Position numbers and translations under genes: made by a program
DNA from: a bacterium 1xD42-67
GTDB lineage: Bacteria > Bacillota > Clostridia > Oscillospirales > Oscillospiraceae
Direction of reading: 5' to 3'
Assembly (NCBI GenBank): GCA_003612335.1
Contig: RAYO01000004.1
Location: forward strand, 62,001 to 126,000
Length of the DNA: 64,000 bases
Notes under the pieces: generated by a model
The model's database searches: none
What the model was told of the DNA's origin: nothing
Seen by the model: only the letters and a program-made list of their open reading frames with translations
Shown here: piece by piece, positions 1 to 64,000 of the stretch
Layout: the number at the start of each line of letters is the position of its first letter
How positions within the stretch are numbered: the stretch's first letter is position 1

Positions 1-598
1 AGGTGTTCTCGCTCTTCCGGGCGATCTTATCCATCTCGTCGATATAGATGATGCCCCGCTCAGCCAGCTCGATGTCATAGTCGGCGGCCTGGACCAGACG
101 CAGCAGGATGTTCTCCACATCGTCGCCCACATAGCCCGCCTCGGTGAGGGTGGTCGCATCGGCGATGGCGAAGGGGACCTTCAGCACCCGGGCCAGGGTC
201 TGGGCGAAGAGGGTCTTGCCGCAGCCTGTGGGGCCCAGGAGGAGGATGTTGCTCTTCTGCAGCTCCACATCCTCCGCCCCGCCAAAATAGATCCGCTTAT
301 AGTGGTTATACACTGCTACGGACAGGGCCACCTTGGCCTTCTCCTGGCCGATGATATACTGGTCCAGGACAGAGTGGATCTCCTTCGGGGTGGGGATCGC
401 GTCGGGGATCGTCCCCAGGAGCTGGTCCGCATGATCCAGTTCGTCCGTCAGGAGAGGCTCGCTCCCCATCGCCTCCATACACAGACTGACACACTCGTCG
501 CAGATGTAGACACCGGGACCGGCGATCATCCGCCTCACCTGGTCCTGGTGCTTGCCGCAGAAGGAACAGCGGATCCTCCTGTCATCATTTTTTGCCAT
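1..598 (-). CDS. clpX: ATP-dependent Clp protease ATP-binding subunit ClpX (3' part missing)
   Basis: AAA+ unfoldase that recognises, unfolds and feeds substrates to the ClpP peptidase in the cytosol. About 199 codons are present; the gene runs off the left edge. Visible are the N-terminal C4 zinc-binding domain (C11, C14, C33, C36), Walker A GPTGCGKT (residues 122-129) and Walker B IIYIDEMD (183-190). The ATG at 598 follows a GAGGTG ribosome binding site. It lies downstream of clpP and tig on the same strand, the usual Firmicutes order, so co-transcription is likely. The rest of the AAA+ domain lies outside the window. Identity is secure. Confidence 0.98.
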
Positions 599-655
599 GG
601 AAACACCTCATTTGATAGGTAGTGGGGACGGATAGGGCCTCCCCCCGTCCCGGGA

Positions 656-1237
656 TCACCGCTTATCCAGCACCTTGTCGATCAGGCCGTACTCCATAGC
701 CTCCTGGGCAGTCATGAAATTGTCCCGCTCACAGTCGGCGGTGACCGTCTCGATCGGCTTCCCGGTATTCTCAGACAGGATCTGGTTCATCCGCTCCTTG
801 ATGATCTCCAGGCGGCGCAGATGGATCGCCATATCGGTGATCTGGCCCTGGGTCCCGGCGGAAGGCTGGTGGATCATGATCTCAGCATTGGGCAGAGCGA
901 TCCGCTTGCCCTTGGCTCCGGAGGAGAGCAGAAAGGCCCCCATAGAGGCCGCCATACCGATGCAGATGGTGGACACGTCGCACTTGATATACTGCATCGT
1001 GTCGTAGATGGCCATACCGGCGGTGACAGAGCCGCCCGGGCTGTTGATATAGAACTGGATGTCCTTGTCCGGATCCTGGGCCTCCAGATACAGCAGCTGG
1101 GCCACGATCAGAGAAGCGGTGGTGTCGTTGACCTCCTCCGACAGCATGACGATCCGGTCGTTGAGCAGGCGGGAGAAGATATCATAGGACCGCTCGCCTC
1201 GGTTGGTCTGCTCTACTACATAGGGAACTAAACTCAT
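656..1237 (-). CDS. clpP: ATP-dependent Clp protease proteolytic subunit ClpP
   Basis: Serine peptidase that forms the tetradecameric chamber of ClpXP/ClpAP-type proteases. The 193-residue length is normal. The catalytic triad is visible: S98 in GMAASMGA, H123 in MIHQPSAG and D172 in ERDNF. The ATG at 1237 is preceded by AAGGAG at good spacing. It sits 57 bp upstream of clpX and about 115 bp downstream of tig. No strong terminator is seen between them, which fits a tig-clpP-clpX operon of protein folding and quality control. Confidence 0.98.
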
Positions 1238-1351
1238 GATGATGCTCCTTTTTTCAGTTGGGATACCAGAGTATACCCATCCGGCAGAAGATCCATTCCT
1301 TGGGATATTCTTACGCCCGGGACGGCAAGAGCCGCCCCGGGACGTATCTCT

Positions 1352-2740
1352 TTACTCTGCCTTGGGCTCCTCTGCTTTTTCCTCAGTCTTCTTGGTCCGG
1401 GCGCGCTTGGGCTTCTCCTCGCCCTCCTCCGCCTTCTTGGCGGGCTTCTTTGCGGCCTTCTTCTTGGCCTTATCCACCTTGGCGCTGGCCAGGACCAGCT
1501 CGCTGGCCTTCTTCAGAGCCAGATCCCGCTTCAGATCTTCTGCGGGGACCGCCGTCTTCACCTGCTCGGCGGGCAGGCCGTACTGCTCGGCCAGCCGGGC
1601 CACCTCGGCCTCATAGTCCTCGTCGGTGACCTGGATCCCCTCCGCCTTGACCACGGCAGCGAGGGCCACCTCGGTCTGGACCTGCTTCAGAGCCGCGGGA
1701 CGGGCGGAGGCCCGCATCATCTCAGGGGTCATGCCCATCATGGACATGTACTGGTCCATAGGGATGCCCTGGCTCTGGAGGCGCATGGCGTAATCATCCA
1801 TCAGCCGGTCGGTCTGGACCTCCACCATGCCGTCAGGGATCTCGCACTCCATGTTCTCCACCAGCTGCTCGATCACGGCGTTCTCAAAGTCGTTCTGGGC
1901 CTGGGCCTCCTTGCGGGCCTGGAGCTTCTCCCCCAGATCCTTGCGGAAGTCGGCCAGGGTCTCGAACTCAGACACGTCCTTCGCGAACTCATCGTCCACC
2001 TCGGGAGCCTGGGACTCCTTCACCTCGTTGACCTTCACATGGAAGATCACGGCCTTGCCGGCCAGGTCGGCGTGGTAGTCCTCAGGGAAGGTGATGTCGA
2101 TGTCCTTCTCCTCCCCGGCTTTCATCCCCACGACCTGCTCCTCGAAGCCGGGGACGAACATCCCCGCGCCCAGCTTCAGGTCGTAGTTCTCGCCCTTGCC
2201 TCCCTCGAAGGGGGTGCCGTTGTCGAAGCCCTCGAAGTCGATCACAGCGGTGTCGCCCTTCTTGGCCTTGCGCTGGACGCTGACCAGACGGGTGGCCCGG
2301 TCGATGTAAGGCTTGATCTCCTCATCGATGTCCTTCTCGGTGACCTTGACCTCCTCCTTGGGGGCGGTCAGGCCCTTATACTCGCCCAGCTTGGCCTCGG
2401 GGCGGACAGAGACCAGCGCCTTGAAGGTGAAGCCCTCCTTGCCCACCTCTACGATCTCCATCTTGGGATAGCCCACATCGTCCAGGCCCTGCTCCTTCAC
2501 GGCCTCGTCATAGGCGGCGGGGTAGAGATCGTTGATGGCATCCTCATAGAACACGCCGGAGCCGTACATCCCCTCGATGATCTTCCGGGGGGCCTTGCCC
2601 TTGCGGAAGCCGGGGACGTTCATGCTCTTCCGGTTCTTCAGATATGCCCTTTGGAGCGCGGCCTCGAACGCCTCGGCCTCCACCTGGATGGTGAGCTCGA
2701 CGGTGCTCTTCTCTTTCTTCTCAACACTGGTGACCTTCAT
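1352..2740 (-). CDS. tig: Trigger factor, ribosome-associated chaperone and peptidyl-prolyl isomerase
   Basis: Cotranslational chaperone docking at the ribosome exit tunnel. It is 462 residues, longer than the usual ~430. Seen in order: an N-terminal ribosome-binding domain with the signature GFRKGKAP (44-51), a central FKBP-type domain (about 150-250, beginning near KKGDTAVIDFEGF) and a C-terminal helical chaperone domain. The last ~40 residues are an extra tail of alternating lysine/alanine and glutamate (KAKKKAAKKPAKK followed by EEGEEKPKRARTKK), probably disordered. The ATG at 2740 follows AGGAGG. It is the first gene of the tig-clpP-clpX unit. Confidence 0.97.
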   Translation of the reverse strand: MKVTSVEKKEKSTVELTIQVEAEAFEAALQRAYLKNRKSMNVPGFRKGKAPRKIIEGMYGSGVFYEDAINDLYPAAYDEAVKEQGLDDVGYPKMEIVEVGKEGFTFKALVSVRPEAKLGEYKGLTAPKEEVKVTEKDIDEEIKPYIDRATRLVSVQRKAKKGDTAVIDFEGFDNGTPFEGGKGENYDLKLGAGMFVPGFEEQVVGMKAGEEKDIDITFPEDYHADLAGKAVIFHVKVNEVKESQAPEVDDEFAKDVSEFETLADFRKDLGEKLQARKEAQAQNDFENAVIEQLVENMECEIPDGMVEVQTDRLMDDYAMRLQSQGIPMDQYMSMMGMTPEMMRASARPAALKQVQTEVALAAVVKAEGIQVTDEDYEAEVARLAEQYGLPAEQVKTAVPAEDLKRDLALKKASELVLASAKVDKAKKKAAKKPAKKAEEGEEKPKRARTKKTEEKAEEPKAE

Positions 2741-2808
2741 TTGTCAATTTCCTCCTGTCGGTCCCGCCTCCCGCTGCGGAAACAGGGCCCTTTTACTTTC
2801 GCCACGAC

Positions 2809-2814
2809 ATTCTA
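2809..2814 (-). promoter_or_regulatory. Putative extended -10 promoter of tig-clpP-clpX
   Basis: Read on the minus strand, TGATAGAAT forms an extended -10 (TAGAAT at 2809-2814) about 70 bp upstream of the tig start. No good -35 is present at 17 bp, as tolerated for TG-extended promoters. The rest of the 2741-2947 gap holds no coding potential that I can see. Confidence 0.45.
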
Positions 2815-2947
2815 TCAGATACGCGGTGGTTTGAACAGTCTTTTTTTGAAATTTCCCTGAAATTTTTCTATCTTATCCCTGGGGCTCCCCTGGATCTGGC
2901 ATTTTGACGGGGACGAATGTCTTCCTGCCCCCTGGGATAGACCGCTG

Positions 2948-3634
2948 TCATAAAATACACACCGGCCGGAACCCCACATAGTCAGCGGCCACCAGACGGT
3001 AGTCCACCCTCCCCTGCCGTCCCGTGACGGCCATACGGTGGCTGGCCCCATGGAGGTGTCCATAGCAGCACAGGCCCACGCCATACCGCTCCAGCAGGTC
3101 CAGGATCTCCTGGCACCGGTAGCCCTGATACAGGGGCGGATAGTGGAGGAAGCACAGCTTCTCTCTGTCCCCCGCCGCCTTCAGAGAGGCCTCCAGACGG
3201 ATCAGCTCCCGGTTGAACACCTTGGCGCTGTGGGCTCCCCGGTCCTCCTCATAGAACCAGCCCCGGGTGCCGCACAGGGCAGTGTCTCCGTAGAGATGGC
3301 AGTTGTTATGGAGGATGTCCAGGGTGGAGAATCCGTTCTCTTGGAAGAACGCCTTCATCTTGCTGGCGGTGGTCCACCAGTAGTCGTGGTTGCCCTTGAG
3401 GAGGAGCTTGCGTCCCCCGGGCAGCGCATCCAGGAACGCGAAGTCCTCCTTCGCCTCCTCCAGGCTCATCCCCCAGGAGATATCGCCGCATACCACCACG
3501 GTGTCCTCTTGGGACACCACGCGGAACCCCTCTTCCAGCTTGTCCACATACCCTGTCCAGCCCCCTCCGAACACGTCCATAGGCTTGTCGGAGGTCAGGG
3601 ACAGATGGGTGTCTCCAATGGCATACAGGGCCAT
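2948..3634 (-). CDS. Metallophosphoesterase family protein
   Basis: Predicted calcineurin-like phosphoesterase of 228 residues. Family motifs are visible in order: GDTHL near the N-terminus (metal-binding Asp/His), CGDISWG, KGNHDYWW (Asn/His metal ligands) and CYGHLHG near the C-terminus. The substrate is not deducible. The true start is the ATG at 3634: the longer open frame upstream is an antisense-like reading of thrC. The GGGGTGAG ribosome binding site overlaps the thrC stop 4 bp away, so translation is probably coupled to thrC. It ends about 208 bp before tig. Confidence 0.88.
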   Translation of the reverse strand: MALYAIGDTHLSLTSDKPMDVFGGGWTGYVDKLEEGFRVVSQEDTVVVCGDISWGMSLEEAKEDFAFLDALPGGRKLLLKGNHDYWWTTASKMKAFFQENGFSTLDILHNNCHLYGDTALCGTRGWFYEEDRGAHSAKVFNRELIRLEASLKAAGDREKLCFLHYPPLYQGYRCQEILDLLERYGVGLCCYGHLHGASHRMAVTGRQGRVDYRLVAADYVGFRPVCIL

Positions 3635-3638
3635 GGGC

Positions 3639-5123
3639 TCACCCCAGCAGGGACCGCACCGCGTCCGCCATGTGTTCCTTCTCCACCACCTGGCTGAAGC
3701 GGACGGCCTTGTCCCGCAGGCCGGCCAAGGGAGCGGGGGCGGGCTGGCCCGTCTTGGCGGACAGCTGGTCCAGAGCGTCCAGGCCCGAGGCGATCCCGGT
3801 CTCCCCCAGGGCCTCCAGGACGCTGGCGCAGAACTTGAAGGGGCTGGCGGTGGAGGCCACGATAGCGGGGGAATCGCTCCCTGTCTCCCTCCGGTACTGC
3901 TCCAGGGCAGAGAAGGCCACGGCGGTGTGGGTGTCGATGAGGTAGCCGTGCTCCTCATACACAGAGCGGATCGTCCGCTTGGTCTCATCGTCGCCGCAGA
4001 AATAGCCCTTGAACCGCTTTTGCAGCTTGTCCAGCACCTTACTGCTCACCTGGTAACGGCCGTTCTCGTTCAGCTGGGCCATATACCCCTCCACCTCGGC
4101 GGTGTCCTGGGTGAGGGCATAGAGCAGCCGCTCCAGATTGGAGGAGATCAGGATATCCATAGAGGGGGAGATGGTGTTGTGGAAGGGACGGTCACGGTCG
4201 TAGAGACCGGTGCGCAGGAAGTCGGTGAGGACATTGTTGCTGTTGGAGGCACAGACCAGCTGACCGATGGGCAGGCCCATCTCCTGGGCGTAATAGGCGG
4301 CCAGGATGTTGCCGAAGTTGCCAGTCGGCACACAGATATCCACCGTCTGGCCCAAGGCGATCCTCTCATCCCGGATCAGGTCGCAGTAGGCGGAGATATA
4401 GTAGACGATCTGGGGCAGCACCCGGCCCCAGTTGATGGAGTTGGCGGAGGAGAAGAAGTAGCCCTTGTCCGCCAGCTCCTGGCGGACGGCCTCGTCGGAG
4501 AAGAGCCGCTTCACGCCGGTCTGGGCATCATCGAAGTTGCCCACCACTGCGGCGACCCCCACGTTGCCCCCCTCCTGGGTGACCATCTGGAGCTCCTGCA
4601 CCTGAGACACCCCGTCCTTGGGGTAAAAGACCAGGATCTTGGTCCGGGGCACGTCCCGGAAGCCCTCAAGGGCGCCTTTGCCTGTGTCGCCGGAGGTGGC
4701 TACCAGGATGCACACCGTCTTGTCCTCCTCCGTCTTGGTCAGGGAGGCGGTGAGCAGGTGGGGCAGCATCTGGAGCGCCATGTCCTTGAAGGCGCATGTG
4801 GGCCCGTGCCACAGCTCCAGACAGTGGATATCCCCGTCCACCGTGCGGACCGGGGCCACCGCCGGAGAATCGAACTTGTCCGGGCCGTAGGCGGCGTTGG
4901 CGAAGTCGGTGAGCTCTTTGACGGAGAACTCCTCCAAAAACATCTTCATGATGTACACCGCCCGCTGCTGATAGGCCATATCCTTCAGATCCTCCAGGGC
5001 CTTGCTGGGCAGCTTGGGGATATAGAAGGGGGTCAGCAGCCCCCCGTCCTTGGCCAGCCCCTGGGCGATGGCCTGGGCGGCGGAGTATTGGACTGCGCTG
5101 TTCCGTGTGCTGATATACCGCAT
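3639..5123 (-). CDS. thrC: Threonine synthase
   Basis: PLP enzyme converting O-phosphohomoserine to threonine in the cytosol. The 494 residues match the long clostridial/fungal-type form. The N-terminus (YISTRN, then KDGGLLTP) and the PLP-lysine motif CAFKDMALQ (K113) are typical, as is a glycine-rich phosphate-binding SGDTGKGA. The ATG at 5123 is preceded by AAGGAAGGATC. The gene is monocistronic or leads into the phosphoesterase. Upstream is an unusual ~200-nt leader with six hairpins (5170-5333), which could control it. No homoserine dehydrogenase or homoserine kinase gene is adjacent. Confidence 0.97.
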   Translation of the reverse strand: MRYISTRNSAVQYSAAQAIAQGLAKDGGLLTPFYIPKLPSKALEDLKDMAYQQRAVYIMKMFLEEFSVKELTDFANAAYGPDKFDSPAVAPVRTVDGDIHCLELWHGPTCAFKDMALQMLPHLLTASLTKTEEDKTVCILVATSGDTGKGALEGFRDVPRTKILVFYPKDGVSQVQELQMVTQEGGNVGVAAVVGNFDDAQTGVKRLFSDEAVRQELADKGYFFSSANSINWGRVLPQIVYYISAYCDLIRDERIALGQTVDICVPTGNFGNILAAYYAQEMGLPIGQLVCASNSNNVLTDFLRTGLYDRDRPFHNTISPSMDILISSNLERLLYALTQDTAEVEGYMAQLNENGRYQVSSKVLDKLQKRFKGYFCGDDETKRTIRSVYEEHGYLIDTHTAVAFSALEQYRRETGSDSPAIVASTASPFKFCASVLEALGETGIASGLDALDQLSAKTGQPAPAPLAGLRDKAVRFSQVVEKEHMADAVRSLLG

Positions 5124-5169
5124 GATGATCCTTCCTTATCGATATGATGATGGCTCTTATCATCAAAGC

Positions 5170-5333
5170 GGTCCAAAAGAAGCAATTCGCTCCTTTTGGA
5201 CCCTGCGGCAAAAATCGCCGCAGGGGCCGCATCTGCGGCCCTGCTTTGGATCTCATAGGCGCCGCCGGCGTGCCTTGCACGCTCCAGTGGGCCAATGGCC
5301 CACTGGATGAAAAAGCGCAACATGCGCTTTTTC
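5170..5333 (-). ncRNA. Tandem hairpin array A in the thrC leader (structured RNA or repeat element)
   Basis: Six consecutive inverted repeats: 5170-5202 (10-bp stem GGTCCAAAAG), 5203-5223 (7 bp, CTGCGGC), 5224-5241 (GGGCCGC), 5268-5282 (GCGTGC), 5284-5306 (10 bp, CCAGTGGGCC, 3-nt loop) and 5309-5333 (11 bp, GAAAAAGCGCA, 3-nt loop). On the minus strand a plausible promoter (TTGACC, 17 bp, CATAAT, near 5350-5378) sits just upstream, so the array would be transcribed as the thrC 5' leader. The hairpin order matches array B at 12099-12266 although the stem sequences differ. No T-box sequence was found. It could be a riboregulator, an mRNA stabiliser or a non-autonomous mobile repeat. Confidence 0.6.
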
Positions 5334-5389
5334 AACTGCGGTGACTATATTATGCCAGCTTTTCCCCGCCAGGTCAAGGGATTTTCTGG

Positions 5390-5758
5390 TCAAAAGGCGT
5401 TCTCCCAATGGAAGATCTCCGGTCTTTTCGTATCCACGCCCTGGGGGGCGTAGATCTCGATCACATCGAACCGGGGCTGGAGGCTGGTGGGATGTTTTGC
5501 CAGATAGAGCTGCGCGGCGGTACGCAGCCTGTCCTGCTTGCGCCGGTCCACAGCTTCTCCGGGACTGCCAAAGGCGGCGCTCTTGCGCAGCTTGACCTCT
5601 GCGAAGCACAGATAGGCCCCGTCCTCCGCCACCAGGTCCAGCTCTCCAAACCGGCACTTCCAGTTGGCAGCAGCGATCCGGAACCCCTTCCTCCTCAGCA
5701 GCTCCGCCGCCCGGTCCTCTCCCCACCGGCCCAGCAGGCGGCTCTCCTGGCCGCTCAT
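5390..5758 (-). CDS. YraN family (UPF0102) endonuclease-like protein
   Basis: 122-residue protein of the YraN/UPF0102 family, with a restriction-endonuclease-like fold (D-GELDLVAEDG...CFAEVKLR). The ELDL Asp and EVK residues correspond to the nuclease core. The cellular role of the family is not settled. The ATG overlaps the rnhB stop as ATGA, giving tight coupling; the rnhB-yraN pairing is common in Firmicutes. The stop lies next to the promoter region of the thrC leader. Confidence 0.88.
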   Translation of the reverse strand: MSGQESRLLGRWGEDRAAELLRRKGFRIAAANWKCRFGELDLVAEDGAYLCFAEVKLRKSAAFGSPGEAVDRRKQDRLRTAAQLYLAKHPTSLQPRFDVIEIYAPQGVDTKRPEIFHWENAF

Positions 5759-6420
5759 CCCTCCTCCGCTCCTATCCCGCCGGAGCCCTCCCCACCCTGA
5801 CGGGCCGGAGGCAGGCTGGCCCTCTTCAAAAAGGTCCGGCGGTGGATGGGGCTGGGACCATGCTGGGCCAGCAGCTCATAGTGGAGCTCGGTACCGTATC
5901 CCTTGTGCTTGTCGAAGCGGTACTGAGGATATTTTTCTGCCATCTCAACCATATACCGGTCCCGGCTCACCTTGGCCAGGATGGAGGCCGCCGCGATCGA
6001 GGCGGACAGGCTGTCCCCCTTCACCAGGCAGCGGTGGGGCGTGAGGATGGCGGCACTTTTGCCATGGTCTCGATTCCCGTCGATCAGGGCGAAGTCCGGC
6101 CTCTGAGACAGGCCGTCGATGGCCCGCTGCATGGCTTCCATCCGGGCGCTCAGGATGTCCGTCTCGTCGATCTCCTTCGCCTCTACGAAGGCCACCGACC
6201 AGGCCAGGGCCTTTTCCTGGATGACCGGGAACAGGGCCTCCCGCCTCTTCTCGGTCAGTTTTTTAGAGTCGTCCAGGCCGGGGATCTCCGCCCCGAAGGG
6301 CAGGATCACCGCCGCTGCATACACCGGCCCAGCCAGGGGGCCCGCCCCCGCCTCGTCGCAGCCGCAGACCAGGGCGCGGCCCTCCTCCATCGCTTCCTTC
6401 TCATATCGCCAAAAGTCCAT
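5755..6420 (-). CDS. rnhB: Ribonuclease HII
   Basis: Removes RNA from RNA/DNA hybrids and single ribonucleotides from DNA. 221 residues. The family signature CDEAGAGPLAGPV (D22, E23) and later metal-binding acidic residues (LIDGN, then DSLSASIAAASILAK) are visible. The ATG at 6420 was chosen because AGGAG lies 8 nt upstream; a GTG two codons earlier has worse spacing. The start is 2 bp from the stop of the SMI1/KNR4 gene and the end overlaps yraN, within a ylqF-SUKH-rnhB-yraN operon. Confidence 0.96.
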   Translation of the reverse strand: MDFWRYEKEAMEEGRALVCGCDEAGAGPLAGPVYAAAVILPFGAEIPGLDDSKKLTEKRREALFPVIQEKALAWSVAFVEAKEIDETDILSARMEAMQRAIDGLSQRPDFALIDGNRDHGKSAAILTPHRCLVKGDSLSASIAAASILAKVSRDRYMVEMAEKYPQYRFDKHKGYGTELHYELLAQHGPSPIHRRTFLKRASLPPARQGGEGSGGIGAEEG

Positions 6421-6422
6421 GG

Positions 6423-7097
6423 TCACTTCTCCTTCCAGCGGTCCTCATACCAATGCCACAGGAAATCGTAGTCGTTCAGCCGCTCATAGGTCACCTTCAC
6501 GCAGTTCTCTTCCTCGAACTCTGGGATCAGTGTCCCACAGAAGGACCACTCCAGCAGTGTCTTGAAGTCAGGGACCGCCGGGCAGCCCCCCTCCCTCCAG
6601 TAGGCCTCGTCCCACTGCTCATCATGAGCAAAGGAGACCAGGAGCCAGCTGGCCCCAAAGTCCGGGTCGTCCACGATCACCCGGTCCGCTGGCTTGGACA
6701 GGTCCCACAGCAGCCAGTCGCTGTCCCAATTTCCAATGGGGAGATATTTCCCAAACTCCTCCGGTTTGGCAGAATAGGAAAAATACTCCCGGGCGCTGCG
6801 GCGGAATTCCTCCATGGACCCTCTCAGCTCTTTCATTCCGGTGCATAGCGTCAGCGGCTGGGGGCAGGTGTACATATCAGGACCGTTGCAGATCCCACAG
6901 AAATAGAATCCGATCTCATAGGACTGGAGGAACGCCCGGTAGAGGGAGGGGATCTTGATCTGGAACTCCTCCTCAAAGGCGGCGATCTGCCCGTCGGTGA
7001 CGCCGGTGGGGACCAGTCCGGTCTGCGAGAACCAGCCCCGGGCCTTCAGGGCCTGAAAAGCCTGCTCCACGAACTCTTTTTCCTCTTGTATTGTCAT
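6423..7097 (-). CDS. SMI1/KNR4 (SUKH) family protein
   Basis: 224 residues. The SUKH hallmark region is present near residues 35-55 (IAAFEEEFQIKIPSLYRAFL), followed by GNWDSDWLLWDL. SUKH proteins often act as immunity proteins for secreted nuclease toxins, but no toxin is adjacent here. The ATG overlaps the ylqF stop as ATGA, and rnhB follows after 2 bp. The gene is therefore wedged into a housekeeping operon. Its specific function is unknown. Confidence 0.82.
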   Translation of the reverse strand: MTIQEEKEFVEQAFQALKARGWFSQTGLVPTGVTDGQIAAFEEEFQIKIPSLYRAFLQSYEIGFYFCGICNGPDMYTCPQPLTLCTGMKELRGSMEEFRRSAREYFSYSAKPEEFGKYLPIGNWDSDWLLWDLSKPADRVIVDDPDFGASWLLVSFAHDEQWDEAYWREGGCPAVPDFKTLLEWSFCGTLIPEFEEENCVKVTYERLNDYDFLWHWYEDRWKEK

Positions 7098-7993
7098 AGC
7101 TCCCCCTCCTCTTTTATGAAAGCGGGCGGCACCTCCAGGGTAAAGCGTCCCAGCTTGCCCCCCCGATACTCGTCCAGGAGGACCCGGGCCATGCGCTCGG
7201 TGTCCACATCCCCGCCGGAGATGCGCATCCCCCGCTTGGCGGCACAGTCCTGGAGGATCCGGTAGCCCCAGGCCACGTCCTCCTCCCCCTCCTCCCGAGA
7301 GGGGACCGCCGGGAGCTTATAGCCGCCGATGAGGGCCTGGGGATACCGCTCCCCCAGCAGGGCCATGAAGTGACAGCCCAGAGTCTCCACATCCATGATC
7401 TCATCCTTCACCGCCCCGGTGAAGGCCAGGTCCATACCGGTGACCGGGTCCTCGAATCTGGGCCAGAGGATCCCCGGGGTGTCCAGAAGGTCCAGCCCCT
7501 GATCCACATGGACCCACTGCTTTCCCCGAGTGACCCCCGGACGGTCGCCGGCCTTGGCGGACTTCCTTTTGGCCACCTTGTTGATGAAGGTGGACTTGCC
7601 CACGTTGGGCACCCCCACCACCATGGCCCGGACGGGACGGCCGATCTGGCCCTTCTCTTTCCACCGGGCGATCTGGTCCCTGAGCACGCCCCGGACCACC
7701 GCCGAGAACTGGCCGATCCCCCGGCCCGTTTTGGCGTCGGTCTCCAGCACCGACCAGCCCTGTCCCCGGAACCAGGCGGCCCAGCTCCTGTTCTGTTCCG
7801 GGTCGGCCTGGTCCGCCCGGTTGAGGACGATCAGCCGGGGCTTCGATCCGCAGATGGCGTCGATGTCCGGGTTGCGGCTAGACGCCGGGATCCTGGCGTC
7901 TACGATCTCCACCACCACGTCCACCAGCTTCAGATCCGCCTCGATCTGCCGCCGGGTCTTGGTCATGTGGCCGGGATACCATTGGATGTTCAT
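7094..7993 (-). CDS. ylqF: Ribosome biogenesis GTPase YlqF/RbgA
   Basis: Circularly permuted GTPase needed for late 50S subunit assembly. 299 residues. The N-terminal WYPGHMTK motif, the permuted G4 motif (VLNRAD, a conservative NRxD variant of NKxD) and then the P-loop GVPNVGKST and DTPG are in the expected order. The C-terminal RNA-binding (ANTAR-like) region follows. The ATG at 7993 follows a GGAGGT site. It is the first gene of the ylqF-SUKH-rnhB-yraN operon. Confidence 0.96.
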   Translation of the reverse strand: MNIQWYPGHMTKTRRQIEADLKLVDVVVEIVDARIPASSRNPDIDAICGSKPRLIVLNRADQADPEQNRSWAAWFRGQGWSVLETDAKTGRGIGQFSAVVRGVLRDQIARWKEKGQIGRPVRAMVVGVPNVGKSTFINKVAKRKSAKAGDRPGVTRGKQWVHVDQGLDLLDTPGILWPRFEDPVTGMDLAFTGAVKDEIMDVETLGCHFMALLGERYPQALIGGYKLPAVPSREEGEEDVAWGYRILQDCAAKRGMRISGGDVDTERMARVLLDEYRGGKLGRFTLEVPPAFIKEEGEL

Positions 7994-8100
7994 AGGAGAC
8001 CTCCCAAAATTTCAGATATCTGTAAGGGATCTGGCTGTTTTTTTGTAAGAAATAGATGGTATCCTTTCCCTACTCGTTACAGGAAAGGATATGAATCGAC

Positions 8101-8871
8101 ATGAGCTTTATCGCATTGAAGACCATTGCCCTTCTGTCTATGCTGTGGGACCACCTCACCTATGTGTGGCCCCTGGCGCTGACCGTGGAGGTCCTCTTCT
8201 TCCCCCATGTGTCAGAGACCATCCCAGCCCTTCTGGTCCTTCAGCGGGCCACCGACTACATCGGCCGCATCGCTGCCCCTATCTTCCTGTTCTCCATCGC
8301 CAACGGCTACCGCCATACCCAGGACTTCAAAAAATACGCCCTGCGGCTGTTGGTCTTCGCCTGTCTGGCGGAGTGTCCCTACTATCTCCTGTTCGGTTTC
8401 CATGGCAACATCATGTTTACTCTGCTGCTGGGTCTGCTCACCCTGCGGCTCATGGAATGGGGCAATGGAAAGCGGGCCGGGCTGGGGCATCTGCTGGCCG
8501 CCGGGGTGGTCATCCTCACCCAGCACCTCAGACTCACTGAGGGCGGAGGGAGCTACATCCTGTTCATCCTGGTCTTTTACCGGACGGAACACTGGCCAGT
8601 CCGGAAAAAGGCCCTGCTGTGGCTCTTCCTCATGCCCCTGTCCCGGTACAGGCTGATCTGGACGTTCTTCTCTGAACAGCTGTTTGACTATCGCTGGTTT
8701 CATACGCTGTGCATCAACGCTGTAGGCCCTCTGCTGGGGGTGGCGTTCACCTTTTTCTACAACGGGAAAAAGGGGCGCTCTTTCCCTGGGGACAAGTACC
8801 TGTGGTACCTCTTCTACCCGGCCCATCTCTTAATACTGGGATCAGTGCAAAAGGCACTGTTGGGAATGTAA
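8101..8871 (+). CDS. TraX family membrane protein
   Basis: 256-residue polytopic membrane protein with about seven hydrophobic segments and the family start LKTIALLSMLWDHL. TraX was first described as an F-pilin acetylase, but chromosomal Firmicutes homologs are probably acyltransferases of unknown substrate. The ATG at 8101 follows AGGAAAGG. It is encoded alone on the plus strand between ylqF and an acetyltransferase, divergent from ylqF with about 107 bp between them. No conjugation genes are present. Confidence 0.85.
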   Translation: MSFIALKTIALLSMLWDHLTYVWPLALTVEVLFFPHVSETIPALLVLQRATDYIGRIAAPIFLFSIANGYRHTQDFKKYALRLLVFACLAECPYYLLFGFHGNIMFTLLLGLLTLRLMEWGNGKRAGLGHLLAAGVVILTQHLRLTEGGGSYILFILVFYRTEHWPVRKKALLWLFLMPLSRYRLIWTFFSEQLFDYRWFHTLCINAVGPLLGVAFTFFYNGKKGRSFPGDKYLWYLFYPAHLLILGSVQKALLGM

Positions 8872-8877
8872 TGCCCG

Positions 8878-9354
8878 TCATCGCAGATGATTTACCATAA
8901 TATATTCCTCTCCATGTTCACCGACAATTTCAAAGTCCAGTTTCCGATACATTTTAACCGCATAGTTCGCCTTCTGAACCGCAAGTGAAACCTGTCGATA
9001 TCCGCAATTTTTTAAAACAGCAAGCATCTCCCTCATCAGTTCAGTTCCTATTCCAAGTCCCCGATACTCCTTCAATAAAGAGATCGCAAACGATGGCGTT
9101 GTATTGTCAATATGCCCATGATCCTCCATAATACGGACCCAAACAGCACCCACAATTTTGCCATCCGCCTCGGCAACAAGCGATCTGTCGTGCTCCTCTG
9201 TTCCAAAACCGGCAATGTAAACCTGCAATTCCGGAACTTCAAGAATCGATTTCGGGGGCGGTGCCTCCCCTTTCGGAATAAAAATCGCTTCGTACAAAAA
9301 ATCATTCAGCAAGGGGTATTCTATCTCCTGCATGGCTCTTATTTTATAACCCAT
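8878..9354 (-). CDS. GNAT family N-acetyltransferase (low GC)
   Basis: 158-residue acetyltransferase. The acetyl-CoA binding loop is visible as EYRGLGIGTELM, and the C-terminal AVKMYRKLDFEIVGE segment is typical of GNAT folds. The substrate is unknown. The coding sequence is clearly richer in A/T than its neighbours, suggesting recent acquisition. The ATG at 9354 follows GAGGA. It is isolated between the TraX-like gene (convergent) and the rplS terminator. Confidence 0.88.
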   Translation of the reverse strand: MGYKIRAMQEIEYPLLNDFLYEAIFIPKGEAPPPKSILEVPELQVYIAGFGTEEHDRSLVAEADGKIVGAVWVRIMEDHGHIDNTTPSFAISLLKEYRGLGIGTELMREMLAVLKNCGYRQVSLAVQKANYAVKMYRKLDFEIVGEHGEEYIMVNHLR

Positions 9355-9387
9355 ATGAAATCCTCACAAGGAATACGGTCAGATCGA

Positions 9388-9420
9388 AGAAAAAGGAGCG
9401 GCAAAGCCGCTCCTTTTTCT
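9388..9420 (-). terminator. Intrinsic terminator of rplS
   Basis: Perfect hairpin AAAAAGGAGCGGC/GCCGCTCCTTTTT with an AAA loop just after the rplS stop. On the minus strand it ends in five U residues. Confidence 0.9.
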
Positions 9421-9424
9421 CCGA

Positions 9425-9766
9425 TCACAGCAGTTCCTTGACCTTGGCGGCCTTGCCCACGCGGTCGCGCAGGTAATACAGCTTGGCGCGGCGCACCTTG
9501 CCCCGGCGGACGACCTCCACCTTCTCCACGGAGGGAGCGTGCAGGGGGAAGACCTTCTCCACGCCGATGCCATAAGAGATGCGGCGGACAGTGAAGCTCT
9601 CCTCGATCCCGCCGTGCTTCTTGGCGATGACGGTGCCCTCGAAGACCTGGATACGCTCCCGGTTGCCCTCCTTCACCCGCAGGTGGACGCGGACGGTGTC
9701 GCCCACGGACACCTTGGGGGGCTCAGCCTTTGTGTACTTCTCAGTAAATGCTCTCATCAGATCCAT
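9425..9766 (-). CDS. rplS: 50S ribosomal protein L19
   Basis: Large-subunit protein at the 30S-50S interface. The 113 residues are of normal length, with [32 protein letters not shown] and the basic C-terminal [16 protein letters not shown] all family-typical. The ATG at 9766 follows AGGAGG. It is a single-gene unit with its own promoter and terminator; the usual trmD/rimM neighbours are absent here. Confidence 0.98.
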
Positions 9767-9888
9767 GAAAATTTCCTCCTGTTGTATAGGCGTTCGTTCC
9801 GGCCTCGAGTCCCCTTGAAGGAGACGCCGCAGAGGACCGCCCGTTATTCAGACTTCAGGATTATATCACCACAGGGAAGGATTTGCAA
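9767..9888 (-). promoter_or_regulatory. rplS promoter and leader
   Basis: Minus-strand promoter with -35 TTGCAA (9883-9888), a 17-bp spacer and TATAAT (9860-9865) in the extended form TGATATAAT. The ~85-nt leader contains a small hairpin (GTCTCC, loop TTCAA, GGGGAC), compatible with an L19-type autoregulatory leader. That assignment is inference only. Confidence 0.75.
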
Positions 9889-9895
9889 GGTTTTT

Positions 9896-10693
9896 TTATA
9901 TGGCGCTGTAAATTTCTCTGTGGACCTCGGACAGGCGGACATCTACATTTGGGAACTCCTCAGACAGCCACCGGGCCATCGGGGCGCACACCACATTTTC
10001 CGTGGAGAAGTGTCCGGCGTCCAGCAGGTTCAGGCCCAGGGCCTTAGCCTCCAGGAACTGGTCGTATTTCACGTCGGCAGTGACGAAGGTGTCACAGCCC
10101 TGGGCGACGACGTCCTCCAGCATGGAGCCGCAGGCGCCTCCCCCCACCGCCACCCGCTGGACCGGCTTCCCCCCGCCTACAAAGCGGACGTTGGCGGCGT
10201 TCAGCCTCTCCTTGACAAAGGCGGCGTACTCCCTGTTGGACAGCCCGGGCCGGTGGACCGTCCCCACCCGGCCGATGCCGTAGGGGCGGCCCTGGGCGTC
10301 CACCCCCGCCTGCTGGAGCTGGCCGATCTCCGTCAGCTCCAGCGCCTTGGCCAAGCAGTCGTTGACCCCGCCGCGGGCGGCGTCCAGGTTGGTGTGGGCG
10401 CAGATGGCGGCGATCTTGTGCTCGATCAGCGCCAGCAGGATCTCCCCGGTGGGGGTTTTGTCGATGACCGACTTCACCGGGTGGAAGATCACCGGGTGGT
10501 GGGCCACGATCAGCTGGGCCCCCAGCCGAGCCGCCTCCACCACCACCTCTTTGGTGATGTCCAAAGACACCAGGATCTTTGTGACCTCCCGATCCCTCCG
10601 GCCCACCAGGAGACCGGCGTTATCAAAGCTCTCCTGTGTGGCAAAGGGGGCGATCCGATCGATAAACTCATAGATATCCTTTACTGTTCCCAC
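9896..10693 (-). CDS. Nif3-like dinuclear metal centre hexameric protein (YqfO family)
   Basis: 265 residues of the NIF3/YqfO/YbgI family, a toroidal dimetal protein of uncertain function, possibly a GTP cyclohydrolase-related hydrolase. Metal-site motifs are visible: IVAHHPVIFHP, CAHTNLDAARGGVND and, near the C-terminus, DAGHFSTENV. The GTG at 10693 was chosen because AAGGAG lies 8 nt upstream; the GTG three codons earlier overlaps that site. It overlaps the end of trmK by 13 bp, a conserved pairing in Firmicutes. Confidence 0.93.
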   Translation of the reverse strand: MGTVKDIYEFIDRIAPFATQESFDNAGLLVGRRDREVTKILVSLDITKEVVVEAARLGAQLIVAHHPVIFHPVKSVIDKTPTGEILLALIEHKIAAICAHTNLDAARGGVNDCLAKALELTEIGQLQQAGVDAQGRPYGIGRVGTVHRPGLSNREYAAFVKERLNAANVRFVGGGKPVQRVAVGGGACGSMLEDVVAQGCDTFVTADVKYDQFLEAKALGLNLLDAGHFSTENVVCAPMARWLSEEFPNVDVRLSEVHREIYSAI

Positions 10694-11424
10694 TGTGTCC
10701 ACTCCTTTTTCATGTCCACGAGGCCGCTGAGGACCTCCTCCAGCTCCTGTTTATGGGGGAGCACATCTCTCCCCTGAGCCTTTGCCATCCCCTCCAGCGC
10801 CCGTCCCGTCCGGGCGATCCACATGTCCAGCCAGGCCCCCCGCAGAGGATCGCGGTCATTCTTTCCCGCCCACAGCTCCGCCGGGGACAGGGGAGCCATC
10901 TCCCCTGGACGGACCAGCAAGACGGTGTAAAGGGCATCCCCTTCCCGGGCCAGCCGCTCCTCCTCGATGGAAAAGCCGTTTTTCTGGAGCCAGCCCCGCA
11001 GCTCAGGCATGGAGGACATGGGCTGGAGGATCAGGACCTTGTCCTCCATCGTGCCCTTCCCCCGCCACCAGCCGGGTTCCCAGTGCGCGCCCTCCAGGAT
11101 ATGGACGATGGTCTCCCCGCCCATACCGGCGATGACGATCACGTCCGCCTCCCTTGGATCCACCGCCGCCAGGCCGTCGCACAGGCGGAAATCGATATCT
11201 CCCTCACAGCCCGCCTCCCGGGCGGTCTGCCGGGCCCGGTCCAGGGGGCCTTCCCGCAGGTCGGTGGCGATGACATAGGCGAACTGCTCCCTATGCGTCT
11301 GGAGCAGCCAAGCCGGCAGGTAGGCGTGATCGGTGCCCACGTCCACCAGCCACCCATGCCGCTCGTTTTGGACCACCATGTCCGCCGCCATCTGGAGGCG
11401 GGGAGAAAGATGGATCTGCTTCAA
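10681..11424 (-). CDS. trmK: tRNA (adenine(22)-N(1))-methyltransferase TrmK
   Basis: SAM-dependent enzyme making m1A22 in tRNA. 247 residues. The class I methyltransferase motif I reads LVDVGTDHAYLPAWLL, followed by ATDLREGPLDRA and DVIVIAGMGGETIV. Translation starts at a TTG (11424) behind GAGGAGGG. It is immediately followed by the coupled Nif3-like gene. Confidence 0.92.
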   Translation of the reverse strand: MKQIHLSPRLQMAADMVVQNERHGWLVDVGTDHAYLPAWLLQTHREQFAYVIATDLREGPLDRARQTAREAGCEGDIDFRLCDGLAAVDPREADVIVIAGMGGETIVHILEGAHWEPGWWRGKGTMEDKVLILQPMSSMPELRGWLQKNGFSIEEERLAREGDALYTVLLVRPGEMAPLSPAELWAGKNDRDPLRGAWLDMWIARTGRALEGMAKAQGRDVLPHKQELEEVLSGLVDMKKEWTQWEQ

Positions 11425-11439
11425 GTCCGTCCCTCCTCG

Positions 11440-12045
11440 TCATATCGACTCGGCCATCTGATCGGCCCGCACCGCCAGGACCATGGCCCGGGCAAAATCC
11501 CGGACGGCCAGTTCCCGGTCCTCATCCAGGAAGGGCTCCGGTCCGCCCCGGTCCCGGCGGCAGAACATCCCCAGATACTCCAGCCCGCCGTGGCGGCAGA
11601 AGCGCTTGACCCCCTCCTCCCACAGGCCGGCCCCCTTTTCCGGAGGGTAGCCGCAGGTGGTGACCGACACCACCCGTTTCCCCGCCAGCAGCTTGGGGCC
11701 CTTCGCCCGGCCGTAGTTCTTCGTCCCGGCATAGATGGCCCGGTCCAGCAGAGCTTTCATGGGGGCGGTGCAGAAGAAGGCGTAGATCGGGGTGGCCAGG
11801 ACGATCACATCGCTGGCCGCCATCGCCTGGAAGATCCCAGCAAATCCGTCCTCCTGGACGCAGCCAGGACCATCCAGACGGTCCTGACAGCCCATGCACC
11901 CCCGGCAGGGAGCGATATCCTCGTCATAGAGCCACACCGTCTCGGTCTCCACCCCCAGTGCCTCGCACTCCTCCAGGAAAGGGGCCAGCAGGGCCGCAGT
12001 ATTCCCCTCCCTGCGGGGACTGCCCATCAAAACACAGGATCTCAC
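11440..12045 (-). CDS. NAD(P)H-dependent FMN reductase / flavodoxin-fold oxidoreductase
   Basis: 201 residues with the FMN-phosphate loop GSPRREGNTAAL at the extreme N-terminus and a cysteine cluster APCRGCMGCQ about 45 residues later, as in iron-sulfur flavoprotein-like reductases. The substrate is unknown. The GTG at 12045 was chosen because AGGAGAGG precedes it by 6-7 nt and it places the FMN loop at residue 8; the ATG 39 nt upstream has no ribosome binding site. The leader contains hairpin array B (12099-12266). A gap of 15 bp separates it from trmK. Confidence 0.85.
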   Translation of the reverse strand: MRSCVLMGSPRREGNTAALLAPFLEECEALGVETETVWLYDEDIAPCRGCMGCQDRLDGPGCVQEDGFAGIFQAMAASDVIVLATPIYAFFCTAPMKALLDRAIYAGTKNYGRAKGPKLLAGKRVVSVTTCGYPPEKGAGLWEEGVKRFCRHGGLEYLGMFCRRDRGGPEPFLDEDRELAVRDFARAMVLAVRADQMAESI

Positions 12046-12098
12046 AAGCAGCCTCTCCTCTCTTCGCAGAACGTTTGTGCTCATCTTATAGTTGGCGT

Positions 12099-12266
12099 GG
12101 TCGAAAAGAAGTAAAACTTCTTTTCGACCAGTGCGGCGACAACTCGCCGCACTGGCCTCAAAGCGGCCTGTCCCAGACTTCGATAGTCAGCGCACAGGCT
12201 TTGCCCGCCAGCGGCTCTGCCGCTGGTCGAAGATCGGTCTTACCGATCTTCAAGTGTGCTGACTAT
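12099..12266 (-). ncRNA. Tandem hairpin array B in the leader of the flavodoxin-like gene
   Basis: Consecutive inverted repeats: 12099-12129 (14-bp perfect stem GGTCGAAAAGAAGT, loop AAA), 12130-12153 (10 bp, AGTGCGGCGA), 12154-12168 (GGCC/GGCC), 12208-12226 (8 bp, CCAGCGGC) and 12229-12251 (10 bp, GAAGATCGGT). A long-range stem TAGTCAGC (12184-12191) with GCTGACTA (12258-12265) encloses the last two. On the minus strand TTTACA, 18 bp, TATAGT (TG-extended) lies at its edge, so the array would be transcribed. Stem order and outline match array A (5170-5333) with changed but still paired bases. Confidence 0.6.
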
Positions 12267-12300
12267 ATCATAAAAATGTCCCTCTTGTAAAGGGCAAGAT

Positions 12301-12328
12301 GATAGCCCTCCCAAACAGGAGGGCTATC
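12301..12328 (-). terminator. Hairpin after the DUF1858 gene
   Basis: GATAGCCCTCC/GGAGGGCTATC stem of 11 bp downstream of the minus-strand DUF1858 gene. The following sequence is not T-rich, so terminator function is likely but not certain. Confidence 0.5.
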
Positions 12329-12333
12329 TCGTC

Positions 12334-12537
12334 TCATTTGACAGCGCCGATCAGCGCGTTGACCTTGTCCAACAGGGCCTCTACGTCCACGCCGTGGACC
12401 TTGCAGGCCTGCTCTACGGTCTCGCCCTGAGAAGCGGGGCAGCCCAGGCAGTGCATCCCGATGCCCATGAAGATGGGGGCAGCCTGGGGGGCGACCTTCA
12501 GGATGTCGCCGATGATGGTGTCTTTGGTGATGGTCAT
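12334..12537 (-). CDS. DUF1858 domain-containing protein
   Basis: 67 residues covering a single DUF1858 domain (TIIGDILKVAPQAAPIFMGIGMHCLGCPASQGETVEQAC). The paired cysteines in HCLGCP are family-typical and suggest redox or metal chemistry; the function is unknown. The ATG at 12537 was chosen because GGAGGG lies 6 nt upstream; the earlier in-frame ATG overlaps that site. It is a short single-gene unit divergent from the yoaK-like gene. Confidence 0.88.
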   Translation of the reverse strand: MTITKDTIIGDILKVAPQAAPIFMGIGMHCLGCPASQGETVEQACKVHGVDVEALLDKVNALIGAVK

Positions 12538-12673
12538 GACAGATCCCTCCATATATCTCTAGGATAGGGATAGTATATCCTATCATCCGATTTTTTGCAA
12601 TGGATTTTTTTCTTCCCTTTTGGAAAAAACAGTGTTATGATCATATGACTCTCAACTGTAAGGATCTGATCAT

Positions 12674-13321
12674 ATGGAAAGACGAACTCATCCCGCCGCA
12701 GAGCAGCTGCTCCCCGTCGCCCTCCTCACCCTCTCCGGCGGCCTTCAGGACACTTACACCTATCTCCGCCGGGGCAAGGTCTTCGCCAACGCCCAGACAG
12801 GCAACATCGTCCTGCTCGGCCAGAGCCTGTTCGATGGGGACTGGGGCCGGGCCGCCCGCTACTTCCTCCCTGTACTGGCTTTCGCCCTGGGGGTAGCGGC
12901 AGCCGAGCGGCTCCAAAACTGCGCACACGGCCCCAACTGGCAGCGCCAGGTGCTGCTCTGGGAGATCCTCCTGCTCTTCCTGGTGGGCTTCATCCCACAC
13001 TCCCTGGACCAGCTGGCCAACGCCCTGGTCTCCTTCTCCTGCGCCATGCAGGTCCAAGCCTTCCGCAGGGTGGAGGGCTTCGCCTTCGCCAGCACCATGT
13101 GCATCGGCAACCTGCGCAGCGGAACAGAGGCCCTGTGTACCTTCCTGCGCACCCGAGACCGTCAGGAGGGGCAAAAGGCCCGGCTGTACTTCCTCGTGAT
13201 CTTCCTGTTCGCCCTGGGAGCTGAGGCCGGCAGTCTGGCCGTGGAGCTGCTGGACCTGCCCGCCATCTGGCTGTCCTGTGTCCTGCTGGCCTTGGGATCC
13301 TGGCCACTGTCCCATCAGTGA
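12674..13321 (+). CDS. YoaK family (DUF1275) membrane protein
   Basis: 215-residue membrane protein with the family signature SGGLQDTYTYLRRGKVFANAQTGN at residues 20-44 and roughly six hydrophobic segments. The function is unknown; some family members are linked to small-molecule transport. The ATG at 12674 follows AAGGA. The 9-mer GATCATATG occurs twice, at 12639-12647 and 12668-12676, the second copy spanning the start codon. Transcription ends at the bidirectional terminator at 13384. Confidence 0.85.
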   Translation: MERRTHPAAEQLLPVALLTLSGGLQDTYTYLRRGKVFANAQTGNIVLLGQSLFDGDWGRAARYFLPVLAFALGVAAAERLQNCAHGPNWQRQVLLWEILLLFLVGFIPHSLDQLANALVSFSCAMQVQAFRRVEGFAFASTMCIGNLRSGTEALCTFLRTRDRQEGQKARLYFLVIFLFALGAEAGSLAVELLDLPAIWLSCVLLALGSWPLSHQ

Positions 13322-13383
13322 GCCGCCCCGGTCCCCTTCGAGCCCTGTGGCCTGCGGATCGGCCGGACCGATCTGTATGACAA

Positions 13384-13413
13384 GAAAAAGTCCGCCTTTC
13401 GGCGGACTTTTTT
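13384..13413. terminator. Bidirectional intrinsic terminator
   Basis: AAAAAGTCCGCC/GGCGGACTTTTTT hairpin between the convergent yoaK-like and zinc-ribbon genes, with A/T tracts on both sides. Confidence 0.92.
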
Positions 13414-13424
13414 CCTGGCTGTTA

Positions 13425-13703
13425 TCAGCCCTGCTCACGCATCTTGGCGAAGCAGTCGCTGCAATAGACGGGACGGTCAGACTTGGGCTCGAAGGGGACC
13501 TTCGCCTCGCCGCCGCAGGCAGCGCACACGGCGGTGAAGTACTCACGGGGGCCGCGGGCAGCGTTCTTGCGGGCGTCACGGCAGGGCTTGCAGCGCTGGG
13601 GCTCGTTCTGGAAGCCGCGCTCCGCATAGAACTCCTGCTCACCGGCGGTGAAGGTGAACTCGTTGCCGCACTCTTTGCATACCAGGATCTTGTCTTCGTA
13701 CAT
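13425..13703 (-). CDS. Zinc-ribbon domain protein
   Basis: 92 residues with four CxxC pairs: CKEC near residue 9, CKPC in the middle, then CAAC and CSDC near the end. This fits the small probable zinc-binding proteins widespread in Clostridia. The first part (VCKECGNEFTFTAGEQEFY) is a recognisable treble-clef-like motif. The partner is unknown; nucleic acid or protein binding is possible. It lies 60 bp downstream of the SigH-like gene. Confidence 0.85.
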   Translation of the reverse strand: MYEDKILVCKECGNEFTFTAGEQEFYAERGFQNEPQRCKPCRDARKNAARGPREYFTAVCAACGGEAKVPFEPKSDRPVYCSDCFAKMREQG

Positions 13704-13763
13704 GGAACTTTCCCTCTCTTTGACTCTTTGCCCGGCACTTGGCCTGGGCGTGTGATATTGCGA

Positions 13764-14384
13764 TCAGCTCTCGCTGGATACGCCGGAAGTGATCTGGGGG
13801 GCCGTCTTACGGCGGATCCGCTGGATCGCGTTGTCCACCGATTTTGGGGAGCGGCCCAGCCTCTGGGCGATCTCCCTGCAGGAGAGGCCGCTGAGGTATG
13901 GGGATAATATCTGCGCTTCGAAGGTCGATAACCTGCCCTTGAGCGCCTCCAGGCGCTCTCTCAGTTCCTCTCTGCCGATGACCACGTCCTCCGGGCTCTC
14001 GGCACTGGAAAACAGGTATGCGCTGGTCTCATCAAAAAGAGGGGGCTCATAGGAGATGGAGATGCTGTGGTTCAAAGGGGCGTGTTTCCCGCCCTGGGCC
14101 GCCCGGATGGCGGTGAACATACGGCTGCGGACACAGATCTCCGCATAGGTGCGGAAGGAAGCGTGCCGTCCCGGGTCGAAGCCCCGGATAGCAGTGAGCA
14201 GGCCCAGCATCCCCTCTTGGATCAGGTCCTCGCTGTCTCCCCCTGCCAGGAACAGAGGGCGGGCACAAGCCCGGACCAGCCGGCCATACCGGCACACCAA
14301 TTCTGTTTCTGCCTGAGGGTCGCCCTGGGCCGCGCCCAGGCACAGCTCCTCATCGGAGCGGCCGGCAAGGGATGTGTGTTCCAT
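13764..14384 (-). CDS. sigH: Sigma-70 family factor, SigH/Spo0H-like
   Basis: 206 residues. Region 2 contains EDLIQEGMLGLLTAIRGFDP and FRTYAEICVRSRMFTAIRAA, and region 4 contains LSCREIAQRLGRSPKSVDNAIQRIRRK. Both closely follow the layout of the transition/sporulation factor SigH (such as SVDNAIQRIRRK versus SIDNALQRVKRK). This supports a spore-forming ancestry. The ATG at 14384 follows GAGAGG. No anti-sigma gene is adjacent, as usual for SigH. The symbol is inferred from motif similarity. Confidence 0.85.
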   Translation of the reverse strand: MEHTSLAGRSDEELCLGAAQGDPQAETELVCRYGRLVRACARPLFLAGGDSEDLIQEGMLGLLTAIRGFDPGRHASFRTYAEICVRSRMFTAIRAAQGGKHAPLNHSISISYEPPLFDETSAYLFSSAESPEDVVIGREELRERLEALKGRLSTFEAQILSPYLSGLSCREIAQRLGRSPKSVDNAIQRIRRKTAPQITSGVSSES

Positions 14385-14503
14385 ATTATCCTCTCACTGC
14401 CCTTTATCATAAACAAAATGTGCAGTTTTGTCAAGGGTTTTTCCAAAAAAGTTTGTTGGATCTTCCAGTGGGCGGATCTCAGGCTCAAAATAGGGCGATC
14501 TGC

Positions 14504-15856
14504 TCACGATCTGGGTATCAAATCGGCCAGCCTCTGGGCAGTCTCCCGGGCCTGCTCCTCCGTCTTGGCCTCCACCATCACCCGCATCAGGGCCTCAGTG
14601 CCCGAGGGACGGACCAGGATCCTCCCCTCTCCGGCCAGGACCTCCTCCTCCCGGCAGATGGCCTGGGCCAGCTCCGGGCTGGCCATGGCGGCTTTTTTCA
14701 CATCGTTGTCCGCCACTGGGATGTTGATCAGCACCTGAGGATACCGGGGGCAGGCGCTGAAGACCTCGCTGGCCCGTCTGCCGCTCTCCTTGAGGAGGGC
14801 CAGGATCTTCAGGGCGGTGAGCTGGCCGTCGCCGGTGGTGGCGTCCTCCAGGAAGATCATATGGCCCGACTGCTCGCCGCCCAGGCGGTAGCCCTTCTCC
14901 ACCATCCGTTCCAAAACGTTCCGGTCGCCCACGTCGGTACACTCCAGCTCTATGCCCTGTTCCCTGGTATAGAGGTGGAGGCCCAGATTGGACATGACAG
15001 TGGCCACCACCGTGTCGCCGGGGAGCTGGCCCTTCGACTTCATATCCAGGCCGCAGGCCGCCATGATCTGGTCGCCGTCGATCAGGCTGCCCTGTTCGTC
15101 CACCGCAAGGCACCGGTCGGCGTCCCCGTCGAATGCGATCCCCATGTCGTAGCCCCCCGCTCTCACCATGGCGGCCAGGGCGTCCATGTGGGTGGAGCCG
15201 CACCTGTCGTTGATGTTCACTCCGTCCGGGTCGGCGTTGATCACATCGGTGCGCAGCTTAGAGAACCGGTCGAAGAGCCGGGCGGCGGTGGCCGAAGCGG
15301 CGCCGTTGGCGCAGTCCACCAGGATATGCAGCCCGCCCAGGGTGGAATCGATGGTGGACTCCAGGTGGTCGATATAGTCCTCGCTGGCCTTGGGGGCCGC
15401 GTAGCTCACCTTGCCGATGTCCCCCCCTGTCTTCATCGGCACGTTGTTGGAGCCGAAGAGGACGATGTCCTCGATCTTCTCCTCCAGCTCGTCGGACAGC
15501 TTGAAGCCCTTGCCGTTGAAGATCTTGATCCCGTTGTGCTCGAAGGGGTTGTGGCTGGCCGAGATCACGATCCCCGCGTCCGCCTCCTCCTCCACCGTCA
15601 CCCAGGCCACCCCCGGGGTGGGCAGGGTGCCCAGATCCATCACGTCCGCTCCCGCAGTACACAGCCCCGCGATCAGCGATCCCTTCAGCAGGTCCCCCGA
15701 GATCCGGGTGTCCTTCCCGATGGTCACCAGGGGCTTGCCCCCCTTGTTCTTCGCCAGCACCGTGGCCGCCGCCAGCCCCACCTTATAGGCCAGGTCTGCG
15801 TCCAGCCCTGCGTTCACCACGCCCCGGATCCCGTCCGTCCCAAATAATTTGCCCAT
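14504..15856 (-). CDS. glmM: Phosphoglucosamine mutase
   Basis: Converts glucosamine-6-phosphate to glucosamine-1-phosphate for peptidoglycan precursor synthesis. 450 residues. It starts with GKLFGTDGIRG; the phosphorylated active-site serine is S101 in VISASHNP, followed by the Mg-binding DGDADR and the phosphate-binding RPSGTEALMR near the C-terminus. The ATG at 15856 was chosen because the GAGGTG site lies 7 nt upstream; an in-frame GTG falls inside that site. It is a single gene with a 119-bp gap to sigH. Confidence 0.97.
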   Translation of the reverse strand: MGKLFGTDGIRGVVNAGLDADLAYKVGLAAATVLAKNKGGKPLVTIGKDTRISGDLLKGSLIAGLCTAGADVMDLGTLPTPGVAWVTVEEEADAGIVISASHNPFEHNGIKIFNGKGFKLSDELEEKIEDIVLFGSNNVPMKTGGDIGKVSYAAPKASEDYIDHLESTIDSTLGGLHILVDCANGAASATAARLFDRFSKLRTDVINADPDGVNINDRCGSTHMDALAAMVRAGGYDMGIAFDGDADRCLAVDEQGSLIDGDQIMAACGLDMKSKGQLPGDTVVATVMSNLGLHLYTREQGIELECTDVGDRNVLERMVEKGYRLGGEQSGHMIFLEDATTGDGQLTALKILALLKESGRRASEVFSACPRYPQVLINIPVADNDVKKAAMASPELAQAICREEEVLAGEGRILVRPSGTEALMRVMVEAKTEEQARETAQRLADLIPRS

Positions 15857-15945
15857 GTGATACACCTCAGATCTTCATTTTTGGTCATGCGCTCATCGCG
15901 TCATCGCGGGGCGGCCGCAGGCCGCTAAGAGCCTCCTTTTGCCGC

Positions 15946-16167
15946 TCACCTGTTCACTTCCCGCCTGTCGGTCCGCCCCAGGAGGTAGTCGATGCTGACA
16001 TCGAAGTACTCCGCCAGCGCGTACAGCTTAGGAACATCCGGATAGCCCTTTCCCTGCTCATAGCACTGATATCCCCCATCAGAAAGTCCTAGATGAACAG
16101 CCATCTCATGCTGTTTCAATCCGTTCTCGATGCGAATCGCCTTCAAACGCCGCGGAAATTTTTCCAT
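15946..16167 (-). CDS. XRE-family transcriptional regulator (copy 1)
   Basis: 73 residues, almost entirely a Cro/CI-type helix-turn-helix (LKAIRIENGLKQHEMAVHLGLSDGGYQCYEQ) followed by the common C-terminal FDVSIDYLLGRTDRR. The ATG at 16167 follows GGGGGAGAGAG; an upstream in-frame start lacks support. It is divergent from a small helical protein gene (16269) across ~100 A/T-rich bp. The same arrangement recurs at 53265-53825, so the pair looks like a duplicated regulatory module. Confidence 0.88.
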   Translation of the reverse strand: MEKFPRRLKAIRIENGLKQHEMAVHLGLSDGGYQCYEQGKGYPDVPKLYALAEYFDVSIDYLLGRTDRREVNR

Positions 16168-16268
16168 AAAGAGCTCTCTCCCCCTCTTGACAATAACACA
16201 AAACAGCATTACAATTATATCGTAGTTTAATATCGACTAATAGATTTTTAAAATCGGATGTTCATACT

Positions 16269-16532
16269 ATGGATGCTATTCAATCTCTATTCCTCAACGA
16301 TACGGTCATCGATGAGATCGAGACGTTCTGCGCCAACGACCCAGAACTCGTACGCAGGAAGCAACGATTTTACAGCACCGCGGATGAGATCGCAAAACTG
16401 GCCGGCCATGACCTGTATGACGCTTTTGAAAAAAGTTTAGGGGACTATCTGTACCGCACCGCCGACCTCTATTATCTCTATGGGCTGGGCCTTCGTCAAG
16501 AGATCTTTCGGACCTTGGGGACGGGCGGATGA
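16269..16532 (+). CDS. Small helical protein divergent from an XRE regulator
   Basis: 87 residues, not recognised with confidence. Acidic, predicted mostly alpha-helical (MDAIQSLFLNDTVIDEIETF; later DLYDAFEKSLGDYLYRTADL). In size and general character it resembles the 87-residue protein at 53265, which also faces a small XRE regulator. It may belong to one of the small Clostridia DUF families found near such regulators. The ribosome binding site is weak (GGATG). It is convergent with the gene at 16542. Confidence 0.65.
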   Translation: MDAIQSLFLNDTVIDEIETFCANDPELVRRKQRFYSTADEIAKLAGHDLYDAFEKSLGDYLYRTADLYYLYGLGLRQEIFRTLGTGG

Positions 16533-16541
16533 TATCCGCCC

Positions 16542-17009
16542 CTACCGCACCCCCACTGACAGAAAATAAGCCCCATCGCAATAGATATCCTCAAATTCTA
16601 TATGCAGTATAAATCCAATCGGGTCCAAAATTTCCCGATAGGGCGCGATCTGCTTTTCCAATCTCCCATTCAGCTCGTCGATGTCGATGACAACAGGCGC
16701 CAACCCGTTCAGCCTCTCCAGCAGATCATCCGGTATTCTGCCCTTGAGGTAGTCCAGCACCTTCCGGGTGGCCTCCCCCTCATAACAGCCCAGGAGCAGG
16801 CTCTCCCCCCGCCAGGCCGACAGATACAGCTTCAAAGGCTCCTCCTCCAGTGCGCCCTCCTGCCGGATGAAGTCCAGCCACTCCTCCTGGCTCTGGACGA
16901 ACAGCATCTCCTGGAGCACAGGGGCATACTGGCTGTAGATGGCCTGATGATCCTCCTTCGCAAGCAGCTCCTGGATCTTCCTCACATCTTCGCTGACCTG
17001 CACGCTCAT
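16542..17009 (-). CDS. Hypothetical protein
   Basis: 155 residues, cytosolic, not recognised. It begins with a charged helix (MSVQVSEDVRKIQELLAKEDHQAIY) and contains EEWLDFIRQEGALEEEPLKLYLSAW and a C-terminal beta-rich stretch (FILHIEFEDIYCDGAYFLSVGVR). The ATG at 17009 has an ideal GGAGGTG 7 nt upstream, so the longer frame is rejected. It stands 66 bp downstream of the DUF5655 gene and is probably the last gene of the ruvCA-ruvB-GNAT-DUF5655 string. Confidence 0.7.
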   Translation of the reverse strand: MSVQVSEDVRKIQELLAKEDHQAIYSQYAPVLQEMLFVQSQEEWLDFIRQEGALEEEPLKLYLSAWRGESLLLGCYEGEATRKVLDYLKGRIPDDLLERLNGLAPVVIDIDELNGRLEKQIAPYREILDPIGFILHIEFEDIYCDGAYFLSVGVR

Positions 17010-17075
17010 AACACTGCACCTCCGCATCTCTCTTGCCCAAACGGGACTTTTCCGCTGCGGCAGGACATGGAGCCC

Positions 17076-17456
17076 CTACCGCTTCCCTGCCGCGAAGTCG
17101 TAAGCCTCCCGGACCCAGGCCATCAGCTCATCGTCGATCTCCTCCGCCGACCCGATCACCAGATGATGGGTCCAACGGCCGGGGTAGGGCTCAGAGACCT
17201 GGTCGATTCGGGGGGAACCCTCCCGGCGGCCCAGGCCCAGGGTGATGGTGATATAGGGGTCGGGCCGGACCTTGGCCCTCCGGGCCGCGAGGAAGGACAC
17301 CGCCCCGAAGACCCGGCGGTTTTTCAAGGTGATCTGGCTCTTCTGGGGCTGGATCACCACCCCCTCCAGCTCGGCCAGCAGGCGGGCCTCAAAGGCCTCA
17401 TACAGGGGGATGGCCTCCGGCTTCTGGTTGAAAAAGAATAGGGTATTTTGATCCAT
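17076..17456 (-). CDS. DUF5655 domain-containing protein
   Basis: 126 residues matching the DUF5655 pattern: KSQITLKNRRVFGAVSF in the middle and a C-terminal SEPYPGRWTHHLVIGSAEE followed by the helix DDELMAWVREAYDFA. The family is of unknown function, sometimes DNA-binding related. The GGGAGG ribosome binding site lies inside the last codons of the GNAT gene 3 bp away, suggesting coupling. Confidence 0.82.
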   Translation of the reverse strand: MDQNTLFFFNQKPEAIPLYEAFEARLLAELEGVVIQPQKSQITLKNRRVFGAVSFLAARRAKVRPDPYITITLGLGRREGSPRIDQVSEPYPGRWTHHLVIGSAEEIDDELMAWVREAYDFAAGKR

Positions 17457-17459
17457 AAT

Positions 17460-17924
17460 TCAATCCTCCCGCAGCCGCTTCTCCATCACATCCCACACCA
17501 GCACACAGCCGCTCTCTGTCCCCTCGCTCTGGTGCTCCACGGTATGGTATCCACGGCGCTCGTATAGATGAACGGCAGGCAGCGAGGCGTCCAGCTGGAC
17601 CGTGTTGTAATCCGCCGCGACGGCTTCCTCCAGCCGGTCCAGAATGTAACGCCCATACCCCCTGCCTTGGCGCTCCGGCAGGACAAACACCCGGGTAATG
17701 CGGTCCCCCTCCTGACTGCCTGTGCCCACCAGTTCTCCGCCGTCCAGCAGGATATGCACCTGCCCGGCCTCTATGGCGGCGGACACCCGCTCCTGGCTGT
17801 GCCAGTTTAGAAAATAATCCACACAGCCCTGTGGGTAGTATCGGGGGTAAATGGCTCGGATGGTGTCTTGAATCAGAGCCAACACAGCAGAAAAATCTGC
17901 CTGATCCGCTTTTCTATACTCCAT
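17460..17924 (-). CDS. GNAT family N-acetyltransferase
   Basis: 154 residues with the acetyl-CoA loop PERQGRGYGRYILDRL and a C-terminal AVHLYERRGYHTVEH typical of the GNAT fold. The substrate is unknown. It starts at an ATG 9 bp before the ruvB stop region and is followed after 3 bp by the DUF5655 gene, so the three are probably co-expressed. Confidence 0.88.
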   Translation of the reverse strand: MEYRKADQADFSAVLALIQDTIRAIYPRYYPQGCVDYFLNWHSQERVSAAIEAGQVHILLDGGELVGTGSQEGDRITRVFVLPERQGRGYGRYILDRLEEAVAADYNTVQLDASLPAVHLYERRGYHTVEHQSEGTESGCVLVWDVMEKRLRED

Positions 17925-17933
17925 AATACCCCC

Positions 17934-18998
<1,065 letters not shown>

Positions 18999-19069
18999 AA
19001 CGTCACTCCCTTACTCCTTCGCCCCTCACAGGGCAAGGCTCCTTCTCCCCGCAAGGGGGACGGGCTTTC

Positions 19070-19402
19070 TTACCACCTCTGCGCCAGCTCCCGGAGCTTA
19101 TCCAAAAAGGCCTCCTCGCCCCAGGTGTTGATCTTCAGGAACAGCCCCTGGCTGCCGCCGGCGGTGATGCCGGACAGATGGAGCTCCTCCCCGTCCCCCA
19201 CCAGGGCAAAGGTCATGGACAGCCGGTTGCCGCCGCTCCAGCTGTACCGCTCGTAGACCCGGATGGTCACCCGGGTCCCGCCGCTCTGGAAACAGCTCTC
19301 CTCCTCAAAGCTGGCGGACATGCTGCCGTTGAGGATGCCGTCGTGAAAGTATCTCAGGGCCTGATCGTAGTCCCCCTGAAGGGTACACTCGAATTTTGCC
19401 AT
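19070..19402 (-). CDS. DUF6054 family protein
   Basis: 110 residues starting MAKFECTLQGDYDQALRYFHDGILNGSMSAS and containing RVYERYSWSGGNRLSM, which matches what I recall of the DUF6054 family of unknown function. It is a single compact alpha/beta domain. The ATG at 19402 follows AGGAGG, 10 bp after the SUFU-like gene. With that gene it is inserted between ruvA and ruvB. Confidence 0.75.
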   Translation of the reverse strand: MAKFECTLQGDYDQALRYFHDGILNGSMSASFEEESCFQSGGTRVTIRVYERYSWSGGNRLSMTFALVGDGEELHLSGITAGGSQGLFLKINTWGEEAFLDKLRELAQRW

Positions 19403-19412
19403 ACCTGCCTCC

Positions 19413-20063
19413 TTAAATCACACTGCTTCGGGTGTAGTCGGTCACGTCGCCAATCCTTTCTACCAGCTCCTGGACGGTCAGCCTCTTGTCCATGACGGCT
19501 CTCAGCTCTGCGTCAGTGGCCCCAATGAGCTTGACAAAATCCACCTTGCCGTTGGGGGTATCAATGGTACCCGCCTCGTCCAGAACTGTGACAAATCCGG
19601 TGAGCCTGGACCTCTGGTTCACATCGAACCCCAGTTTCTGGCCGGTATAGATGTACTCGTTGGGGAAAAACTGCTCCCCGTTTTCAAAGGTGAGACGGGC
19701 AAGGGAGTTGAAAATGCCCACAATACACTGCAGCTCCTGCTGCTCCTCCCCCATTCCCTCCTTGCGCAGCTTCAGGGTGAACTCCAGGCCATAGCCGCTG
19801 TACTCCGGGTCGCTGCCCTCCTTCTCATACAGGTCAGACAGGCCGTAGGTCACAAAATGGAAGCAGTCTCCGCCGTCGTAGGCGCTGACCCCCTGAAGGG
19901 GGTTTGGCCCGCCCAGCCGCCAGGGGAACAGGCTGCCGAAGTGGCGGGGGCTCTCCTGGCCGGGGTACAGCTTTTCAAAGGCGGCGGTGATAGCATCCCA
20001 GCCCGCCGGGTCGGGCAGCTCCTCCTGATCTTTCCTTTCGGTCATATCCTCCAGCTCGCTCAT
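19413..20063 (-). CDS. Suppressor-of-fused (SUFU) domain protein
   Basis: 216 residues. The SUFU-like core is visible: GGPNPLQGVSAYDGGDCFHFVTYGLSDLYEKE followed by SGYGLEFTLKLRK and later LIGATDAELRAV. Bacterial SUFU proteins are one of the immunity-protein superfamilies of polymorphic toxin systems, but no toxin is adjacent. The ATG at 20063 follows GAGGAGC, 12 bp after the ruvA stop, so it is expressed as part of the ruvCA transcript. Confidence 0.82.
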   Translation of the reverse strand: MSELEDMTERKDQEELPDPAGWDAITAAFEKLYPGQESPRHFGSLFPWRLGGPNPLQGVSAYDGGDCFHFVTYGLSDLYEKEGSDPEYSGYGLEFTLKLRKEGMGEEQQELQCIVGIFNSLARLTFENGEQFFPNEYIYTGQKLGFDVNQRSRLTGFVTVLDEAGTIDTPNGKVDFVKLIGATDAELRAVMDKRLTVQELVERIGDVTDYTRSSVI

Positions 20064-20075
20064 CGGTGCTCCTCC

Positions 20076-20684
20076 TTATCCCTTCACCATCTTTTTCAGG
20101 GCCTGCTTGATGACCTGCTCCAGACTTTGTCCCTCCAGATCCACTCCCTTGAGGGCAACGTTGATCTCCCCCTGGGAGTAGCCCAGGACGGCCAGGGCGG
20201 CGGTGGCCTCGGAGAGCTTGTTCTCCGGGATGACGGTGACGCCGGTGCCGGCGTAGGTCTCCCCTGCGGCGTTGATGGACTGGCCCTTGGCCAGCTTGTC
20301 CTTCAGCTCCAGGATGACCCGCTGAGCGATCTTCTTGCCGATGCCCTGGGCGCAGGTGAGGGCCTTCTCGTCCCCGGTGATGATGGACAGGGCCAGGTTG
20401 GCCGGGGTGCTGGCCGACAGGATGGACAGAGCGGCCTTGGGGCCCACGCCGGACACCGAGATCAGCTGCTGGAACAGCCGCAGCTCCTCCGCCGTGGCGA
20501 AGCCGTAGAGCTCCATGGCGTCCTCCCGGACATTGAGATGTGTAAAGAGTTTTCCCTTGTCACCCTTTTTCAGGGCGGACAGAGTATAGCTGGTAGTGCG
20601 GCAGGCATAGCCCACCCCCCCGCAGTCGATCACGGCCAGGTAAGGCTCGATGTGGGCTACAGTGCCGCTGAGATAGTAGAACAT
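20076..20684 (-). CDS. ruvA: Holliday junction branch migration protein RuvA
   Basis: Tetrameric junction-binding subunit that loads RuvB. 202 residues: an N-terminal OB fold (MFYYLSGTVAHIEPYLAVID), two helix-hairpin-helix motifs (LISVSGVGPKAALSIL and CAQGIGKKIAQRVILELKDK) and a C-terminal RuvB-contacting three-helix domain (LGYSQGEINVAL). The ATG at 20684 follows AAGGAGGGACC; the much longer open frame upstream reads through ruvC in another frame and is rejected. Confidence 0.97.
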   Translation of the reverse strand: MFYYLSGTVAHIEPYLAVIDCGGVGYACRTTSYTLSALKKGDKGKLFTHLNVREDAMELYGFATAEELRLFQQLISVSGVGPKAALSILSASTPANLALSIITGDEKALTCAQGIGKKIAQRVILELKDKLAKGQSINAAGETYAGTGVTVIPENKLSEATAALAVLGYSQGEINVALKGVDLEGQSLEQVIKQALKKMVKG

Positions 20685-20779
20685 GATCAGGTCCCTCCTT
20701 GGCAGAGCGGGACGGCTTGGCCCGCTCCTGGTATCATAAAACGGTGCGCCGGGCCTATCGCGCCCCACACGAAACGATC

Positions 20780-21301
20780 TCAGCGCGTGTCGTATCTCTC
20801 CGGGTCGAAGATCCGCTCGGTATTGAGCAGACTGGTGGCTGACCGGGCGTGACAGATGGCGATGGCCAGGGCGTCGGCGGCGTCGTCGGGCCGGGGGATC
20901 TCCCTCATGCTCAGCAGCCGCTGGGTCATGAGCATCACCTGCCGCTTGTCCGCCCCGCCGTAGCCCGCCACCGCCTGCTTCACCTGCATGGGGGTATATT
21001 CGAAGATGGGCACCCCCAGCTTCTCCGCCGCCAGGAGGATCACGCCCCGGCCGTGGGCCACGGCGATCCCCGTGGTGATGTTCTTGGTGAAGAACAGCTC
21101 CTCCACCGCCATCTCGTCCGGATGGAAGGTATGGATCAGCTCCTCCATATCGTCGGCGATCTGGAGGAGGCGGTGGGACAGGGGGATCCCCGGCGGGGTG
21201 GTGATCACTCCGTAGCGCAGGAGCACGTTCTTCTGCCGCTCCGCCCGGATGGCTCCAAAGCCGATGGTGGCCACCCCCGGATCGATCCCTAAGACGATCA
21301 T
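20780..21301 (-). CDS. ruvC: Crossover junction endodeoxyribonuclease RuvC
   Basis: Holliday junction resolvase. 173 residues, normal length. Active-site acidic residues are visible: D7 (GIDPG), E67/E68 (AVEELFF) and D140/D143 (RPDDAADALA). The ATG at 21301 follows GGAGGAGC. It heads the ruvC-ruvA-SUFU-DUF6054-ruvB string. Confidence 0.97.
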   Translation of the reverse strand: MIVLGIDPGVATIGFGAIRAERQKNVLLRYGVITTPPGIPLSHRLLQIADDMEELIHTFHPDEMAVEELFFTKNITTGIAVAHGRGVILLAAEKLGVPIFEYTPMQVKQAVAGYGGADKRQVMLMTQRLLSMREIPRPDDAADALAIAICHARSATSLLNTERIFDPERYDTR

Positions 21302-21433
21302 ATGCTCCTCCCCTGTCCATGATATCACAGGGTAAGTATAGCACGGATGTGGTAAAATGGGAAGATGGATTTTTTTATCCCTGTGACGATCCTCCCCTCT
21401 TCTTCGAGTTATGGGTGAAAGGAGGTCTTGTGT

Positions 21434-21940
21434 ATGGAAGCTCTGCCGCTGCGCGCGGGCGGTGAGATGGATACGATCATAGACCGCTATCAAAACACGG
21501 TATACGGTCTGGCCCTGGCCCGGACGGGCAGCCGGGCCGACGCCGATGACGTGTTCCAGGAGGTATTTTTGGCCTACTTCCAGTCCGGGAAGACCTTCCG
21601 GGACGAGGAGCACCGCAAGGCCTGGCTGCTGCGCACCACGATCAATCAGTCCCGGCGGGTGACTTCCTCCAGCTGGTGGCAGAGGACCGTCCCCCTGTCT
21701 GAGCGGGAGGACGTCCCTGTCCAGTTCCGGGATCCGGAGGAAAATGAGGTCTGGACGGCTCTGCAGAGCCTGGCCGAGGACTACCGCCTGCCCCTGTACC
21801 TATTCTATTTCCAGGAGCTGTCCACCCAGGAGATCGCCAAAGCTCTGGCGATACGCCCCGGAGCCGTCCGGATGCGGCTGACCCGAGGCCGGGAACAGCT
21901 CCGCAAGATCCTGAAAGGAGCGTATTTCGATGAAACATGA
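21434..21940 (+). CDS. ECF-type RNA polymerase sigma factor
   Basis: 168 residues. Region 2 (NTVYGLALARTGSRADADDVFQEVFLAYF) and region 4 (YRLPLYLFYFQELSTQEIAKALAI followed by GAVRMRLTRGREQLRKIL) are typical. The ATG at 21434 follows GGAGG by 8 nt. It overlaps the next gene by 11 bp, which suggests that the downstream membrane protein is its regulator. The promoter recognised is unknown. Confidence 0.93.
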   Translation: MEALPLRAGGEMDTIIDRYQNTVYGLALARTGSRADADDVFQEVFLAYFQSGKTFRDEEHRKAWLLRTTINQSRRVTSSSWWQRTVPLSEREDVPVQFRDPEENEVWTALQSLAEDYRLPLYLFYFQELSTQEIAKALAIRPGAVRMRLTRGREQLRKILKGAYFDET

Positions 21941-23294
21941 ACTGTTTTCCAATATGCAAAAGCAGATGGCCCCCAGCCCGGAGGTCCGGGCAGAGCTGTC
22001 CGCAAAGCTGGCCCAGCCGGTGAAGGAACGGCCCAAAGCCTGGAAAAAGTACGGGGCCATCGCCGCCTGCGCGGCGCTGACAGTGGCCCTGTGCGGTGCG
22101 TCTGTCGCCAAGGACCTAGATGGATGGAGAGCCTTCGTCTCCCGCTTCATGCAGACCCGCCCAGATGCGGTATACCGGGAAGATGCGTCCGCCGACTGGG
22201 GGATCGTTGCTGCCCCCTTTGGTCCTGACAGTCAGGCCCCGCACCTCCACAGCTATATGATCGTGGAAGACCTGACCGGCTACGTCCAGGAAAACACCAC
22301 TACGGCCACCAGCGGCGAGGGGGGCGAGGGGGGCGACCGGGACATGGGCATGACCCCCGAGGACCTGACCTCCGCCATGCTGGATGTGGGCTACACCCAA
22401 GGAGAGGTGGATGAGTATCAGTCTATCGGCTACCAGATGACCTGGGCCAAGTGGTGGAAATTTGTTGGCGAACAGCGGAACAGTGAAGGAGAGGACCCCT
22501 TTGATCTGGAGGACTTGAAACTGTTCTCCCAGAAAGAACTGTATGTCAGCACCGGGGCTCTCCCAGCTCCCAACACCGGCGACCTGCCCAATCGGGACGA
22601 CGCTCCCTCCGGCGCTCTGCCCGACGGGGCCTATATCGGGGACGTCCCTGTCCAGGAGGGGGCTGAGGACTACCAGCTTCTTATGGCCCATTTCAACGGC
22701 ACATATCCAGACTGGTACGGCGGGGCCTATCTGGACGGCTCCGGACGGCTGGTGGTCCAGCTGGTGGAGGACAAGGACCCCGGGGACAAATCCCTAGAGC
22801 TTCAGGTGCTGGACTGGACGGACGACGGCCACGTGATATTCAGCTCCTGCAAATACTCTCTGGCCCATCTGAAGGGACTGATGGACCAGCTCAACGCCCT
22901 GCCGGACAAGGACATGAAATGCGGCGACGTGATGGCCGGCTGGGGCATCGACGAGGAGGCCAACCGCATCGAGCTGACCCTCACCCAGGTCTACGACCCT
23001 ATCCTCTCCATCCTGGCGGAGCTGGACCCGGACGACGACGCCATCTGCGTCCAGATAGGCCAGCGGGCCAGCGTGGACAGCACCGTCAAGGAGGGGGAAG
23101 ACCCGGCGGTCCATCATGTGATGCCCGGCGGGGCCACCGTTCCGGATGACGAGGACCTGATCGCCGAGGAGCCCCGGTACGACGGGGCCCACTACGATGT
23201 GCAGGACCTGCCCCAGCAGAAGGGGCCGGCCTTCGCAGTGGATCCCGCCCCCGTGGAGGACGCAAACACCGCCAGCTACAATCCCGGCACCTGA
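21930..23294 (+). CDS. Membrane-anchored probable anti-sigma partner
   Basis: 454 residues. A short cytosolic N-terminus (about 1-40, MKHELFSNMQKQMAPSPEVRAELSAKL) leads into one transmembrane segment (about 42-60, YGAIAACAALTVALCGASVA) and a large, acidic extracellular domain without recognised motifs. It overlaps the ECF sigma gene by 11 bp, so it is inferred to control that factor. No classical zinc anti-sigma motif (HxxxCxxC) is present. The C-terminal part contains a proline/acid-rich low-complexity end. Confidence 0.72.
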   Translation: MKHELFSNMQKQMAPSPEVRAELSAKLAQPVKERPKAWKKYGAIAACAALTVALCGASVAKDLDGWRAFVSRFMQTRPDAVYREDASADWGIVAAPFGPDSQAPHLHSYMIVEDLTGYVQENTTTATSGEGGEGGDRDMGMTPEDLTSAMLDVGYTQGEVDEYQSIGYQMTWAKWWKFVGEQRNSEGEDPFDLEDLKLFSQKELYVSTGALPAPNTGDLPNRDDAPSGALPDGAYIGDVPVQEGAEDYQLLMAHFNGTYPDWYGGAYLDGSGRLVVQLVEDKDPGDKSLELQVLDWTDDGHVIFSSCKYSLAHLKGLMDQLNALPDKDMKCGDVMAGWGIDEEANRIELTLTQVYDPILSILAELDPDDDAICVQIGQRASVDSTVKEGEDPAVHHVMPGGATVPDDEDLIAEEPRYDGAHYDVQDLPQQKGPAFAVDPAPVEDANTASYNPGT

Positions 23295-23306
23295 AAACGT
23301 GAAAAA

Positions 23307-23336
23307 CAGCGGCCGTCCGATCTTGGACGGCCGCTG
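23307..23336 (-). terminator. Intrinsic terminator of the BI-1 family gene
   Basis: CAGCGGCCGTCC/GGACGGCCGCTG hairpin; on the minus strand it is followed by TTTTTC, directly downstream of the 23350 gene. It may also act on the converging plus-strand anti-sigma gene. Confidence 0.85.
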
Positions 23337-23349
23337 TCGCGTTGGAAGA

Positions 23350-24066
23350 TCAGTTCCGCTTGTTGCCGATGAAACGCAGCAGGTAGAGGAACAGATTCAA
23401 AAAGTCCAGATAGAGCTGGAGCGCGGAGAAGATAGACGCCTTGGCCAGCATATCGGGCCGGCCAGCGTAGTAGACGTAGAATGCTTTGATCTTTTGGGTG
23501 TCATATGCGGTGTACCCCAGGAAGACCGCGATCCCCACCAGACAGACCCCCCGGTCGAACATCTCCAGCCCAGGGATGAACAGAGACAGCAGCCCGAAGA
23601 TCACCAGGAAGATCAGTCCAGCGCTCAGCAGAGGCCCGATGCGGGACAGGTCGGTCTTGGTGAGGTATCCATAGGCGGCCAGGGCGCCGAAATACAAAGA
23701 GGTCAGCAGAAAGATCAGGATGAAACTGGTCATCCGGTAGGCATACATAAGCACTGACAACGTCATCCCGAACAGGGCGGAGAACACCACGAACAGGGTG
23801 ATGGCAGTGCCTACAGACAGCTTCTCGATCCGGGTCGCCATGGTGACCGAGATGATCAGTGTGGCGACCAGCAAGATCCAGTGCAGACCGGGGATGTTGT
23901 AATACATCGTCCAGGTCAGATCCGTGGCGTAGCCGAACGCTGCCACGCCGAAGGTGACCAGCAGGCCCAGCATCATCCACAGGAAGGTCTTGGCGGTATA
24001 CTGGCTCAAAGTGTCGCCCTGGCGGACGGGGTAGCTGCGGTCGAATCCATTGAGATCGAAACTCAT
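23350..24066 (-). CDS. Bax inhibitor-1/YccA family membrane protein
   Basis: 238 residues with about seven transmembrane segments and the BI-1 signature near the end (GYTAYDTQKIKAFYVYYA), plus the C-terminal ALQLYLDFLNLFLYLLRFIG. The bacterial homologs are pH-sensitive calcium leak channels or protease modulators; the exact role here is unknown. The ATG at 24066 follows AAAGGAGCG. It stands alone between the anti-sigma gene and the LysR gene. Confidence 0.92.
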   Translation of the reverse strand: MSFDLNGFDRSYPVRQGDTLSQYTAKTFLWMMLGLLVTFGVAAFGYATDLTWTMYYNIPGLHWILLVATLIISVTMATRIEKLSVGTAITLFVVFSALFGMTLSVLMYAYRMTSFILIFLLTSLYFGALAAYGYLTKTDLSRIGPLLSAGLIFLVIFGLLSLFIPGLEMFDRGVCLVGIAVFLGYTAYDTQKIKAFYVYYAGRPDMLAKASIFSALQLYLDFLNLFLYLLRFIGNKRN

Positions 24067-24155
24067 CGTATCATCGCTCCTTTCACAGCGGGCGGCCTCT
24101 TTCCAGTTTATCCGCCCGGGGTCGTTCTTATTATACATCCAAGAAAAGAAAAAAT

Positions 24156-24197
24156 CAACTGTTTTTCTGACCGGCAGCACGGCCAGAAAAACAGTTG
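24156..24197 (-). terminator. Intrinsic terminator of the LysR gene
   Basis: A 14-bp stem (CAACTGTTTTTCTG with CAGAAAAACAGTTG) followed on the minus strand by ATTTTTTCTTTTC, downstream of the LysR stop. Confidence 0.88.
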
Positions 24198-24258
24198 CCC
24201 AGGAAAGGATCAGACCCGCTCCTCGCTCCTCCCTGGGACCGATTCCAGGTATGCCCCT

Positions 24259-25203
24259 CTACGGCTTCTGCCCATACAGACCAAAAGGATCTTTTTCATG
24301 GCGGAGAATCGTTTTGGTGATCGAGATGAAGTCTTGTGCCAGAGCGGAGAGCTCCACGTTCCGGCAGTGTGCTATGTGTACAGGCCAGGAGAGGATCGGG
24401 TCATCTACTGTGTAAACTGCGAGCCTGTCCAGATCCCGCTGGAAATACTCCCCCAGTTCCGGGACGAAGGAGTAGCCCATGCCTGCGGCTGTGAGTTCTA
24501 CTAACGTGAACGTGCTGGTCGCTGTGATGCGGAAATATGGCTCTATGCTATATTTTGAGAACATATTGCACACGGTCCGATGGAGGACCTGCTCCGGCTC
24601 ATTGCATAGGATCGGCTTGTCCGCCAGCAGATGGATGTCCATATGAGAGGGTCTTGCAAAGCTGGTGGGATGGTCCTTCGCGAGCTGAGAATCCGCAGGG
24701 CAAAAGAGCAGGATCCGCTCGTTCGTCAACGTATCATAGACGATCCCAGGGTCAGGGAACGAGGTATGCATGATACAAATATCCAGCTTTTTACTGCGCA
24801 GCTCCTGCTCGAGCTGATGGACGCCATGTTGTATCAGTTCGATCTCCACATAAGGATATTTTTTTGCGAAGACAGGCAGGACCCGTGAGGCAAAATACAA
24901 GCTGATCCAATGCGAGATCCCGATCCGCAGACGGCCATTCGCTTCGCCCGCAAAAACTTCAAAATCCCGTTTCAGCTGTGTGGCAAGATTTTCATAGCGG
25001 ATCACATAATCGTAATAGATCATCCCCGCATAAGTGATCTCCAGGGGGGTCTTCGAGCGGTCGAAGAGCTTCGCGCCTAGAGCTTTTTCCAGATTGCTGA
25101 GATATATGCTCAGCGCAGGCTGAGAGATGTACAGCATCTCAGCCGCTTTCGAGATGTTCTTCGTCTCAACGATCGCTTTGTAGTATTCCGTATTTTTCAG
25201 CAT
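24259..25203 (-). CDS. LysR-family transcriptional regulator
   Basis: 314 residues. An N-terminal winged helix-turn-helix (YYKAIVETKNISKAAEMLYISQPALSIYLSNLEKALG) is followed by a LysR substrate-binding domain starting about residue 90 (GRLRIGISHWISL). It lies next to the first enolase-superfamily gene and the tct transporter, so it is the likely activator for this island; the inducer is probably the transported acid. The ATG at 25203 follows GGGGGAGAC-like sequence. Lower GC than its left neighbours. Confidence 0.92.
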   Translation of the reverse strand: MLKNTEYYKAIVETKNISKAAEMLYISQPALSIYLSNLEKALGAKLFDRSKTPLEITYAGMIYYDYVIRYENLATQLKRDFEVFAGEANGRLRIGISHWISLYFASRVLPVFAKKYPYVEIELIQHGVHQLEQELRSKKLDICIMHTSFPDPGIVYDTLTNERILLFCPADSQLAKDHPTSFARPSHMDIHLLADKPILCNEPEQVLHRTVCNMFSKYSIEPYFRITATSTFTLVELTAAGMGYSFVPELGEYFQRDLDRLAVYTVDDPILSWPVHIAHCRNVELSALAQDFISITKTILRHEKDPFGLYGQKP

Positions 25204-25313
25204 CCGTCTCCCCCATCTCCAAAGATCCAGCTCTATCGAGCAGTCTCCAACAGAACGTCAGCCAGCCGAAGGTCCCCGCTCCCCGGACCGGCTCCGCCCC
25301 TTCCAAACCCATG

Positions 25314-26534
25314 TTACAGGCAGCTCTCGCGGATGATCGCGTCTGGACGCTGTTTGGTCTCTGGTCTCAAACTCGCTCCCAACCCAGAATGGACCGGACG
25401 TTCGGCCATCCCATCCCGAACAACAGGCAGCCGATCCACAAGATCTTGATACCAGGTGGAGAGGTTCGCGCGCACGACCTCCATGAAGACAGCGTTCCCG
25501 CTGTGGAACGCAAGATGCAGCCCAGCCCAGAGCAGGATCGGACCTGTACAGTCATGGGGCGCCACTGGGACATTATAGCTCGCCGCGATATCCGCGATCT
25601 TCCGTCCTTCCGTCAGACCGCCGCACCAGCCAAGATCCAGCATACTGTAATCGAATACGCCCGCGTTCAGCATCTGCCGGAAGATGACAGTACCTGCAAG
25701 CGTCTCGCTCCCGCAGAGCGGGATCTGGGTCTTTCGGCGGAGATGTTTCAGCGCATCCACATCATCCATCTTGCAGAGGGCGTCCTCTGCCCAAAATACA
25801 TCGTACCGCTCCAACGCTCTGCAGATTCTGACTGCAGAGGGGACGTTCCAATTGCTGTGCAGCTCACACATGATGTCGATTTTGTTCCCGACAGCTTCAC
25901 GAATCTTGTGGAAGGGCTCTATCCCGATCTCCAGCTCCTCGTCCGAAATGTACGTCCCTCCGCTCTTCAGGGCAAAAGAATCGAAGGGCCAGATCTTCAT
26001 CGCCGAAAACCCTTCAGACAGAAGGCTCTTCGCCAGCGTGCCTGCATCATGCGTGAATGCCACCTGATCGTCATAGGGGCCTTTCATCCGGTCTTCTGCG
26101 CCAATCTGCCGGCGTCCGGCAGATGAGAAAAAGGATGCTGAACTGGCATTATAAGTATATCCAGAACAGGTGTTATACAGCCGTACTTCCTCTCGGCTGG
26201 CGCCGCCCAGCGCTTCATAGACCGGTATCCCATGCCGCTTGCCAAAGAGGTCCCACAGCGCAATGTCCACAGCGCTGGCAGCACGTGTCTCTGAGCCGCT
26301 GCTGTGGAAGCCCACATAGGGCGTGAGCAGCGTATGTGAGATCCTCTCTATCTGCCGGGAATCCTGGCCCAGGAGCCAGGGAGCTACCTCCTCATGGATC
26401 GTAGCCTCTACAGCTGCGGCCCCTCTCCACACCTCGCCAAGGCCAGTGAGGCCCTCTTTGGTCTCCAACTCTACCCAAGTGATATTTGGGTACTCTTTCA
26501 AGCGTATCGTACGAATCTTCTCGATGACCGACAT
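25314..26534 (-). CDS. Mandelate racemase/muconate lactonizing enzyme family protein (enolase superfamily), copy 1
   Basis: 406 residues. Predicted sugar-acid dehydratase or racemase of the enolase superfamily. Seen: an N-terminal capping domain, MKIWPFD at the end of barrel strand 2, metal ligands in MCELHSN, FWAEDAL and CGSETL, and APHDCTGP as the likely acid/base region. The substrate is not deducible. The ATG at 26534 follows AAAGGAGTG; the longer frame upstream overlaps the promoter. It is transcribed away from the tct genes and sits beside the LysR regulator. Confidence 0.88.
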   Translation of the reverse strand: MSVIEKIRTIRLKEYPNITWVELETKEGLTGLGEVWRGAAAVEATIHEEVAPWLLGQDSRQIERISHTLLTPYVGFHSSGSETRAASAVDIALWDLFGKRHGIPVYEALGGASREEVRLYNTCSGYTYNASSASFFSSAGRRQIGAEDRMKGPYDDQVAFTHDAGTLAKSLLSEGFSAMKIWPFDSFALKSGGTYISDEELEIGIEPFHKIREAVGNKIDIMCELHSNWNVPSAVRICRALERYDVFWAEDALCKMDDVDALKHLRRKTQIPLCGSETLAGTVIFRQMLNAGVFDYSMLDLGWCGGLTEGRKIADIAASYNVPVAPHDCTGPILLWAGLHLAFHSGNAVFMEVVRANLSTWYQDLVDRLPVVRDGMAERPVHSGLGASLRPETKQRPDAIIRESCL

Positions 26535-26619
26535 CGCCCTGCACTCCTTTCGTCCTCCCGCTGCGGCCCGACAGACAGCAGCGAGAGAGATATATAATTC
26601 TTTTATACTTACGATCTGC

Positions 26620-26648
26620 AGTATAAAGTGATTCCGATATAATTGCAA
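26620..26648 (-). promoter_or_regulatory. Promoter of enolase-superfamily gene 1
   Basis: -35 TTGCAA (26643-26648), 17-bp spacer, -10 TATACT (26620-26625) on the minus strand, about 85 bp upstream of the start. Confidence 0.7.
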
Positions 26649-26822
26649 GCTAATTTTTCAGCTATATCGCCCAAAAAATATCTCTCTTCGAAATATAATA
26701 CAAAAGATATGACTAAACGATCCCTTCTCTTTGATTCTGTTTCGTTTTCTAACGTTTATCCCATCATTGATCTTTTTTATAGGAAGCATTAAAAAAGACT
26801 GATTTCCTTTTTGCCAAAGACT

Positions 26823-26832
26823 GTGGTATAAG
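26823..26832 (+). promoter_or_regulatory. Extended -10 promoter of the tct operon
   Basis: TG-G-TATAAG (TATAAG at 26827-26832) about 78 bp upstream of tctC. The -35 is weak (TTCCTT at 17 bp), as expected if an activator such as the nearby LysR protein is needed. Confidence 0.55.
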
Positions 26833-26909
26833 TGTAGATGAAAGGGCCCATATTACACCATGTCAGATACTACACAAGAAAAGAACGATCATTGAGAGAG
26901 GAGCTAATC

Positions 26910-27932
26910 ATGAAAAAAACATTGAGCCTGCTGCTGTCCTTGGTGATGGTCATCTCGTTGGCCAGCTGCAATGGGACGAAACAGCCTGCCCCCGGTCCCA
27001 ACGGCAGCCAAGGGCAAGATCAAAATGCTGGGACCACCGCAGAGTGGCCGAAGGCAAAAAATATCACGATCCTATGTGCTGCTCCTGCCGGCGGCAATAC
27101 CGATGCACAGTGCCGGATCTTTGCCGACCACATGAACCGCACTTACTCCGGTCACAATTTTATCGTAGAAAACGATGGGAGTGGCAATGGTGTCGTTGCG
27201 TTCGAGAAGGTGCGCAACGCTGAACCGAACGGAGATCTCCTCCTGTTCTATCACAACGGGCTGGATATCATGCGCGCAATCGGCCGCTATGACTACAGCA
27301 TGTCTGACTTTACATTACTTGGACAGATGGTGGATCAGCAGTTCGCCTACTTCCTGGTGGTCCCTGCCAACTCCAAATATCAGACCCTGGAAGACCTGGT
27401 AGAAGACGCGCTGAGCTCGCCTGGAAAAGTCACGACAGGCACGATGTTCGCCGGATCGCGTCAAATGCTCATCGGCAGCTTCATCGCGGCTACCGGCACC
27501 GACATCAACTCCATCGATACCGGCGCAGAAGCGGATACCATCGCTCAGGTCATCGGCGGTAATGTAGATTTCTCTTTCATCTCTTACAACAATGCCAAAA
27601 ATTATTCTGAATCTGGAGATATCCGCATCCTGGCCTACTGCGGCGATGAACGTCTCGAGTCCGATCCCGATATCAGAACAATCAAAGAGGTCTATCCTGG
27701 ATTCAGCAACTGCTTCAATCTCCCCTTCCTTCTGGGGCCCACCGGTATGGACCCGGCCCTTGCGGAGGCGATCAACGCCGCCTTCCAGGGCATGGAAGAT
27801 GACGAAGCCGTCCAGGAGAGCTATGGGAACATGAAGCAGACCTTTACATGGTTCGACCTTGATACGACACAGGAGCTTTTCCAGGAACAGCTCCAAGTCA
27901 TCGATACCGCGGCCAAAGCGCTCGGATATTAA
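26910..27932 (+). CDS. Tripartite tricarboxylate transporter substrate-binding protein (TctC/BugT type)
   Basis: 340-residue lipoprotein that captures a carboxylated substrate outside the membrane. The signal peptide MKKTLSLLLSLVMVISLASC ends in the lipobox LASC (C20). The mature protein has the Bug-type start (NITILCAAPAGGNTDAQCR) and the later segment GKVTTGTMFAGSRQM. The ATG at 26910 follows GAGAGGAG. It is the first gene of the tctC-tctB-tctA-dehydratase 2 operon. Confidence 0.92.
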   Translation: MKKTLSLLLSLVMVISLASCNGTKQPAPGPNGSQGQDQNAGTTAEWPKAKNITILCAAPAGGNTDAQCRIFADHMNRTYSGHNFIVENDGSGNGVVAFEKVRNAEPNGDLLLFYHNGLDIMRAIGRYDYSMSDFTLLGQMVDQQFAYFLVVPANSKYQTLEDLVEDALSSPGKVTTGTMFAGSRQMLIGSFIAATGTDINSIDTGAEADTIAQVIGGNVDFSFISYNNAKNYSESGDIRILAYCGDERLESDPDIRTIKEVYPGFSNCFNLPFLLGPTGMDPALAEAINAAFQGMEDDEAVQESYGNMKQTFTWFDLDTTQELFQEQLQVIDTAAKALGY

Positions 27933-28074
27933 CTCTGACCGGCCGCCGAAGGCATAAAACTGCATATCGAGATGAGGGAGCGGCTCTGTGTGGTGGCCTG
28001 AGAGCCATCTGCAGAGCCGCAGCCTTCTTCTCCATCGTATCCTTACAGCTATCGTTCTGGAAAGTGAGGTCATC

Positions 28075-28536
28075 ATGACGCGAGATCGTGGTACAGGCAT
28101 CGTTGCAGTCCTGTTAGGCATCTATGTTTTTTTCTACACCAACACCATCCCGAATCCGACTAGTGCTGGTGATTCAGCTGGTCCTCGTGTGTTCCCCTAC
28201 ATCACAGCTGCCATCCTTGTGATATGTGGGATTGGTCTGATTCTTCAAAAATCTGAAAAGAAGAACGCCTTCTTGACAAAGCGCCAGTGGGCACGCCTCC
28301 TCCTGATCTGCGGAGCATATTTGGGGTATGTCCTCATGCTGTGGGCATTCGGTTTCTTGATTGCAACAGCTCTCTGCCTTTTCACCTTGAGCTCTATGTT
28401 CTCCAAAGGGAAAGATGTCGCAGTATGGAAGCGGATTCTGTATGCCGTTGGCGTAACAGCTGTCTTATACGCTTGCTTCTTCACACTGCTGGGCATGAGC
28501 TTGCCGGTGGGGAAGTTCATCAGATGGATCATTTAA
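28075..28536 (+). CDS. Tripartite tricarboxylate transporter small membrane subunit (TctB)
   Basis: 153 residues with four hydrophobic segments and the family-typical AGPRVFPYITAAIL after the first. It forms the membrane complex with TctA. The ATG at 28075 was chosen because GTGAGG precedes it; the longer frame upstream is not needed. The stop overlaps the AAGGAGG ribosome binding site of tctA. Confidence 0.88.
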   Translation: MTRDRGTGIVAVLLGIYVFFYTNTIPNPTSAGDSAGPRVFPYITAAILVICGIGLILQKSEKKNAFLTKRQWARLLLICGAYLGYVLMLWAFGFLIATALCLFTLSSMFSKGKDVAVWKRILYAVGVTAVLYACFFTLLGMSLPVGKFIRWII

Positions 28537-28549
28537 GGAGGTGGATCCT

Positions 28550-30052
28550 GTGATAGGATATGTGACAGCTGCATTCCAAAATATCTTTACCCCCTATGGC
28601 CTGATGGTCAGCCTGCTCGGCGCCGCCTATGGAATGATCGTAGGTGCGATCCCGGGCCTGAACGCCACCACCGCACTCGTCCTCGTCCTCCCCATCACCT
28701 ATGCGATGGACTCCATCACTGCATATATCCTGCTGGTAGCGGTATGGGTCGGCGGAGTCTCAGGAGGATATATCGGGTCTATCCTGGTGGGCATCCCCGG
28801 CACTATCGGCTCTGTGGCCACTGTCTATGACGGCTATGAGATGACGAAAAAGGGAGAATCCGGCCGCGCCCTTTCTGCCGCCGCAGTTGCCAATTTTTTA
28901 GGGACTTTCCCAAGTCTGCTGATCGCGATGTTCGCCTGTAAGGCGATCGCCAAATTCGCCGTCAAACTTGGGCCCTGGGAGTTCTTCTCTCTGTGCATGT
29001 GCGCGATGGTCCTGGTCGTCACCCTTTCCAAGGGGAACATATTTAAAGGTATGATCTCAACAGGAATCGGCCTCCTACTCTCCCAGGTCGGTTTCGCGCC
29101 AGTGTGCGCCACGCCCCGGTTCACATTCGGGTCATACCAGCTCGCCGGCGGGTTCACCCTGGTGTGTGTCATGATGGGGCTGTTTGCCGGCCGGGTCATC
29201 ATCCTGGAATATGCACGGGAAGAGCGGATGGGGGAACATAAAAAGATCAAAGTCAGCGGTTTCGTCGATCCGATCAAAGACCTGATCCGCAACAAAATGA
29301 TGGTCCTGCGCTCGTTTTTCGTGGGCCTCTGGATCGGATTCCTGCCTGGAATGGGCTCTGCATTGTCCAACGTCGTAGCATACGCCCAAGCACAGTCCTC
29401 CTCACAACATCCAGAGGAGTTCGGCAAAGGGTGTATCGAGGGCGTCATCGCCCCCGAGATTGCCAACAATGCATCGATTGGCGGTGCTATCATCCCCGCT
29501 ATCTCTCTGGGGATCCCCGGTGACGGCGCTACGGCCTTGCTACTGGGCTCTTTGATCCTGCATGGTCTGGATGCCGGTCCTTTGCTGATGAGCAAGCAGC
29601 CTGAACTCGTCTATACCATCTTTATGTGCGGCATCTTTGCCTCTGTCATGGTGCTGTTGGTACAGATCTTTGGAATCAAACTGCTGCCCATGCTGCTCAA
29701 CGTACCATATCATTGGCTCTATCCCGCCATCGTGATCTTCTGCTTCATCGGCTCTTATGTCTCCAGTAGCAATGATTTCACCCTCTTCGCCACCCTCGGC
29801 CTGACTTTGTTGGGCCTGTGGATGAACTATGCCGGCATCCCAGCCAGCCCGTTCTGTCTTGCATTCGTCCTTGGCAGTATGGTAGAGACCAATTTCCGCC
29901 GGGCCATGTCCTATCATAACGCTACCTTCGCAATGTTTTTTACCAGACCGATATCCTGTATCCTCCTGCTGGTCGCACTGGCCAGCCTTCTCTGGCCCTA
30001 TATCCGCGAAAGATTTTTTGCCGGAAGGACCCTTGCCGCCGATGATGACTGA
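28550..30052 (+). CDS. Tripartite tricarboxylate transporter large permease (TctA)
   Basis: 500-residue polytopic permease with about twelve transmembrane segments. The family motif GAIPGLNATTALVLVLPITY is at residues 27-46 and the second, related repeat (FLPGMGSALSN and GIPGDGATALLLGSL) is in the C-terminal half. It starts at a GTG (28550) behind AAGGAGG by 8 nt; the in-frame GTG at 28541 lies inside that site. It uses an ion gradient to import the TctC-bound carboxylate. Confidence 0.95.
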   Translation: MIGYVTAAFQNIFTPYGLMVSLLGAAYGMIVGAIPGLNATTALVLVLPITYAMDSITAYILLVAVWVGGVSGGYIGSILVGIPGTIGSVATVYDGYEMTKKGESGRALSAAAVANFLGTFPSLLIAMFACKAIAKFAVKLGPWEFFSLCMCAMVLVVTLSKGNIFKGMISTGIGLLLSQVGFAPVCATPRFTFGSYQLAGGFTLVCVMMGLFAGRVIILEYAREERMGEHKKIKVSGFVDPIKDLIRNKMMVLRSFFVGLWIGFLPGMGSALSNVVAYAQAQSSSQHPEEFGKGCIEGVIAPEIANNASIGGAIIPAISLGIPGDGATALLLGSLILHGLDAGPLLMSKQPELVYTIFMCGIFASVMVLLVQIFGIKLLPMLLNVPYHWLYPAIVIFCFIGSYVSSSNDFTLFATLGLTLLGLWMNYAGIPASPFCLAFVLGSMVETNFRRAMSYHNATFAMFFTRPISCILLLVALASLLWPYIRERFFAGRTLAADDD

Positions 30053-30202
30053 CACCACAGCAAGAGGACCACACAGATACCGGGATTCACCACATGACGC
30101 ACGGTCCTCACGCCCACGGAGATGAGACCTCTGCCGACACAGACAGAGCGCTCATCTGAGGATTGGAAAAAATTGGATAAACTGTATCAAGGAGGGGAAG
30201 AT

Positions 30203-31411
30203 ATGAAGATCACCGATGTCAAAGCATACATCTGTTACCCCTGGTCTGCTCCTGGCAGACGGAATTATATCTTTTGTAAGGTCGAGACGGACGAAGGAAT
30301 CCATGGGGTCGGTGAAGCATTCGAGGTCTGTCAGGACACTGCAATCGCTGAAACGATTCGCTATTACCGCGAGTGGCTGGTCGGACAGGATCCCATGCGG
30401 ACAGAACACATCTGGTCGATGCTCACGGTGTACTCCCGCCAGCCCGGCGGAGCGATCGCCTATGCGGCGATCTCCGCCATCGACAATGCACTTTGGGATA
30501 TCAAGGGCAAGGCCGCAGGTCTCCCGGTCTATCAGCTGGTGGGCGGTCCGGCTCGAGACAAGCTGCTGTGCTACACGTTCACTCCCTATGTACTGGACGA
30601 CAGCATCCCAGATGAGAAAAAATGCGCGATGGAATTGGAGATGACAGCTCAGCTGATCGAAGAGCTGGGATACCACCACATCAAGGTGGGCACAGCACGC
30701 GCTATCAGCAACGAGCATACTCTTTGCAAGCAGATGTACCTGGCCGCGGAACGGATGGAACTGTATCGAAGATATTTTGGAGAGTCCATCGACCTCTGTG
30801 TCGATCTGAGCGCGAAGACCTATAATCCTGCACGGGCCGTGAGCATCATCGAAGCCATCGCGCCCTACCATCCATTTTTCGTGGAGGAGGCAATCCGTCC
30901 GGAAAATATCGCGGAGATGGCAAAGCTCCACAAACGTGTCAACGTACCTATCGCGACCGGTGAGAATCTGATGACCAAATGGCAGTTCAACGAACTGCTG
31001 GACCTGGATGGAGCCGATATCCTCCAACCGGATATCCTGCTGTGCGGCGGCTTCACTGAGGCGATCAAAATCGCACACATGGCAGAAGCCCGCTACCGTC
31101 TCATCGCGCCGCATAACCCATTCAGTCCTCTGGGCTGCGCAATCAACGCCAACCTTTGTGCTGTCCTGCCTAATTTCTTCATCCTGGAGACCCATGCACA
31201 TAACATCGGCCGATCGCCCGACTGCAGTAACATGGTCACCAATGTGCTTTCCCCTGATGGCGGCTATCTGCCTCTGCCGGAGGGACCGGGCTGGGGCATA
31301 GACCTCAACTTCGATTTTATCGAAAAGCACCCAGGCCGGTATTGGGCCCGCGGGTTCGGCCAGTCTGCTGACGGCGCTGTGGATCACCCTATCGTGATGC
31401 CCAACGCATAG
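30203..31411 (+). CDS. Mandelate racemase/muconate lactonizing enzyme family protein (enolase superfamily), copy 2
   Basis: 402 residues, distinct from copy 1. The galactonate dehydratase-like layout is visible: AAISAIDNALWDIKGKAAGLPVYQL in the cap/barrel junction, metal ligands in CVDLSAKTY, FVEEAIRP and ATGENL, then APHNPFSPLG. It is probably a dehydratase for a C5-C6 sugar acid or related dicarboxylate; the substrate is unknown. The ATG at 30203 follows GGAGGGG. It is 150 bp downstream of tctA and ends the operon before the terminator at 31515. Confidence 0.88.
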   Translation: MKITDVKAYICYPWSAPGRRNYIFCKVETDEGIHGVGEAFEVCQDTAIAETIRYYREWLVGQDPMRTEHIWSMLTVYSRQPGGAIAYAAISAIDNALWDIKGKAAGLPVYQLVGGPARDKLLCYTFTPYVLDDSIPDEKKCAMELEMTAQLIEELGYHHIKVGTARAISNEHTLCKQMYLAAERMELYRRYFGESIDLCVDLSAKTYNPARAVSIIEAIAPYHPFFVEEAIRPENIAEMAKLHKRVNVPIATGENLMTKWQFNELLDLDGADILQPDILLCGGFTEAIKIAHMAEARYRLIAPHNPFSPLGCAINANLCAVLPNFFILETHAHNIGRSPDCSNMVTNVLSPDGGYLPLPEGPGWGIDLNFDFIEKHPGRYWARGFGQSADGAVDHPIVMPNA

Positions 31412-31514
31412 CCTGGACGGATGAGAGCGAGCAACAGACAGGATCTGTCATACTTATAGGATCGGGAGACACGCGGCCGACAGCGGCACTGTTGGAAGAG
31501 GACAAATAACTGGA

Positions 31515-31564
31515 GATGGAGCTGTTTTGTGGAGGCCCCCCACAAAGCGGCTCCATCCATTTTT
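31515..31564 (+). terminator. Terminator of the tct/dehydratase operon
   Basis: Long stem with outer arms GATGGAGC (31515-31522) and GCTCCATC (31550-31557) and an inner TTTTGTGG/CCACAAAG pairing, followed by ATTTTTA. The rest of the 31412-31681 gap has no recognised feature. Confidence 0.85.
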
Positions 31565-31681
31565 AGGCGCGCCCGCAAAGTCTCTCCACGAAACTTATTG
31601 ACAGCAGAGACAAGATATGGTGAAATATCCTGGACAAGAGAGATGGGCCTCCTTCGGCAAGGGGGCCCGCAGGAGGTCCTC

Positions 31682-32662
31682 ATGAAAGAATTCACCATCG
31701 GCAAACACGACGCCGGACAGCGGCTGGACCGCTGGCTGGCCAAGGCTCTGCCTCTCCTCCCCGCTCCTCTGGCTCAGAAATACATCCGGATCAAGCGGGT
31801 GAAGGTGAACGGCAAAGGGAGCAGACGGGACGTGCGCCTCAATGTGGGAGATGTGCTCCAACTCTACATCAACGACGAGTTCTTCGACCGGCCCACCCCG
31901 GAGAACGCATTTTTGTCCCTCTACCAGCCCAAGCTGAGCATCCTCTATGAGGATGAGCACATCCTGCTGGCGGACAAGCGGCCCGGCCTGGTGGTCCACC
32001 CCGACGAGCACGAGCGGGTGAACACCCTCCTCACTCATATCCAGGCGTATCTCTACCAAAAAAAGGAGTGGTCCCCCTACTGGGAAGATCCCTTCCCCCC
32101 TGCCCTGTGCAACCGGATCGACCGGAACACCGGCGGCATCGTCATCGCCGCCAAGACCGCCGAGGGCCTGCGGGTGATGAACCAGAAGATCCGGGACCGG
32201 GAGCTGACCAAGCTCTATCTTTGCGTGGTCCATGGGAGGATGTCCCCGCCCCAGGGGCGACTGGAGGGATATCTCTTCAAGGACGAGGTGAAAAAACAGG
32301 TATATGTCCGGACACGTCCCGAGCCCGGGGCCAAGACTGCTGTCACCGACTACAGGACCCTGACAGCGGGGAACGGTCTGTCTCTGGTGGAGTGCGACCT
32401 GATCACCGGCCGGACCCACCAGATCCGCGCTCAGTTCGCCGCCGCCGGCCACCCGCTCCTGGGGGACGGCAAATACGGTGACCAGCGTGAGGATCGGAAG
32501 TACGGCCGTCACGGCCAGGCCCTGTATTCCTATAAGCTGACATTCCAGTTCACCACGCCCGCCGGCCCCCTGGAGCCCCTGAACGGCCGGACGTTCCAGG
32601 TAGAGGACGTGGGGTTCGTGGAGGAATATTTTCCGGACTGGAAGGGCCCGGACAGGAGGTAG
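31682..32662 (+). CDS. RluA family pseudouridine synthase
   Basis: 326 residues: an N-terminal S4 RNA-binding domain (QRLDRWLAKALPLLPAPLAQKYIR) and a pseudouridine synthase domain with the catalytic aspartate in CNRIDRNTGGIVIAAK. This reads NRID where many family members have HRLD. ITGRTHQIRAQFAAAGHPLLGD is a standard RluA motif. The RNA target (23S rRNA or tRNA) is not deducible. The ATG at 31682 follows CAGGAGG. It is followed after 6 bp by the LRR gene. Confidence 0.93.
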   Translation: MKEFTIGKHDAGQRLDRWLAKALPLLPAPLAQKYIRIKRVKVNGKGSRRDVRLNVGDVLQLYINDEFFDRPTPENAFLSLYQPKLSILYEDEHILLADKRPGLVVHPDEHERVNTLLTHIQAYLYQKKEWSPYWEDPFPPALCNRIDRNTGGIVIAAKTAEGLRVMNQKIRDRELTKLYLCVVHGRMSPPQGRLEGYLFKDEVKKQVYVRTRPEPGAKTAVTDYRTLTAGNGLSLVECDLITGRTHQIRAQFAAAGHPLLGDGKYGDQREDRKYGRHGQALYSYKLTFQFTTPAGPLEPLNGRTFQVEDVGFVEEYFPDWKGPDRR

Positions 32663-32668
32663 GATCGT

Positions 32669-33700
32669 ATGGCGACGATAAAAGCAGTGGAGGACGGGGT
32701 CCTGAGATGGTATCACGGCCCTGGCGGAGATGTGGTCCTGGAGGATCTCATCTCCGAGATCAGACCGGACGCCTTTGCCCAGCGCGCGGATGTGACCAGC
32801 ATCACCCTCCCCCAGGGACTGAAGGGGATCGGCCATTGGGCGTTCCAGGGGTGTACCGCCCTCACCAGCATCCAGCTCCCCGAGAACGTGAGGAGGATAG
32901 AGCCCGGTGCGTTCTCAGGATGTACCAGCCTGACCGAGGTCACGCTGCCGGAAAAGGTCCTGGATATCGGCGGAGGCGCCTTTGACGGCACCCCCTGGTT
33001 CCAGACCCTCACTGAGAGCTCCGGCGAGTTCCTGATCCTCAATGGCTCTTTGCTCCGCTATCGGGGAACGGGCGGAGATGTGGTCATCCCAGAGGGGGTG
33101 CACTACATCAACACGTCGGACTTCTCCGGCAGCAAAAAGCTGACCAGCATCGTCCTCCCGGACAGTCTGGAGCGGCTGAACGTCAGGACCTTTGCGGGCT
33201 GTACCGCCTTGGTCGCGGTCAGGATGCCCCGTGCGCTGAAGAGGATCGGACTCGAGGCTTTTAAGAACTGCACCCATTTGACCCATATCGACATCCCTCA
33301 CGGGGTCCAAACGATCGACCAGTCTACCTTCCAGGGCTGCAAGAGCCTGGTCAGCGTGACCATCCCGGATACGGTGGAGAGGATCTATTACAACGCTTTT
33401 TCCGGCTGTACGTCTCTGCGAGCGATCGACCTTCCCAGCGGTCTGAAGGAGATCTGGGACGAGGCCTTCAAACAATGTAAGAGCCTGGCCCAGGTCACCA
33501 TCCCACCCATGGTGAAGGAGCTGATGAAGCAGACCTTCAGCGGCTGTGTAGCGCTCACCGACGTCACCCTCCCGGCCGGCGTGAAGCCCATCCCCAAGAG
33601 CGCCTTCAAGGGCTGTACCGATCTGACCATCCACGCCCCCGCCGGGTCCTATGCGGAGCAGTTCGCCCAGAAGAACGGCATCCCCTTTCAGGCAGTGTAA
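32669..33700 (+). CDS. Leucine-rich repeat (BspA-like, LRR_5) protein
   Basis: 343 residues made of about ten tandem BspA-type repeats of roughly 23 residues with the pattern F.GCTSLT.V.LP.....I...AF (such as AFSGCTSLTEVTLPEKVLDIG). No signal peptide or transmembrane segment is visible, so it is probably cytosolic despite the surface role of many BspA repeats. The ligand is unknown. The ATG at 32669 follows AGGAGG overlapping the end of the rluA-type gene; the two are likely co-transcribed. Confidence 0.9.
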   Translation: MATIKAVEDGVLRWYHGPGGDVVLEDLISEIRPDAFAQRADVTSITLPQGLKGIGHWAFQGCTALTSIQLPENVRRIEPGAFSGCTSLTEVTLPEKVLDIGGGAFDGTPWFQTLTESSGEFLILNGSLLRYRGTGGDVVIPEGVHYINTSDFSGSKKLTSIVLPDSLERLNVRTFAGCTALVAVRMPRALKRIGLEAFKNCTHLTHIDIPHGVQTIDQSTFQGCKSLVSVTIPDTVERIYYNAFSGCTSLRAIDLPSGLKEIWDEAFKQCKSLAQVTIPPMVKELMKQTFSGCVALTDVTLPAGVKPIPKSAFKGCTDLTIHAPAGSYAEQFAQKNGIPFQAV

Positions 33701-33706
33701 AAGGGC

Positions 33707-33736
33707 TTGCGCTCCCGCCCTATCATGTGGTAGAAT
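33707..33736 (+). promoter_or_regulatory. Promoter of guaA
   Basis: TTGCGC (33707-33712), 18-bp spacer, TAGAAT (33731-33736) preceded by TGG, making an extended -10. It lies 36 bp upstream of the guaA start. The leader is too short for a purine riboswitch. Confidence 0.6.
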
Positions 33737-33772
33737 GTGGGAGACTTGTACTAATTTTAGGAGGAGCAGCCA

Positions 33773-35062
33773 ATGAAACAGGATATGATCGTCGTACTGG
33801 ATCTGGGCAGCGAGGAGAACCCCAAGATCGCCCGGGAGATCCGCGCCCTGGGAGTATACTCCGAGATCCACCCCCATGATATCACCTTGGCCGAGCTGAA
33901 GGCCCTGCCCAACGTGAAGGGCATCATCCTCAACGGCGGCCCCAACCGAGTGGTGGACGGCAGCGAGATCGACGTGGCCCAGGAGATCTACGACTGCGAC
34001 ATCCCCGCCCTACTGGTGGACCACCGCGGGGACGACCCCTGGCCCGCCGACGACGGCGAGCGGGAGACCGCCCTCAGGAACTTCATCTTCACCATCTGCG
34101 GCGCTGAGGCCAACTGGGACATGGACAACTTCATCGCGGACCAGGTGGAGCTCATCCGCCGGCAGGTGGGGGACAAGAAGGTGCTGCTGGCCCTGTCTGG
34201 TGGGGTGGATTCCTCTGTGGTCGCCGCCCTGCTCATCAAGGCCATCGGCAGACAGCTCACCTGCGTCCATGTGAATCACGGCCTCCTGCGCAAAGGAGAA
34301 CCCGAACAGGTGGTACAGGTCTTCCGGGACGAGCTGGGGGCCGACCTGGTCTATGTGGACGCAGTGGACCGCTTCCTTGACAAGCTGGCCGGGGTATCCG
34401 ATCCCGAGCAGAAGCGGAAGATCATCGGCGGGGAGTTCATCCGGGTGTTCGAGGAGGAGGCCCGCAAGCTGGACGGGATCGAGTTCCTGGGCCAGGGCAC
34501 CATCTACCCCGACATCATCGAGAGCGGCACCAAGACGGTGAAGGCCGTCAAGAGCCACCACAACGTGGGCGGCCTGCCCGAAGACCTGGATTTCGAGCTG
34601 GTAGAGCCGCTGAAGATGCTCTTCAAGGATGAGGTGCGCGCCTGCGGCAAGGCCCTGGGCCTGCCCGACTCCATGGTCTACCGTCAGCCCTTCCCTGGCC
34701 CCGGCCTTGGGGTGCGCTGTCTGGGCGCCATCACCCGGGACCGGCTGGAGGCCGTCCGGGAGTCCGACGCCATCCTTCGGGAGGAATTCGCCAAGAACGG
34801 CCTGGAAGGCAAGGTCTGGCAGTATTTCACCGCCATCCCTGATCTGAAGTCGGTGGGCGTCCGGGACAACCGGCGCACCGAAGAGTGGTGCGTCATCATC
34901 CGGGCGGTCAACACCGTGGACGCTATGACCGCTACTGTGGAGGACGTGCCCTTCCCCCTGCTCCAGCATATCACTCAGAGGATCACCAGTGAGGTGGAGG
35001 GCGTCAACCGGGTCCTCTTCGATCTGACCACGAAACCCACCGGGACTATCGAATGGGAATGA
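33773..35062 (+). CDS. guaA: GMP synthase lacking a functional glutamine amidotransferase domain
   Basis: Converts XMP to GMP. 429 residues against the usual ~510. Residues 1-83 follow the start of the class I amidotransferase domain (VLDLGSEENPKIAREIRALGVYSEIHP and IILNGGPNRV). Then LLVDHRGDDPWPADDGERET replaces the stretch that normally holds the nucleophile cysteine (GxCYG) and the catalytic His-Glu pair, and the protein rejoins the family at LRNFIFTICG. The ATP pyrophosphatase P-loop SGGVDSS (142-148) and the C-terminal dimerisation domain (ending TKPTGTIEWE) are intact. It should therefore use free ammonia or a separate glutaminase. The ATG follows AGGAGGAG. Confidence 0.95.
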   Translation: MKQDMIVVLDLGSEENPKIAREIRALGVYSEIHPHDITLAELKALPNVKGIILNGGPNRVVDGSEIDVAQEIYDCDIPALLVDHRGDDPWPADDGERETALRNFIFTICGAEANWDMDNFIADQVELIRRQVGDKKVLLALSGGVDSSVVAALLIKAIGRQLTCVHVNHGLLRKGEPEQVVQVFRDELGADLVYVDAVDRFLDKLAGVSDPEQKRKIIGGEFIRVFEEEARKLDGIEFLGQGTIYPDIIESGTKTVKAVKSHHNVGGLPEDLDFELVEPLKMLFKDEVRACGKALGLPDSMVYRQPFPGPGLGVRCLGAITRDRLEAVRESDAILREEFAKNGLEGKVWQYFTAIPDLKSVGVRDNRRTEEWCVIIRAVNTVDAMTATVEDVPFPLLQHITQRITSEVEGVNRVLFDLTTKPTGTIEWE

Positions 35063-35096
35063 TACCCATTTTCTTGCAGTTCTAAATAACAAGCGG

Positions 35097-35125
35097 CAGG
35101 AGGGCGCTCTTAGAGCGCCCTCCTG
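35097..35125 (+). terminator. Hairpin downstream of guaA
   Basis: Perfect 13-bp stem CAGGAGGGCGCTC/GAGCGCCCTCCTG with a TTA loop, 35 bp after the guaA stop. There is no U tract, so it may be a weak terminator or RNA end protector. A related hairpin occurs at 36651-36693. Confidence 0.6.
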
Positions 35126-35133
35126 ATCTGCAC

Positions 35134-35162
35134 TTGTCGGCGGATGCTTTTGCTGTTATAAT
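35134..35162 (+). promoter_or_regulatory. Promoter of the 35199 gene
   Basis: TTGTCG (35134-35139), 17-bp spacer, TATAAT (35157-35162). The surrounding sequence resembles the promoters at 39100-39128 and 39650-39678. Confidence 0.7.
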
Positions 35163-35198
35163 GAGAGCAATAGATCGGGAGTTGGAGGGAAATGGAAA

Positions 35199-35633
35199 AT
35201 GTTTGAGGGAATAAAACATGATGGTAGATCACCGATCGTTTTTGCAAAAGGTGCCAACTTAAATGAAGCTTTGATACAGTTTTGGCAGCTTTGGAATCAT
35301 CTTGTTCCGCCATCGGGAAAAGCGCAAACCGCTCAAGGCGAAATGATACGTATTGCGGGTAAGGTCTATCATGAACTTAAGGATAACGGTGGCATGAATT
35401 GGGATAACGATTTTCGCAAAATGTTGAAGTCTTTTGTAAAATACGCTCAGCTTGGAGTTTCCTTGCCGAATGATGCAAAAGCGGCAAAAAGAGTAACGGG
35501 TATTTTAAATCGATGTGGCAACAACGGTTTTTGCAACGACCATATGTGCGACCTTTTGTGTTATCTCGCGGTTGAGTGGGTGAGTCAAAATCCAAATGTG
35601 ATCGCACCGTTAGAAGCTGATCATAGTCGGTAA
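35199..35633 (+). CDS. Hypothetical protein (accessory, low GC)
   Basis: 144 residues, not recognised. Cytosolic, alpha-helical in appearance (NLNEALIQFWQLWNHLV; DNDFRKMLKSFVKYAQLG) with a cysteine-containing C-terminal half (NRCGNNGFCNDHMCDLLCYLAVEW). The A/T-rich composition differs from guaA, suggesting acquired DNA. Its own promoter (35134) and a weak terminator-like hairpin after the stop (35636-35649) mark it as a single-gene unit. It could be an orphan immunity-type protein, by context only. Confidence 0.7.
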   Translation: MFEGIKHDGRSPIVFAKGANLNEALIQFWQLWNHLVPPSGKAQTAQGEMIRIAGKVYHELKDNGGMNWDNDFRKMLKSFVKYAQLGVSLPNDAKAAKRVTGILNRCGNNGFCNDHMCDLLCYLAVEWVSQNPNVIAPLEADHSR

Positions 35634-35694
35634 CTCCCGATCTATCGGGGCGTTTTCTATTGCTGGATACCCTGGAACAAAGCAGGGAGTGCAG

Positions 35695-35741
35695 TTGCAT
35701 TTCCCTGCCGTTTGTGCTACTATTTTGATACTAAGAAATCG
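35695..35741 (+). promoter_or_regulatory. Promoter of the 35838 gene with repeat motif
   Basis: TTGCAT (35695-35700), 17-bp spacer, TACTAT (35718-35723), extended by TG two bases upstream. The sequence beyond the -10, TTTGATACTAAGAAAT, recurs at 39062 and 40574 downstream of equivalent -10 elements. Confidence 0.7.
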
Positions 35742-35837
35742 AGCTGCCAAAAATAATAGGTGAAACATAAACAAATTCGCGAATATTCTGTTCGTGAAAA
35801 CAATGAGATCGACAGCTCAGGATCGGAGGAGATATAA

Positions 35838-36341
35838 ATGGAACAGGTCAAGGGATTTTTATTGGCCCCGGATGAAAACAAGGATGACTTTTGGGAGAGC
35901 GATTCTCTTATCTGGGTCGATTGGCGCGATCTTGATGACTCTATCATCAGATATTTCAACGATAAGCTCCCTGATGAAGATAAGATCCAGTTTGAGTGTG
36001 CAGAAACAGATAAAGAGCGCGGAGTTGACATTTTTTTGCGCAAGAACGGGGCCAGCACAGCGATCCCTTATGCAGACGATCGCACAGACAGAGACACCAC
36101 ATTAAAAAGCATCCAAGAGCATGTATCTCCAAAGTATCAGATCCGTTGGTATATGGGTTCGCTGGGGAGCGATACGCTTGCTTTTTGTATTGGGCCCAGT
36201 TCCCAATGGGAGCAGTTGGAACAAAGATTCGGCGCAGAACAGGTCGCTTACTATTTTGCGCCGATACAGGCAAATAGTGCAATGTTCGAAATGGATATGG
36301 ATGACGTTTTCGATCTGTTAGAGCAAAGAGGAGAAGCATGA
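35838..36341 (+). CDS. Hypothetical protein (accessory, low GC)
   Basis: 167 residues, not recognised. Acidic, cytosolic, with an alpha/beta pattern: DDFWESDSLIWVDWRDLDDSI, then a central strand region (IRWYMGSLGSDTLAFCIGPSSQW) and an acidic C-terminus (MFEMDMDDVFDLLEQ). The general character resembles single-domain immunity proteins but there is no toxin neighbour. The ATG follows GGAGGA by 7 nt. It has its own promoter, with the same repeat motif as the genes at 39168 and 40651. Confidence 0.7.
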   Translation: MEQVKGFLLAPDENKDDFWESDSLIWVDWRDLDDSIIRYFNDKLPDEDKIQFECAETDKERGVDIFLRKNGASTAIPYADDRTDRDTTLKSIQEHVSPKYQIRWYMGSLGSDTLAFCIGPSSQWEQLEQRFGAEQVAYYFAPIQANSAMFEMDMDDVFDLLEQRGEA

Positions 36342-36730
36342 TCCCCATTCATCGGGAAGTTTTCGATCCATGGATGTCCTGGGAAAAGTGGGGAGCGCAG
36401 ATACGATCTCCTGCCCTGCGTGATCATAGTTGCAGTCGCAAACCACCAGAACAGATCCAGACCCTCCCCCCTGTTATCACTGCTGATAACAATTTGATAA
36501 CAGCCCATCGTATGGGCTGGATGTTATGGATACATCATACGTTCAAAAGAACAGGGCATCATATTTCTAGAGCAAGATCCGTTAGCACATGATACCCAGC
36601 ACCGCACAGGAGCAAAGGAAAGCGGAAGTTTCGTTGAGGGACAAGATAATAGAGATCAGGAGAACGCTCCGATGGGGCGCTCTCCTGATCTCTATTTACC
36701 AGCAGTTCGTCCCTGCTGCGGCATGACCAT
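36342..36730. other. 389-bp intergenic stretch with hairpins, no gene
   Basis: After the 35838 gene there is a weak terminator-like CCCCATTCATCGGGAAGTTTTC, then small inverted repeats GTTATCACTGCTGATAAC (36473-36490) and AGCCCATCGTATGGGCT (36502-36518). It ends with the strong hairpin at 36651-36693. An 84-codon open frame (36338-36592) crosses these hairpins and is not believed to be a gene. Confidence 0.6.
36651..36693. terminator. Strong hairpin between the 35838 gene and the MerR gene
   Basis: 13-bp perfect outer stem AGAGATCAGGAGA/TCTCCTGATCTCT with six further pairs inside and loop GAT, followed on the plus strand by ATTTACC. It probably terminates the minus-strand MerR gene (ends 36731) and any plus-strand readthrough. 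It resembles 35097-35125. Confidence 0.7.
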
Positions 36731-37552
36731 TTATTTTGGCCTCACCGGTATCTCCACCTGCACGAGCGCATCCGCTGTCTGGTCGATCACATTTTCATTG
36801 ATGATGACTTCATAGGAGTATCCTGATAATACGAGACCGTGTTTTTGGGCATATCCAAATATCCTTTGGTAACACAGCGCAGGATTTTCCGCCGCATCTC
36901 GATAGAATGCCCGCACATGATCCCCGGCAGGTCGTATATGCGATCCATCCTTCTTTATGGGGAACGGGATCTCGATAAAAAGCTTGGAATGATCCTCAAA
37001 GTTCCCGTTTCGCAGGCTATCCACTGCGATCATCGTCCCATAAGAGGCATCATGCAGACGGCGAAGCTGATATTTTTTCGTTTCAGCAACGATCATCTCT
37101 ACCTGCTTATCGAACGTAGTGTCCCGATCGATGTCTACCGTAATGAAACTGCGCTCTTTCTCCTGAACGATGCTGATCTCTGATAAGTCCATCGTCAATA
37201 ACGTCTGCATATTCTGACAGTGGTAAGACAGCGTTTTCCTGACCGCCTTCAGGTGTGCCATGCTGCGGTCCAGATCATCGATCTTCTCCTGCAAAAGCTG
37301 CTGCATGCTGGCGGCAGAACGGTGTTTCATGAATGCCCGGATCTCATCGATCGGTACATCCAGCTCCCGCAGCAGCAAGATCGTTTCCAGAACGGCGCTC
37401 TGATAGTAGCTGTAATACCTGTATCCATTTTCTGGATCGATATATGACGGATGGAAAAGGCCGACCTCATCATACCACATCAGAGTTTTTTTATTGATGC
37501 CATGCAAGGCCGCAAATCGGCCGATCGTGAGCAGCTTCCTTTTTTTCTCCAT
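36731..37552 (-). CDS. MerR-family transcriptional regulator with effector-binding domain
   Basis: 273 residues. N-terminal MerR winged helix (LLTIGRFAALHGINKKTLMWYDEVGLFHPSYIDPENGYRYYS), a dimerisation helix about residues 80-120, then a GyrI-like effector domain (DASYGTMIAVDSL... ending VIINENVIDQTADALVQVEIPV), as in BltR/BmrR-type drug sensors. It is divergent from a MATE efflux gene, which it probably activates on binding a drug-like ligand. Confidence 0.9.
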   Translation of the reverse strand: MEKKRKLLTIGRFAALHGINKKTLMWYDEVGLFHPSYIDPENGYRYYSYYQSAVLETILLLRELDVPIDEIRAFMKHRSAASMQQLLQEKIDDLDRSMAHLKAVRKTLSYHCQNMQTLLTMDLSEISIVQEKERSFITVDIDRDTTFDKQVEMIVAETKKYQLRRLHDASYGTMIAVDSLRNGNFEDHSKLFIEIPFPIKKDGSHIRPAGDHVRAFYRDAAENPALCYQRIFGYAQKHGLVLSGYSYEVIINENVIDQTADALVQVEIPVRPK

Positions 37553-37567
37553 TTTTCAAAATACCTC

Positions 37568-37598
37568 TTGACTGTACAGTTACTGTACGGATCATAAT
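37568..37598 (+). promoter_or_regulatory. MerR-type promoter and operator of the MATE gene
   Basis: -35 TTGACT (37568-37573), an over-long 19-bp spacer, -10 CATAAT (37593-37598). The spacer holds the perfect dyad GTACAGT-T-ACTGTAC (37574-37588). The 19-bp spacing with a central palindrome is the hallmark of promoters remodelled by MerR proteins. Confidence 0.85.
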
Positions 37599-37637
37599 AG
37601 CACACATGCCCAAGAAACACAAGTAAAAAGGAGAACG

Positions 37638-38972
37638 ATGATGGAAGCTCAAAATACTTACGACAAGCCGGTCACATTGAGGAACATCCTCAGATTCGCG
37701 GTCCCAACCATTGCAATGTCTGTTTTTATGTCCTTTTATACCATGGTCGACGGTCTGTTCGTATCGAATCTGATCGGTACGAGCGCACTGTCTGCGATCA
37801 ACCTGACAGCCCCGGTGATCCAAGTAGTGACAGCCATCTCCACCATGTTGGCGACTGGCGGGAGCGCGGTCATCATGAAAAAGATGGGTGAGCACAAGTC
37901 GAAGGAGGCCAACGAAGACCTTACCTTCCTGATCTTGGTGAACGTGGCCGTTGGTCTGTTCATGACGGTGCTCGGATACTCCCTGATGGAGACCATCTTC
38001 GGGGGCATGGGGCTGTCTCCTGAGGTCGCGGGCTACTGTACCTCATATCTCAGCCGCTATCTCCTCTTTACGATCCCGATCCTGCTGATGAACAATTTCA
38101 CACTCTATATGATCGCCTCTGAAAAAGCTGCCCTATCCCTGATCTGTTCCGTGTCAGGCGGCGTGTTGAACATCGTGCTCGACTATGTATCGATCGGCCT
38201 TTTGGATATGGGAATCGGCGGCGCAGCCATCGCCACAGGTCTGGGCTACTCTGTGACCGCCGTTGTCGGCCTGTTCGTATTCAGCCGCAAAAAGAGCCTC
38301 CTCCACTTCACGAAGCCCGCTTTCCGTTTCAAGGTCCTTGCAAACGCAGCGACGAACGGATGCTCCGAGATGGCGACCGCTCTGGTCACAGGCATCATCA
38401 CGATGATGTTCAACTGGACGATGCTCCATCACGTTGGTGAAGATGGCGTTGCCGCCGTGACCATCATCATGTATGTTTTGATGTTCGCAAGCTCCCTTTA
38501 CACAGGGTATTCCTATGGCGTCGCTCCCATGCTCAGTTATTACTATGGCGAGAAGAATCACGAAAAGCTGAAAAAGCTGGTCTCCACCAGTCTGAACGTG
38601 ATCGCTGTCATCTCCCTTGTGACAGCTGCAGTGTCCTTTGCCGCAGCAAGGCCCCTGGTATCCATTTTTGCCCGGCCGGAGGATCCGGTCTACGATCTGG
38701 CCGTCACCGGAGATCGGATCTGCACTCTGGCGCTGCTCTTTATCGGCTTCAACATCTTTGCCAGCGGGATGTTTACCGCGTTGTCCAACGGTATCGTCTC
38801 CGCGCTCCTCGCCTTCTCCCGTTCCTTCGTTTTCATGCTGATCGCCATGCTGATCCTGCCCGCCATTTTGGGGGTAGATGGTATCTGGCTGGCTACGCCG
38901 GCGGCAGAGCTCATGGCCCTGGTCCTATCCGTATCGATGTTCGTGAGATATCGGAAGCGGTATCGATATTGA
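37638..38972 (+). CDS. MATE family efflux transporter
   Basis: 444 residues with twelve predicted transmembrane segments in two related halves, exporting cationic drugs or metabolites in exchange for Na+ or H+. The family start LRNILRFAVPTIAMSVFMSFYTMVDGLFVS is clear. ATG codons at 37638 and 37641 are both possible; GGAG is 7 nt from the second. It is controlled by the divergent MerR gene through the 19-bp-spacer promoter. Confidence 0.93.
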   Translation: MMEAQNTYDKPVTLRNILRFAVPTIAMSVFMSFYTMVDGLFVSNLIGTSALSAINLTAPVIQVVTAISTMLATGGSAVIMKKMGEHKSKEANEDLTFLILVNVAVGLFMTVLGYSLMETIFGGMGLSPEVAGYCTSYLSRYLLFTIPILLMNNFTLYMIASEKAALSLICSVSGGVLNIVLDYVSIGLLDMGIGGAAIATGLGYSVTAVVGLFVFSRKKSLLHFTKPAFRFKVLANAATNGCSEMATALVTGIITMMFNWTMLHHVGEDGVAAVTIIMYVLMFASSLYTGYSYGVAPMLSYYYGEKNHEKLKKLVSTSLNVIAVISLVTAAVSFAAARPLVSIFARPEDPVYDLAVTGDRICTLALLFIGFNIFASGMFTALSNGIVSALLAFSRSFVFMLIAMLILPAILGVDGIWLATPAAELMALVLSVSMFVRYRKRYRY

Positions 38973-39032
38973 GGAAGATCCCGTTCTGTACACAGAGCGC
39001 AGCGGCCCCAGCCGAATCGAGAACGTGGGTGG

Positions 39033-39080
39033 TTGAATCCTCACGCATTTTGTGATATTATTTTGATGCTGGGAAAATAG
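39033..39080 (+). promoter_or_regulatory. Upstream promoter of the 39168 gene with repeat motif
   Basis: TTGAAT (39033-39038), 17-bp spacer, TATTAT (39056-39061), TG-extended, followed by TTTGATGCTGGGAAAAT. It is the second copy of the motif found at 35718 and 40568. Confidence 0.7.
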
Positions 39081-39099
39081 GCGCCCATCTGGTCCACAC

Positions 39100-39128
39100 T
39101 TGTCAGCAGGCGTTTTTACTGTTATGCT
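39100..39128 (+). promoter_or_regulatory. Second promoter of the 39168 gene
   Basis: TTGTCA (39100-39105), 17-bp spacer, TATGCT (39123-39128). CACTTGTC-GC-G and CTGTTAT are shared with the promoter at 35134-35162. Confidence 0.6.
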
Positions 39129-39167
39129 CAGCGCAGCAGATCAGGATATGGATAGAGGGGCTCGCTT

Positions 39168-39605
39168 ATGATAGAGCTGGATGTATTCAAACAAATATCG
39201 GCAGAAAACGAAGACAAGCTTCCGTTATTGACCCTCGATGAATTTTTCAGCGGAGATCCAAAGGAGGATTCTATCGCTCCGAATCGATGGGGATACGGGC
39301 GTCCGTCACTCGCTGAACTATGGGAGATGTTACGAAAGGTCGAGATGCTGCCAAACGTAGCATGGGTCCGTGTCGCATTACATCACGACACACAGATCAT
39401 CACAGATAACGGGACAGAGGTCTTGGATCTTGCAGGGGATTCCATCGTGGTATGTACGGATATGGGGCCTGATGGACTGGAAGAGGTCGTGGATCTTGAC
39501 TGGTCGTGTTCTGACGGTGTGATACGATCCGACCCCGCTCTATATCACTCCCGCATACCACCGATCCCCCCGAATCATGACTGTTGGGAGATCGTGTGGG
39601 ACTGA
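39168..39605 (+). CDS. Hypothetical protein (accessory)
   Basis: 145 residues, not recognised. Very acidic and cytosolic. The N-terminus (MIELDVFKQISAENEDKLPLL) is helical; the middle (WVRVALHHDTQIITDNGTEVLDL) and end (PPNHDCWEIVWD) look beta-rich. The ATG follows AGAGGGG. Two promoters lie upstream, both with sequences repeated elsewhere in this 35-40 kb stretch. It is placed between the MATE gene and a hydrolase. Confidence 0.7.
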   Translation: MIELDVFKQISAENEDKLPLLTLDEFFSGDPKEDSIAPNRWGYGRPSLAELWEMLRKVEMLPNVAWVRVALHHDTQIITDNGTEVLDLAGDSIVVCTDMGPDGLEEVVDLDWSCSDGVIRSDPALYHSRIPPIPPNHDCWEIVWD

Positions 39606-39649
39606 TCCAAAGGCAGACGATCTCCTGCTCTCACGGTCCCGATCTATCC

Positions 39650-39678
39650 TTGCCAGCAGATGTATGTTCGATCATGAT
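39650..39678 (+). promoter_or_regulatory. Putative promoter of the MBL-fold gene
   Basis: TTGCCA (39650-39655), 17-bp spacer, CATGAT (39673-39678). CTTGCCAGCAGATG aligns with CTTGTCAGCAGGCG at 39099 and CTTGTCGGCGGATG at 35133. Confidence 0.45.
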
Positions 39679-39719
39679 AAGGATAACAAACTTGTATCGA
39701 TATAGGGTGGTATCATCAC

Positions 39720-40484
39720 ATGGATGATTGGTTTACTGTTGAAAAGATCGACTCACATACATTCGCGATCAGTGAATACATGCACTGGGAAGAAACTCAC
39801 TGCTATCTGCTATGCGGACAGGAGAGAGCGCTCCTCATCGACACTGGCTTAGGCGTTTCCAATATCAGGGAGATCATAGATGATCTGACGCACCTGCCGA
39901 TCATGGTGGTCTCGACCCATGCTCATTGGGATCACATCGGCGGACATCGATATTTTGATGATATCGCCATACATGAAGCGGAGACAGAATGGTTGTCTGT
40001 CAAGTTTCCGATCCCACTACACGCAGTCAAGCGCAATTTGACAAGATCCCCTTGCGTTTTCCCAGCAGAGTTCGACATCAACGCTTATCAGATCTTTCGA
40101 GGCATCCCGCAGCGAATCTTGCACGATGGCGATCGCCTGGACTTAGGCGGACGGAAGATCCAGGTCGTCCATACCCCGGGGCATTCCCCCGGACACTGCT
40201 GCTTTTATGAGTTGGAACGAAAATACCTGTATTCTGGCGATCTGATCTACAAGGGGTGTCTTTACGCCTTTTATCCAACCACTGATCCGCAGCTTTTCTA
40301 TCGCTCTGTCAAACGATTGCAGGGATACAAGATCACAAAAGTCCTGCCTGGTCATCATCAGTTGGATATCCCAGTTTCCCTGATAGACGAGGTCGAGGCT
40401 GGGTTTGGAACGCTAGAGAGGACCGGACGCCTGAGGCAAGGAAACGGATCGTTTGAGTTTGGAAGTTTCCAGATCCAGATCTGA
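39720..40484 (+). CDS. MBL-fold metallo-hydrolase
   Basis: 254 residues of the metallo-beta-lactamase fold. The metal-binding motif reads THAHWDHIGGH (about 63-73), followed by HTPGHSPGHCCFY, YSGDLIYKG and LPGHH at the expected spacing, so both metal sites appear complete. The substrate is unknown; glyoxalase II-like and lactonase-like proteins share this pattern. The ATG follows AGGGTGG. The GC is lower than in the flanking housekeeping genes. Confidence 0.9.
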   Translation: MDDWFTVEKIDSHTFAISEYMHWEETHCYLLCGQERALLIDTGLGVSNIREIIDDLTHLPIMVVSTHAHWDHIGGHRYFDDIAIHEAETEWLSVKFPIPLHAVKRNLTRSPCVFPAEFDINAYQIFRGIPQRILHDGDRLDLGGRKIQVVHTPGHSPGHCCFYELERKYLYSGDLIYKGCLYAFYPTTDPQLFYRSVKRLQGYKITKVLPGHHQLDIPVSLIDEVEAGFGTLERTGRLRQGNGSFEFGSFQIQI

Positions 40485-40544
40485 ACGATGCCGACTATCA
40501 AGGGGCTCCCTCTCACGAGCGCTCCAGCAAACGGTGGTGGGTGC

Positions 40545-40590
40545 AGCCGCTTCCCCCACTTTCGTGATACTATTTCGATTCTAAGGAAAT
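40545..40590 (+). promoter_or_regulatory. Probable promoter of rnmV with repeat motif
   Basis: TG-A-TACTAT (TACTAT at 40568-40573) followed by TTCGATTCTAAGGAAAT, the third copy of the 28-nt motif. The -35 at 17 bp (AGCCGC) is poor. Confidence 0.5.
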
Positions 40591-40650
40591 GGGCGGTCGA
40601 ACGCTCTTCTATGGGGAAGGATCCCCTTCAGGCTGGCAAGGAGGTATCCC

Positions 40651-41244
40651 ATGTTCCGTATCCGGGAGGCCATCGCAGTAGAGGGCCGGTATGATAAGAA
40701 TGTCCTGTCCCAGGTGGTGGACACCCTGATCCTGGAGACGGGGGGCTTCCAGATCTTCAAGGACCCAGAGCGCATGGCCCTGCTGGACCGGGCGGCACGG
40801 CAGCGGGGACTGATCGTCCTGACCGACTCCGACGGGGCGGGATTCGTCATCCGGAACCGGATCCGGGGCTGCGTCCCGGCCCGATATCTGAAGCACGCCT
40901 ACATCCCCGACATCTATGGCAAGGAGCACCGCAAACGAAAGGCCGGGAAGGAAGGCAAGCTGGGGGTGGAAGGGATGCTGCCCCAGGTCCTGGAGCAGGT
41001 CCTGCGCCGGGCGGGAGCCACATTTTTAGAGGAGCCCTCCCACAGTGCGCAGCCCAGGCCTCTCCTCACCAAAGCGGACCTGTTCTCTGCCGGCCTTTCC
41101 GGGGGACCAGGGAGCGCGGAGAAGCGCCAGGCCCTTTTAGCGCGGCTGGAGCTGCCCGAGCACATGTCCGCCAACGCCCTGTTGGCCGTGCTCAACGGCT
41201 GCTACAGCCGGGAGGAAGCGGAGGATATCCTTTGGAACGCATAG
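40651..41244 (+). CDS. rnmV: Ribonuclease M5
   Basis: Matures the 5S rRNA precursor together with ribosomal protein L18. 197 residues. The Toprim domain is visible: EAIAVEGRYDKNVL at the N-terminus (catalytic Glu) and VLTDSDGAGFVIRN (DxD-type metal site), then a C-terminal helical region. The ATG follows AAGGAGG. RNase M5 genes are usually next to ksgA; here the neighbours are an MBL-fold gene and an enzyme I-like gene. Confidence 0.93.
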   Translation: MFRIREAIAVEGRYDKNVLSQVVDTLILETGGFQIFKDPERMALLDRAARQRGLIVLTDSDGAGFVIRNRIRGCVPARYLKHAYIPDIYGKEHRKRKAGKEGKLGVEGMLPQVLEQVLRRAGATFLEEPSHSAQPRPLLTKADLFSAGLSGGPGSAEKRQALLARLELPEHMSANALLAVLNGCYSREEAEDILWNA

Positions 41245-41282
41245 GCCCTCCCCGATCCAACAGCCAAGCATCGGCCGCGAAA

Positions 41283-41317
41283 ACGGCTCCCCCGTGAGGG
41301 GGAGCCGTTCTATTTTA
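41283..41317. terminator. Bidirectional intrinsic terminator
   Basis: AACGGCTCCCCC/GGGGGAGCCGTT hairpin with a GTGA loop, followed by CTATTTTA on the plus strand and by TTTTCGCGG on the minus strand, between convergent rnmV and the enzyme I-like gene. Confidence 0.88.
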
Positions 41318-42071
41318 CACTGAAAACACGCCCCTTCGGCCGGCCGTTGGCCTGATAGAGCTCCCTGAGCTGGTCCAGATGCTCCCGCTCAGGGTCGATG
41401 TACACATTGCCGGTGAAGCCGTCCATCAAAGCGGGATGGCCCTCCCACCGAGAGGCGATATCCGCCTCCACGATAGCGGGGATGTGGTAGGCCCGGACCA
41501 GCATAGCGGTGTGGCTGTCCAGACTTCCCTTCCGGGTGATCAGCCCCAGCAGCCTCCGCTGATCGAAGTCCATCACCTCGCTGGGCAGGTATTCATCGGA
41601 CACCAAGATCGCGGGCTCGTCCATCAGCAGCTCCTGCCGCCCCCCCATGAGGGCCCGGAGCACCCGCTGGGAGATATCCCGGATGTCCACCGCCCGGGCC
41701 CGCATATAGGGGCTCTCCATGGCGGCGAAGGCGGCGGAGAAGCTGATCTCCGCCATCTGGACGGCGTACTCCGCTGTGGCCCCCTGGCCCTGGATCAGTC
41801 CCCGGACGGTCTCCACATAGTCGTGATCCTCCAGCAGCATCCCGTGGATGGTGAAGATGGAGGCCACACCCTCCCCCACCTGATACAGGGCTCGGGTATA
41901 GAGGGTGTTCAGCTCCAAGATGGCGGTCTGCTGGGCCCGGTGAAAGCGGTTGATCTCCTGCCGCCAGTCCCCCTGGGTATACAGCTGGACCTGAGGCACC
42001 GGACGGCGGTAGAAGTTCAGCCGGCCCACCACGATCTGCTCCATGATCGCCTTCCCCGCTACGATCTGCAT
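41310..42071 (-). CDS. Truncated PTS enzyme I-like protein (N-terminal phosphohistidine part only)
   Basis: 253 residues against ~570 for full enzyme I. Residues 1-145 resemble the HPr-binding helical domain and N-terminal part (LNTLYTRALYQVGEGVASIFTIHGMLLED), and residues 155-235 the swivelling phosphohistidine domain with H187 in SLDSHTAMLVRAYHIPAIV. The PEP-binding TIM barrel and dimerisation domain are absent. The ATG at 42071 was chosen because the -10 of its promoter lies upstream, inside the longer frame. The PEP donor and partner are unknown; an HPr-like protein is encoded at 49358. Confidence 0.85.
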   Translation of the reverse strand: MQIVAGKAIMEQIVVGRLNFYRRPVPQVQLYTQGDWRQEINRFHRAQQTAILELNTLYTRALYQVGEGVASIFTIHGMLLEDHDYVETVRGLIQGQGATAEYAVQMAEISFSAAFAAMESPYMRARAVDIRDISQRVLRALMGGRQELLMDEPAILVSDEYLPSEVMDFDQRRLLGLITRKGSLDSHTAMLVRAYHIPAIVEADIASRWEGHPALMDGFTGNVYIDPEREHLDQLRELYQANGRPKGRVFSVK

Positions 42072-42146
42072 CCTGCCCGCTCCCCTCTCAGGGACCTGTC
42101 CGTCAGTCATCGAACGGCCCCAGATCCTTCCTGTCCGATATTTTCG

Positions 42147-42175
42147 ATTATAGTCCCTCATTTCCCGTTTGTAAA
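42147..42175 (-). promoter_or_regulatory. Promoter of the enzyme I-like gene
   Basis: Minus strand: TTTACA (42170-42175), 17-bp spacer, TATAAT (42147-42152). It rules out starts upstream of about 42140. Confidence 0.82.
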
Positions 42176-42275
42176 GGTCAGTTTTTTCCAGTTCAGAGCC
42201 ATTTCAAAAATATTTTTTCGCCTTTTTGCGGTACTGCTCCCCTTGGCTCTTTTATAAATATCTTTTGTTTCCCGC

Positions 42276-42304
42276 TTTACTCCAATAAATCGCTGTGTTA
42301 TAAT
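42276..42304 (+). promoter_or_regulatory. Promoter of the aminotransferase gene
   Basis: TTTACT (42276-42281), 17-bp spacer, TATAAT (42299-42304) with an upstream TG, 45 bp before the start. Confidence 0.78.
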
Positions 42305-42348
42305 GTGTTGTATCCGATCTCATCGATATGTTTTTAGGAGGTATCCTT

Positions 42349-43530
42349 ATGGTCTCTGAACGCATGAAAGGTCTGGGCACCGCCCGGTCCGTGATCCGGG
42401 AGCTCTTCGAGTATGGCAACGCCCGTGCCGCCCAGATCGGCAGAGAGAACGTCTTCGACTTCTCTCTGGGCAATCCCAGCGTCCCCTCCCCTGCCGCTGT
42501 CAATGAAACGGCCATCCGCCTGCTCCAAGAGCAGCCCGACCAGATCCACGCCTACACCAGCGCACCGGGCGCCGCCGACGCCCGCCAGCGCTTTGCCAGC
42601 TCTCTGGATCGCAGGTTCGGCGCCAACTGCACCGCCGACCGCCTCTACCTCACCGTGGGGGCCGCCGCCTCTCTGTGCTGTGTGTTCAACGGCCTGACCT
42701 GCCCCGGCGACGAGTTCATCGTCTTCGCCCCCTACTTCCCCGAGTATAAGGTCTTCATCGAGGGGGCCGGGGCCAAGATGGTCCTGATCCCTCCGGAGAT
42801 CCAGGGCTTCCAGATCGACTTCGACGCTTTCGAGGGGGCGGTCAGCGAACATACCAAAGGGGTGGTCATCAACACCCCCAACAACCCCTCCGGCGTGGTG
42901 TATTCCAAGGCCACTCTGGAGCGTCTGGCCCAGATCCTCACCGAGAAGAGCGCAGCCTACGGCCACCCCATCTACCTGATCTCCGACGAGCCCTACCGCG
43001 AGGTGGTCTATACCGGCGTGGAGGTCCCATGGGTCCCCCACCTCTACCGGGACACCATCGTGTGCTACTCCTTCTCCAAGTCCCTCTCCCTCCCTGGCGA
43101 GCGCCTCGGCTACATCCTGGTGCCCCAGGATGTGACAGAGGGGGACGACGTCTATGCTGCGGTGTCCGGCGCGGGCCGTTCCCTGGGCTATGTCTGCGCC
43201 CCCAGCCTGTTCCAGCAGGTCACCTCCCTGTGCTGTGACCTCACCTCCGACATCCAGGTCTATGAGACCAACCGGGATCTGCTGGTGTCCTCTCTGCGGG
43301 AGATGGGCTACCACGTGGTGGAGCCCGGCGGGGCCTTCTACCTCTTCCCCCGCAGCCTGGAGCCCGACGATGTGGCTTTCAGCGAGCGGGCCAAGCAGTT
43401 CGAGCTGCTCCTTGTCCCCGGGACCGGCTTCGGCGCCCCCGGCCACGTGCGCATCTCCTACTGCGTCCAGACCGATATGATCCGCCGCTCTCTGCCCAAG
43501 TTCAAAGCCCTGGCCGACTCCTACAAATAG
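42349..43530 (+). CDS. PLP-dependent class I/II aminotransferase
   Basis: 393 residues of fold-type I, aspartate aminotransferase-like. The substrate-side NTPNNPSGVVY, the aspartate-tyrosine segment YLISDEPYREVVY and the PLP lysine in CYSFSKSLSLPGERLGYI are all visible. The amino-donor and keto-acid specificity is not deducible. The ATG at 42349 follows TAGGAGG by 7 nt; the ATG seven codons earlier lies upstream of that site. Confidence 0.92.
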   Translation: MVSERMKGLGTARSVIRELFEYGNARAAQIGRENVFDFSLGNPSVPSPAAVNETAIRLLQEQPDQIHAYTSAPGAADARQRFASSLDRRFGANCTADRLYLTVGAAASLCCVFNGLTCPGDEFIVFAPYFPEYKVFIEGAGAKMVLIPPEIQGFQIDFDAFEGAVSEHTKGVVINTPNNPSGVVYSKATLERLAQILTEKSAAYGHPIYLISDEPYREVVYTGVEVPWVPHLYRDTIVCYSFSKSLSLPGERLGYILVPQDVTEGDDVYAAVSGAGRSLGYVCAPSLFQQVTSLCCDLTSDIQVYETNRDLLVSSLREMGYHVVEPGGAFYLFPRSLEPDDVAFSERAKQFELLLVPGTGFGAPGHVRISYCVQTDMIRRSLPKFKALADSYK

Positions 43531-43590
43531 AGATAGGACCTGTTCCCGCCCTCTCCGGGCGGGAACAGCCATAGAAAGGGAGGATATCTC

Positions 43591-44346
43591 TTGTACTGCA
43601 AATTCTGCGGCCAAAAGCTCCCCGACGGGAGCCGCTTCTGCGGCAGATGCGGCAGGCCCACAGAGGGGCCCGTCTCGATGGGCAGCGCCCGGGCCCCCCG
43701 GCCGGCCCTCACCGGCTACGCGGGCATGTGGCCCGCCCTCATCGCCGGCCTGGCCATCGCCGCCTTCCTGCTCTACCTGATGAGCGCTGTCACCGTGGAG
43801 TCCTTCGTTGGGGAACAGACCTACCACCTGGTGTTCTCCGATTCCTGGCCCCCCATCCTGAGAGAGAGCAGCGAAAAGGCGGAAGCCTTCAAGACCTTCA
43901 CCCTGCCCGTCATCGCCGTGATGCTGGCCATGGTGATCGCGGGGGCGGTCAAGCGCCAAAAGCCCTACTGCTTCTGGGGGTCCCTCATGGGGCTCTATGC
44001 CTTCACTGCCGTCGTCATGATGGTGACGGGCCCGCTCCAGGAGGAAAAGGGGCTGTATGAGGTGAAGGGACAGCCGATGGCGATGACTCTCTCCATACTG
44101 GCCTTCCTCGCTCTGCTGATCCTCTCCATCTTCTCCCCCAGGGGGATCCGGCCCCTCTCCAGAGGGTGGCTCCTCCCCACCGCCGTCTTTGCCGCTGTGA
44201 CGGCGGTCTTCGGCCAGATCAGCGGCTCGGCCTACAGCGGCGGCTCCCCTATGTTCCTCCACTCGATCCGCACAGAAAGGGCCCGCCTGTCGGCAATGCC
44301 AGCGGGCGGGCCCTTTCCTTATCTCGTCATTCCTCGATGTAGCTGA
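43591..44346 (+). CDS. Zinc-ribbon membrane protein
   Basis: 251 residues starting at a TTG behind AAAGGGAGG. An N-terminal zinc ribbon (CKFCGQKLPDGSRFCGRCG) is followed by five hydrophobic segments between residues ~50 and ~220. The role is unknown. The last ~22 codons run through the hydABC terminator hairpin and overlap the end of hydA on the other strand by 20 bp, so the natural C-terminus may be a late frameshift or read-through product. Confidence 0.7.
   Translation: MYCKFCGQKLPDGSRFCGRCGRPTEGPVSMGSARAPRPALTGYAGMWPALIAGLAIAAFLLYLMSAVTVESFVGEQTYHLVFSDSWPPILRESSEKAEAFKTFTLPVIAVMLAMVIAGAVKRQKPYCFWGSLMGLYAFTAVVMMVTGPLQEEKGLYEVKGQPMAMTLSILAFLALLILSIFSPRGIRPLSRGWLLPTAVFAAVTAVFGQISGSAYSGGSPMFLHSIRTERARLSAMPAGGPFPYLVIPRCS
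44276..44316. terminator. Terminator of hydABC
   Basis: 12-bp stem AAAGGGCCCGCC/GGCGGGCCCTTT immediately downstream of hydA on the minus strand, also inside the end of the plus-strand 43591 frame. Confidence 0.7.
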
Positions 44347-46024
44347 CATGGAGCAGCGCATGGCGCTCCTCATGGTCCATCTCCTTGAGGAAGGCGCCCA
44401 CCACCGGGTTGCGCTCCGCTCGTTTGAAGGGGGCGGCGCGGTCCAGGGCGTAGAGGCCCTCGGCCCGGGCCTTCTTGTCCTGCTTCATACCGTGGGGCTG
44501 GCCGGCGCCGCCCACGCACCCGCCCTGGCAGGTCATGACCTCCACCAGGTCGAAGTAGGCGTTGCCCGCCTCGATCTCCTTCAGGAGTTTTTGGGCGTTG
44601 GCCAGCCCGTGGACGATGGCCAGATGGACGTCCCGCTCCCCCACCTTGATCACGGCCACCCGGATGGCCTTGTTGCCCCGGAGGGGGGAGAAGCGCAGCT
44701 CCCGCAGAGCGTTCTTGGATTTGTCGGGCAGGCAGTGGCGGACCACCGCCTCAGCCACGCCGCCGGTGGTGCCGTAGATGACCCCTGCGCCGGAGCCCAG
44801 GCCGAAGGGCAGATCGGGAGACTCCAGCTCGATCTGGGGCAGCTGGATGCCGGATTCCTTGATCATGTTGATCACTTCCTGGGTGGTGAGCACCAGGTCC
44901 ACGTCCCGCTGTCCATCATGGGCGAACTGGGGCCGGGCGGCCTCCATCTTCTTGGCGGTGCAGGGCATGATGGCGATGTGGTAAGTGGTGCGGCCGTCCT
45001 CCTCATCCAGCTTGCGGTAGCGGTCCTTCAGCAGAGAGGCGAACATCTGCATGGGGGACTTGCAGGTGGAGATGTGCTTGAGGTATTTTGGATCCTCGTT
45101 CTCCAGGTACTTCACCCAGGCGGGGCAGCAGGAGGTGAACATGGGGAAGGGCCCTCCCCGCTCCAACCGCTGGAGGAACTCCTCCGACTCCTCGATGGTC
45201 GTGAAGTCTGCGCCGAAGGTGGTGTCGTAGACCTCGTCCACCCCCATCAGCTTCAGGGCGGTGACCAGCTGATCCAGGGTGTTCTGGCCCGCAGGCAGGC
45301 CGAAAGCCTCGCCGATGGCCACCCGGACGGCGGGAGCGATCTGGACCACCACCCGCTTTTTGGGGTCGTGGATGGCCCGCCAGGCCCGGCCGATCTCGTT
45401 GTAGACGGTGATCGCGCCGGTGGGACACACGGCGGAGCACTGTCCGCAGCTGATGCAGTGGGTCTCGCTCAGCTTCCGGTCGAAAGCGGGTGCCACCCGC
45501 ATATTGTAGCCTCTGTTGACGAAATCGATGATCCCCATGCCGATCCCCTCACCGCACACCCGGACGCAGTCGCCGCAGAGGATGCACTTGCTGGGGTCCC
45601 GGACGATGGCGGGGCTGGAGGCATCCAGGACGGATTCCTCCCGGCTGTCGCCGAACCGGACCTTCCGCACGCCGAAGCGCATGGCCAGCTCCTGGAGGTG
45701 ACAGTCGCCGCTCTTCTCACAGGTGGTGCAGGAGCAGTTGTGGGAGGCCAGCATCAGCTCCAAGATCATCCGCCGGTGCTTGAGCAGCCGGGCGGTGTTG
45801 GTCCTGATCCTCAGCCCATCCCGGGGCTGCATGGAGCAGGAGGTCTCGATCTTCCCCCTCTCATCCTCTACCACGCACATGCGGCAGGCGCCGTAGACCG
45901 AAAGGTCGGAGTAATAGCAGAAGGTGGGCATCTCGATGCCGGCCTTCTGGATCACGGACAGCACGTTGGGCTCCCCGTCGAAGGCCACCCTCTGCCCGTC
46001 TATGAACATGATCCCCTTTGCCAT
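44327..46024 (-). CDS. hydA: [FeFe] hydrogenase catalytic subunit
   Basis: 565 residues, cytosolic, catalysing proton reduction or H2 oxidation. Domains in order: a [2Fe-2S] domain (C36, C47, C50, C63), a His-ligated cluster (H95, C99, C102, C108), two [4Fe-4S] clusters (C147/150/153 and C157; C190/193/196 and C200) and the H-cluster motifs TSCCPAW (C299/C300), MPCTAKKME (C355) and EVMTCQGGCVGG (C499, C503). The arrangement matches subunit A of the NAD-linked, possibly electron-bifurcating type. The ATG at 46024 lies 5 bp after the hydB stop. Maturases HydE/F/G are not in the window. Confidence 0.95.
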   Translation of the reverse strand: MAKGIMFIDGQRVAFDGEPNVLSVIQKAGIEMPTFCYYSDLSVYGACRMCVVEDERGKIETSCSMQPRDGLRIRTNTARLLKHRRMILELMLASHNCSCTTCEKSGDCHLQELAMRFGVRKVRFGDSREESVLDASSPAIVRDPSKCILCGDCVRVCGEGIGMGIIDFVNRGYNMRVAPAFDRKLSETHCISCGQCSAVCPTGAITVYNEIGRAWRAIHDPKKRVVVQIAPAVRVAIGEAFGLPAGQNTLDQLVTALKLMGVDEVYDTTFGADFTTIEESEEFLQRLERGGPFPMFTSCCPAWVKYLENEDPKYLKHISTCKSPMQMFASLLKDRYRKLDEEDGRTTYHIAIMPCTAKKMEAARPQFAHDGQRDVDLVLTTQEVINMIKESGIQLPQIELESPDLPFGLGSGAGVIYGTTGGVAEAVVRHCLPDKSKNALRELRFSPLRGNKAIRVAVIKVGERDVHLAIVHGLANAQKLLKEIEAGNAYFDLVEVMTCQGGCVGGAGQPHGMKQDKKARAEGLYALDRAAPFKRAERNPVVGAFLKEMDHEERHALLHVSYIEE

Positions 46025-46029
46025 ACCGC

Positions 46030-47928
46030 TCACTCCTCCCGAATGGCGCCGAAGGGACAGCAGCCCCAGCACGCGCCGCACTTGATACATTTCTCTGTGT
46101 CGATGACATGGGGCATCCGGATCTGCCCGGTGATGGCCTCCATGGGACACTGCTTCATGCACTTGCCGCAGCCCTTGCACAGCTCCGGATCGATCTGGAG
46201 CACCTTTTTCCGGCCGTTGCAGTGGGGGCAGTGCTTGTCCACCACATGGGCCAGGTACTCATCTCTAAAATACTTCAAGGTGCTCTGCACCGGCTTGCAG
46301 GCGCTCTGGCCCAGGCCGCACAGGGCGGTCTCGCTGATGGTGGCGGACAGCTCCTCCAGCAGGTCCAGATCCTCCAGAGAGCCCTCGTTGTTGACGATGC
46401 GGGTGAGGATCTCCAGCATCCGTCGGGTGCCCTCCCGGCAGGGGACGCACTTGCCGCAGGACTCGTTCTGGGTAAAGTTCATGAAGAACCGGGCCACCTC
46501 TACCATGCAGGTGTCCTCGTCCATGACCACCAGACCGCCGGAGCCGATCATGGCCCCCAGCTTTTTCAGAGAGTCGAAGTCCAGGGGCATATCCAGATGT
46601 TCCTCGGTGAGACAGCCGCCGGAGGGACCTCCGATCTGGACGGCCTTGAACTGTTTGCCGTCTTTGATGCCGCCGCCGATATCGAAGATGATCTCCCGCA
46701 GGGTGGCCCCCATGGGGACCTCGATCAGGCCGGTGTTCACCACGTTGCCCGTCAGGGCGAAGGCCTTGGTCCCCGGAGACTTCTCCGTCCCGATGGACTT
46801 GAACCAAGCCGAGCCCTTGCGGACGATGAGGGGGACAGCGGAGAAGGTCTCCACGTTGTTGAGCACCGTGGGCTGGGCCCACAGGCCGTGCTCCACCGTC
46901 CGGGGAGGCTTCACCCGAGGCATGCCCCGGTTGCCCTCGATGGAGGCGGTGAGGGCGGAGCCCTCGCCGCAGACGAAGGCGCCGGCGCCCCGGTTCACAT
47001 GGAGGTGGAAGGAGAAATCGGTGCCCAGGATGTGGTCGCCCAGCAGATCCAGCTCCTCCGCCTTGGCGATGGCGGTCTTCAGCCGGGCCACCGCCAGGGG
47101 GTACTCCGCCCGGACGTAGATATAGCCCTCGTCGCTCCCGGCGGCCAGGGCGGCGATCAGCATCCCCTCGATGATGGAGTGGGGGTTGCCCTCCATGATG
47201 GACCGGTCCATGAAGGCGCCGGGATCCCCCTCGTCGCCGTTGCACACCACATACTTCTTGCCCTTAGGCTGCTTGCGTACGCTGTCCCACTTGCGTCCGG
47301 CAGGGAAGCCGCCGCCGCCGCGCCCGCGCAGGCCGGAGTCCAGGATCTCCTTGCAGATGGCCTCGTCGGTCATCTCGAACAGGGCCTTCTCGAAGGCCAC
47401 ATAGCCGTCCTTGGCCAGATACTCGTCCACATCCTCGGCGTCGATGGTGCCGCAGTTCTCCAGCACGATCCGGTGCTGGCGGTGGTAGAAGGGGATCTCG
47501 CTGTGCTTGGTGTATTTCATCCCGTCCAGCTCATAGAGCAGCCGCTCCACCACCTCGCCTTTGAGGATGGTCTTCTCGATGATCTCGTCGCAGTCCTCCA
47601 GCTGGACATGGGTGTAGAGGATCCCCTCCGGCTCGATCTGGACCAGGGGGCCCATCTCACAGAAACCGTGGCAGCCGCTCTTTTTCAGATAGACTCCGTC
47701 TCCCTTGGGCTCGGTGACATCCTCGGTCTCCTCCTCCTGGGCCAGCCCCACATAGACGTCCAGCCCCCGGCGGGCGCACTCCTCCTTGAAGTAGTCATAC
47801 AGTTTCAGCGCGCCGCCGGCGATACAGCCGGTGCCGGCGCACAGCAGGATCTGCCGCTTCTGATAGGACAGGGCCCGCTTGGCCTTCACCCGCCGGACCC
47901 CCAGCCGTTCACGATTCATCTCAGGCAT
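46030..47928 (-). CDS. hydB: NADH-binding flavoprotein subunit of the hydrogenase (NuoF-like)
   Basis: 632 residues. N-terminal thioredoxin-like [2Fe-2S] domain (CAGTGC... CHGFC), then the NuoF-type FMN/NAD site (GRGGGGFPAGRKW, NGDEGDPGAFMD), the [4Fe-4S] motif ESCGKCVPCREG and a C-terminal 2x[4Fe-4S] ferredoxin domain (CKGCGKCMKQCP, CIKCGACWGCCP). It oxidises or reduces NAD(H) for HydA. The ATG at 47928 was preferred over neighbours because AGGAGG sits ~10 nt upstream; it overlaps hydC by 8 bp. Confidence 0.94.
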   Translation of the reverse strand: MPEMNRERLGVRRVKAKRALSYQKRQILLCAGTGCIAGGALKLYDYFKEECARRGLDVYVGLAQEEETEDVTEPKGDGVYLKKSGCHGFCEMGPLVQIEPEGILYTHVQLEDCDEIIEKTILKGEVVERLLYELDGMKYTKHSEIPFYHRQHRIVLENCGTIDAEDVDEYLAKDGYVAFEKALFEMTDEAICKEILDSGLRGRGGGGFPAGRKWDSVRKQPKGKKYVVCNGDEGDPGAFMDRSIMEGNPHSIIEGMLIAALAAGSDEGYIYVRAEYPLAVARLKTAIAKAEELDLLGDHILGTDFSFHLHVNRGAGAFVCGEGSALTASIEGNRGMPRVKPPRTVEHGLWAQPTVLNNVETFSAVPLIVRKGSAWFKSIGTEKSPGTKAFALTGNVVNTGLIEVPMGATLREIIFDIGGGIKDGKQFKAVQIGGPSGGCLTEEHLDMPLDFDSLKKLGAMIGSGGLVVMDEDTCMVEVARFFMNFTQNESCGKCVPCREGTRRMLEILTRIVNNEGSLEDLDLLEELSATISETALCGLGQSACKPVQSTLKYFRDEYLAHVVDKHCPHCNGRKKVLQIDPELCKGCGKCMKQCPMEAITGQIRMPHVIDTEKCIKCGACWGCCPFGAIREE

Positions 47929-48409
47929 TGGCCGCATCCTCCTTCCTCAGGTCCTCCAGCAGATCGATCGCCAGCTCCGGCGTCATCTTCGAGTGGACCT
48001 GGTCGTTCACTGTGACCACAGGAGCCAGGCCGCAGGCCCCCAGGCAGGCCACCGTCTCCAGGGTGAAGAGCCCATCGGCAGAGGTCTTCTGCTTGCCCTC
48101 CAGCTCCAGATACTCCCGGATGGCGTTGTAGATGGGCTGGGACTTGCGCACATGGCAGGCGGTGCCGTCACACACCTTGATGATGTACTTGCCCTTGGCC
48201 TCCAAAGAAAAGTTCTCATAGAAGGTGGCCACGCTGTACACTTTGGCCACTCCCACCCCCAGCTTCTCCGCGATGCGCTCCAGCACCGCCGGGCTGAGGT
48301 ACTTATACTCCGCCTGGATGTCCTGCATGATGGCGATCAGGTGATGGACTTTACAGTCATAGCTGTCGATGATCTCTTCCACCCGCTCCATGGATATCCC
48401 GTTGGACAT
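47921..48409 (-). CDS. hydC: NuoE-like [2Fe-2S] subunit of the hydrogenase
   Basis: 162 residues of thioredoxin-like fold with the [2Fe-2S] ligands C80, C85 (VCDGTAC), C122 and C126 (CLGAC). An N-terminal helical part (residues 1-60) precedes it. It is the first gene of hydC-hydB-hydA, all overlapping or nearly so, giving a three-subunit NAD(P)- and perhaps ferredoxin-linked hydrogenase that balances reductant during fermentation. Confidence 0.94.
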   Translation of the reverse strand: MSNGISMERVEEIIDSYDCKVHHLIAIMQDIQAEYKYLSPAVLERIAEKLGVGVAKVYSVATFYENFSLEAKGKYIIKVCDGTACHVRKSQPIYNAIREYLELEGKQKTSADGLFTLETVACLGACGLAPVVTVNDQVHSKMTPELAIDLLEDLRKEDAANA

Positions 48410-48459
48410 GGCTGTTCCTCTCCTCTCTGTCTCCGTTCATTTTGGGCCGCTGGCCCATG

Positions 48460-48514
48460 CGTATATGATCTTAACATGATCCGTCAAGATCTGCAAGGGA
48501 AAATCGTGCAGATC
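48460..48514 (-). promoter_or_regulatory. hydCBA promoter region with inverted repeat
   Basis: Minus strand: TTGACG (48482-48487), 16-bp spacer, TATACG (48460-48465). The spacer contains the direct repeat GATCAT-N5-GATCAT. Just upstream lies the inverted repeat GATCTGCA (48488-48495) with TGCAGATC (48507-48514), a candidate operator. No obvious Rex consensus. Confidence 0.5.
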
Positions 48515-48623
48515 ATATCAATTTCTGCCAATTTTCACATTCCGATCCAACACATCTTCCATTCCGATCCGGCATAGACGCGGAAAAGCGGCGGCACGGA
48601 GGGATCTCCGCACCGCCGCAGTC

Positions 48624-49139
48624 TCACCGCATCACCTTTCTGGGATCCGGCCAGGCCCTTGGGCCATCGCTCTTCGCCACCTGCTCCAGCTCTTCACACT
48701 CCTGTGCAAAGTCATACATCGCCTGGGCGATGGCGTGCATCTGGGGGTAGAGGGCCAAACACTGGGCCTTGGTCGCCTCCCCCTCGAAGGCATAGATCCA
48801 GCTGCTGCCCACCTTCTTCCGGGCCTTCAGATAGCGGGCCACCGCATGACTGAAACAGTCGGAATCCCCCACCTTCTCCCCCCGGCCGGCGTACTCGATA
48901 TAGGACAGCAGAGCATATTCCGCTTTAGACAGGCACTCGTTCACCCGCTTGGAGAGGTAGGCTACGATCTCCTCCCCCACATGGCTCAGCATCCCGTCGG
49001 CCCGGAGGTACAGATGGGTGAACTCCTCCGCGTGCCGCTTCGCGAACGCCCCGGGATCGAAATCCAGCGCCCGGCAGACCTCCGCCATCAATTCCGGTCC
49101 CAGCCTGGCCTCCGCCGGAGCAGCCGTCCCTTTTAGCAT
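48624..49139 (-). CDS. Hypothetical protein
   Basis: 171 residues, not recognised. Largely alpha-helical and cytosolic: LMAEVCRALDFDPGAFAKRHAEEF, then VAYLSKRVNECLSKAEYALLSYIEYAGRGE and a C-terminal QMHAIAQAMYDFAQECEELEQVAK. No transmembrane segment. The ATG at 49139 follows GGGGGTGAG; a GTG 33 nt upstream is possible. It is a monocistronic gene between hydC (same strand, 214 bp downstream) and the HPr-like gene. Confidence 0.7.
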   Translation of the reverse strand: MLKGTAAPAEARLGPELMAEVCRALDFDPGAFAKRHAEEFTHLYLRADGMLSHVGEEIVAYLSKRVNECLSKAEYALLSYIEYAGRGEKVGDSDCFSHAVARYLKARKKVGSSWIYAFEGEATKAQCLALYPQMHAIAQAMYDFAQECEELEQVAKSDGPRAWPDPRKVMR

Positions 49140-49290
49140 ACGTCTCACCCCCTCGATCCAGCCCAGATCCACACAGGATCTCGCTGGTGATACCCTGATA
49201 TTTCCATTGTACCACAGTCGGATCCAGGTTTCAAGGTGCAGTTTCTCCCCTTTTTTGGAAGATAACGGCAGTCCCTCCAGGCCGGGAATC

Positions 49291-49324
49291 AGGACGCCCG
49301 CACCGGGCTTGGTGCGGGCGTCCT
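49291..49324. terminator. 14-bp hairpin downstream of the HPr-like gene
   Basis: AGGACGCCCGCACC/GGTGCGGGCGTCCT with a 6-nt loop in the gap between the HPr-like gene and the unknown gene at 48624. It has no clear U tract. Confidence 0.5.
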
Positions 49325-49357
49325 GCGCTTAGGAGCATATCCCAGAGCTGTTCCGGC

Positions 49358-49579
49358 TCAGACCATCTGTGCGGTCAGCTTGCTGAAGGCGCGGGGAGCC
49401 ACATCGTCCTCCACCACCACATTGGCCCGCTTGCCCACCAGAGCGAACAGCCCCAGCAGGGAACGGGCGTCCAGCATGATGCTGCCGGAGCTCAGCCAGA
49501 CCTCATAAGGAGCCTTGCAGGCCAGCTGGTTGATCTTCTGCACCTGGGCCTCGCTCCTGATCTCGATCTCTTTGATCAT
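49358..49579 (-). CDS. HPr-family protein lacking the active-site histidine
   Basis: 73 residues, shorter than the 85-90 of HPr. The C-terminal two thirds match HPr (SIMLDARSLLGLFALVGKRANVVVED), including the position of the regulatory serine region. The N-terminal loop that should carry the phosphorylated His15 (GLHARPA) reads ACKAPYEVW without a histidine. It therefore cannot carry phosphate in the usual way, and may be a regulator. The ATG at 49579 follows AAGGAGG. The only other PTS-like protein here is the truncated enzyme I at 41310. Confidence 0.82.
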   Translation of the reverse strand: MIKEIEIRSEAQVQKINQLACKAPYEVWLSSGSIMLDARSLLGLFALVGKRANVVVEDDVAPRAFSKLTAQMV

Positions 49580-49682
49580 ATCAAAGACCTCCTTCGATAT
49601 CCATGACTTGCGTTCTGCGTCCCCTCCGCCCACAGCGGCCGGACGCCTTGACTGCTGGCCGCTCCTCTCAGCGGCCGACCAT

Positions 49683-49712
49683 ATCATAGCAGGAAGGACC
49701 TGCCTGCGTCAA
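49683..49712 (-). promoter_or_regulatory. Promoter of the HPr-like gene
   Basis: Minus strand: TTGACG (49707-49712), 18-bp spacer, TATGAT (49683-49688), about 100 bp upstream of the start. The spacer carries the dyad GCAGG-TCC-TTCCTGC. Confidence 0.65.
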
Positions 49713-49879
49713 GAACAGTTTTTGTTGAACTAGCATAAAAATATCCTATACTTTTTGTGCAATAAGTAAGATCTCCGGCCCTTGTACGGCATTTGGAAAG
49801 ACGATCGTCTTTTTATCATGGACACCCAGCGGCTCAGCGCCCCTTTCTCGTGAATGTTCTGGCCCATGGACCATATCCC

Positions 49880-49908
49880 TTGATTTTCCACAAGATTCGT
49901 GGTATACT
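49880..49908 (+). promoter_or_regulatory. Promoter of the 49972 zinc-ribbon gene
   Basis: TTGATT (49880-49885), 17-bp spacer, TATACT (49903-49908) with TG extension. Confidence 0.75.
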
Positions 49909-49971
49909 GACAAAGATGTGGGCCCGTGTGTATGTCCACAGCAAAAAACAACGAGAATGGAGAGAATGAGA

Positions 49972-50466
49972 TTGGCAAGATTTTGTAAGAACTGCGGTGC
50001 CGTCATGGAGAACGAGATGTCGTTCTGTTCGAAGTGCGGCACGAAACAGCCGGAAGAGGGCGGCGCAGCCCCCGCTGGACGTCCCGGACCTGGCCCAGCC
50101 AGCGCCCCTGTCCCTCCCGCACCTCCCCGGTCCTACCCCGCCGGGCCCTCCTATCCCCCCGCCCCTTCCGTCCGGATGGGGGACACAGGCCGGGGGGCCG
50201 GCTGGATCATGTTCCTGCGGGTCCTGCTGTGGATCGTCTTTGGCGGGATCTGTCTCTTAGGCCTCGCTCTGGCGATGCCCACCTTCCAATACGCCAGATA
50301 TGGCGCCGATCCTCTGATAGGTCTTGGCATCATCGTCGGCAGCGTCCTCATCGCGTTCACCGTCGTGGCTGCGGGCATGGTCTCCCTGGATGCCGCTCAG
50401 AACATCCGCCGCTGCGCCATCAACAGCGCCAACATCCTGGACCTGCTGAACCAGCGGAAGGGCTGA
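49972..50466 (+). CDS. Zinc-ribbon membrane protein (tandem copy 1)
   Basis: 164 residues. N-terminal zinc ribbon ARFCKNCGAVMENEMSFCSKCG, a proline/alanine-rich linker (about 27-75) and two hydrophobic segments (FLRVLLWIVFGGICLLGLALA; LIGLGIIVGSVLIAFTVVAAGM). The start is taken as the TTG at 49972 because its GGAGAG spacing matches that of the paralog at 50634; the ATG at 49966 is too close to that site. The function is unknown; the ribbon may bind a regulator or sense zinc. Confidence 0.72.
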   Translation: MARFCKNCGAVMENEMSFCSKCGTKQPEEGGAAPAGRPGPGPASAPVPPAPPRSYPAGPSYPPAPSVRMGDTGRGAGWIMFLRVLLWIVFGGICLLGLALAMPTFQYARYGADPLIGLGIIVGSVLIAFTVVAAGMVSLDAAQNIRRCAINSANILDLLNQRKG

Positions 50467-50489
50467 GCTCTCCCACCGTCCCTGTTCCC

Positions 50490-50565
50490 TTGACAACATA
50501 TCTCAAATGGACTATGATATCTCCACAGAGGGACGTCCCTCTGTCCTTTGGCTCTGCCAAAGGAC
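50490..50565 (+). promoter_or_regulatory. Promoter and hairpin leader of the 50634 gene
   Basis: TTGACA (50490-50495), 17-bp spacer, TATGAT (50513-50518). The expected transcript start lies at a perfect 20-bp palindrome (50525-50544, arm ACAGAGGGAC), directly followed by a 10-bp hairpin (50543-50565, arm GTCCTTTGGC, loop TCT). A small third example of promoter-then-hairpin leaders. Confidence 0.72.
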
Positions 50566-50633
50566 GATCGCCCTCCATCCCCAGCCATGATCCCACAGGA
50601 CGGGAAACATATTAGAGAAATGGAGAGAAAGAA

Positions 50634-51134
50634 ATGGCTAAATTCTGTAAAAACTGCGGCACTCCCCTGAACGATGACGCGACTTTCTGCGGCAAGTGCG
50701 GCACATCTGTAGGCGCTCCCTCTGCCGGCCGCGGTCCCATCCACACATCCACTCATGCGGACAAGTTCAAGCTGGGCGTCTTCATCGCCAGTGCGCTCGT
50801 GATCATCTCCACCATCCTCCCCTATGCCTCGGTCAGCTTCTTTGGCCTCTCTGAGTCCGTCTCCCTCCTCGAAGGCGGCGACGGCTGGTTCTTCATCGCC
50901 GCTGCGGCGGTGGCCATCGTAGGCGCTGTGATCGGCAAGCCGATCCTCCCCCTCGTCGGCGGTGTGATCGCGGCGCTCCTCAGCCTTTTCGAGATCGCCA
51001 ACACAAAATCTGAGCTGGGCGCGTACTCCAGCATGGTCGATATGGGCCTCGGCTTCTATCTGAACCTCATCGCCTCCATCGCCCTGGCCGCTGTGGGCGT
51101 CCTGCTCTTCCTGGACGCCAAGAAGAACCAGTAA
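50634..51134 (+). CDS. Zinc-ribbon membrane protein (tandem copy 2)
   Basis: 166 residues. N-terminal zinc ribbon AKFCKNCGTPLNDDATFCGKCG, then three or four hydrophobic segments (LGVFIASALVIISTILPYASV; IAAAAVAIVGAVIGKPILPLVGGVIAAL; LNLIASIALAAVGVLLFL). Paralogous in its ribbon to the gene at 49972 and similar to 43591, but the membrane part is different. The ATG follows GGAGAG. It has its own promoter. Confidence 0.8.
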   Translation: MAKFCKNCGTPLNDDATFCGKCGTSVGAPSAGRGPIHTSTHADKFKLGVFIASALVIISTILPYASVSFFGLSESVSLLEGGDGWFFIAAAAVAIVGAVIGKPILPLVGGVIAALLSLFEIANTKSELGAYSSMVDMGLGFYLNLIASIALAAVGVLLFLDAKKNQ

Positions 51135-51204
51135 TGGACTGAGCGGTCCATAAGATCCCGCAGAAACATCGGTGGATACGCTTAGAGATCCTGCCCTTTG
51201 ACCA

Positions 51205-51275
51205 TTGACACCCCACTTTATCTGCACTATAATGGAAAACTGCCACACCCATACCGTGGTGCGGCAGTTTTTTCT
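51205..51275 (+). promoter_or_regulatory. Consensus promoter followed directly by an intrinsic terminator (serC leader)
   Basis: TTGACA (51205-51210), 17-bp spacer, TATAAT (51228-51233), a perfect sigma-A consensus. The predicted start (~51240) coincides with the hairpin AACTGCC (51238-51244)/GGCAGTT (51263-51269) with four more pairs inside, followed by TTTTTT. Transcripts would end after ~35 nt unless read-through or antitermination occurs; serC starts 30 bp beyond. Confidence 0.85.
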
Positions 51276-51304
51276 ATCTCAGAAACAGAAAGGGGCTCTT
51301 CTTG

Positions 51305-52390
51305 ATGAGCGACCAGCGTGTTTACAACTTTGCCGCCGGCCCCTCCATGCTCCCGCTGTCCGCGCTGGAGCGTGCCGGGTCGGAGATCGCCAACTATCGG
51401 GGGTCCGGTATGTCCGTGATGGAGATGAGCCACCGGTCTAAGATCTTCATGGATATCTTCGACGAGACCCAGGCCAAGCTGCGCCGGCTGATGCAGGTGC
51501 CCGAGGGATACCACATCCTCTTCCTCCAGACGGGGGCCTCCGGCCAGTTCTCTATGATCCCGCTGAACCTGATCGGCAGGACCGGGAAGGCGGACTACGC
51601 CGTCACCGGCAACTTCTCCGGCCTGGCCTGCAAGGAGGCCGGGAAATACGGCCAGATCCACCTGGCCTGCGACACCTCTGACCGGGGCCACTGCTATATC
51701 CCCCGGCAGGAGGAGCTGGACCTGGACCCGGAGGCCAGCTACTTCTATTACTGCGCCAACAACACCATCTACGGCACCGAGTGGGACTACGTCCCGGAGA
51801 CCGGGGACGTGCCCCTGGTGTGCGACATGTCCTCTGACATCCTGTCCATGCCGGTGGACGTGTCCAGATTCGGCCTCATCTATGCCGGGGCCCAGAAGAA
51901 CATGGCCCCCGCCGGGCTCACCGTGGTGATCATCAAAGACGACCTGGCCGGACACCACCTGCCCTTCACCCCTCTGATGATGGAGTATCAGCTCCAGATC
52001 GACAAGGGCTCTATGTACAACACCCCGCCCTGCTGGTGCATCTATATGCTGGGCCTCACCCTGGACTGGGTGGAGGAGAACGGCGGCCTGGAGGGGATGG
52101 AACGGCTGCGGTCTCTGCGCTCCGGGATGCTCTACGACGTCCTGGACGGCTCCCGCCTCTTCACCTGCCACGCCGACAAGGGCTCCCGCTCCGGGATGAA
52201 CGTCACCTTCCGCACCGGCAGCGAGGAACTGGACGCCAAGTTCGTCAAAGAGGCCGCCGAGGCCGGCTTCCTCAACCTGAAGGGCCACCGGATGACCGGC
52301 GGGATGCGGGCCTCCATCTACAACGCTATGCCTGTGGAGGGCGTGGAAGGGCTGTGCAGGTTCATCCAGACCTTCGACCGGGACAACTGA
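51305..52390 (+). CDS. serC: Phosphoserine aminotransferase
   Basis: PLP enzyme making phosphoserine from 3-phosphohydroxypyruvate in serine synthesis. 361 residues. VYNFAAGPSMLP at the start, the PLP-phosphate site LQTGASGQF and the PLP lysine K198 in YAGAQKNMAPAG are clear. The ATG at 51305 is preceded by AAAGGGG. With serA 1.5 kb downstream it forms a split serCA locus; a terminator-like leader controls it. Confidence 0.97.
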   Translation: MSDQRVYNFAAGPSMLPLSALERAGSEIANYRGSGMSVMEMSHRSKIFMDIFDETQAKLRRLMQVPEGYHILFLQTGASGQFSMIPLNLIGRTGKADYAVTGNFSGLACKEAGKYGQIHLACDTSDRGHCYIPRQEELDLDPEASYFYYCANNTIYGTEWDYVPETGDVPLVCDMSSDILSMPVDVSRFGLIYAGAQKNMAPAGLTVVIIKDDLAGHHLPFTPLMMEYQLQIDKGSMYNTPPCWCIYMLGLTLDWVEENGGLEGMERLRSLRSGMLYDVLDGSRLFTCHADKGSRSGMNVTFRTGSEELDAKFVKEAAEAGFLNLKGHRMTGGMRASIYNAMPVEGVEGLCRFIQTFDRDN

Positions 52391-52402
52391 GAGGTGACCT
52401 CC

Positions 52403-53257
52403 ATGACCGACAACGAATTGGCCCGCGCGATCTGTGCCGAGCTGCGGGCGGAACACCGAAAGCCCATCTGCCGCTTCACGCTGGAGGAGGGCGAACCGGA
52501 CATCTTTTCCAGCAAGGTGGACGGCGTCCCCTACCTGCCCAGGGACATGTCCTGGCCCCTGGACAGCCAGGGCCATCCTCTGGCCCTGCTGGCCCAGATC
52601 GACTGTGCCGACCTGATGGGGCTGGCCGATCTGCCCACTGCCGGACTGCTGCAGTTCTTCGTGGGCCAGGACGACGTCTATGGCATGGACTTCCACGACG
52701 AGACCAGCCAGGCGGACTTCCGGGTGCTCTATCATGAGACGCCAGACCCCTCCGTCACCAGGGAAGAGGTGACGGCCAAGCGCCCCGCCTGGGACGAGGA
52801 GAGATATGGTGAGGCGTATACCCCCGTCGGGACCCCCATGCGCATGGTCTTCTCCCCACCGGAGGAGGCAGGCATCGTCCCCGGCGACTACCGCTTCCCC
52901 GCCCTGTTCGTCCAGCGCTGGAACGAGCGCCGGCCTGACGCCCCTCTCCGCTCCTATTGGGAGGTCTGCTCCCGCCAGCCGGAAGGCCAGAAGGACTATG
53001 AGATCTTCGACGATCCAGACCAACGAGCCCCCTCCCACCAGGTGGGCGGCTGGCCCTTCTTCACCCAGAACGATCCCAGGACCCCAGAGGAACATCCCGA
53101 CTTCGAGATCCTCCTCTTCCAGCTGGACAGCGAGATGCGCGACAGGAAGGATCTGGTCCTGTGGGGCGACTGCGGCGTGGGCGGCTTCTTCATCCGTCCG
53201 GAGGATCTGAGGGCCCGGGACTTTTCCCGGGTGATGTATAACTGGGACTGTGGATGA
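52403..53257 (+). CDS. DUF1963/YwqG family protein
   Basis: 284 residues of the YwqG-like family. SSKVDGVPYLPRDMSWPLDSQGHPLALLAQIDC near the N-terminus, LQFFVGQDDVYGMDF and the C-terminal LLFQLDSE...LVLWGDCGVGGFFI are characteristic. The function is unknown. The GAGGTG site lies 12 bp after the serC stop, so it is probably expressed with serC. It separates serC from serA. Confidence 0.86.
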   Translation: MTDNELARAICAELRAEHRKPICRFTLEEGEPDIFSSKVDGVPYLPRDMSWPLDSQGHPLALLAQIDCADLMGLADLPTAGLLQFFVGQDDVYGMDFHDETSQADFRVLYHETPDPSVTREEVTAKRPAWDEERYGEAYTPVGTPMRMVFSPPEEAGIVPGDYRFPALFVQRWNERRPDAPLRSYWEVCSRQPEGQKDYEIFDDPDQRAPSHQVGGWPFFTQNDPRTPEEHPDFEILLFQLDSEMRDRKDLVLWGDCGVGGFFIRPEDLRARDFSRVMYNWDCG

Positions 53258-53264
53258 CCGGCCC

Positions 53265-53528
53265 TCACCCCCGCACCAGCCCATCCAGCTCCCGCGACAG
53301 GGAGAGCGCCGCCTGGAACAAGTGCTCACAGGTGATATCGCTCTGCGTTTCCAGCGCATCGATCAGCGTACGCAGTTCCTTCCGCTGCTCGTCGTTCAGA
53401 TAGGACGCGACCCGTTCCTCCTGCCGCTCGGCGCTCGTCACGACATCTATGTACTCCTTGTCCCCGGACAGACTTGCCATACGGTTTTCGCACACGAACT
53501 CGTACAGGCATCTCGTTAAGTCATCCAT
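53265..53528 (-). CDS. Small helical protein divergent from an XRE regulator (copy 2 of the module)
   Basis: 87 residues, not recognised with confidence, predicted all-helical (LTRCLYEFVCENRMASL; KELRTLIDALETQSDITCEHLFQAALSLSREL). Its size and position opposite a small XRE gene match the 16269/15946 pair. The ATG at 53528 follows GGAGGTG. It is on the minus strand, within an otherwise plus-strand serC-DUF1963-XRE-serA region, convergent with the DUF1963 gene. Confidence 0.7.
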   Translation of the reverse strand: MDDLTRCLYEFVCENRMASLSGDKEYIDVVTSAERQEERVASYLNDEQRKELRTLIDALETQSDITCEHLFQAALSLSRELDGLVRG

Positions 53529-53540
53529 AGTGACACCTCC

Positions 53541-53592
53541 ACAATTTGGACCGAATGGTCTAATTTCATTATAATTAGTCCGTTTGGTCCTG
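53541..53592. promoter_or_regulatory. Twin operator-like repeats between the module genes
   Basis: TTGGACCGAATGGTCTAA (53544-53561) and TTAGTCCGTTTGGTCCTG (53575-53592) are inverted copies of each other around an A/T-rich centre. The first is itself a dyad, GACC-GAAT-GGTC. The layout suits a divergent promoter repressed by the XRE protein. Confidence 0.6.
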
Positions 53593-53612
53593 TCAAGAGG
53601 GGAGAGACAAAA

Positions 53613-53825
53613 ATGTCAGATCTATCGGAACGGCTCTACAGCCTGCGCAAGGAGCACGGCCTGACCCAGGAGGATGCAGCGAAAGAACTGGGTATCTCTA
53701 TGAAGTCATACTGTCGTTATGAAAAGGATGAGCGCGAACCATCTGCTTCCGTCCTGATCCAAATGGCAAGGTTTTACCAGGTCTCGCTGGACTATCTGGT
53801 GGGAATGAAGGACGAGCGGCAGTAA
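53613..53825 (+). CDS. XRE-family transcriptional regulator (copy 2)
   Basis: 70 residues, a single Cro/CI-type helix-turn-helix (LYSLRKEHGLTQEDAAKELGISMKSYCRYEKDEREP) ending FYQVSLDYLVGMKDERQ. It is close in architecture to the protein at 15946 (FDVSIDYLLGRTDRR). The ATG at 53613 follows GGGGAGAG. It precedes serA by 23 bp and may also drive or read into serA. Confidence 0.9.
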   Translation: MSDLSERLYSLRKEHGLTQEDAAKELGISMKSYCRYEKDEREPSASVLIQMARFYQVSLDYLVGMKDERQ

Positions 53826-53848
53826 AAACACGATCCGAGGTGATCTCT

Positions 53849-55021
53849 ATGTACCGTATCAAGACCCTGAACAAGATATCCTCTGTGGGCCTGTCCAAGC
53901 TGGATCAGGACCGCTTCCAGGTGGGGAGCGATGTGGTGCAGGAGGACGGCATCCTGGTCCGTTCCGCCCCCATGCACGGATATGAGTTCCCTGATCCCCT
54001 CCGGGCCATCGCCCGGGCGGGGGCAGGGACCAACAACATCCCCATCGACCGCTGTTCCGAGCGCGGGATCGTGGTCTTCAACACCCCCGGCGCCAACGCC
54101 AACGCAGTGAAGGAGCTGGTGATCGCCGCCATGCTCATCGCCTCCCGGGACATCCTGGGCGGCGCGGACTGGGTCCAGGAGCAGGCCCACACCCCCAAGG
54201 TGGACGTGGCCGCCGCTGTGGAGAAGGGCAAGTCCGCCTTCGTCGGACCGGAGCTCTACCGCAAGACCCTGGGGGTGATCGGTCTGGGGGCCATCGGGGC
54301 CCTGGTGTGCAACATCGCCCTGGACCTGGGGATGGACGTCTACGGCTACGACCCCTTCCTGTCGGTGGATGCCGCCCTGCGGCTGGACCGCCACGTCCAC
54401 GTGGTGAAGGAGGTGGACGAGCTGTATAAGGTGTCTGATTATGTCACCCTCCACATCCCTTTCACCAATGCCACCAAGGACTTCATCAACGCCGAGGCCA
54501 TCGCCAAGATGAAGGGCCGGGTGCGGGTGCTCAACCTGGCCCGGGGCGGACTGGTGAACGATGAGGACATGATCGAGGCCCTGGAGGCCGGCCGGGTAGC
54601 CAAATATGTCACCGATTTCCCCGACGATCGGATCACCACAGTGAAGAACGTGATCGCTCTGCCCCACCTGGGGGCCTCCACCCCGGAGAGCGAGGAGAAC
54701 TGTGCCGTCATGGCGGCCCGGCAGCTCCGGGACTATCTGCTCAACGGCAACATCACCAATTCGGTCAACCTGCCCAACGTGGCCCAGGACTGGAGCGGGA
54801 TCGCCCGGCTCTGTCTGATCCACAAGAACGTCCCCGCCATGCTGACCCAGATCATGACCACCCTCTCCAACGACCACATCAACGTGGAGAACATGACCAA
54901 CAAGTCCAAAAAGGACTACGCCTACACCATGGTAGACGTGAACACCCGGATCACCGACGAGGTGGCCGACGAACTGCGCGCCATCCCCAACATGATCCGG
55001 GTGCGTGTGCTGAACCACTGA
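53849..55021 (+). CDS. serA: D-3-phosphoglycerate dehydrogenase
   Basis: First enzyme of serine synthesis, NAD-dependent. 390 residues: a substrate-binding half, the NAD site GVIGLGAIGALVCN about residue 140, ARGGLVNDEDM, the catalytic histidine in LPHLGAST, and a C-terminal ACT domain (about 320-390) for serine feedback. The ATG at 53849 follows GAGGTG; the GTG within that site is rejected. The gene ends in a terminator at 55037. Confidence 0.96.
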   Translation: MYRIKTLNKISSVGLSKLDQDRFQVGSDVVQEDGILVRSAPMHGYEFPDPLRAIARAGAGTNNIPIDRCSERGIVVFNTPGANANAVKELVIAAMLIASRDILGGADWVQEQAHTPKVDVAAAVEKGKSAFVGPELYRKTLGVIGLGAIGALVCNIALDLGMDVYGYDPFLSVDAALRLDRHVHVVKEVDELYKVSDYVTLHIPFTNATKDFINAEAIAKMKGRVRVLNLARGGLVNDEDMIEALEAGRVAKYVTDFPDDRITTVKNVIALPHLGASTPESEENCAVMAARQLRDYLLNGNITNSVNLPNVAQDWSGIARLCLIHKNVPAMLTQIMTTLSNDHINVENMTNKSKKDYAYTMVDVNTRITDEVADELRAIPNMIRVRVLNH

Positions 55022-55036
55022 ACTGTCTCCTGTCCC

Positions 55037-55063
55037 GCTCTCCCCCTGTGGGAGAGCTTTTTT
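55037..55063 (+). terminator. Intrinsic terminator of serA
   Basis: GCTCTCCC/GGGAGAGC hairpin followed by six T residues. Confidence 0.9.
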
Positions 55064-55757
55064 ATGCCTCCACCACGGTGAGGACCCCCTCCGCATCGGA
55101 CAGGCTCTGGAGGATCTCTCCCTTGCCCGCCCCATGCCGGGAGTGGAGCGACAGGACCGCGCAGGTCGTGCTGCTCCCCTCTTCCCCGCTCCTGTGAGTG
55201 ATCTCGATGTCCACGATCTTGACCCCGAGCATATGGCACCGGGCCACGATCTCCTCCAGACAGGAGGGCCGCTCATACTCCGTATAGACAGTGACCTCCC
55301 GGTCCTCCCGGAGGAGGCGGTATTCCAGCTTGGAGAAGAACACCTCTGCCACCAGCACCAGAATCGTGGTGTAGACCGCCCCCTCATAGAAAGCGGTGCC
55401 GCAGCACAGGCCCACGATGGCCACCACCCACAGTCCTGCGGCAGTGGTCAGGCCCCGCACCCGCCGCCATTTGGTCATCATGATCGCTCCGGCGCCGATG
55501 AAGCTGACTCCCGCGATCACCTGGGCCCCCATGCGGCTGACGCTGATGGGATAGTGCATCGTGATGTACAGATACTGACTGGTGGCGGTGGTCATCGCGG
55601 CCCCCAGACAGATGAGGATGTGGGTACGGAACCCGGCGGGGCGGCGCTTCTCCGTCCGCTCCAGGCCGATGGCCCCGCCGCACACCAGGGCCAGCAGCAC
55701 CCGCACCGTCATGCCCAGCAGGTCGGGCTGACGCAGGAAGTTCAAAGAAGGGAACAC
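55062..55757 (-). CDS. MgtC/SapB family protein (copy 1)
   Basis: 231 residues. About four transmembrane segments with the family core LALVCGGAIGLERTEKRRPAGFRTHILICLGAA and VIAGVSFIGAGAIM, then a cytosolic ACT-like C-terminal domain (from about residue 150). MgtC proteins affect Mg homeostasis and F-ATPase in other bacteria; the role here is unknown. It starts at a GTG behind GGGAGG. It lies 12 bp downstream of copy 2. Confidence 0.9.
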   Translation of the reverse strand: MFPSLNFLRQPDLLGMTVRVLLALVCGGAIGLERTEKRRPAGFRTHILICLGAAMTTATSQYLYITMHYPISVSRMGAQVIAGVSFIGAGAIMMTKWRRVRGLTTAAGLWVVAIVGLCCGTAFYEGAVYTTILVLVAEVFFSKLEYRLLREDREVTVYTEYERPSCLEEIVARCHMLGVKIVDIEITHRSGEEGSSTTCAVLSLHSRHGAGKGEILQSLSDAEGVLTVVEA

Positions 55758-55769
55758 GCTCCTACCTCC

Positions 55770-56498
55770 CTATATCTCGTCGATGGTCCGCACATCCGGG
55801 CTGTAGGACAGGATGGCCAGCAGCTGGGTGTGGGACTGGTGTTTGGGCAGATGGAGATAGAAGACCACGCTGGGCCTGCCCTGCTCTCCGGAGCTCTCCC
55901 GGCGGTCGATCTCCACGTCATAGACCTGGATGCCCATCCCCCTCAGCAGCTGGATGAAGTCCTTCATCCGCTCCAGAGCGGTGAGCTCCACATATAGATT
56001 CATGTTCCGGGACCAGGCCACCAGGAGGCCCTCGAAATAGGGCAGGACCTTGATGCTCAGGAAGATCGCCAAAAAGCCCAGCAGCATCCCCTCATAGAAT
56101 CCCGCTCCCACCGCCAGCCCCATACAGGCCGAAGCCCACAGCCCTGCCGCCGTGGTCAGGCCCTTCACCTCCCGCTGCTCGGTGATCAGGATGGTGCCGG
56201 TGCCCAGAAAGCCGATCCCATTGATCACCTGGGCGCCGAATCGGGTGACGTCGGTGGTCATGCCCACCTGGAGCTGGGCGTCCTTCCATACCGTGTCGAA
56301 CATCAGATATTGATACTGTCCCAGCACCATGGTCAGTGCCGCCCCCAGACACACCATCATATAGGTGCGGAAGCCCGCCGGACGCCGTTTATGCTCCCGG
56401 TTCACCCCGATCAGCCCACCACACACCACAGCCAACGTCAGGCGCACCAAGACGGAGGCCACATTGAACCCCCGCAGATGCTCCACGATCTCGATCAT
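55770..56498 (-). CDS. MgtC/SapB family protein (copy 2)
   Basis: 242 residues, same architecture as the neighbour: LAVVCGGLIGVNREHKRRPAGFRTYMMVCLGAA and VINGIGFLGTGTIL in the membrane part, then a C-terminal ACT-like domain. The ATG overlaps the dnaE stop as ATGA, so it is translationally coupled to dnaE. The two copies probably arose by tandem duplication. Confidence 0.9.
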   Translation of the reverse strand: MIEIVEHLRGFNVASVLVRLTLAVVCGGLIGVNREHKRRPAGFRTYMMVCLGAALTMVLGQYQYLMFDTVWKDAQLQVGMTTDVTRFGAQVINGIGFLGTGTILITEQREVKGLTTAAGLWASACMGLAVGAGFYEGMLLGFLAIFLSIKVLPYFEGLLVAWSRNMNLYVELTALERMKDFIQLLRGMGIQVYDVEIDRRESSGEQGRPSVVFYLHLPKHQSHTQLLAILSYSPDVRTIDEI

Positions 56499-59400
56499 TT
56501 TATCACCACGTTCTCCTCCCCCAGCTGTTCTTTCAGCTCCTTCACCAGGGCAGGATGGATCAGGCACCGGGACCCCACCCGTTTATTGCAGTCCACGAAA
56601 TAGAGGACCACCTGGCTCTCCCCTGGGAAGAAGGACAGGGCCAGCCGCACCTTCCGCAGGCGGGGGTCCTCCCGGCTGGGCAGGCGGACATACAGGGTCT
56701 CCCCTCCCCCGGCCGGCCGCTCCAGATCGGACAGAGGCCGAATCGAATCCACCATGAGCTGGGGCTCCTTGTCCTCCCGGACCGAGATCTTCCCCACAGC
56801 CAGGATGGCGCTGTTCTCCCGGATGAAGCTGCCGCTCTCATCGAGGACCCGGGAGAAGCACAGCAGCTCCATGGAGGCGGTGTCGTCCTCCAGCATCACA
56901 TAGGCCATCAGGGTGTTGTTCCGGGTGGTACGGGTGCGGTAGGTGGAGATCACTCCGGCGATGGACACCCGCTGGTCGTCCCGATATTCCTTGGGCCCGT
57001 CCTCCCGCTGGAAGTCGCCCAGGATAGAGCCGATCGTCACCGCCCCCAGCTGACGGGCCAGCTCCCGATATTGATCCATGGGGTGGCCGGACAGATACAG
57101 GCCGGTGGTCTCCTTCTCCATGGTCATCAGCTCCTGGGTGCTGTACTCGGGCAGGTCGGGGAGGACCAGGGCGGGCAGCGGAGCGCTCTCCTCCTCTCTG
57201 CCGAAGCTGAAAAGATCCAACTGGCCCTCCACGTTCCGCTTCCGAGCGGCGGCGATCCCATCCAGCACTTGACCGTAGACCTGCATCAGCTGGGACCGGC
57301 GGCAGCCCATAGTGTCGAAGGCGCCGGACTTGATCAGGCTCTCCATCACCCGCCGGTTCATGTCCTGGTCGAAGAGCCGGCTGCAAAAGTCCATGAAGTC
57401 GGCGAAAGGACCATCCTTCTCCCGCTCGGCCAGCAGATTGACGATGAAATTCCGCCCTACCCCCTTCAGGGCCACCAGACCGAACCGGATCCCCTCCTCC
57501 ACCACAGTGAAGTCAGCCCCGGACTGGTTCACGTCTGGGGGGAGCAGCTGGATCCCCATATCCCGGCACTCGGCGATGTACTCGGCCACCTTCTCGGTGG
57601 AGTCCAGCACCGAGGTGAGCAGCGCCGCCATATACTCCTTGGGGTGGCGGCACTTGAACCAGGCGGTCTGGTAGCACACGATGGCGTAGACCAGGGAGTG
57701 GGACTTGTTGAAGGCGTACTCGGCAAAATCATACATCTCGTCGTAGATGGCCTGGGCCGCCCCCTCGGGCACCCCGTTGGCCACGCAGCCGGGGATGTTC
57801 CGGGCCGGGTCGCCGTGGAGGAAGGCCTCCCGCTCCTTCTCGATCTCCTTGACCTTCTTCTTGCTCATGGCCCGGCGCACCATGTCCGCCTGGCCCAGGG
57901 AGTAGCCCGCCAGGTCCTGGAAGATGCGGATCACCTGCTCCTGATAGACGATGCACCCATAGGTCCCCGACAGGATGGGCACCAGAGAGGGGTCCTTATA
58001 GGTCACCTTGGCCGGGTCCTGGGCGCAGGCCAGGAATCTGGGGATGGAGTCCATGGGACCGGGGCGGTACAGGGCGATCACCGCGCAGATATCCTCGATA
58101 TTTTTGGGCTTCAGGCCCACACATACCCCCGTCATGCCGGCAGACTCCAGCTGGAACACACCGGAGGTCTTCCCCTCGGCCAGCATGGCCATGGTGGCCG
58201 GGTCGTTCTCCGGGATGGCGTCCAGAGAAAAGCCCGGCTCCTTCTTCTGGACCATCCTGGCCGCGTCGTCCAGCACAGTGAGGTTGCGCAGGCCCAGAAA
58301 GTCCATTTTCAGCAGCCCCAGCTCCTCCAGAGTGGTCATGACATACTGGGTGACGGGCTGGCCGTCGTTGGCGGCCAGGGGGACGTAGTCCACCACCGGC
58401 CGGCGGGTGATCACCACTCCGGCGGCGTGGGTGGAGGTGTTCCGGGGCATCCCCTCGATGGCCATGGCGGTGTCGATGAGCTTTTTGGTGTTGGGGTCCT
58501 CGTCGTAGGCGTCCTTGAGCTGCTTGGACAGTCTCAGGGCGTCCTCCAGGGTGACGTGCAGCGCCCCCGGACCGCTGGGGATCAGCTTGGCCAGGGCGTC
58601 CACCTCGCCGTAGGGCACCCCCAGCACCCGGCCCACGTCCCGGACCGAGCCCCGGGCGGCCATGGTGCCGAAGGTGACGATCTGGGCCACGTGGTCCTCG
58701 CCGTATTTGCCCTTCACATAGTCGATCACCTCCTGCCGCCGGCGGGGGCAGAAGTCGATGTCGATATCGGGCATGGACACCCGCTCCGGGTTGAGGAACC
58801 GCTCGAAATACAGCCCGTACGCCATAGGATCCACGTTGGTGATGCTCAGACAGTAGGCCACCATAGACCCCGCCGCCGACCCCCGCCCCGGGCCCACGGG
58901 GATCCCCTGGCCCTTGGCGTAGCCGATGAAGTCGGAGACGATGAGGAAGTAGTCCACAAAGCCCATCTTGCGGATCATGTCCATCTCGTAGTTCAGCTGC
59001 TTCAAATACTCGGGGGGACGGTGCGGATAACGTTGGGCAAAGCCGTCCAGGCAGAGCTTTTCAAAGTAGGCGTCTCCGTCGGTCCAACCCTCGGGGAGTT
59101 GGAACAGGGGCAGGTGGTATTTGCCGAACTCGAACTCCACCTCACACAGCTGTGCGATCTTGGCCGTGTTCTCGATGGCCTCGGGGCGGTCGGGGAAGAG
59201 GGCGGCCATCTCCTCCTCCGACTTGACAAAAAATTCCTTGGTCTCGAACCGAATCCGGTTGGGGTCATCCAGAGTCTTGCCTGTCTGGATGCACATGAGG
59301 ATGTCCTGGGTCTCCGCATCCTCCCGGCGCAGATAGTGGGCGTCGTTGGTGGCGATAAGGGGGATGCCCGTCTCCTCGCTGAGACGGACGAGCTGGGCGT

Positions 59401-59962
59401 TCACCTGCTTCTGGGCCTTGATCCCGTGGTCCTGGAGCTCCAGATAGTAGCCATCCGCTCCGAAGAGGGCCCGCATCTCCAGGGCCACCTCCTTCGCCTT
59501 GTCATAGTCCCCCGCCAGCAGCAGCCGGGGGATCTCCCCGCCCAGACAGGCGGAGCAGGCGATCAGCCCAGCGGCGTGCTCCCGAAGCAGGTCCATGTCG
59601 ATGCGGGGCTTGATATAAAACCCCTCCAGATAGGCTTTCGAGACCATGTAGGACAGGTTGCGGTAACCCTCCTCGTTCCGGCACAGGAGGACCAGGTGCC
59701 GGGACTCCGCGTCGTACTCGTGGACCTTCTGGAATCGGGTCCGGCCCCGGGGAGCCACATAGACCTCGCAGCCGATGATGGGCTTGATCCCCGCCGCTTT
59801 GCAGGCCCGGTAGAAGTCGATCGCTCCGTACATGCAGCCGTGGTCGGTGATCGCCACCGCCTCCTGGCCCAGGTCCTTCACCCGCTCCACCAGCTTCTTG
59901 ATGCGGCAGGCGCCGTCCAGCAGGGAAAACTCTGTGTGCAGGTGTAAGTGGACAAAGGACAT
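56495..59962 (-). CDS. dnaE: DNA polymerase III alpha subunit (DnaE type)
   Basis: 1155 residues. N-terminal PHP domain (HLHTEFSLLDGACRIKKL, ITDHGCMYG), the polymerase core with the metal-binding PDIDIDFCPRRR (about residues 395-407), GRGSAAGSMVAYCL, then a helix-hairpin-helix and OB-fold C-terminus (VSIAGVISTYRTRTTRNN). It replicates DNA alongside PolC in Firmicutes. The ATG at 59962 follows GGAGGGACC. It heads a dnaE-mgtC-mgtC transcript. Confidence 0.97.
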   Translation of the reverse strand: MSFVHLHLHTEFSLLDGACRIKKLVERVKDLGQEAVAITDHGCMYGAIDFYRACKAAGIKPIIGCEVYVAPRGRTRFQKVHEYDAESRHLVLLCRNEEGYRNLSYMVSKAYLEGFYIKPRIDMDLLREHAAGLIACSACLGGEIPRLLLAGDYDKAKEVALEMRALFGADGYYLELQDHGIKAQKQVNAQLVRLSEETGIPLIATNDAHYLRREDAETQDILMCIQTGKTLDDPNRIRFETKEFFVKSEEEMAALFPDRPEAIENTAKIAQLCEVEFEFGKYHLPLFQLPEGWTDGDAYFEKLCLDGFAQRYPHRPPEYLKQLNYEMDMIRKMGFVDYFLIVSDFIGYAKGQGIPVGPGRGSAAGSMVAYCLSITNVDPMAYGLYFERFLNPERVSMPDIDIDFCPRRRQEVIDYVKGKYGEDHVAQIVTFGTMAARGSVRDVGRVLGVPYGEVDALAKLIPSGPGALHVTLEDALRLSKQLKDAYDEDPNTKKLIDTAMAIEGMPRNTSTHAAGVVITRRPVVDYVPLAANDGQPVTQYVMTTLEELGLLKMDFLGLRNLTVLDDAARMVQKKEPGFSLDAIPENDPATMAMLAEGKTSGVFQLESAGMTGVCVGLKPKNIEDICAVIALYRPGPMDSIPRFLACAQDPAKVTYKDPSLVPILSGTYGCIVYQEQVIRIFQDLAGYSLGQADMVRRAMSKKKVKEIEKEREAFLHGDPARNIPGCVANGVPEGAAQAIYDEMYDFAEYAFNKSHSLVYAIVCYQTAWFKCRHPKEYMAALLTSVLDSTEKVAEYIAECRDMGIQLLPPDVNQSGADFTVVEEGIRFGLVALKGVGRNFIVNLLAEREKDGPFADFMDFCSRLFDQDMNRRVMESLIKSGAFDTMGCRRSQLMQVYGQVLDGIAAARKRNVEGQLDLFSFGREEESAPLPALVLPDLPEYSTQELMTMEKETTGLYLSGHPMDQYRELARQLGAVTIGSILGDFQREDGPKEYRDDQRVSIAGVISTYRTRTTRNNTLMAYVMLEDDTASMELLCFSRVLDESGSFIRENSAILAVGKISVREDKEPQLMVDSIRPLSDLERPAGGGETLYVRLPSREDPRLRKVRLALSFFPGESQVVLYFVDCNKRVGSRCLIHPALVKELKEQLGEENVVIK

Positions 59963-60008
59963 GGCAGGTCCCTCCTATCTTTCTCTATCCCCCCACGGGG
60001 GGCCTCTT

Positions 60009-60494
60009 TTACTCGGGTCGTGCAGCCTGGACCAGCGTCTCTCCGGTCAGGCGGTACACCGTCCACTCGTCCATGGGGACGGCCCGCATCTTTTTGGTGT
60101 AGAAGTCGATGGAGGGCTGGTTCCAGTCCAGACAGGCCCACTCCAGCCGGCCGCAGCCCCGTTCCACCGCGATCCGGGCCAGCTCCTTCAGCAGGCCCTT
60201 TCCGTAGCCGTGGCCCCGCTCCTCGGGGAGGACGAACAGGTCCTCCAGATAGACTCCCGCCCGGCCCAGGAAGGTGGAGAAGTTGTGGAAGAACAGGGCG
60301 TAGCCCACCGCTTTTCCTTCGACCTCGGCAAAGATGACCTCCGCCGTCTTCTTCTCAAAGATCCACTCCCGCAGGATCTCCGGGGTGGCGACGACCTGGT
60401 CGGACATGTGCTCGTACTCCGCCAGGGCGCGGATGAAGCTTAAGATCAGTTCCTCGTCCCCCGGCACAGCGGGGCGGAAAGTACAATTTGACAT
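60009..60494 (-). CDS. GNAT family N-acetyltransferase
   Basis: 161 residues. The acetyl-CoA loop PEERGHGYGKGLLKELARIA, preceded by LEDLFVLPEE, and the C-terminal SIDFYTKKMRAVPMDEWTVYRL resemble the diamine (spermidine/spermine-type) acetyltransferase branch; substrate not certain. The ATG at 60494 follows AAGGAGA. It is 46 bp upstream of dnaE on the same strand, with a CCCCC-ACG-GGGGG hairpin between. Confidence 0.9.
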   Translation of the reverse strand: MSNCTFRPAVPGDEELILSFIRALAEYEHMSDQVVATPEILREWIFEKKTAEVIFAEVEGKAVGYALFFHNFSTFLGRAGVYLEDLFVLPEERGHGYGKGLLKELARIAVERGCGRLEWACLDWNQPSIDFYTKKMRAVPMDEWTVYRLTGETLVQAARPE

Positions 60495-60511
60495 GGTTTA
60501 TCTCCTTATCA

Positions 60512-60733
60512 CTAATATTTGGAGCAGGAAATGTCCCATTCCGCTTTGTCAAGACATTCCTGCAAGGTGTCAAATCTCTCCGATTCGCTGACACGTCCTA
60601 AACGCACGAAATACCACAGACCATTTTCTTCCCGTTTCACCTGCACCCATGCGCCGCCGCATAGACCGCGATAGCCGTATCGGAACTCATCCGGCCCAGT
60701 CTCCTCCAGCGGCAGGTCTTTGTGTTTTTTCAC
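60512..60733 (-). CDS. Small hypothetical protein coupled to whiA
   Basis: 73 residues, unrecognised. Basic N-terminus (KKHKDLPLEETGPDEFRYGYRGLCGGAWVQVKREENGLWYFVRLGRV) and a C-terminal helix (ERFDTLQECLDKAEWDISC). It starts at a GTG overlapping the whiA stop as GTGA, behind GGGGAGGG, which argues for coupled translation. The 3' half is A/T richer than whiA. Confidence 0.7.
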   Translation of the reverse strand: MKKHKDLPLEETGPDEFRYGYRGLCGGAWVQVKREENGLWYFVRLGRVSESERFDTLQECLDKAEWDISCSKY

Positions 60734-61623
60734 TCTGTTTCCCTCCCCAGCTCCACCAGCTTGCGCAGGCGGTGGTTGAGGGCCGACTTGGTGATAGGCG
60801 GGTCGCACCGCTCGGCCAGCTGGGCCAGGGTGTCCTCCGGGTGAGCCAGACGCAGGGCGGCCACCTCCCGGAGCTTGTCCGGAAGGGTGACCAGAACGCT
60901 GTCCCGCTCCAGCCGGCGGATGGCCTCCACCTGGGCCATCGCGGCCTCCACCGCTTTGTCCAGGTTGGCGGCGTCGCAGTTCACCCGGCGGTTCACCTTG
61001 CCTCGGATGTCCCGCTCCAGCTTGGCGTTCATCACCTCCATAGCGGCCAGAGGGGCGCCGATACAGGTGAGGAGATCTTCGATCTTATCGCTCTGTTTGA
61101 AGTAGATCACCGCGTTCCCCTTGCGCTGGGCGGCCTTAGGCTCCTGGTCCAGTTCCCGCATGAGGGCCAGCACCTCCCGGCTCACGCTGTGGTGGGAGGT
61201 GGCCAGCTCCAGGTGGTAGCCTTTTCGGGGATCGGTGACCGAGCCCCCGGCCAGGAACGCCCCCCGGAGGAAGGCAGCCCGGCAGCAGTCCTCCTCCACT
61301 GCGGCGAAGTTGAGGTGGAGGGCCAAGGCCCTGGGGTGGTCGCCGAAGGTCTGGTGGAGGACCGCCAGCTTGACAGGGTCTTCTATGACGAAGACCTGCT
61401 TCCCCTCCCCCTCGGGCAGGCGGTCGAAGGCCAGCTTGAAAGCTTTTTTGAACAGGACGGGCAGACGCCGGGAAAAGGCCTCGTTCTCGGTGACGATCCG
61501 GGCCTGTCCGGCTTGGAAGGTGTTGCAGTAGAGCAGCACACCGTAGGCCTCCGCCTGGGCGCAGCACCGCCGGCTCAGAGGGGCCCGGCACAGCTCGGTC
61601 TTCACATCGGCTGCAAAGGACAT
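60730..61623 (-). CDS. whiA: DNA-binding protein WhiA
   Basis: 297 residues. N-terminal LAGLIDADG-homing-endonuclease-like fold (FLRGAFLAGGSVTDPRKGYHLEL) and C-terminal helix-turn-helix (TLAQLAERCDPPITKSALNHRLRKL). It influences cell division and chromosome segregation in Firmicutes. The ATG at 61623 follows GGAGGAG, 2 bp after the yvcK stop. Part of the conserved rapZ-yvcK-whiA cluster. Confidence 0.96.
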   Translation of the reverse strand: MSFAADVKTELCRAPLSRRCCAQAEAYGVLLYCNTFQAGQARIVTENEAFSRRLPVLFKKAFKLAFDRLPEGEGKQVFVIEDPVKLAVLHQTFGDHPRALALHLNFAAVEEDCCRAAFLRGAFLAGGSVTDPRKGYHLELATSHHSVSREVLALMRELDQEPKAAQRKGNAVIYFKQSDKIEDLLTCIGAPLAAMEVMNAKLERDIRGKVNRRVNCDAANLDKAVEAAMAQVEAIRRLERDSVLVTLPDKLREVAALRLAHPEDTLAQLAERCDPPITKSALNHRLRKLVELGRETE

Positions 61624-61625
61624 AG

Positions 61626-62666
61626 TCACTCCTCCAAAATGTACCGCCGCTCGCCTCGGAAGATCCTCACCGCCCGGCTGCGGTACACCTCCAGCACGGC
61701 ATCTGCCAAAAGATCTGGGTCATGGCGGGCGAAATCCCCCCTCGCAGAGGCCACTGGCCGCTCCACCAGCTCCAGCCCCAGCTTGGCGATCCGTTCCCGG
61801 TCCACCGTCAGGGGGACGGCGTCCTCCTCCCGATACTTCTCCAAAAGCACTGGGCGCACCGGGGCGGTGTTGGCCAGACACAGATCCAGCAGGCCGGGGG
61901 CGCCGTGGACCAGCAGGGCCTCCAGGTGGTCGGCGGCGGTGTAGCCCTCTGTCTCCCCGTCCTGGGTCATGATATTGCACACATAGATCTTGGGGGCGTC
62001 CGCCTGGGCCACCCCCTGGGCCACCCCCTCCACCAGCAGGTTGGGGATGATGCTGGTATACAGGCTCCCCGGCCCCATCAGGATCAGGTCGGCCTCTTCG
62101 ATCGCTTCCAGGGCGGCGGGGGTGGCCATGGGACGCTCCGGGATCAGGCCCACATGGTGGATCCTGCAGTCCTGCTCCTTTTTGAATGCGGCGATCTGAG
62201 ACTCCCCCACTATCCGGGCGCCGTTCTCGAAGACCGCCTCCAGCTGGACGTCGGCGCTGGTCACCGGGATCACCCGGCCAGTGATGGCCAGCACGTGGCT
62301 CATCTCGGTCACCGCCTCTTCAAAGGAGCCGGTGACCCCGTTGAGGGCGGCCAGGATCAGATTCCCAAAGGACTGCCCCGCCAGGGACCCTTCCGTGAAT
62401 CGGTAGGTGAGCAGCTTCTCCATCACCGGCTCGGTGTTGGCCAAGGCCTCCATACAGTGGCGGATGTCCCCCGGCGGGGGCATCCCCAGGTCCTGGCGCA
62501 GCACCCCGGAGCCGCCGCCGTTGTCCGCCACCGTAACGATGGCGGTGAGGTTCTGGGTGTATCGTTTCAGTCCCCGCAGCATGGTGGACAGCCCCGTCCC
62601 GCCGCCGATGGCGACGATCTTTGGGCCCCGTTCCCACTGCTGGAGGGTGGGCAGATCATGAGGCAT
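61626..62666 (-). CDS. yvcK: YvcK family (gluconeogenesis factor, CofD-like) protein
   Basis: 346 residues with the N-terminal nucleotide-sugar binding loop VAIGGGTGLSTMLRGLK, VADNGGGSG and the central MGPGSLYTSIIPNLLV. The family is needed for cell-wall integrity on gluconeogenic carbon and binds UDP-sugars. The ATG at 62666 follows GGAAGGG; earlier in-frame starts overlap the gap. It lies about 100 bp downstream of rapZ. Confidence 0.95.
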   Translation of the reverse strand: MPHDLPTLQQWERGPKIVAIGGGTGLSTMLRGLKRYTQNLTAIVTVADNGGGSGVLRQDLGMPPPGDIRHCMEALANTEPVMEKLLTYRFTEGSLAGQSFGNLILAALNGVTGSFEEAVTEMSHVLAITGRVIPVTSADVQLEAVFENGARIVGESQIAAFKKEQDCRIHHVGLIPERPMATPAALEAIEEADLILMGPGSLYTSIIPNLLVEGVAQGVAQADAPKIYVCNIMTQDGETEGYTAADHLEALLVHGAPGLLDLCLANTAPVRPVLLEKYREEDAVPLTVDRERIAKLGLELVERPVASARGDFARHDPDLLADAVLEVYRSRAVRIFRGERRYILEE

Positions 62667-62766
62667 AGCGTCATCCCTTCCTATCGGGGCGGCCATCAGC
62701 CCCCCCGCCTTCCATCAGACCGATCTTCTCGCCGCAGACGGACGGCGTCCGCCCCGATCCACGGCA

Positions 62767-63630
62767 TCACGTCCGCCCCAGGTCCCGGTGGCTCTCGGCC
62801 ACCGGCCAGCCCTGCGCGCGGATCTTCTCTCCCAGAGCATGGGCGATGGCCACCGAGCGGTGGTGGCCCCCGGTACAGCCCACAGAGATGACCAGGGCGG
62901 TCTTGCCCTCCTCCTCATACCGGGGCAGCAGCCAGCCCACCAGGTCCCACAGGCGCTTTAGGAACTCCTCGGCCTGGCCGTTTTGAAAGACGTAGTCCCG
63001 GACCCCGGCGTCCAGGCCGGTGAGGGGGCGCAGCTCTGTGACGTAGAAGGGGTTGGGCAGAAAACGGGCGTCGAAGACCAGGTCGGCCTCCATGGGCACC
63101 CCGTGCTTGAAGCCGAAGGAGGTCACCCGGACCTCCATCCGCCCCTCCGAGGTCCCCGCCCGGCCGAACATCTGCCGCAGAACTCCCTTCAGCTTTGCGG
63201 TGGACAGGTTGGTGGTGTCCACGATCTTGTCCGCCCGCTCCCGCAGAGGAGAGATCATCTGCCGCTCCAGGGCGATGGCCCTCTCCAGACTGTCCGCCTC
63301 CTCCGCCAGGGGGTGGGCCCGGCGGGTCTCCTTATACCGCTTGATGATCGCCTCGTCGGCGGCATCCATGAAAAGGATCCGATAGGGGCATCTCATCTGT
63401 TCCAGTGCGTCCAGGGCCTGGAACAGCCCTTTGAAATTGGTGCCCGCCCGGATATCGGTGACCAGGGCCACCCGCTGATACTCCCCTGTCCCTGCCATGC
63501 CCAGCTCGGCGAACTTGGGGATCAGAGGCGCGGGCAGATTGTCCACACAAAAGTAGTCCATATCCTCCATGAAGGAGGCCGCTTTGCTCTTTCCCGCCCC
63601 GGACAGGCCGGAGATGATCACAAATTCCAT
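62767..63630 (-). CDS. rapZ: RNase adapter RapZ / YvcJ nucleotide-binding protein
   Basis: 287 residues. Walker A ISGLSGAGKS (residues 6-15), the family motif FMEDMDYFCVDNLP, SFGFKHGVP and the C-terminal SVGCTGGHHRSV. It hydrolyses GTP/ATP; in other bacteria it controls glmS through a small RNA, but the Firmicutes role is less clear. The ATG at 63630 has a weak ribosome binding site; longer starts have none better. Confidence 0.95.
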   Translation of the reverse strand: MEFVIISGLSGAGKSKAASFMEDMDYFCVDNLPAPLIPKFAELGMAGTGEYQRVALVTDIRAGTNFKGLFQALDALEQMRCPYRILFMDAADEAIIKRYKETRRAHPLAEEADSLERAIALERQMISPLRERADKIVDTTNLSTAKLKGVLRQMFGRAGTSEGRMEVRVTSFGFKHGVPMEADLVFDARFLPNPFYVTELRPLTGLDAGVRDYVFQNGQAEEFLKRLWDLVGWLLPRYEEEGKTALVISVGCTGGHHRSVAIAHALGEKIRAQGWPVAESHRDLGRT

Positions 63631-63660
63631 TGATATCACTCTCTTTTGCAACACATTCGC

Positions 63661-63755
63661 CTCTCCCTTCATGGGGGAAGCGGCCGAAGGGGGGGATGGC
63701 TGCGCCCCCTCAGTCAGCCTCCGGCTGACAGCTCCCCCACGAGGGGGGAGCCTTT
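63661..63755. repeat. Palindromic intergenic repeat
   Basis: Contains TCAGCC-TCC-GGCTGA (63714-63728) and GCTCCCCC...GGGGGAGC (63731-63751) preceded by GCGCCCCCTCAG. This CTCAGTCAGCC...GGCTGACAGCTCCCCC pattern is, from memory, a common non-autonomous repeat of gut Clostridia. A weaker relative is at 19022-19068. Confidence 0.6.
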
Positions 63756-64000
63756 ACGCTCCTTCTCCACCAGAGGGATCAGCACGGCCAGGATGGCCTC
63801 CCCCAGCTCCTTCGGGCCGACGCCCTCCTGGAGCACCGTGCAGGGCTCCGGCTCCGGGACAAAGCCCCGCTCAGAGCGGCCGTCCCACCGGGTGATGGAC
63901 AGCTCCGTCCCCCGCAGCACAACGTCGACCGTAGAGGAAGCCGCCTGAAAGGCCTTCCAGCTGCGGATGCCAGGCTGGAACCAGTAGCCCTTGGCCTCCG
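63714..64000 (-). CDS. Hypothetical protein, N-terminus beyond the window
   Basis: An open frame enters from the right edge. The visible part contains YWFQPGIRSWKAFQ, then TVDVVLRGTELSITRWDGR and a C-terminal helix ELGEAILAVLIPLVEKERKG. Family not recognised. Its last residues (SPLVGELSAGG) are encoded by the palindromic repeat at 63661-63755, so the repeat has probably replaced the original 3' end. No promoter or start is visible. Confidence 0.6.
   Translation of the reverse strand, partial: EAKGYWFQPGIRSWKAFQAASSTVDVVLRGTELSITRWDGRSERGFVPEPEPCTVLQEGVGPKELGEAILAVLIPLVEKERKGSPLVGELSAGG

Follow-up and report, generated by a model that had tools for sequence, protein, structure and literature searches.

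A free-standing, barrel-less half of Enzyme I conserved across a bacterial genus, a candidate PEP-independent side branch of the phosphotransferase system

Introduction

A gene that encodes only the N-terminal half of Enzyme I (EI) of the phosphotransferase system (PTS) raises the question of whether the cell has reduced its Enzyme I, whether a broken copy is decaying, or whether the half has a use of its own. Such a gene, here called EI-N, lies in the window analyzed, a stretch of 64,000 nucleotides from the bacterium 1xD42-67 (Table 1). A sequence-only reading of the window had presented it as the Enzyme I of the PTS reduced to its phosphohistidine half. The gene is considered below together with the rest of the genome, its relatives and the known proteins that it resembles.

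Gene, protein and neighborhood

A Pfam scan, run on the 283-residue open frame of EI-N rather than on the 253-residue form, matched just two domains at E <= 1, helical PF05524 (4.2e-23) and phosphohistidine PF00391 (1.1e-13); the PEP-binding barrel PF02896 is absent. His187 sits in the stretch GSLDSHTAML. The frame, the domain matches and the alignment thus confirm the sequence-only description of a 253-residue helical and phosphohistidine half, with H187 in a DSHTAM motif and no barrel. The frame is open further upstream, as far as 42161, and the start is most likely the ATG at 42071, since the -10 hexamer of the promoter falls inside the longer extension and the full Enzyme I begins at the aligned Met. 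The NCBIfam model PTS_I_fam aligns to EI-N over positions 2-243 of its 565 but stays under the cut-off, and with the curated whole-protein Enzyme I model TIGR01417 EI-N reaches 139 of the 341.7 bits required. An AlphaFold2 model built from a 50-row alignment has a mean pLDDT of 90.7, with low confidence only near the C-terminus. Its best structure matches are full EIs and N-terminal EI halves, among them 1zym (TM 0.72-0.75) and EIN-Ntr bound to NPr (5t1o, TM 0.77). With the barrel missing, autophosphorylation from PEP is not expected of EI-N and appears unlikely.

Table 1. Features of the EI-N locus, in window coordinates
Feature	Position	Strand	Basis
Stand-alone EI N-terminal half (EI-N), 253 aa	41310..42071	-	ORF, domain matches, AlphaFold2 fold
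DSHTAM motif, residues 185-190, phospho-acceptor His187	41502..41519	-	alignment; His in 52/52 stand-alone and 41/41 full EI rows
Putative sigma-A-type promoter of EI-N, TTTACA-17-TATAAT	42147..42175	-	sequence scan, 11/12 consensus matches
Terminator-like hairpin between convergent EI-N and ribonuclease M5-like genes	41282..41309	.	scan
Divergent PLP-dependent aminotransferase (PRK06836), conserved neighbor	42328..43530	+	domain scan, synteny
Ribonuclease M5-like gene, DUF4093 C-terminus, convergent with EI-N	40651..41244	+
[FeFe] hydrogenase group A-like protein	44327..46180	-	TIGR02512 above cut-off

The strong promoter of its own that had been attributed to EI-N was found again, in a scan that returned two promoter-like sites for the region (both strands summed) against 0.5 expected. 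The -35 hexamer TTTACA and a -10-like hexamer recur upstream of EI-N in 36 of 37 rows, while the rest of the spacer is largely variable; the rows counted are those where a motif placed the start of the aminotransferase within 700 bp, and the window's own gene is counted twice among them. The terminator scan yielded one site for the region, with 0.9 expected by chance. The hairpin was called on the + strand only, and the T run on the - strand was read by eye.

The stop of the convergent ribonuclease M5-like gene, which scores 62.6 of the 110.65 bits required by TIGR00334, lies 65 bp past the stop of EI-N at 41310. The absence of a frameshifted C-terminal half nearby, as had been observed from the letters, is upheld: this gene, and not a barrel, follows EI-N, and PF02896 matches only elsewhere. 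A frameshift with an adjoining C-terminal half is therefore excluded.

On the other side, 27 of 28 loci from public contigs have the divergent aminotransferase upstream of EI-N, the exception (L072) being one where the contig start is too near. The gap between the two genes reaches 1.4 kb in L093 and 2.2 kb in L095. It is also the neighbor in 18 of 21 additional loci, being missing in L100, L112 and L113; the two synteny sets share some genomes. In L114-L116 the aminotransferase is still 70-74% identical, with EI-N down to 32-39%. A gene for the [FeFe] hydrogenase group A-like protein occurs near the aminotransferase in 8 of the 28 public-contig loci.

Full Enzyme I and the remaining PTS

The assembly profiled comprises 3.56 Mb in 120 contigs and is 98% complete. 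PF05524 is found in it at only two places, EI-N and an intact ptsI of 544 aa that has all three Pfam domains, with ptsH in front of it (C33:128795-130429). The ptsH-ptsI pair lies 2.5-4.4 kb past the window, which stops at C33:126000, and for this reason the sequence-only reading missed it. EI-N, 46% identical to this full EI over 243 residues, is therefore an extra paralogue and not the cell's Enzyme I, and the idea of a reduced Enzyme I, under which the gene had been introduced, is not supported.

That reading had also proposed a genome search for a full ptsI, a separate PEP-binding domain and PTS permeases. The full ptsI, together with ptsH, proved to be just beyond the window. A profile search of all contigs with PF02896 found no separate PEP-barrel gene; the model matches two places, the full ptsI and a 904-aa frame on contig C86 whose sequence looks like pyruvate phosphate dikinase, so an Enzyme I split over two genes, one of them for the barrel, is rejected for this assembly. 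Permeases are present, in two frames that match PTS_EIIC. One is a 711-aa glucose-family IICBA that adjoins a LicT-type antiterminator, with its IIA model above cut-off and the IIBC models below; the other is a 631-aa mannitol IICBA above its cut-off.

There are two HPrs in the assembly, one beside ptsI and the other on contig C46. The latter appears, by its NAKSLLG motif, to be of the Ser46 type. The usual Ser46 context, which the C46 HPr has, is missing from the HPr beside ptsI (L001 1210-1473, G000 C33; AATKLMALMGMG). A division of labor between transport and regulation is possible for the two proteins.

Distribution among relatives

In the genus surveyed, which we infer to be the Lawsonibacter/Flintibacter group, stand-alone EI-N occurs in 52 of 64 genomes, and 50 of these 52 also have a full EI, for which an open frame >400 aa was required; the shortest frames accepted are 434 and 454 aa. 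A full EI only is found in five of the 64, one of which, G170, is ambiguous, as its second copy is cut by a contig end; the remaining seven have neither. Co-occurrence of the two genes gives a Fisher p of 4e-5, from genomes that are not independent. A full EI does not need EI-N, since G199 (97% complete) has the former and lacks the latter. EI-N was seen without a full EI in G173 and G204, both of which are assemblies about 75% complete. None of the stand-alone rows of the genus has an internal stop. The relatives in public contigs (28 loci, 65-87% identity) include Lawsonibacter sp., Flintibacter muris, Pseudoflavonifractor sp. 60 and Colidextribacter sp. OB.20, and the rest are mostly uncultured bacteria.

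In a family sample of 150 genomes, 41 had an EI-like match, and no clean stand-alone EI-N was found outside the genus; two short frames there are broken or at a contig end. Free-standing status was not kept for G029, which has an internal TGA, nor for G134 and G170, whose frames lie at contig ends. A search of the phylum matched 171 of 398 genomes; the best matches listed reach about E = 3e-30, and the window's own EI-N is weaker than this (1.8e-23), so that diverged stand-alone EI-Ns could be missed. Two short frames from that search, in G534 (L179) and G575 (L180), are not stand-alone, as the rest of EI is adjacent. Both genomes are single contigs, and their Enzyme I genes in two adjacent frames may reflect either sequencing errors or real breaks. 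At another locus (L172, G176 C1:1571734-1571973), a single in-frame TAG interrupts an HPr frame that lies just upstream of the full EI of G176.

The seven EI-less genomes (G158-G164; loci L149-L153, L155 and L157) are 1.5-1.9 Mb in size. In all of them the aminotransferase is retained (80-81% identity), along with exactly one HPr, which suggests that their HPr is purely regulatory. A tblastn search of the 1.5 kb upstream of the aminotransferase found no EI-N remnant in these seven genomes; a lone weak match in the EI-less set (L144, E = 0.055) was taken as chance. Because the seven form one clade (SH-aLRT 95), the joint absence of EI and EI-N counts as one loss event. The presence of EI-N thus appears to track EI and not HPr or the aminotransferase, although G199, with EI and no EI-N, speaks against a strict tie. 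A functional link between EI-N and the aminotransferase was considered, and the persistence of the latter in all seven EI-less genomes bears on it.

Origin and selection

The tree contained 95 rows (52 stand-alone, 41 full EI and two fragments), a cut copy of the genome's own EI and L113, which is at a contig end, having been left out. The 52 stand-alone rows count distinct sequences, not genomes, and they overlap with the 52 EI-N genomes without being the same list. All 52 stand-alone rows fall on one side of a single branch (100/99; 100% of 200 bootstrap trees), which joins, with moderate support, beside the ptsI of the same genus: the split from other EIs has 95/90 and the sister grouping with the genus ptsI rows 95/59. 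The barrel would accordingly have been lost once, in an ancestor within the genus, and EI-N kept since.

Selection was gauged by dN/dS, in place of the normal-looking codons cited by the sequence-only reading; across 33 genes its median is 0.154 (range 0.036-0.578; 490 usable of 528 pairs). EI-N is under purifying selection and is not decaying, as a single clade, a dN/dS of 0.15, an invariant His and a conserved promoter together indicate, in agreement with the earlier view that it is not a decaying fragment. The missing barrel is what a non-functional remnant of a duplicated ptsI would have, and for that explanation to hold, the remnant would have to have persisted as one clade over most of the genus with its dN/dS, promoter and His intact. 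Moreover, neither the flanking sequence nor the PF02896 search revealed a downstream barrel remnant, and we regard this explanation as barely credible. The sequence-only reading had foreseen one way for its proposal to fail, namely a normal ptsI elsewhere and an unexpressed EI-N. The former exists, but EI-N is unlikely to be unexpressed in the cell, given the conserved promoter and the purifying selection.

Active site and HPr-facing surface

Residues were counted in the 52 stand-alone and 41 full EI rows and are numbered as in E. coli EI. His189, the equivalent of His187 in EI-N, is invariant in both sets (52/52 and 41/41), as are S188, G184, R126 and D129. Around it the stand-alone rows differ. 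At position 168 all 52 have V, L or I (46/4/2), whereas 39 of 41 full EIs have Thr; at position 187, 46 of 52 carry Asp and 35 of 41 full EIs Asn or Ser; I192 has become M in 42 of 52; and A194, Ala in every full EI, is V, L, I, M or S in every stand-alone row. By alignment, the clade has retained the phospho-acceptor and remodeled the pocket around it. According to PMC8295985, the Thr168 hydroxyl hydrogen-bonds unphosphorylated His189, and its replacement by V, L or I in 52/52 rows means that the His chemistry may differ. Val is also found at this position in the truncated DhaMs of E. coli, Klebsiella oxytoca and ENNIH3, and Leu in Proteus DhaM. As a marker of barrel loss the change is weakened, since the barrel-bearing DhaM of Vibrio casei has Val as well.

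Of the residues that, from the EIN:HPr structure, we presume to face HPr, the core is kept in stand-alone rows (H76, Y122, R126 and D129 in 52/52, D82 in 50/52), and the acids E74 and E68 are partly lost. Position 74 is L, A, S, N or T in 44 of 52 and position 68 is G in 26 and E in four, compared with E or D in 35 of 41 full EIs at either site. Docking of HPr may therefore be weaker, or the partner may be another.

It may be, then, that EI-N is a His-swivel protein whose donor or acceptor, a protein or a small molecule, is not HPr and is reached through the remodeled pocket. The clade-specific changes at T168, I192 and A194, the Asp at position 187 beside Ser-His, the lost interface acids and the conserved divergent aminotransferase are all compatible with this. 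However, Val at position 168 also occurs in DhaMs that bear an HPr and need not signal a new substrate, and genomes that lack EI-N still have the aminotransferase, which makes the proposal improbable. Slightly less so, though still unlikely, is a regulator that acts independently of phosphorylation, binding HPr in competition with EI or EIIA and damping PTS flux, with the His domain serving for shape. The conserved HPr-binding helical core and the co-occurrence with EI suit such a decoy, which would nevertheless need neither the phospho-acceptor His nor the preceding Ser, both invariant in 52/52.

A further route to phosphorylation would be in trans, directly by the barrel of the full EI. In PMC5537066, the isolated His subdomain of E. 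coli (in its H189A form) binds isolated EIC with PEP, and several of the EIC-contact residues given there are kept in EI-N: G178, G184 and S188 in 52/52, T190 in 47/52 and R195 in 46/52. T168, also on that contact list, has nonetheless drifted in all 52, and at S196-E198 the prevailing T-M-G/N of full EIs (32, 36 and 39 of 41) gives way to a prevailing A-Y-H in EI-N (44, 35 and 32 of 52). The barrel that would hold EI-N in place is gone, and this route is very improbable.

Proposed role

The reading that we favor, and consider probable, is that EI-N, an EI paralogue barrel-less since one loss, forms a side branch of the PTS that does not depend on PEP and in which H187 is phosphorylated by HPr~P. 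It is preferred because the genome also contains a full EI, a pair of HPrs and a pair of permeases, and because EI co-occurs in 50/52. PEP would phosphorylate the full EI, which would then phosphorylate HPr; HPr~P would dock on the helical domain of EI-N, and its phosphate would go back onto His187. EI-N~P might store the phosphate and give it back to an HPr or, alternatively, transfer it to, or regulate, a further partner. Phosphorylation by HPr~P is what we infer, and a choice between buffering of the HPr~P pool and regulation of another partner would be a guess. By analogy with isolated EIN, the relay PEP -> EI -> HPr -> EI-N should be reversible; PMC8295985 describes complete phosphorylation of isolated T. 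tengcongensis EIN when PEP was in excess and catalytic EI and HPr were present. More tentatively, EI-N may be a dedicated free phosphohistidine carrier and define a new branch, from HPr~P through EI-N to a partner beyond EI, HPr and EIIA, with its pocket fixed in the genus.

Comparison with known systems

Enzyme I is the entry point of the PTS. A free half of it that is under selection and has no PEP site implies that phosphate flows from HPr~P in reverse or along a side path; EI-N is a candidate for a part in controlling the PTS of gut commensals. Like the Enzyme I encoded by ptsI (TIGR01417), EI-N has the helical HPr-binding and phosphohistidine domains with the equivalent of His189; unlike it, EI-N lacks the PEP-binding and dimerization barrel, has changed pocket residues and forms a separate clade.

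Among barrel-less EI halves, the only counterpart known to us is the EI domain that is fused into DhaM. In E. coli this protein (IIA-HPr-truncated EI, 472 aa) similarly has the EI N-half without the barrel and Val at the T168 position. EI-N matches PRK11377 over positions 253-449 of 473, the truncated EI part of DhaM, and scores 126 bits with the NCBIfam DhaM model, for which the cut-off is 520. DhaM, however, is a fusion with IIA and HPr and lies beside dhaL and dhaK, whereas EI-N is free-standing at 253 aa, has no IIA-Man or HPr domains and is flanked by the aminotransferase and the ribonuclease M5-like gene. DhaM is described in PMC13099321 as bearing a truncated EI domain. Comas et al. (PMC2405797) give E. 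coli YcgC as having no EI domain, contrary to the E. coli K-12 DhaM/YcgC sequence, which ends in the EI N-half. No free-standing EI-N is described in the titles and abstract openings of the open-licence PMC literature searched. Truncated EI is thus already known inside DhaM, and a free-standing, genus-wide form is apparently new within that literature.

The model of EI-N also resembles the N-terminal half of EI-Ntr (PtsP) in complex with NPr (5t1o). Full-length PtsP carries a GAF domain; in EI-N, Pfam finds neither GAF nor barrel. Finally, EI-N has the same extent and fold as the isolated EIN of NMR and crystal work (1zym, 2eza and 5woy). That domain is a laboratory construct; EI-N, as a natural gene, is its counterpart in nature.
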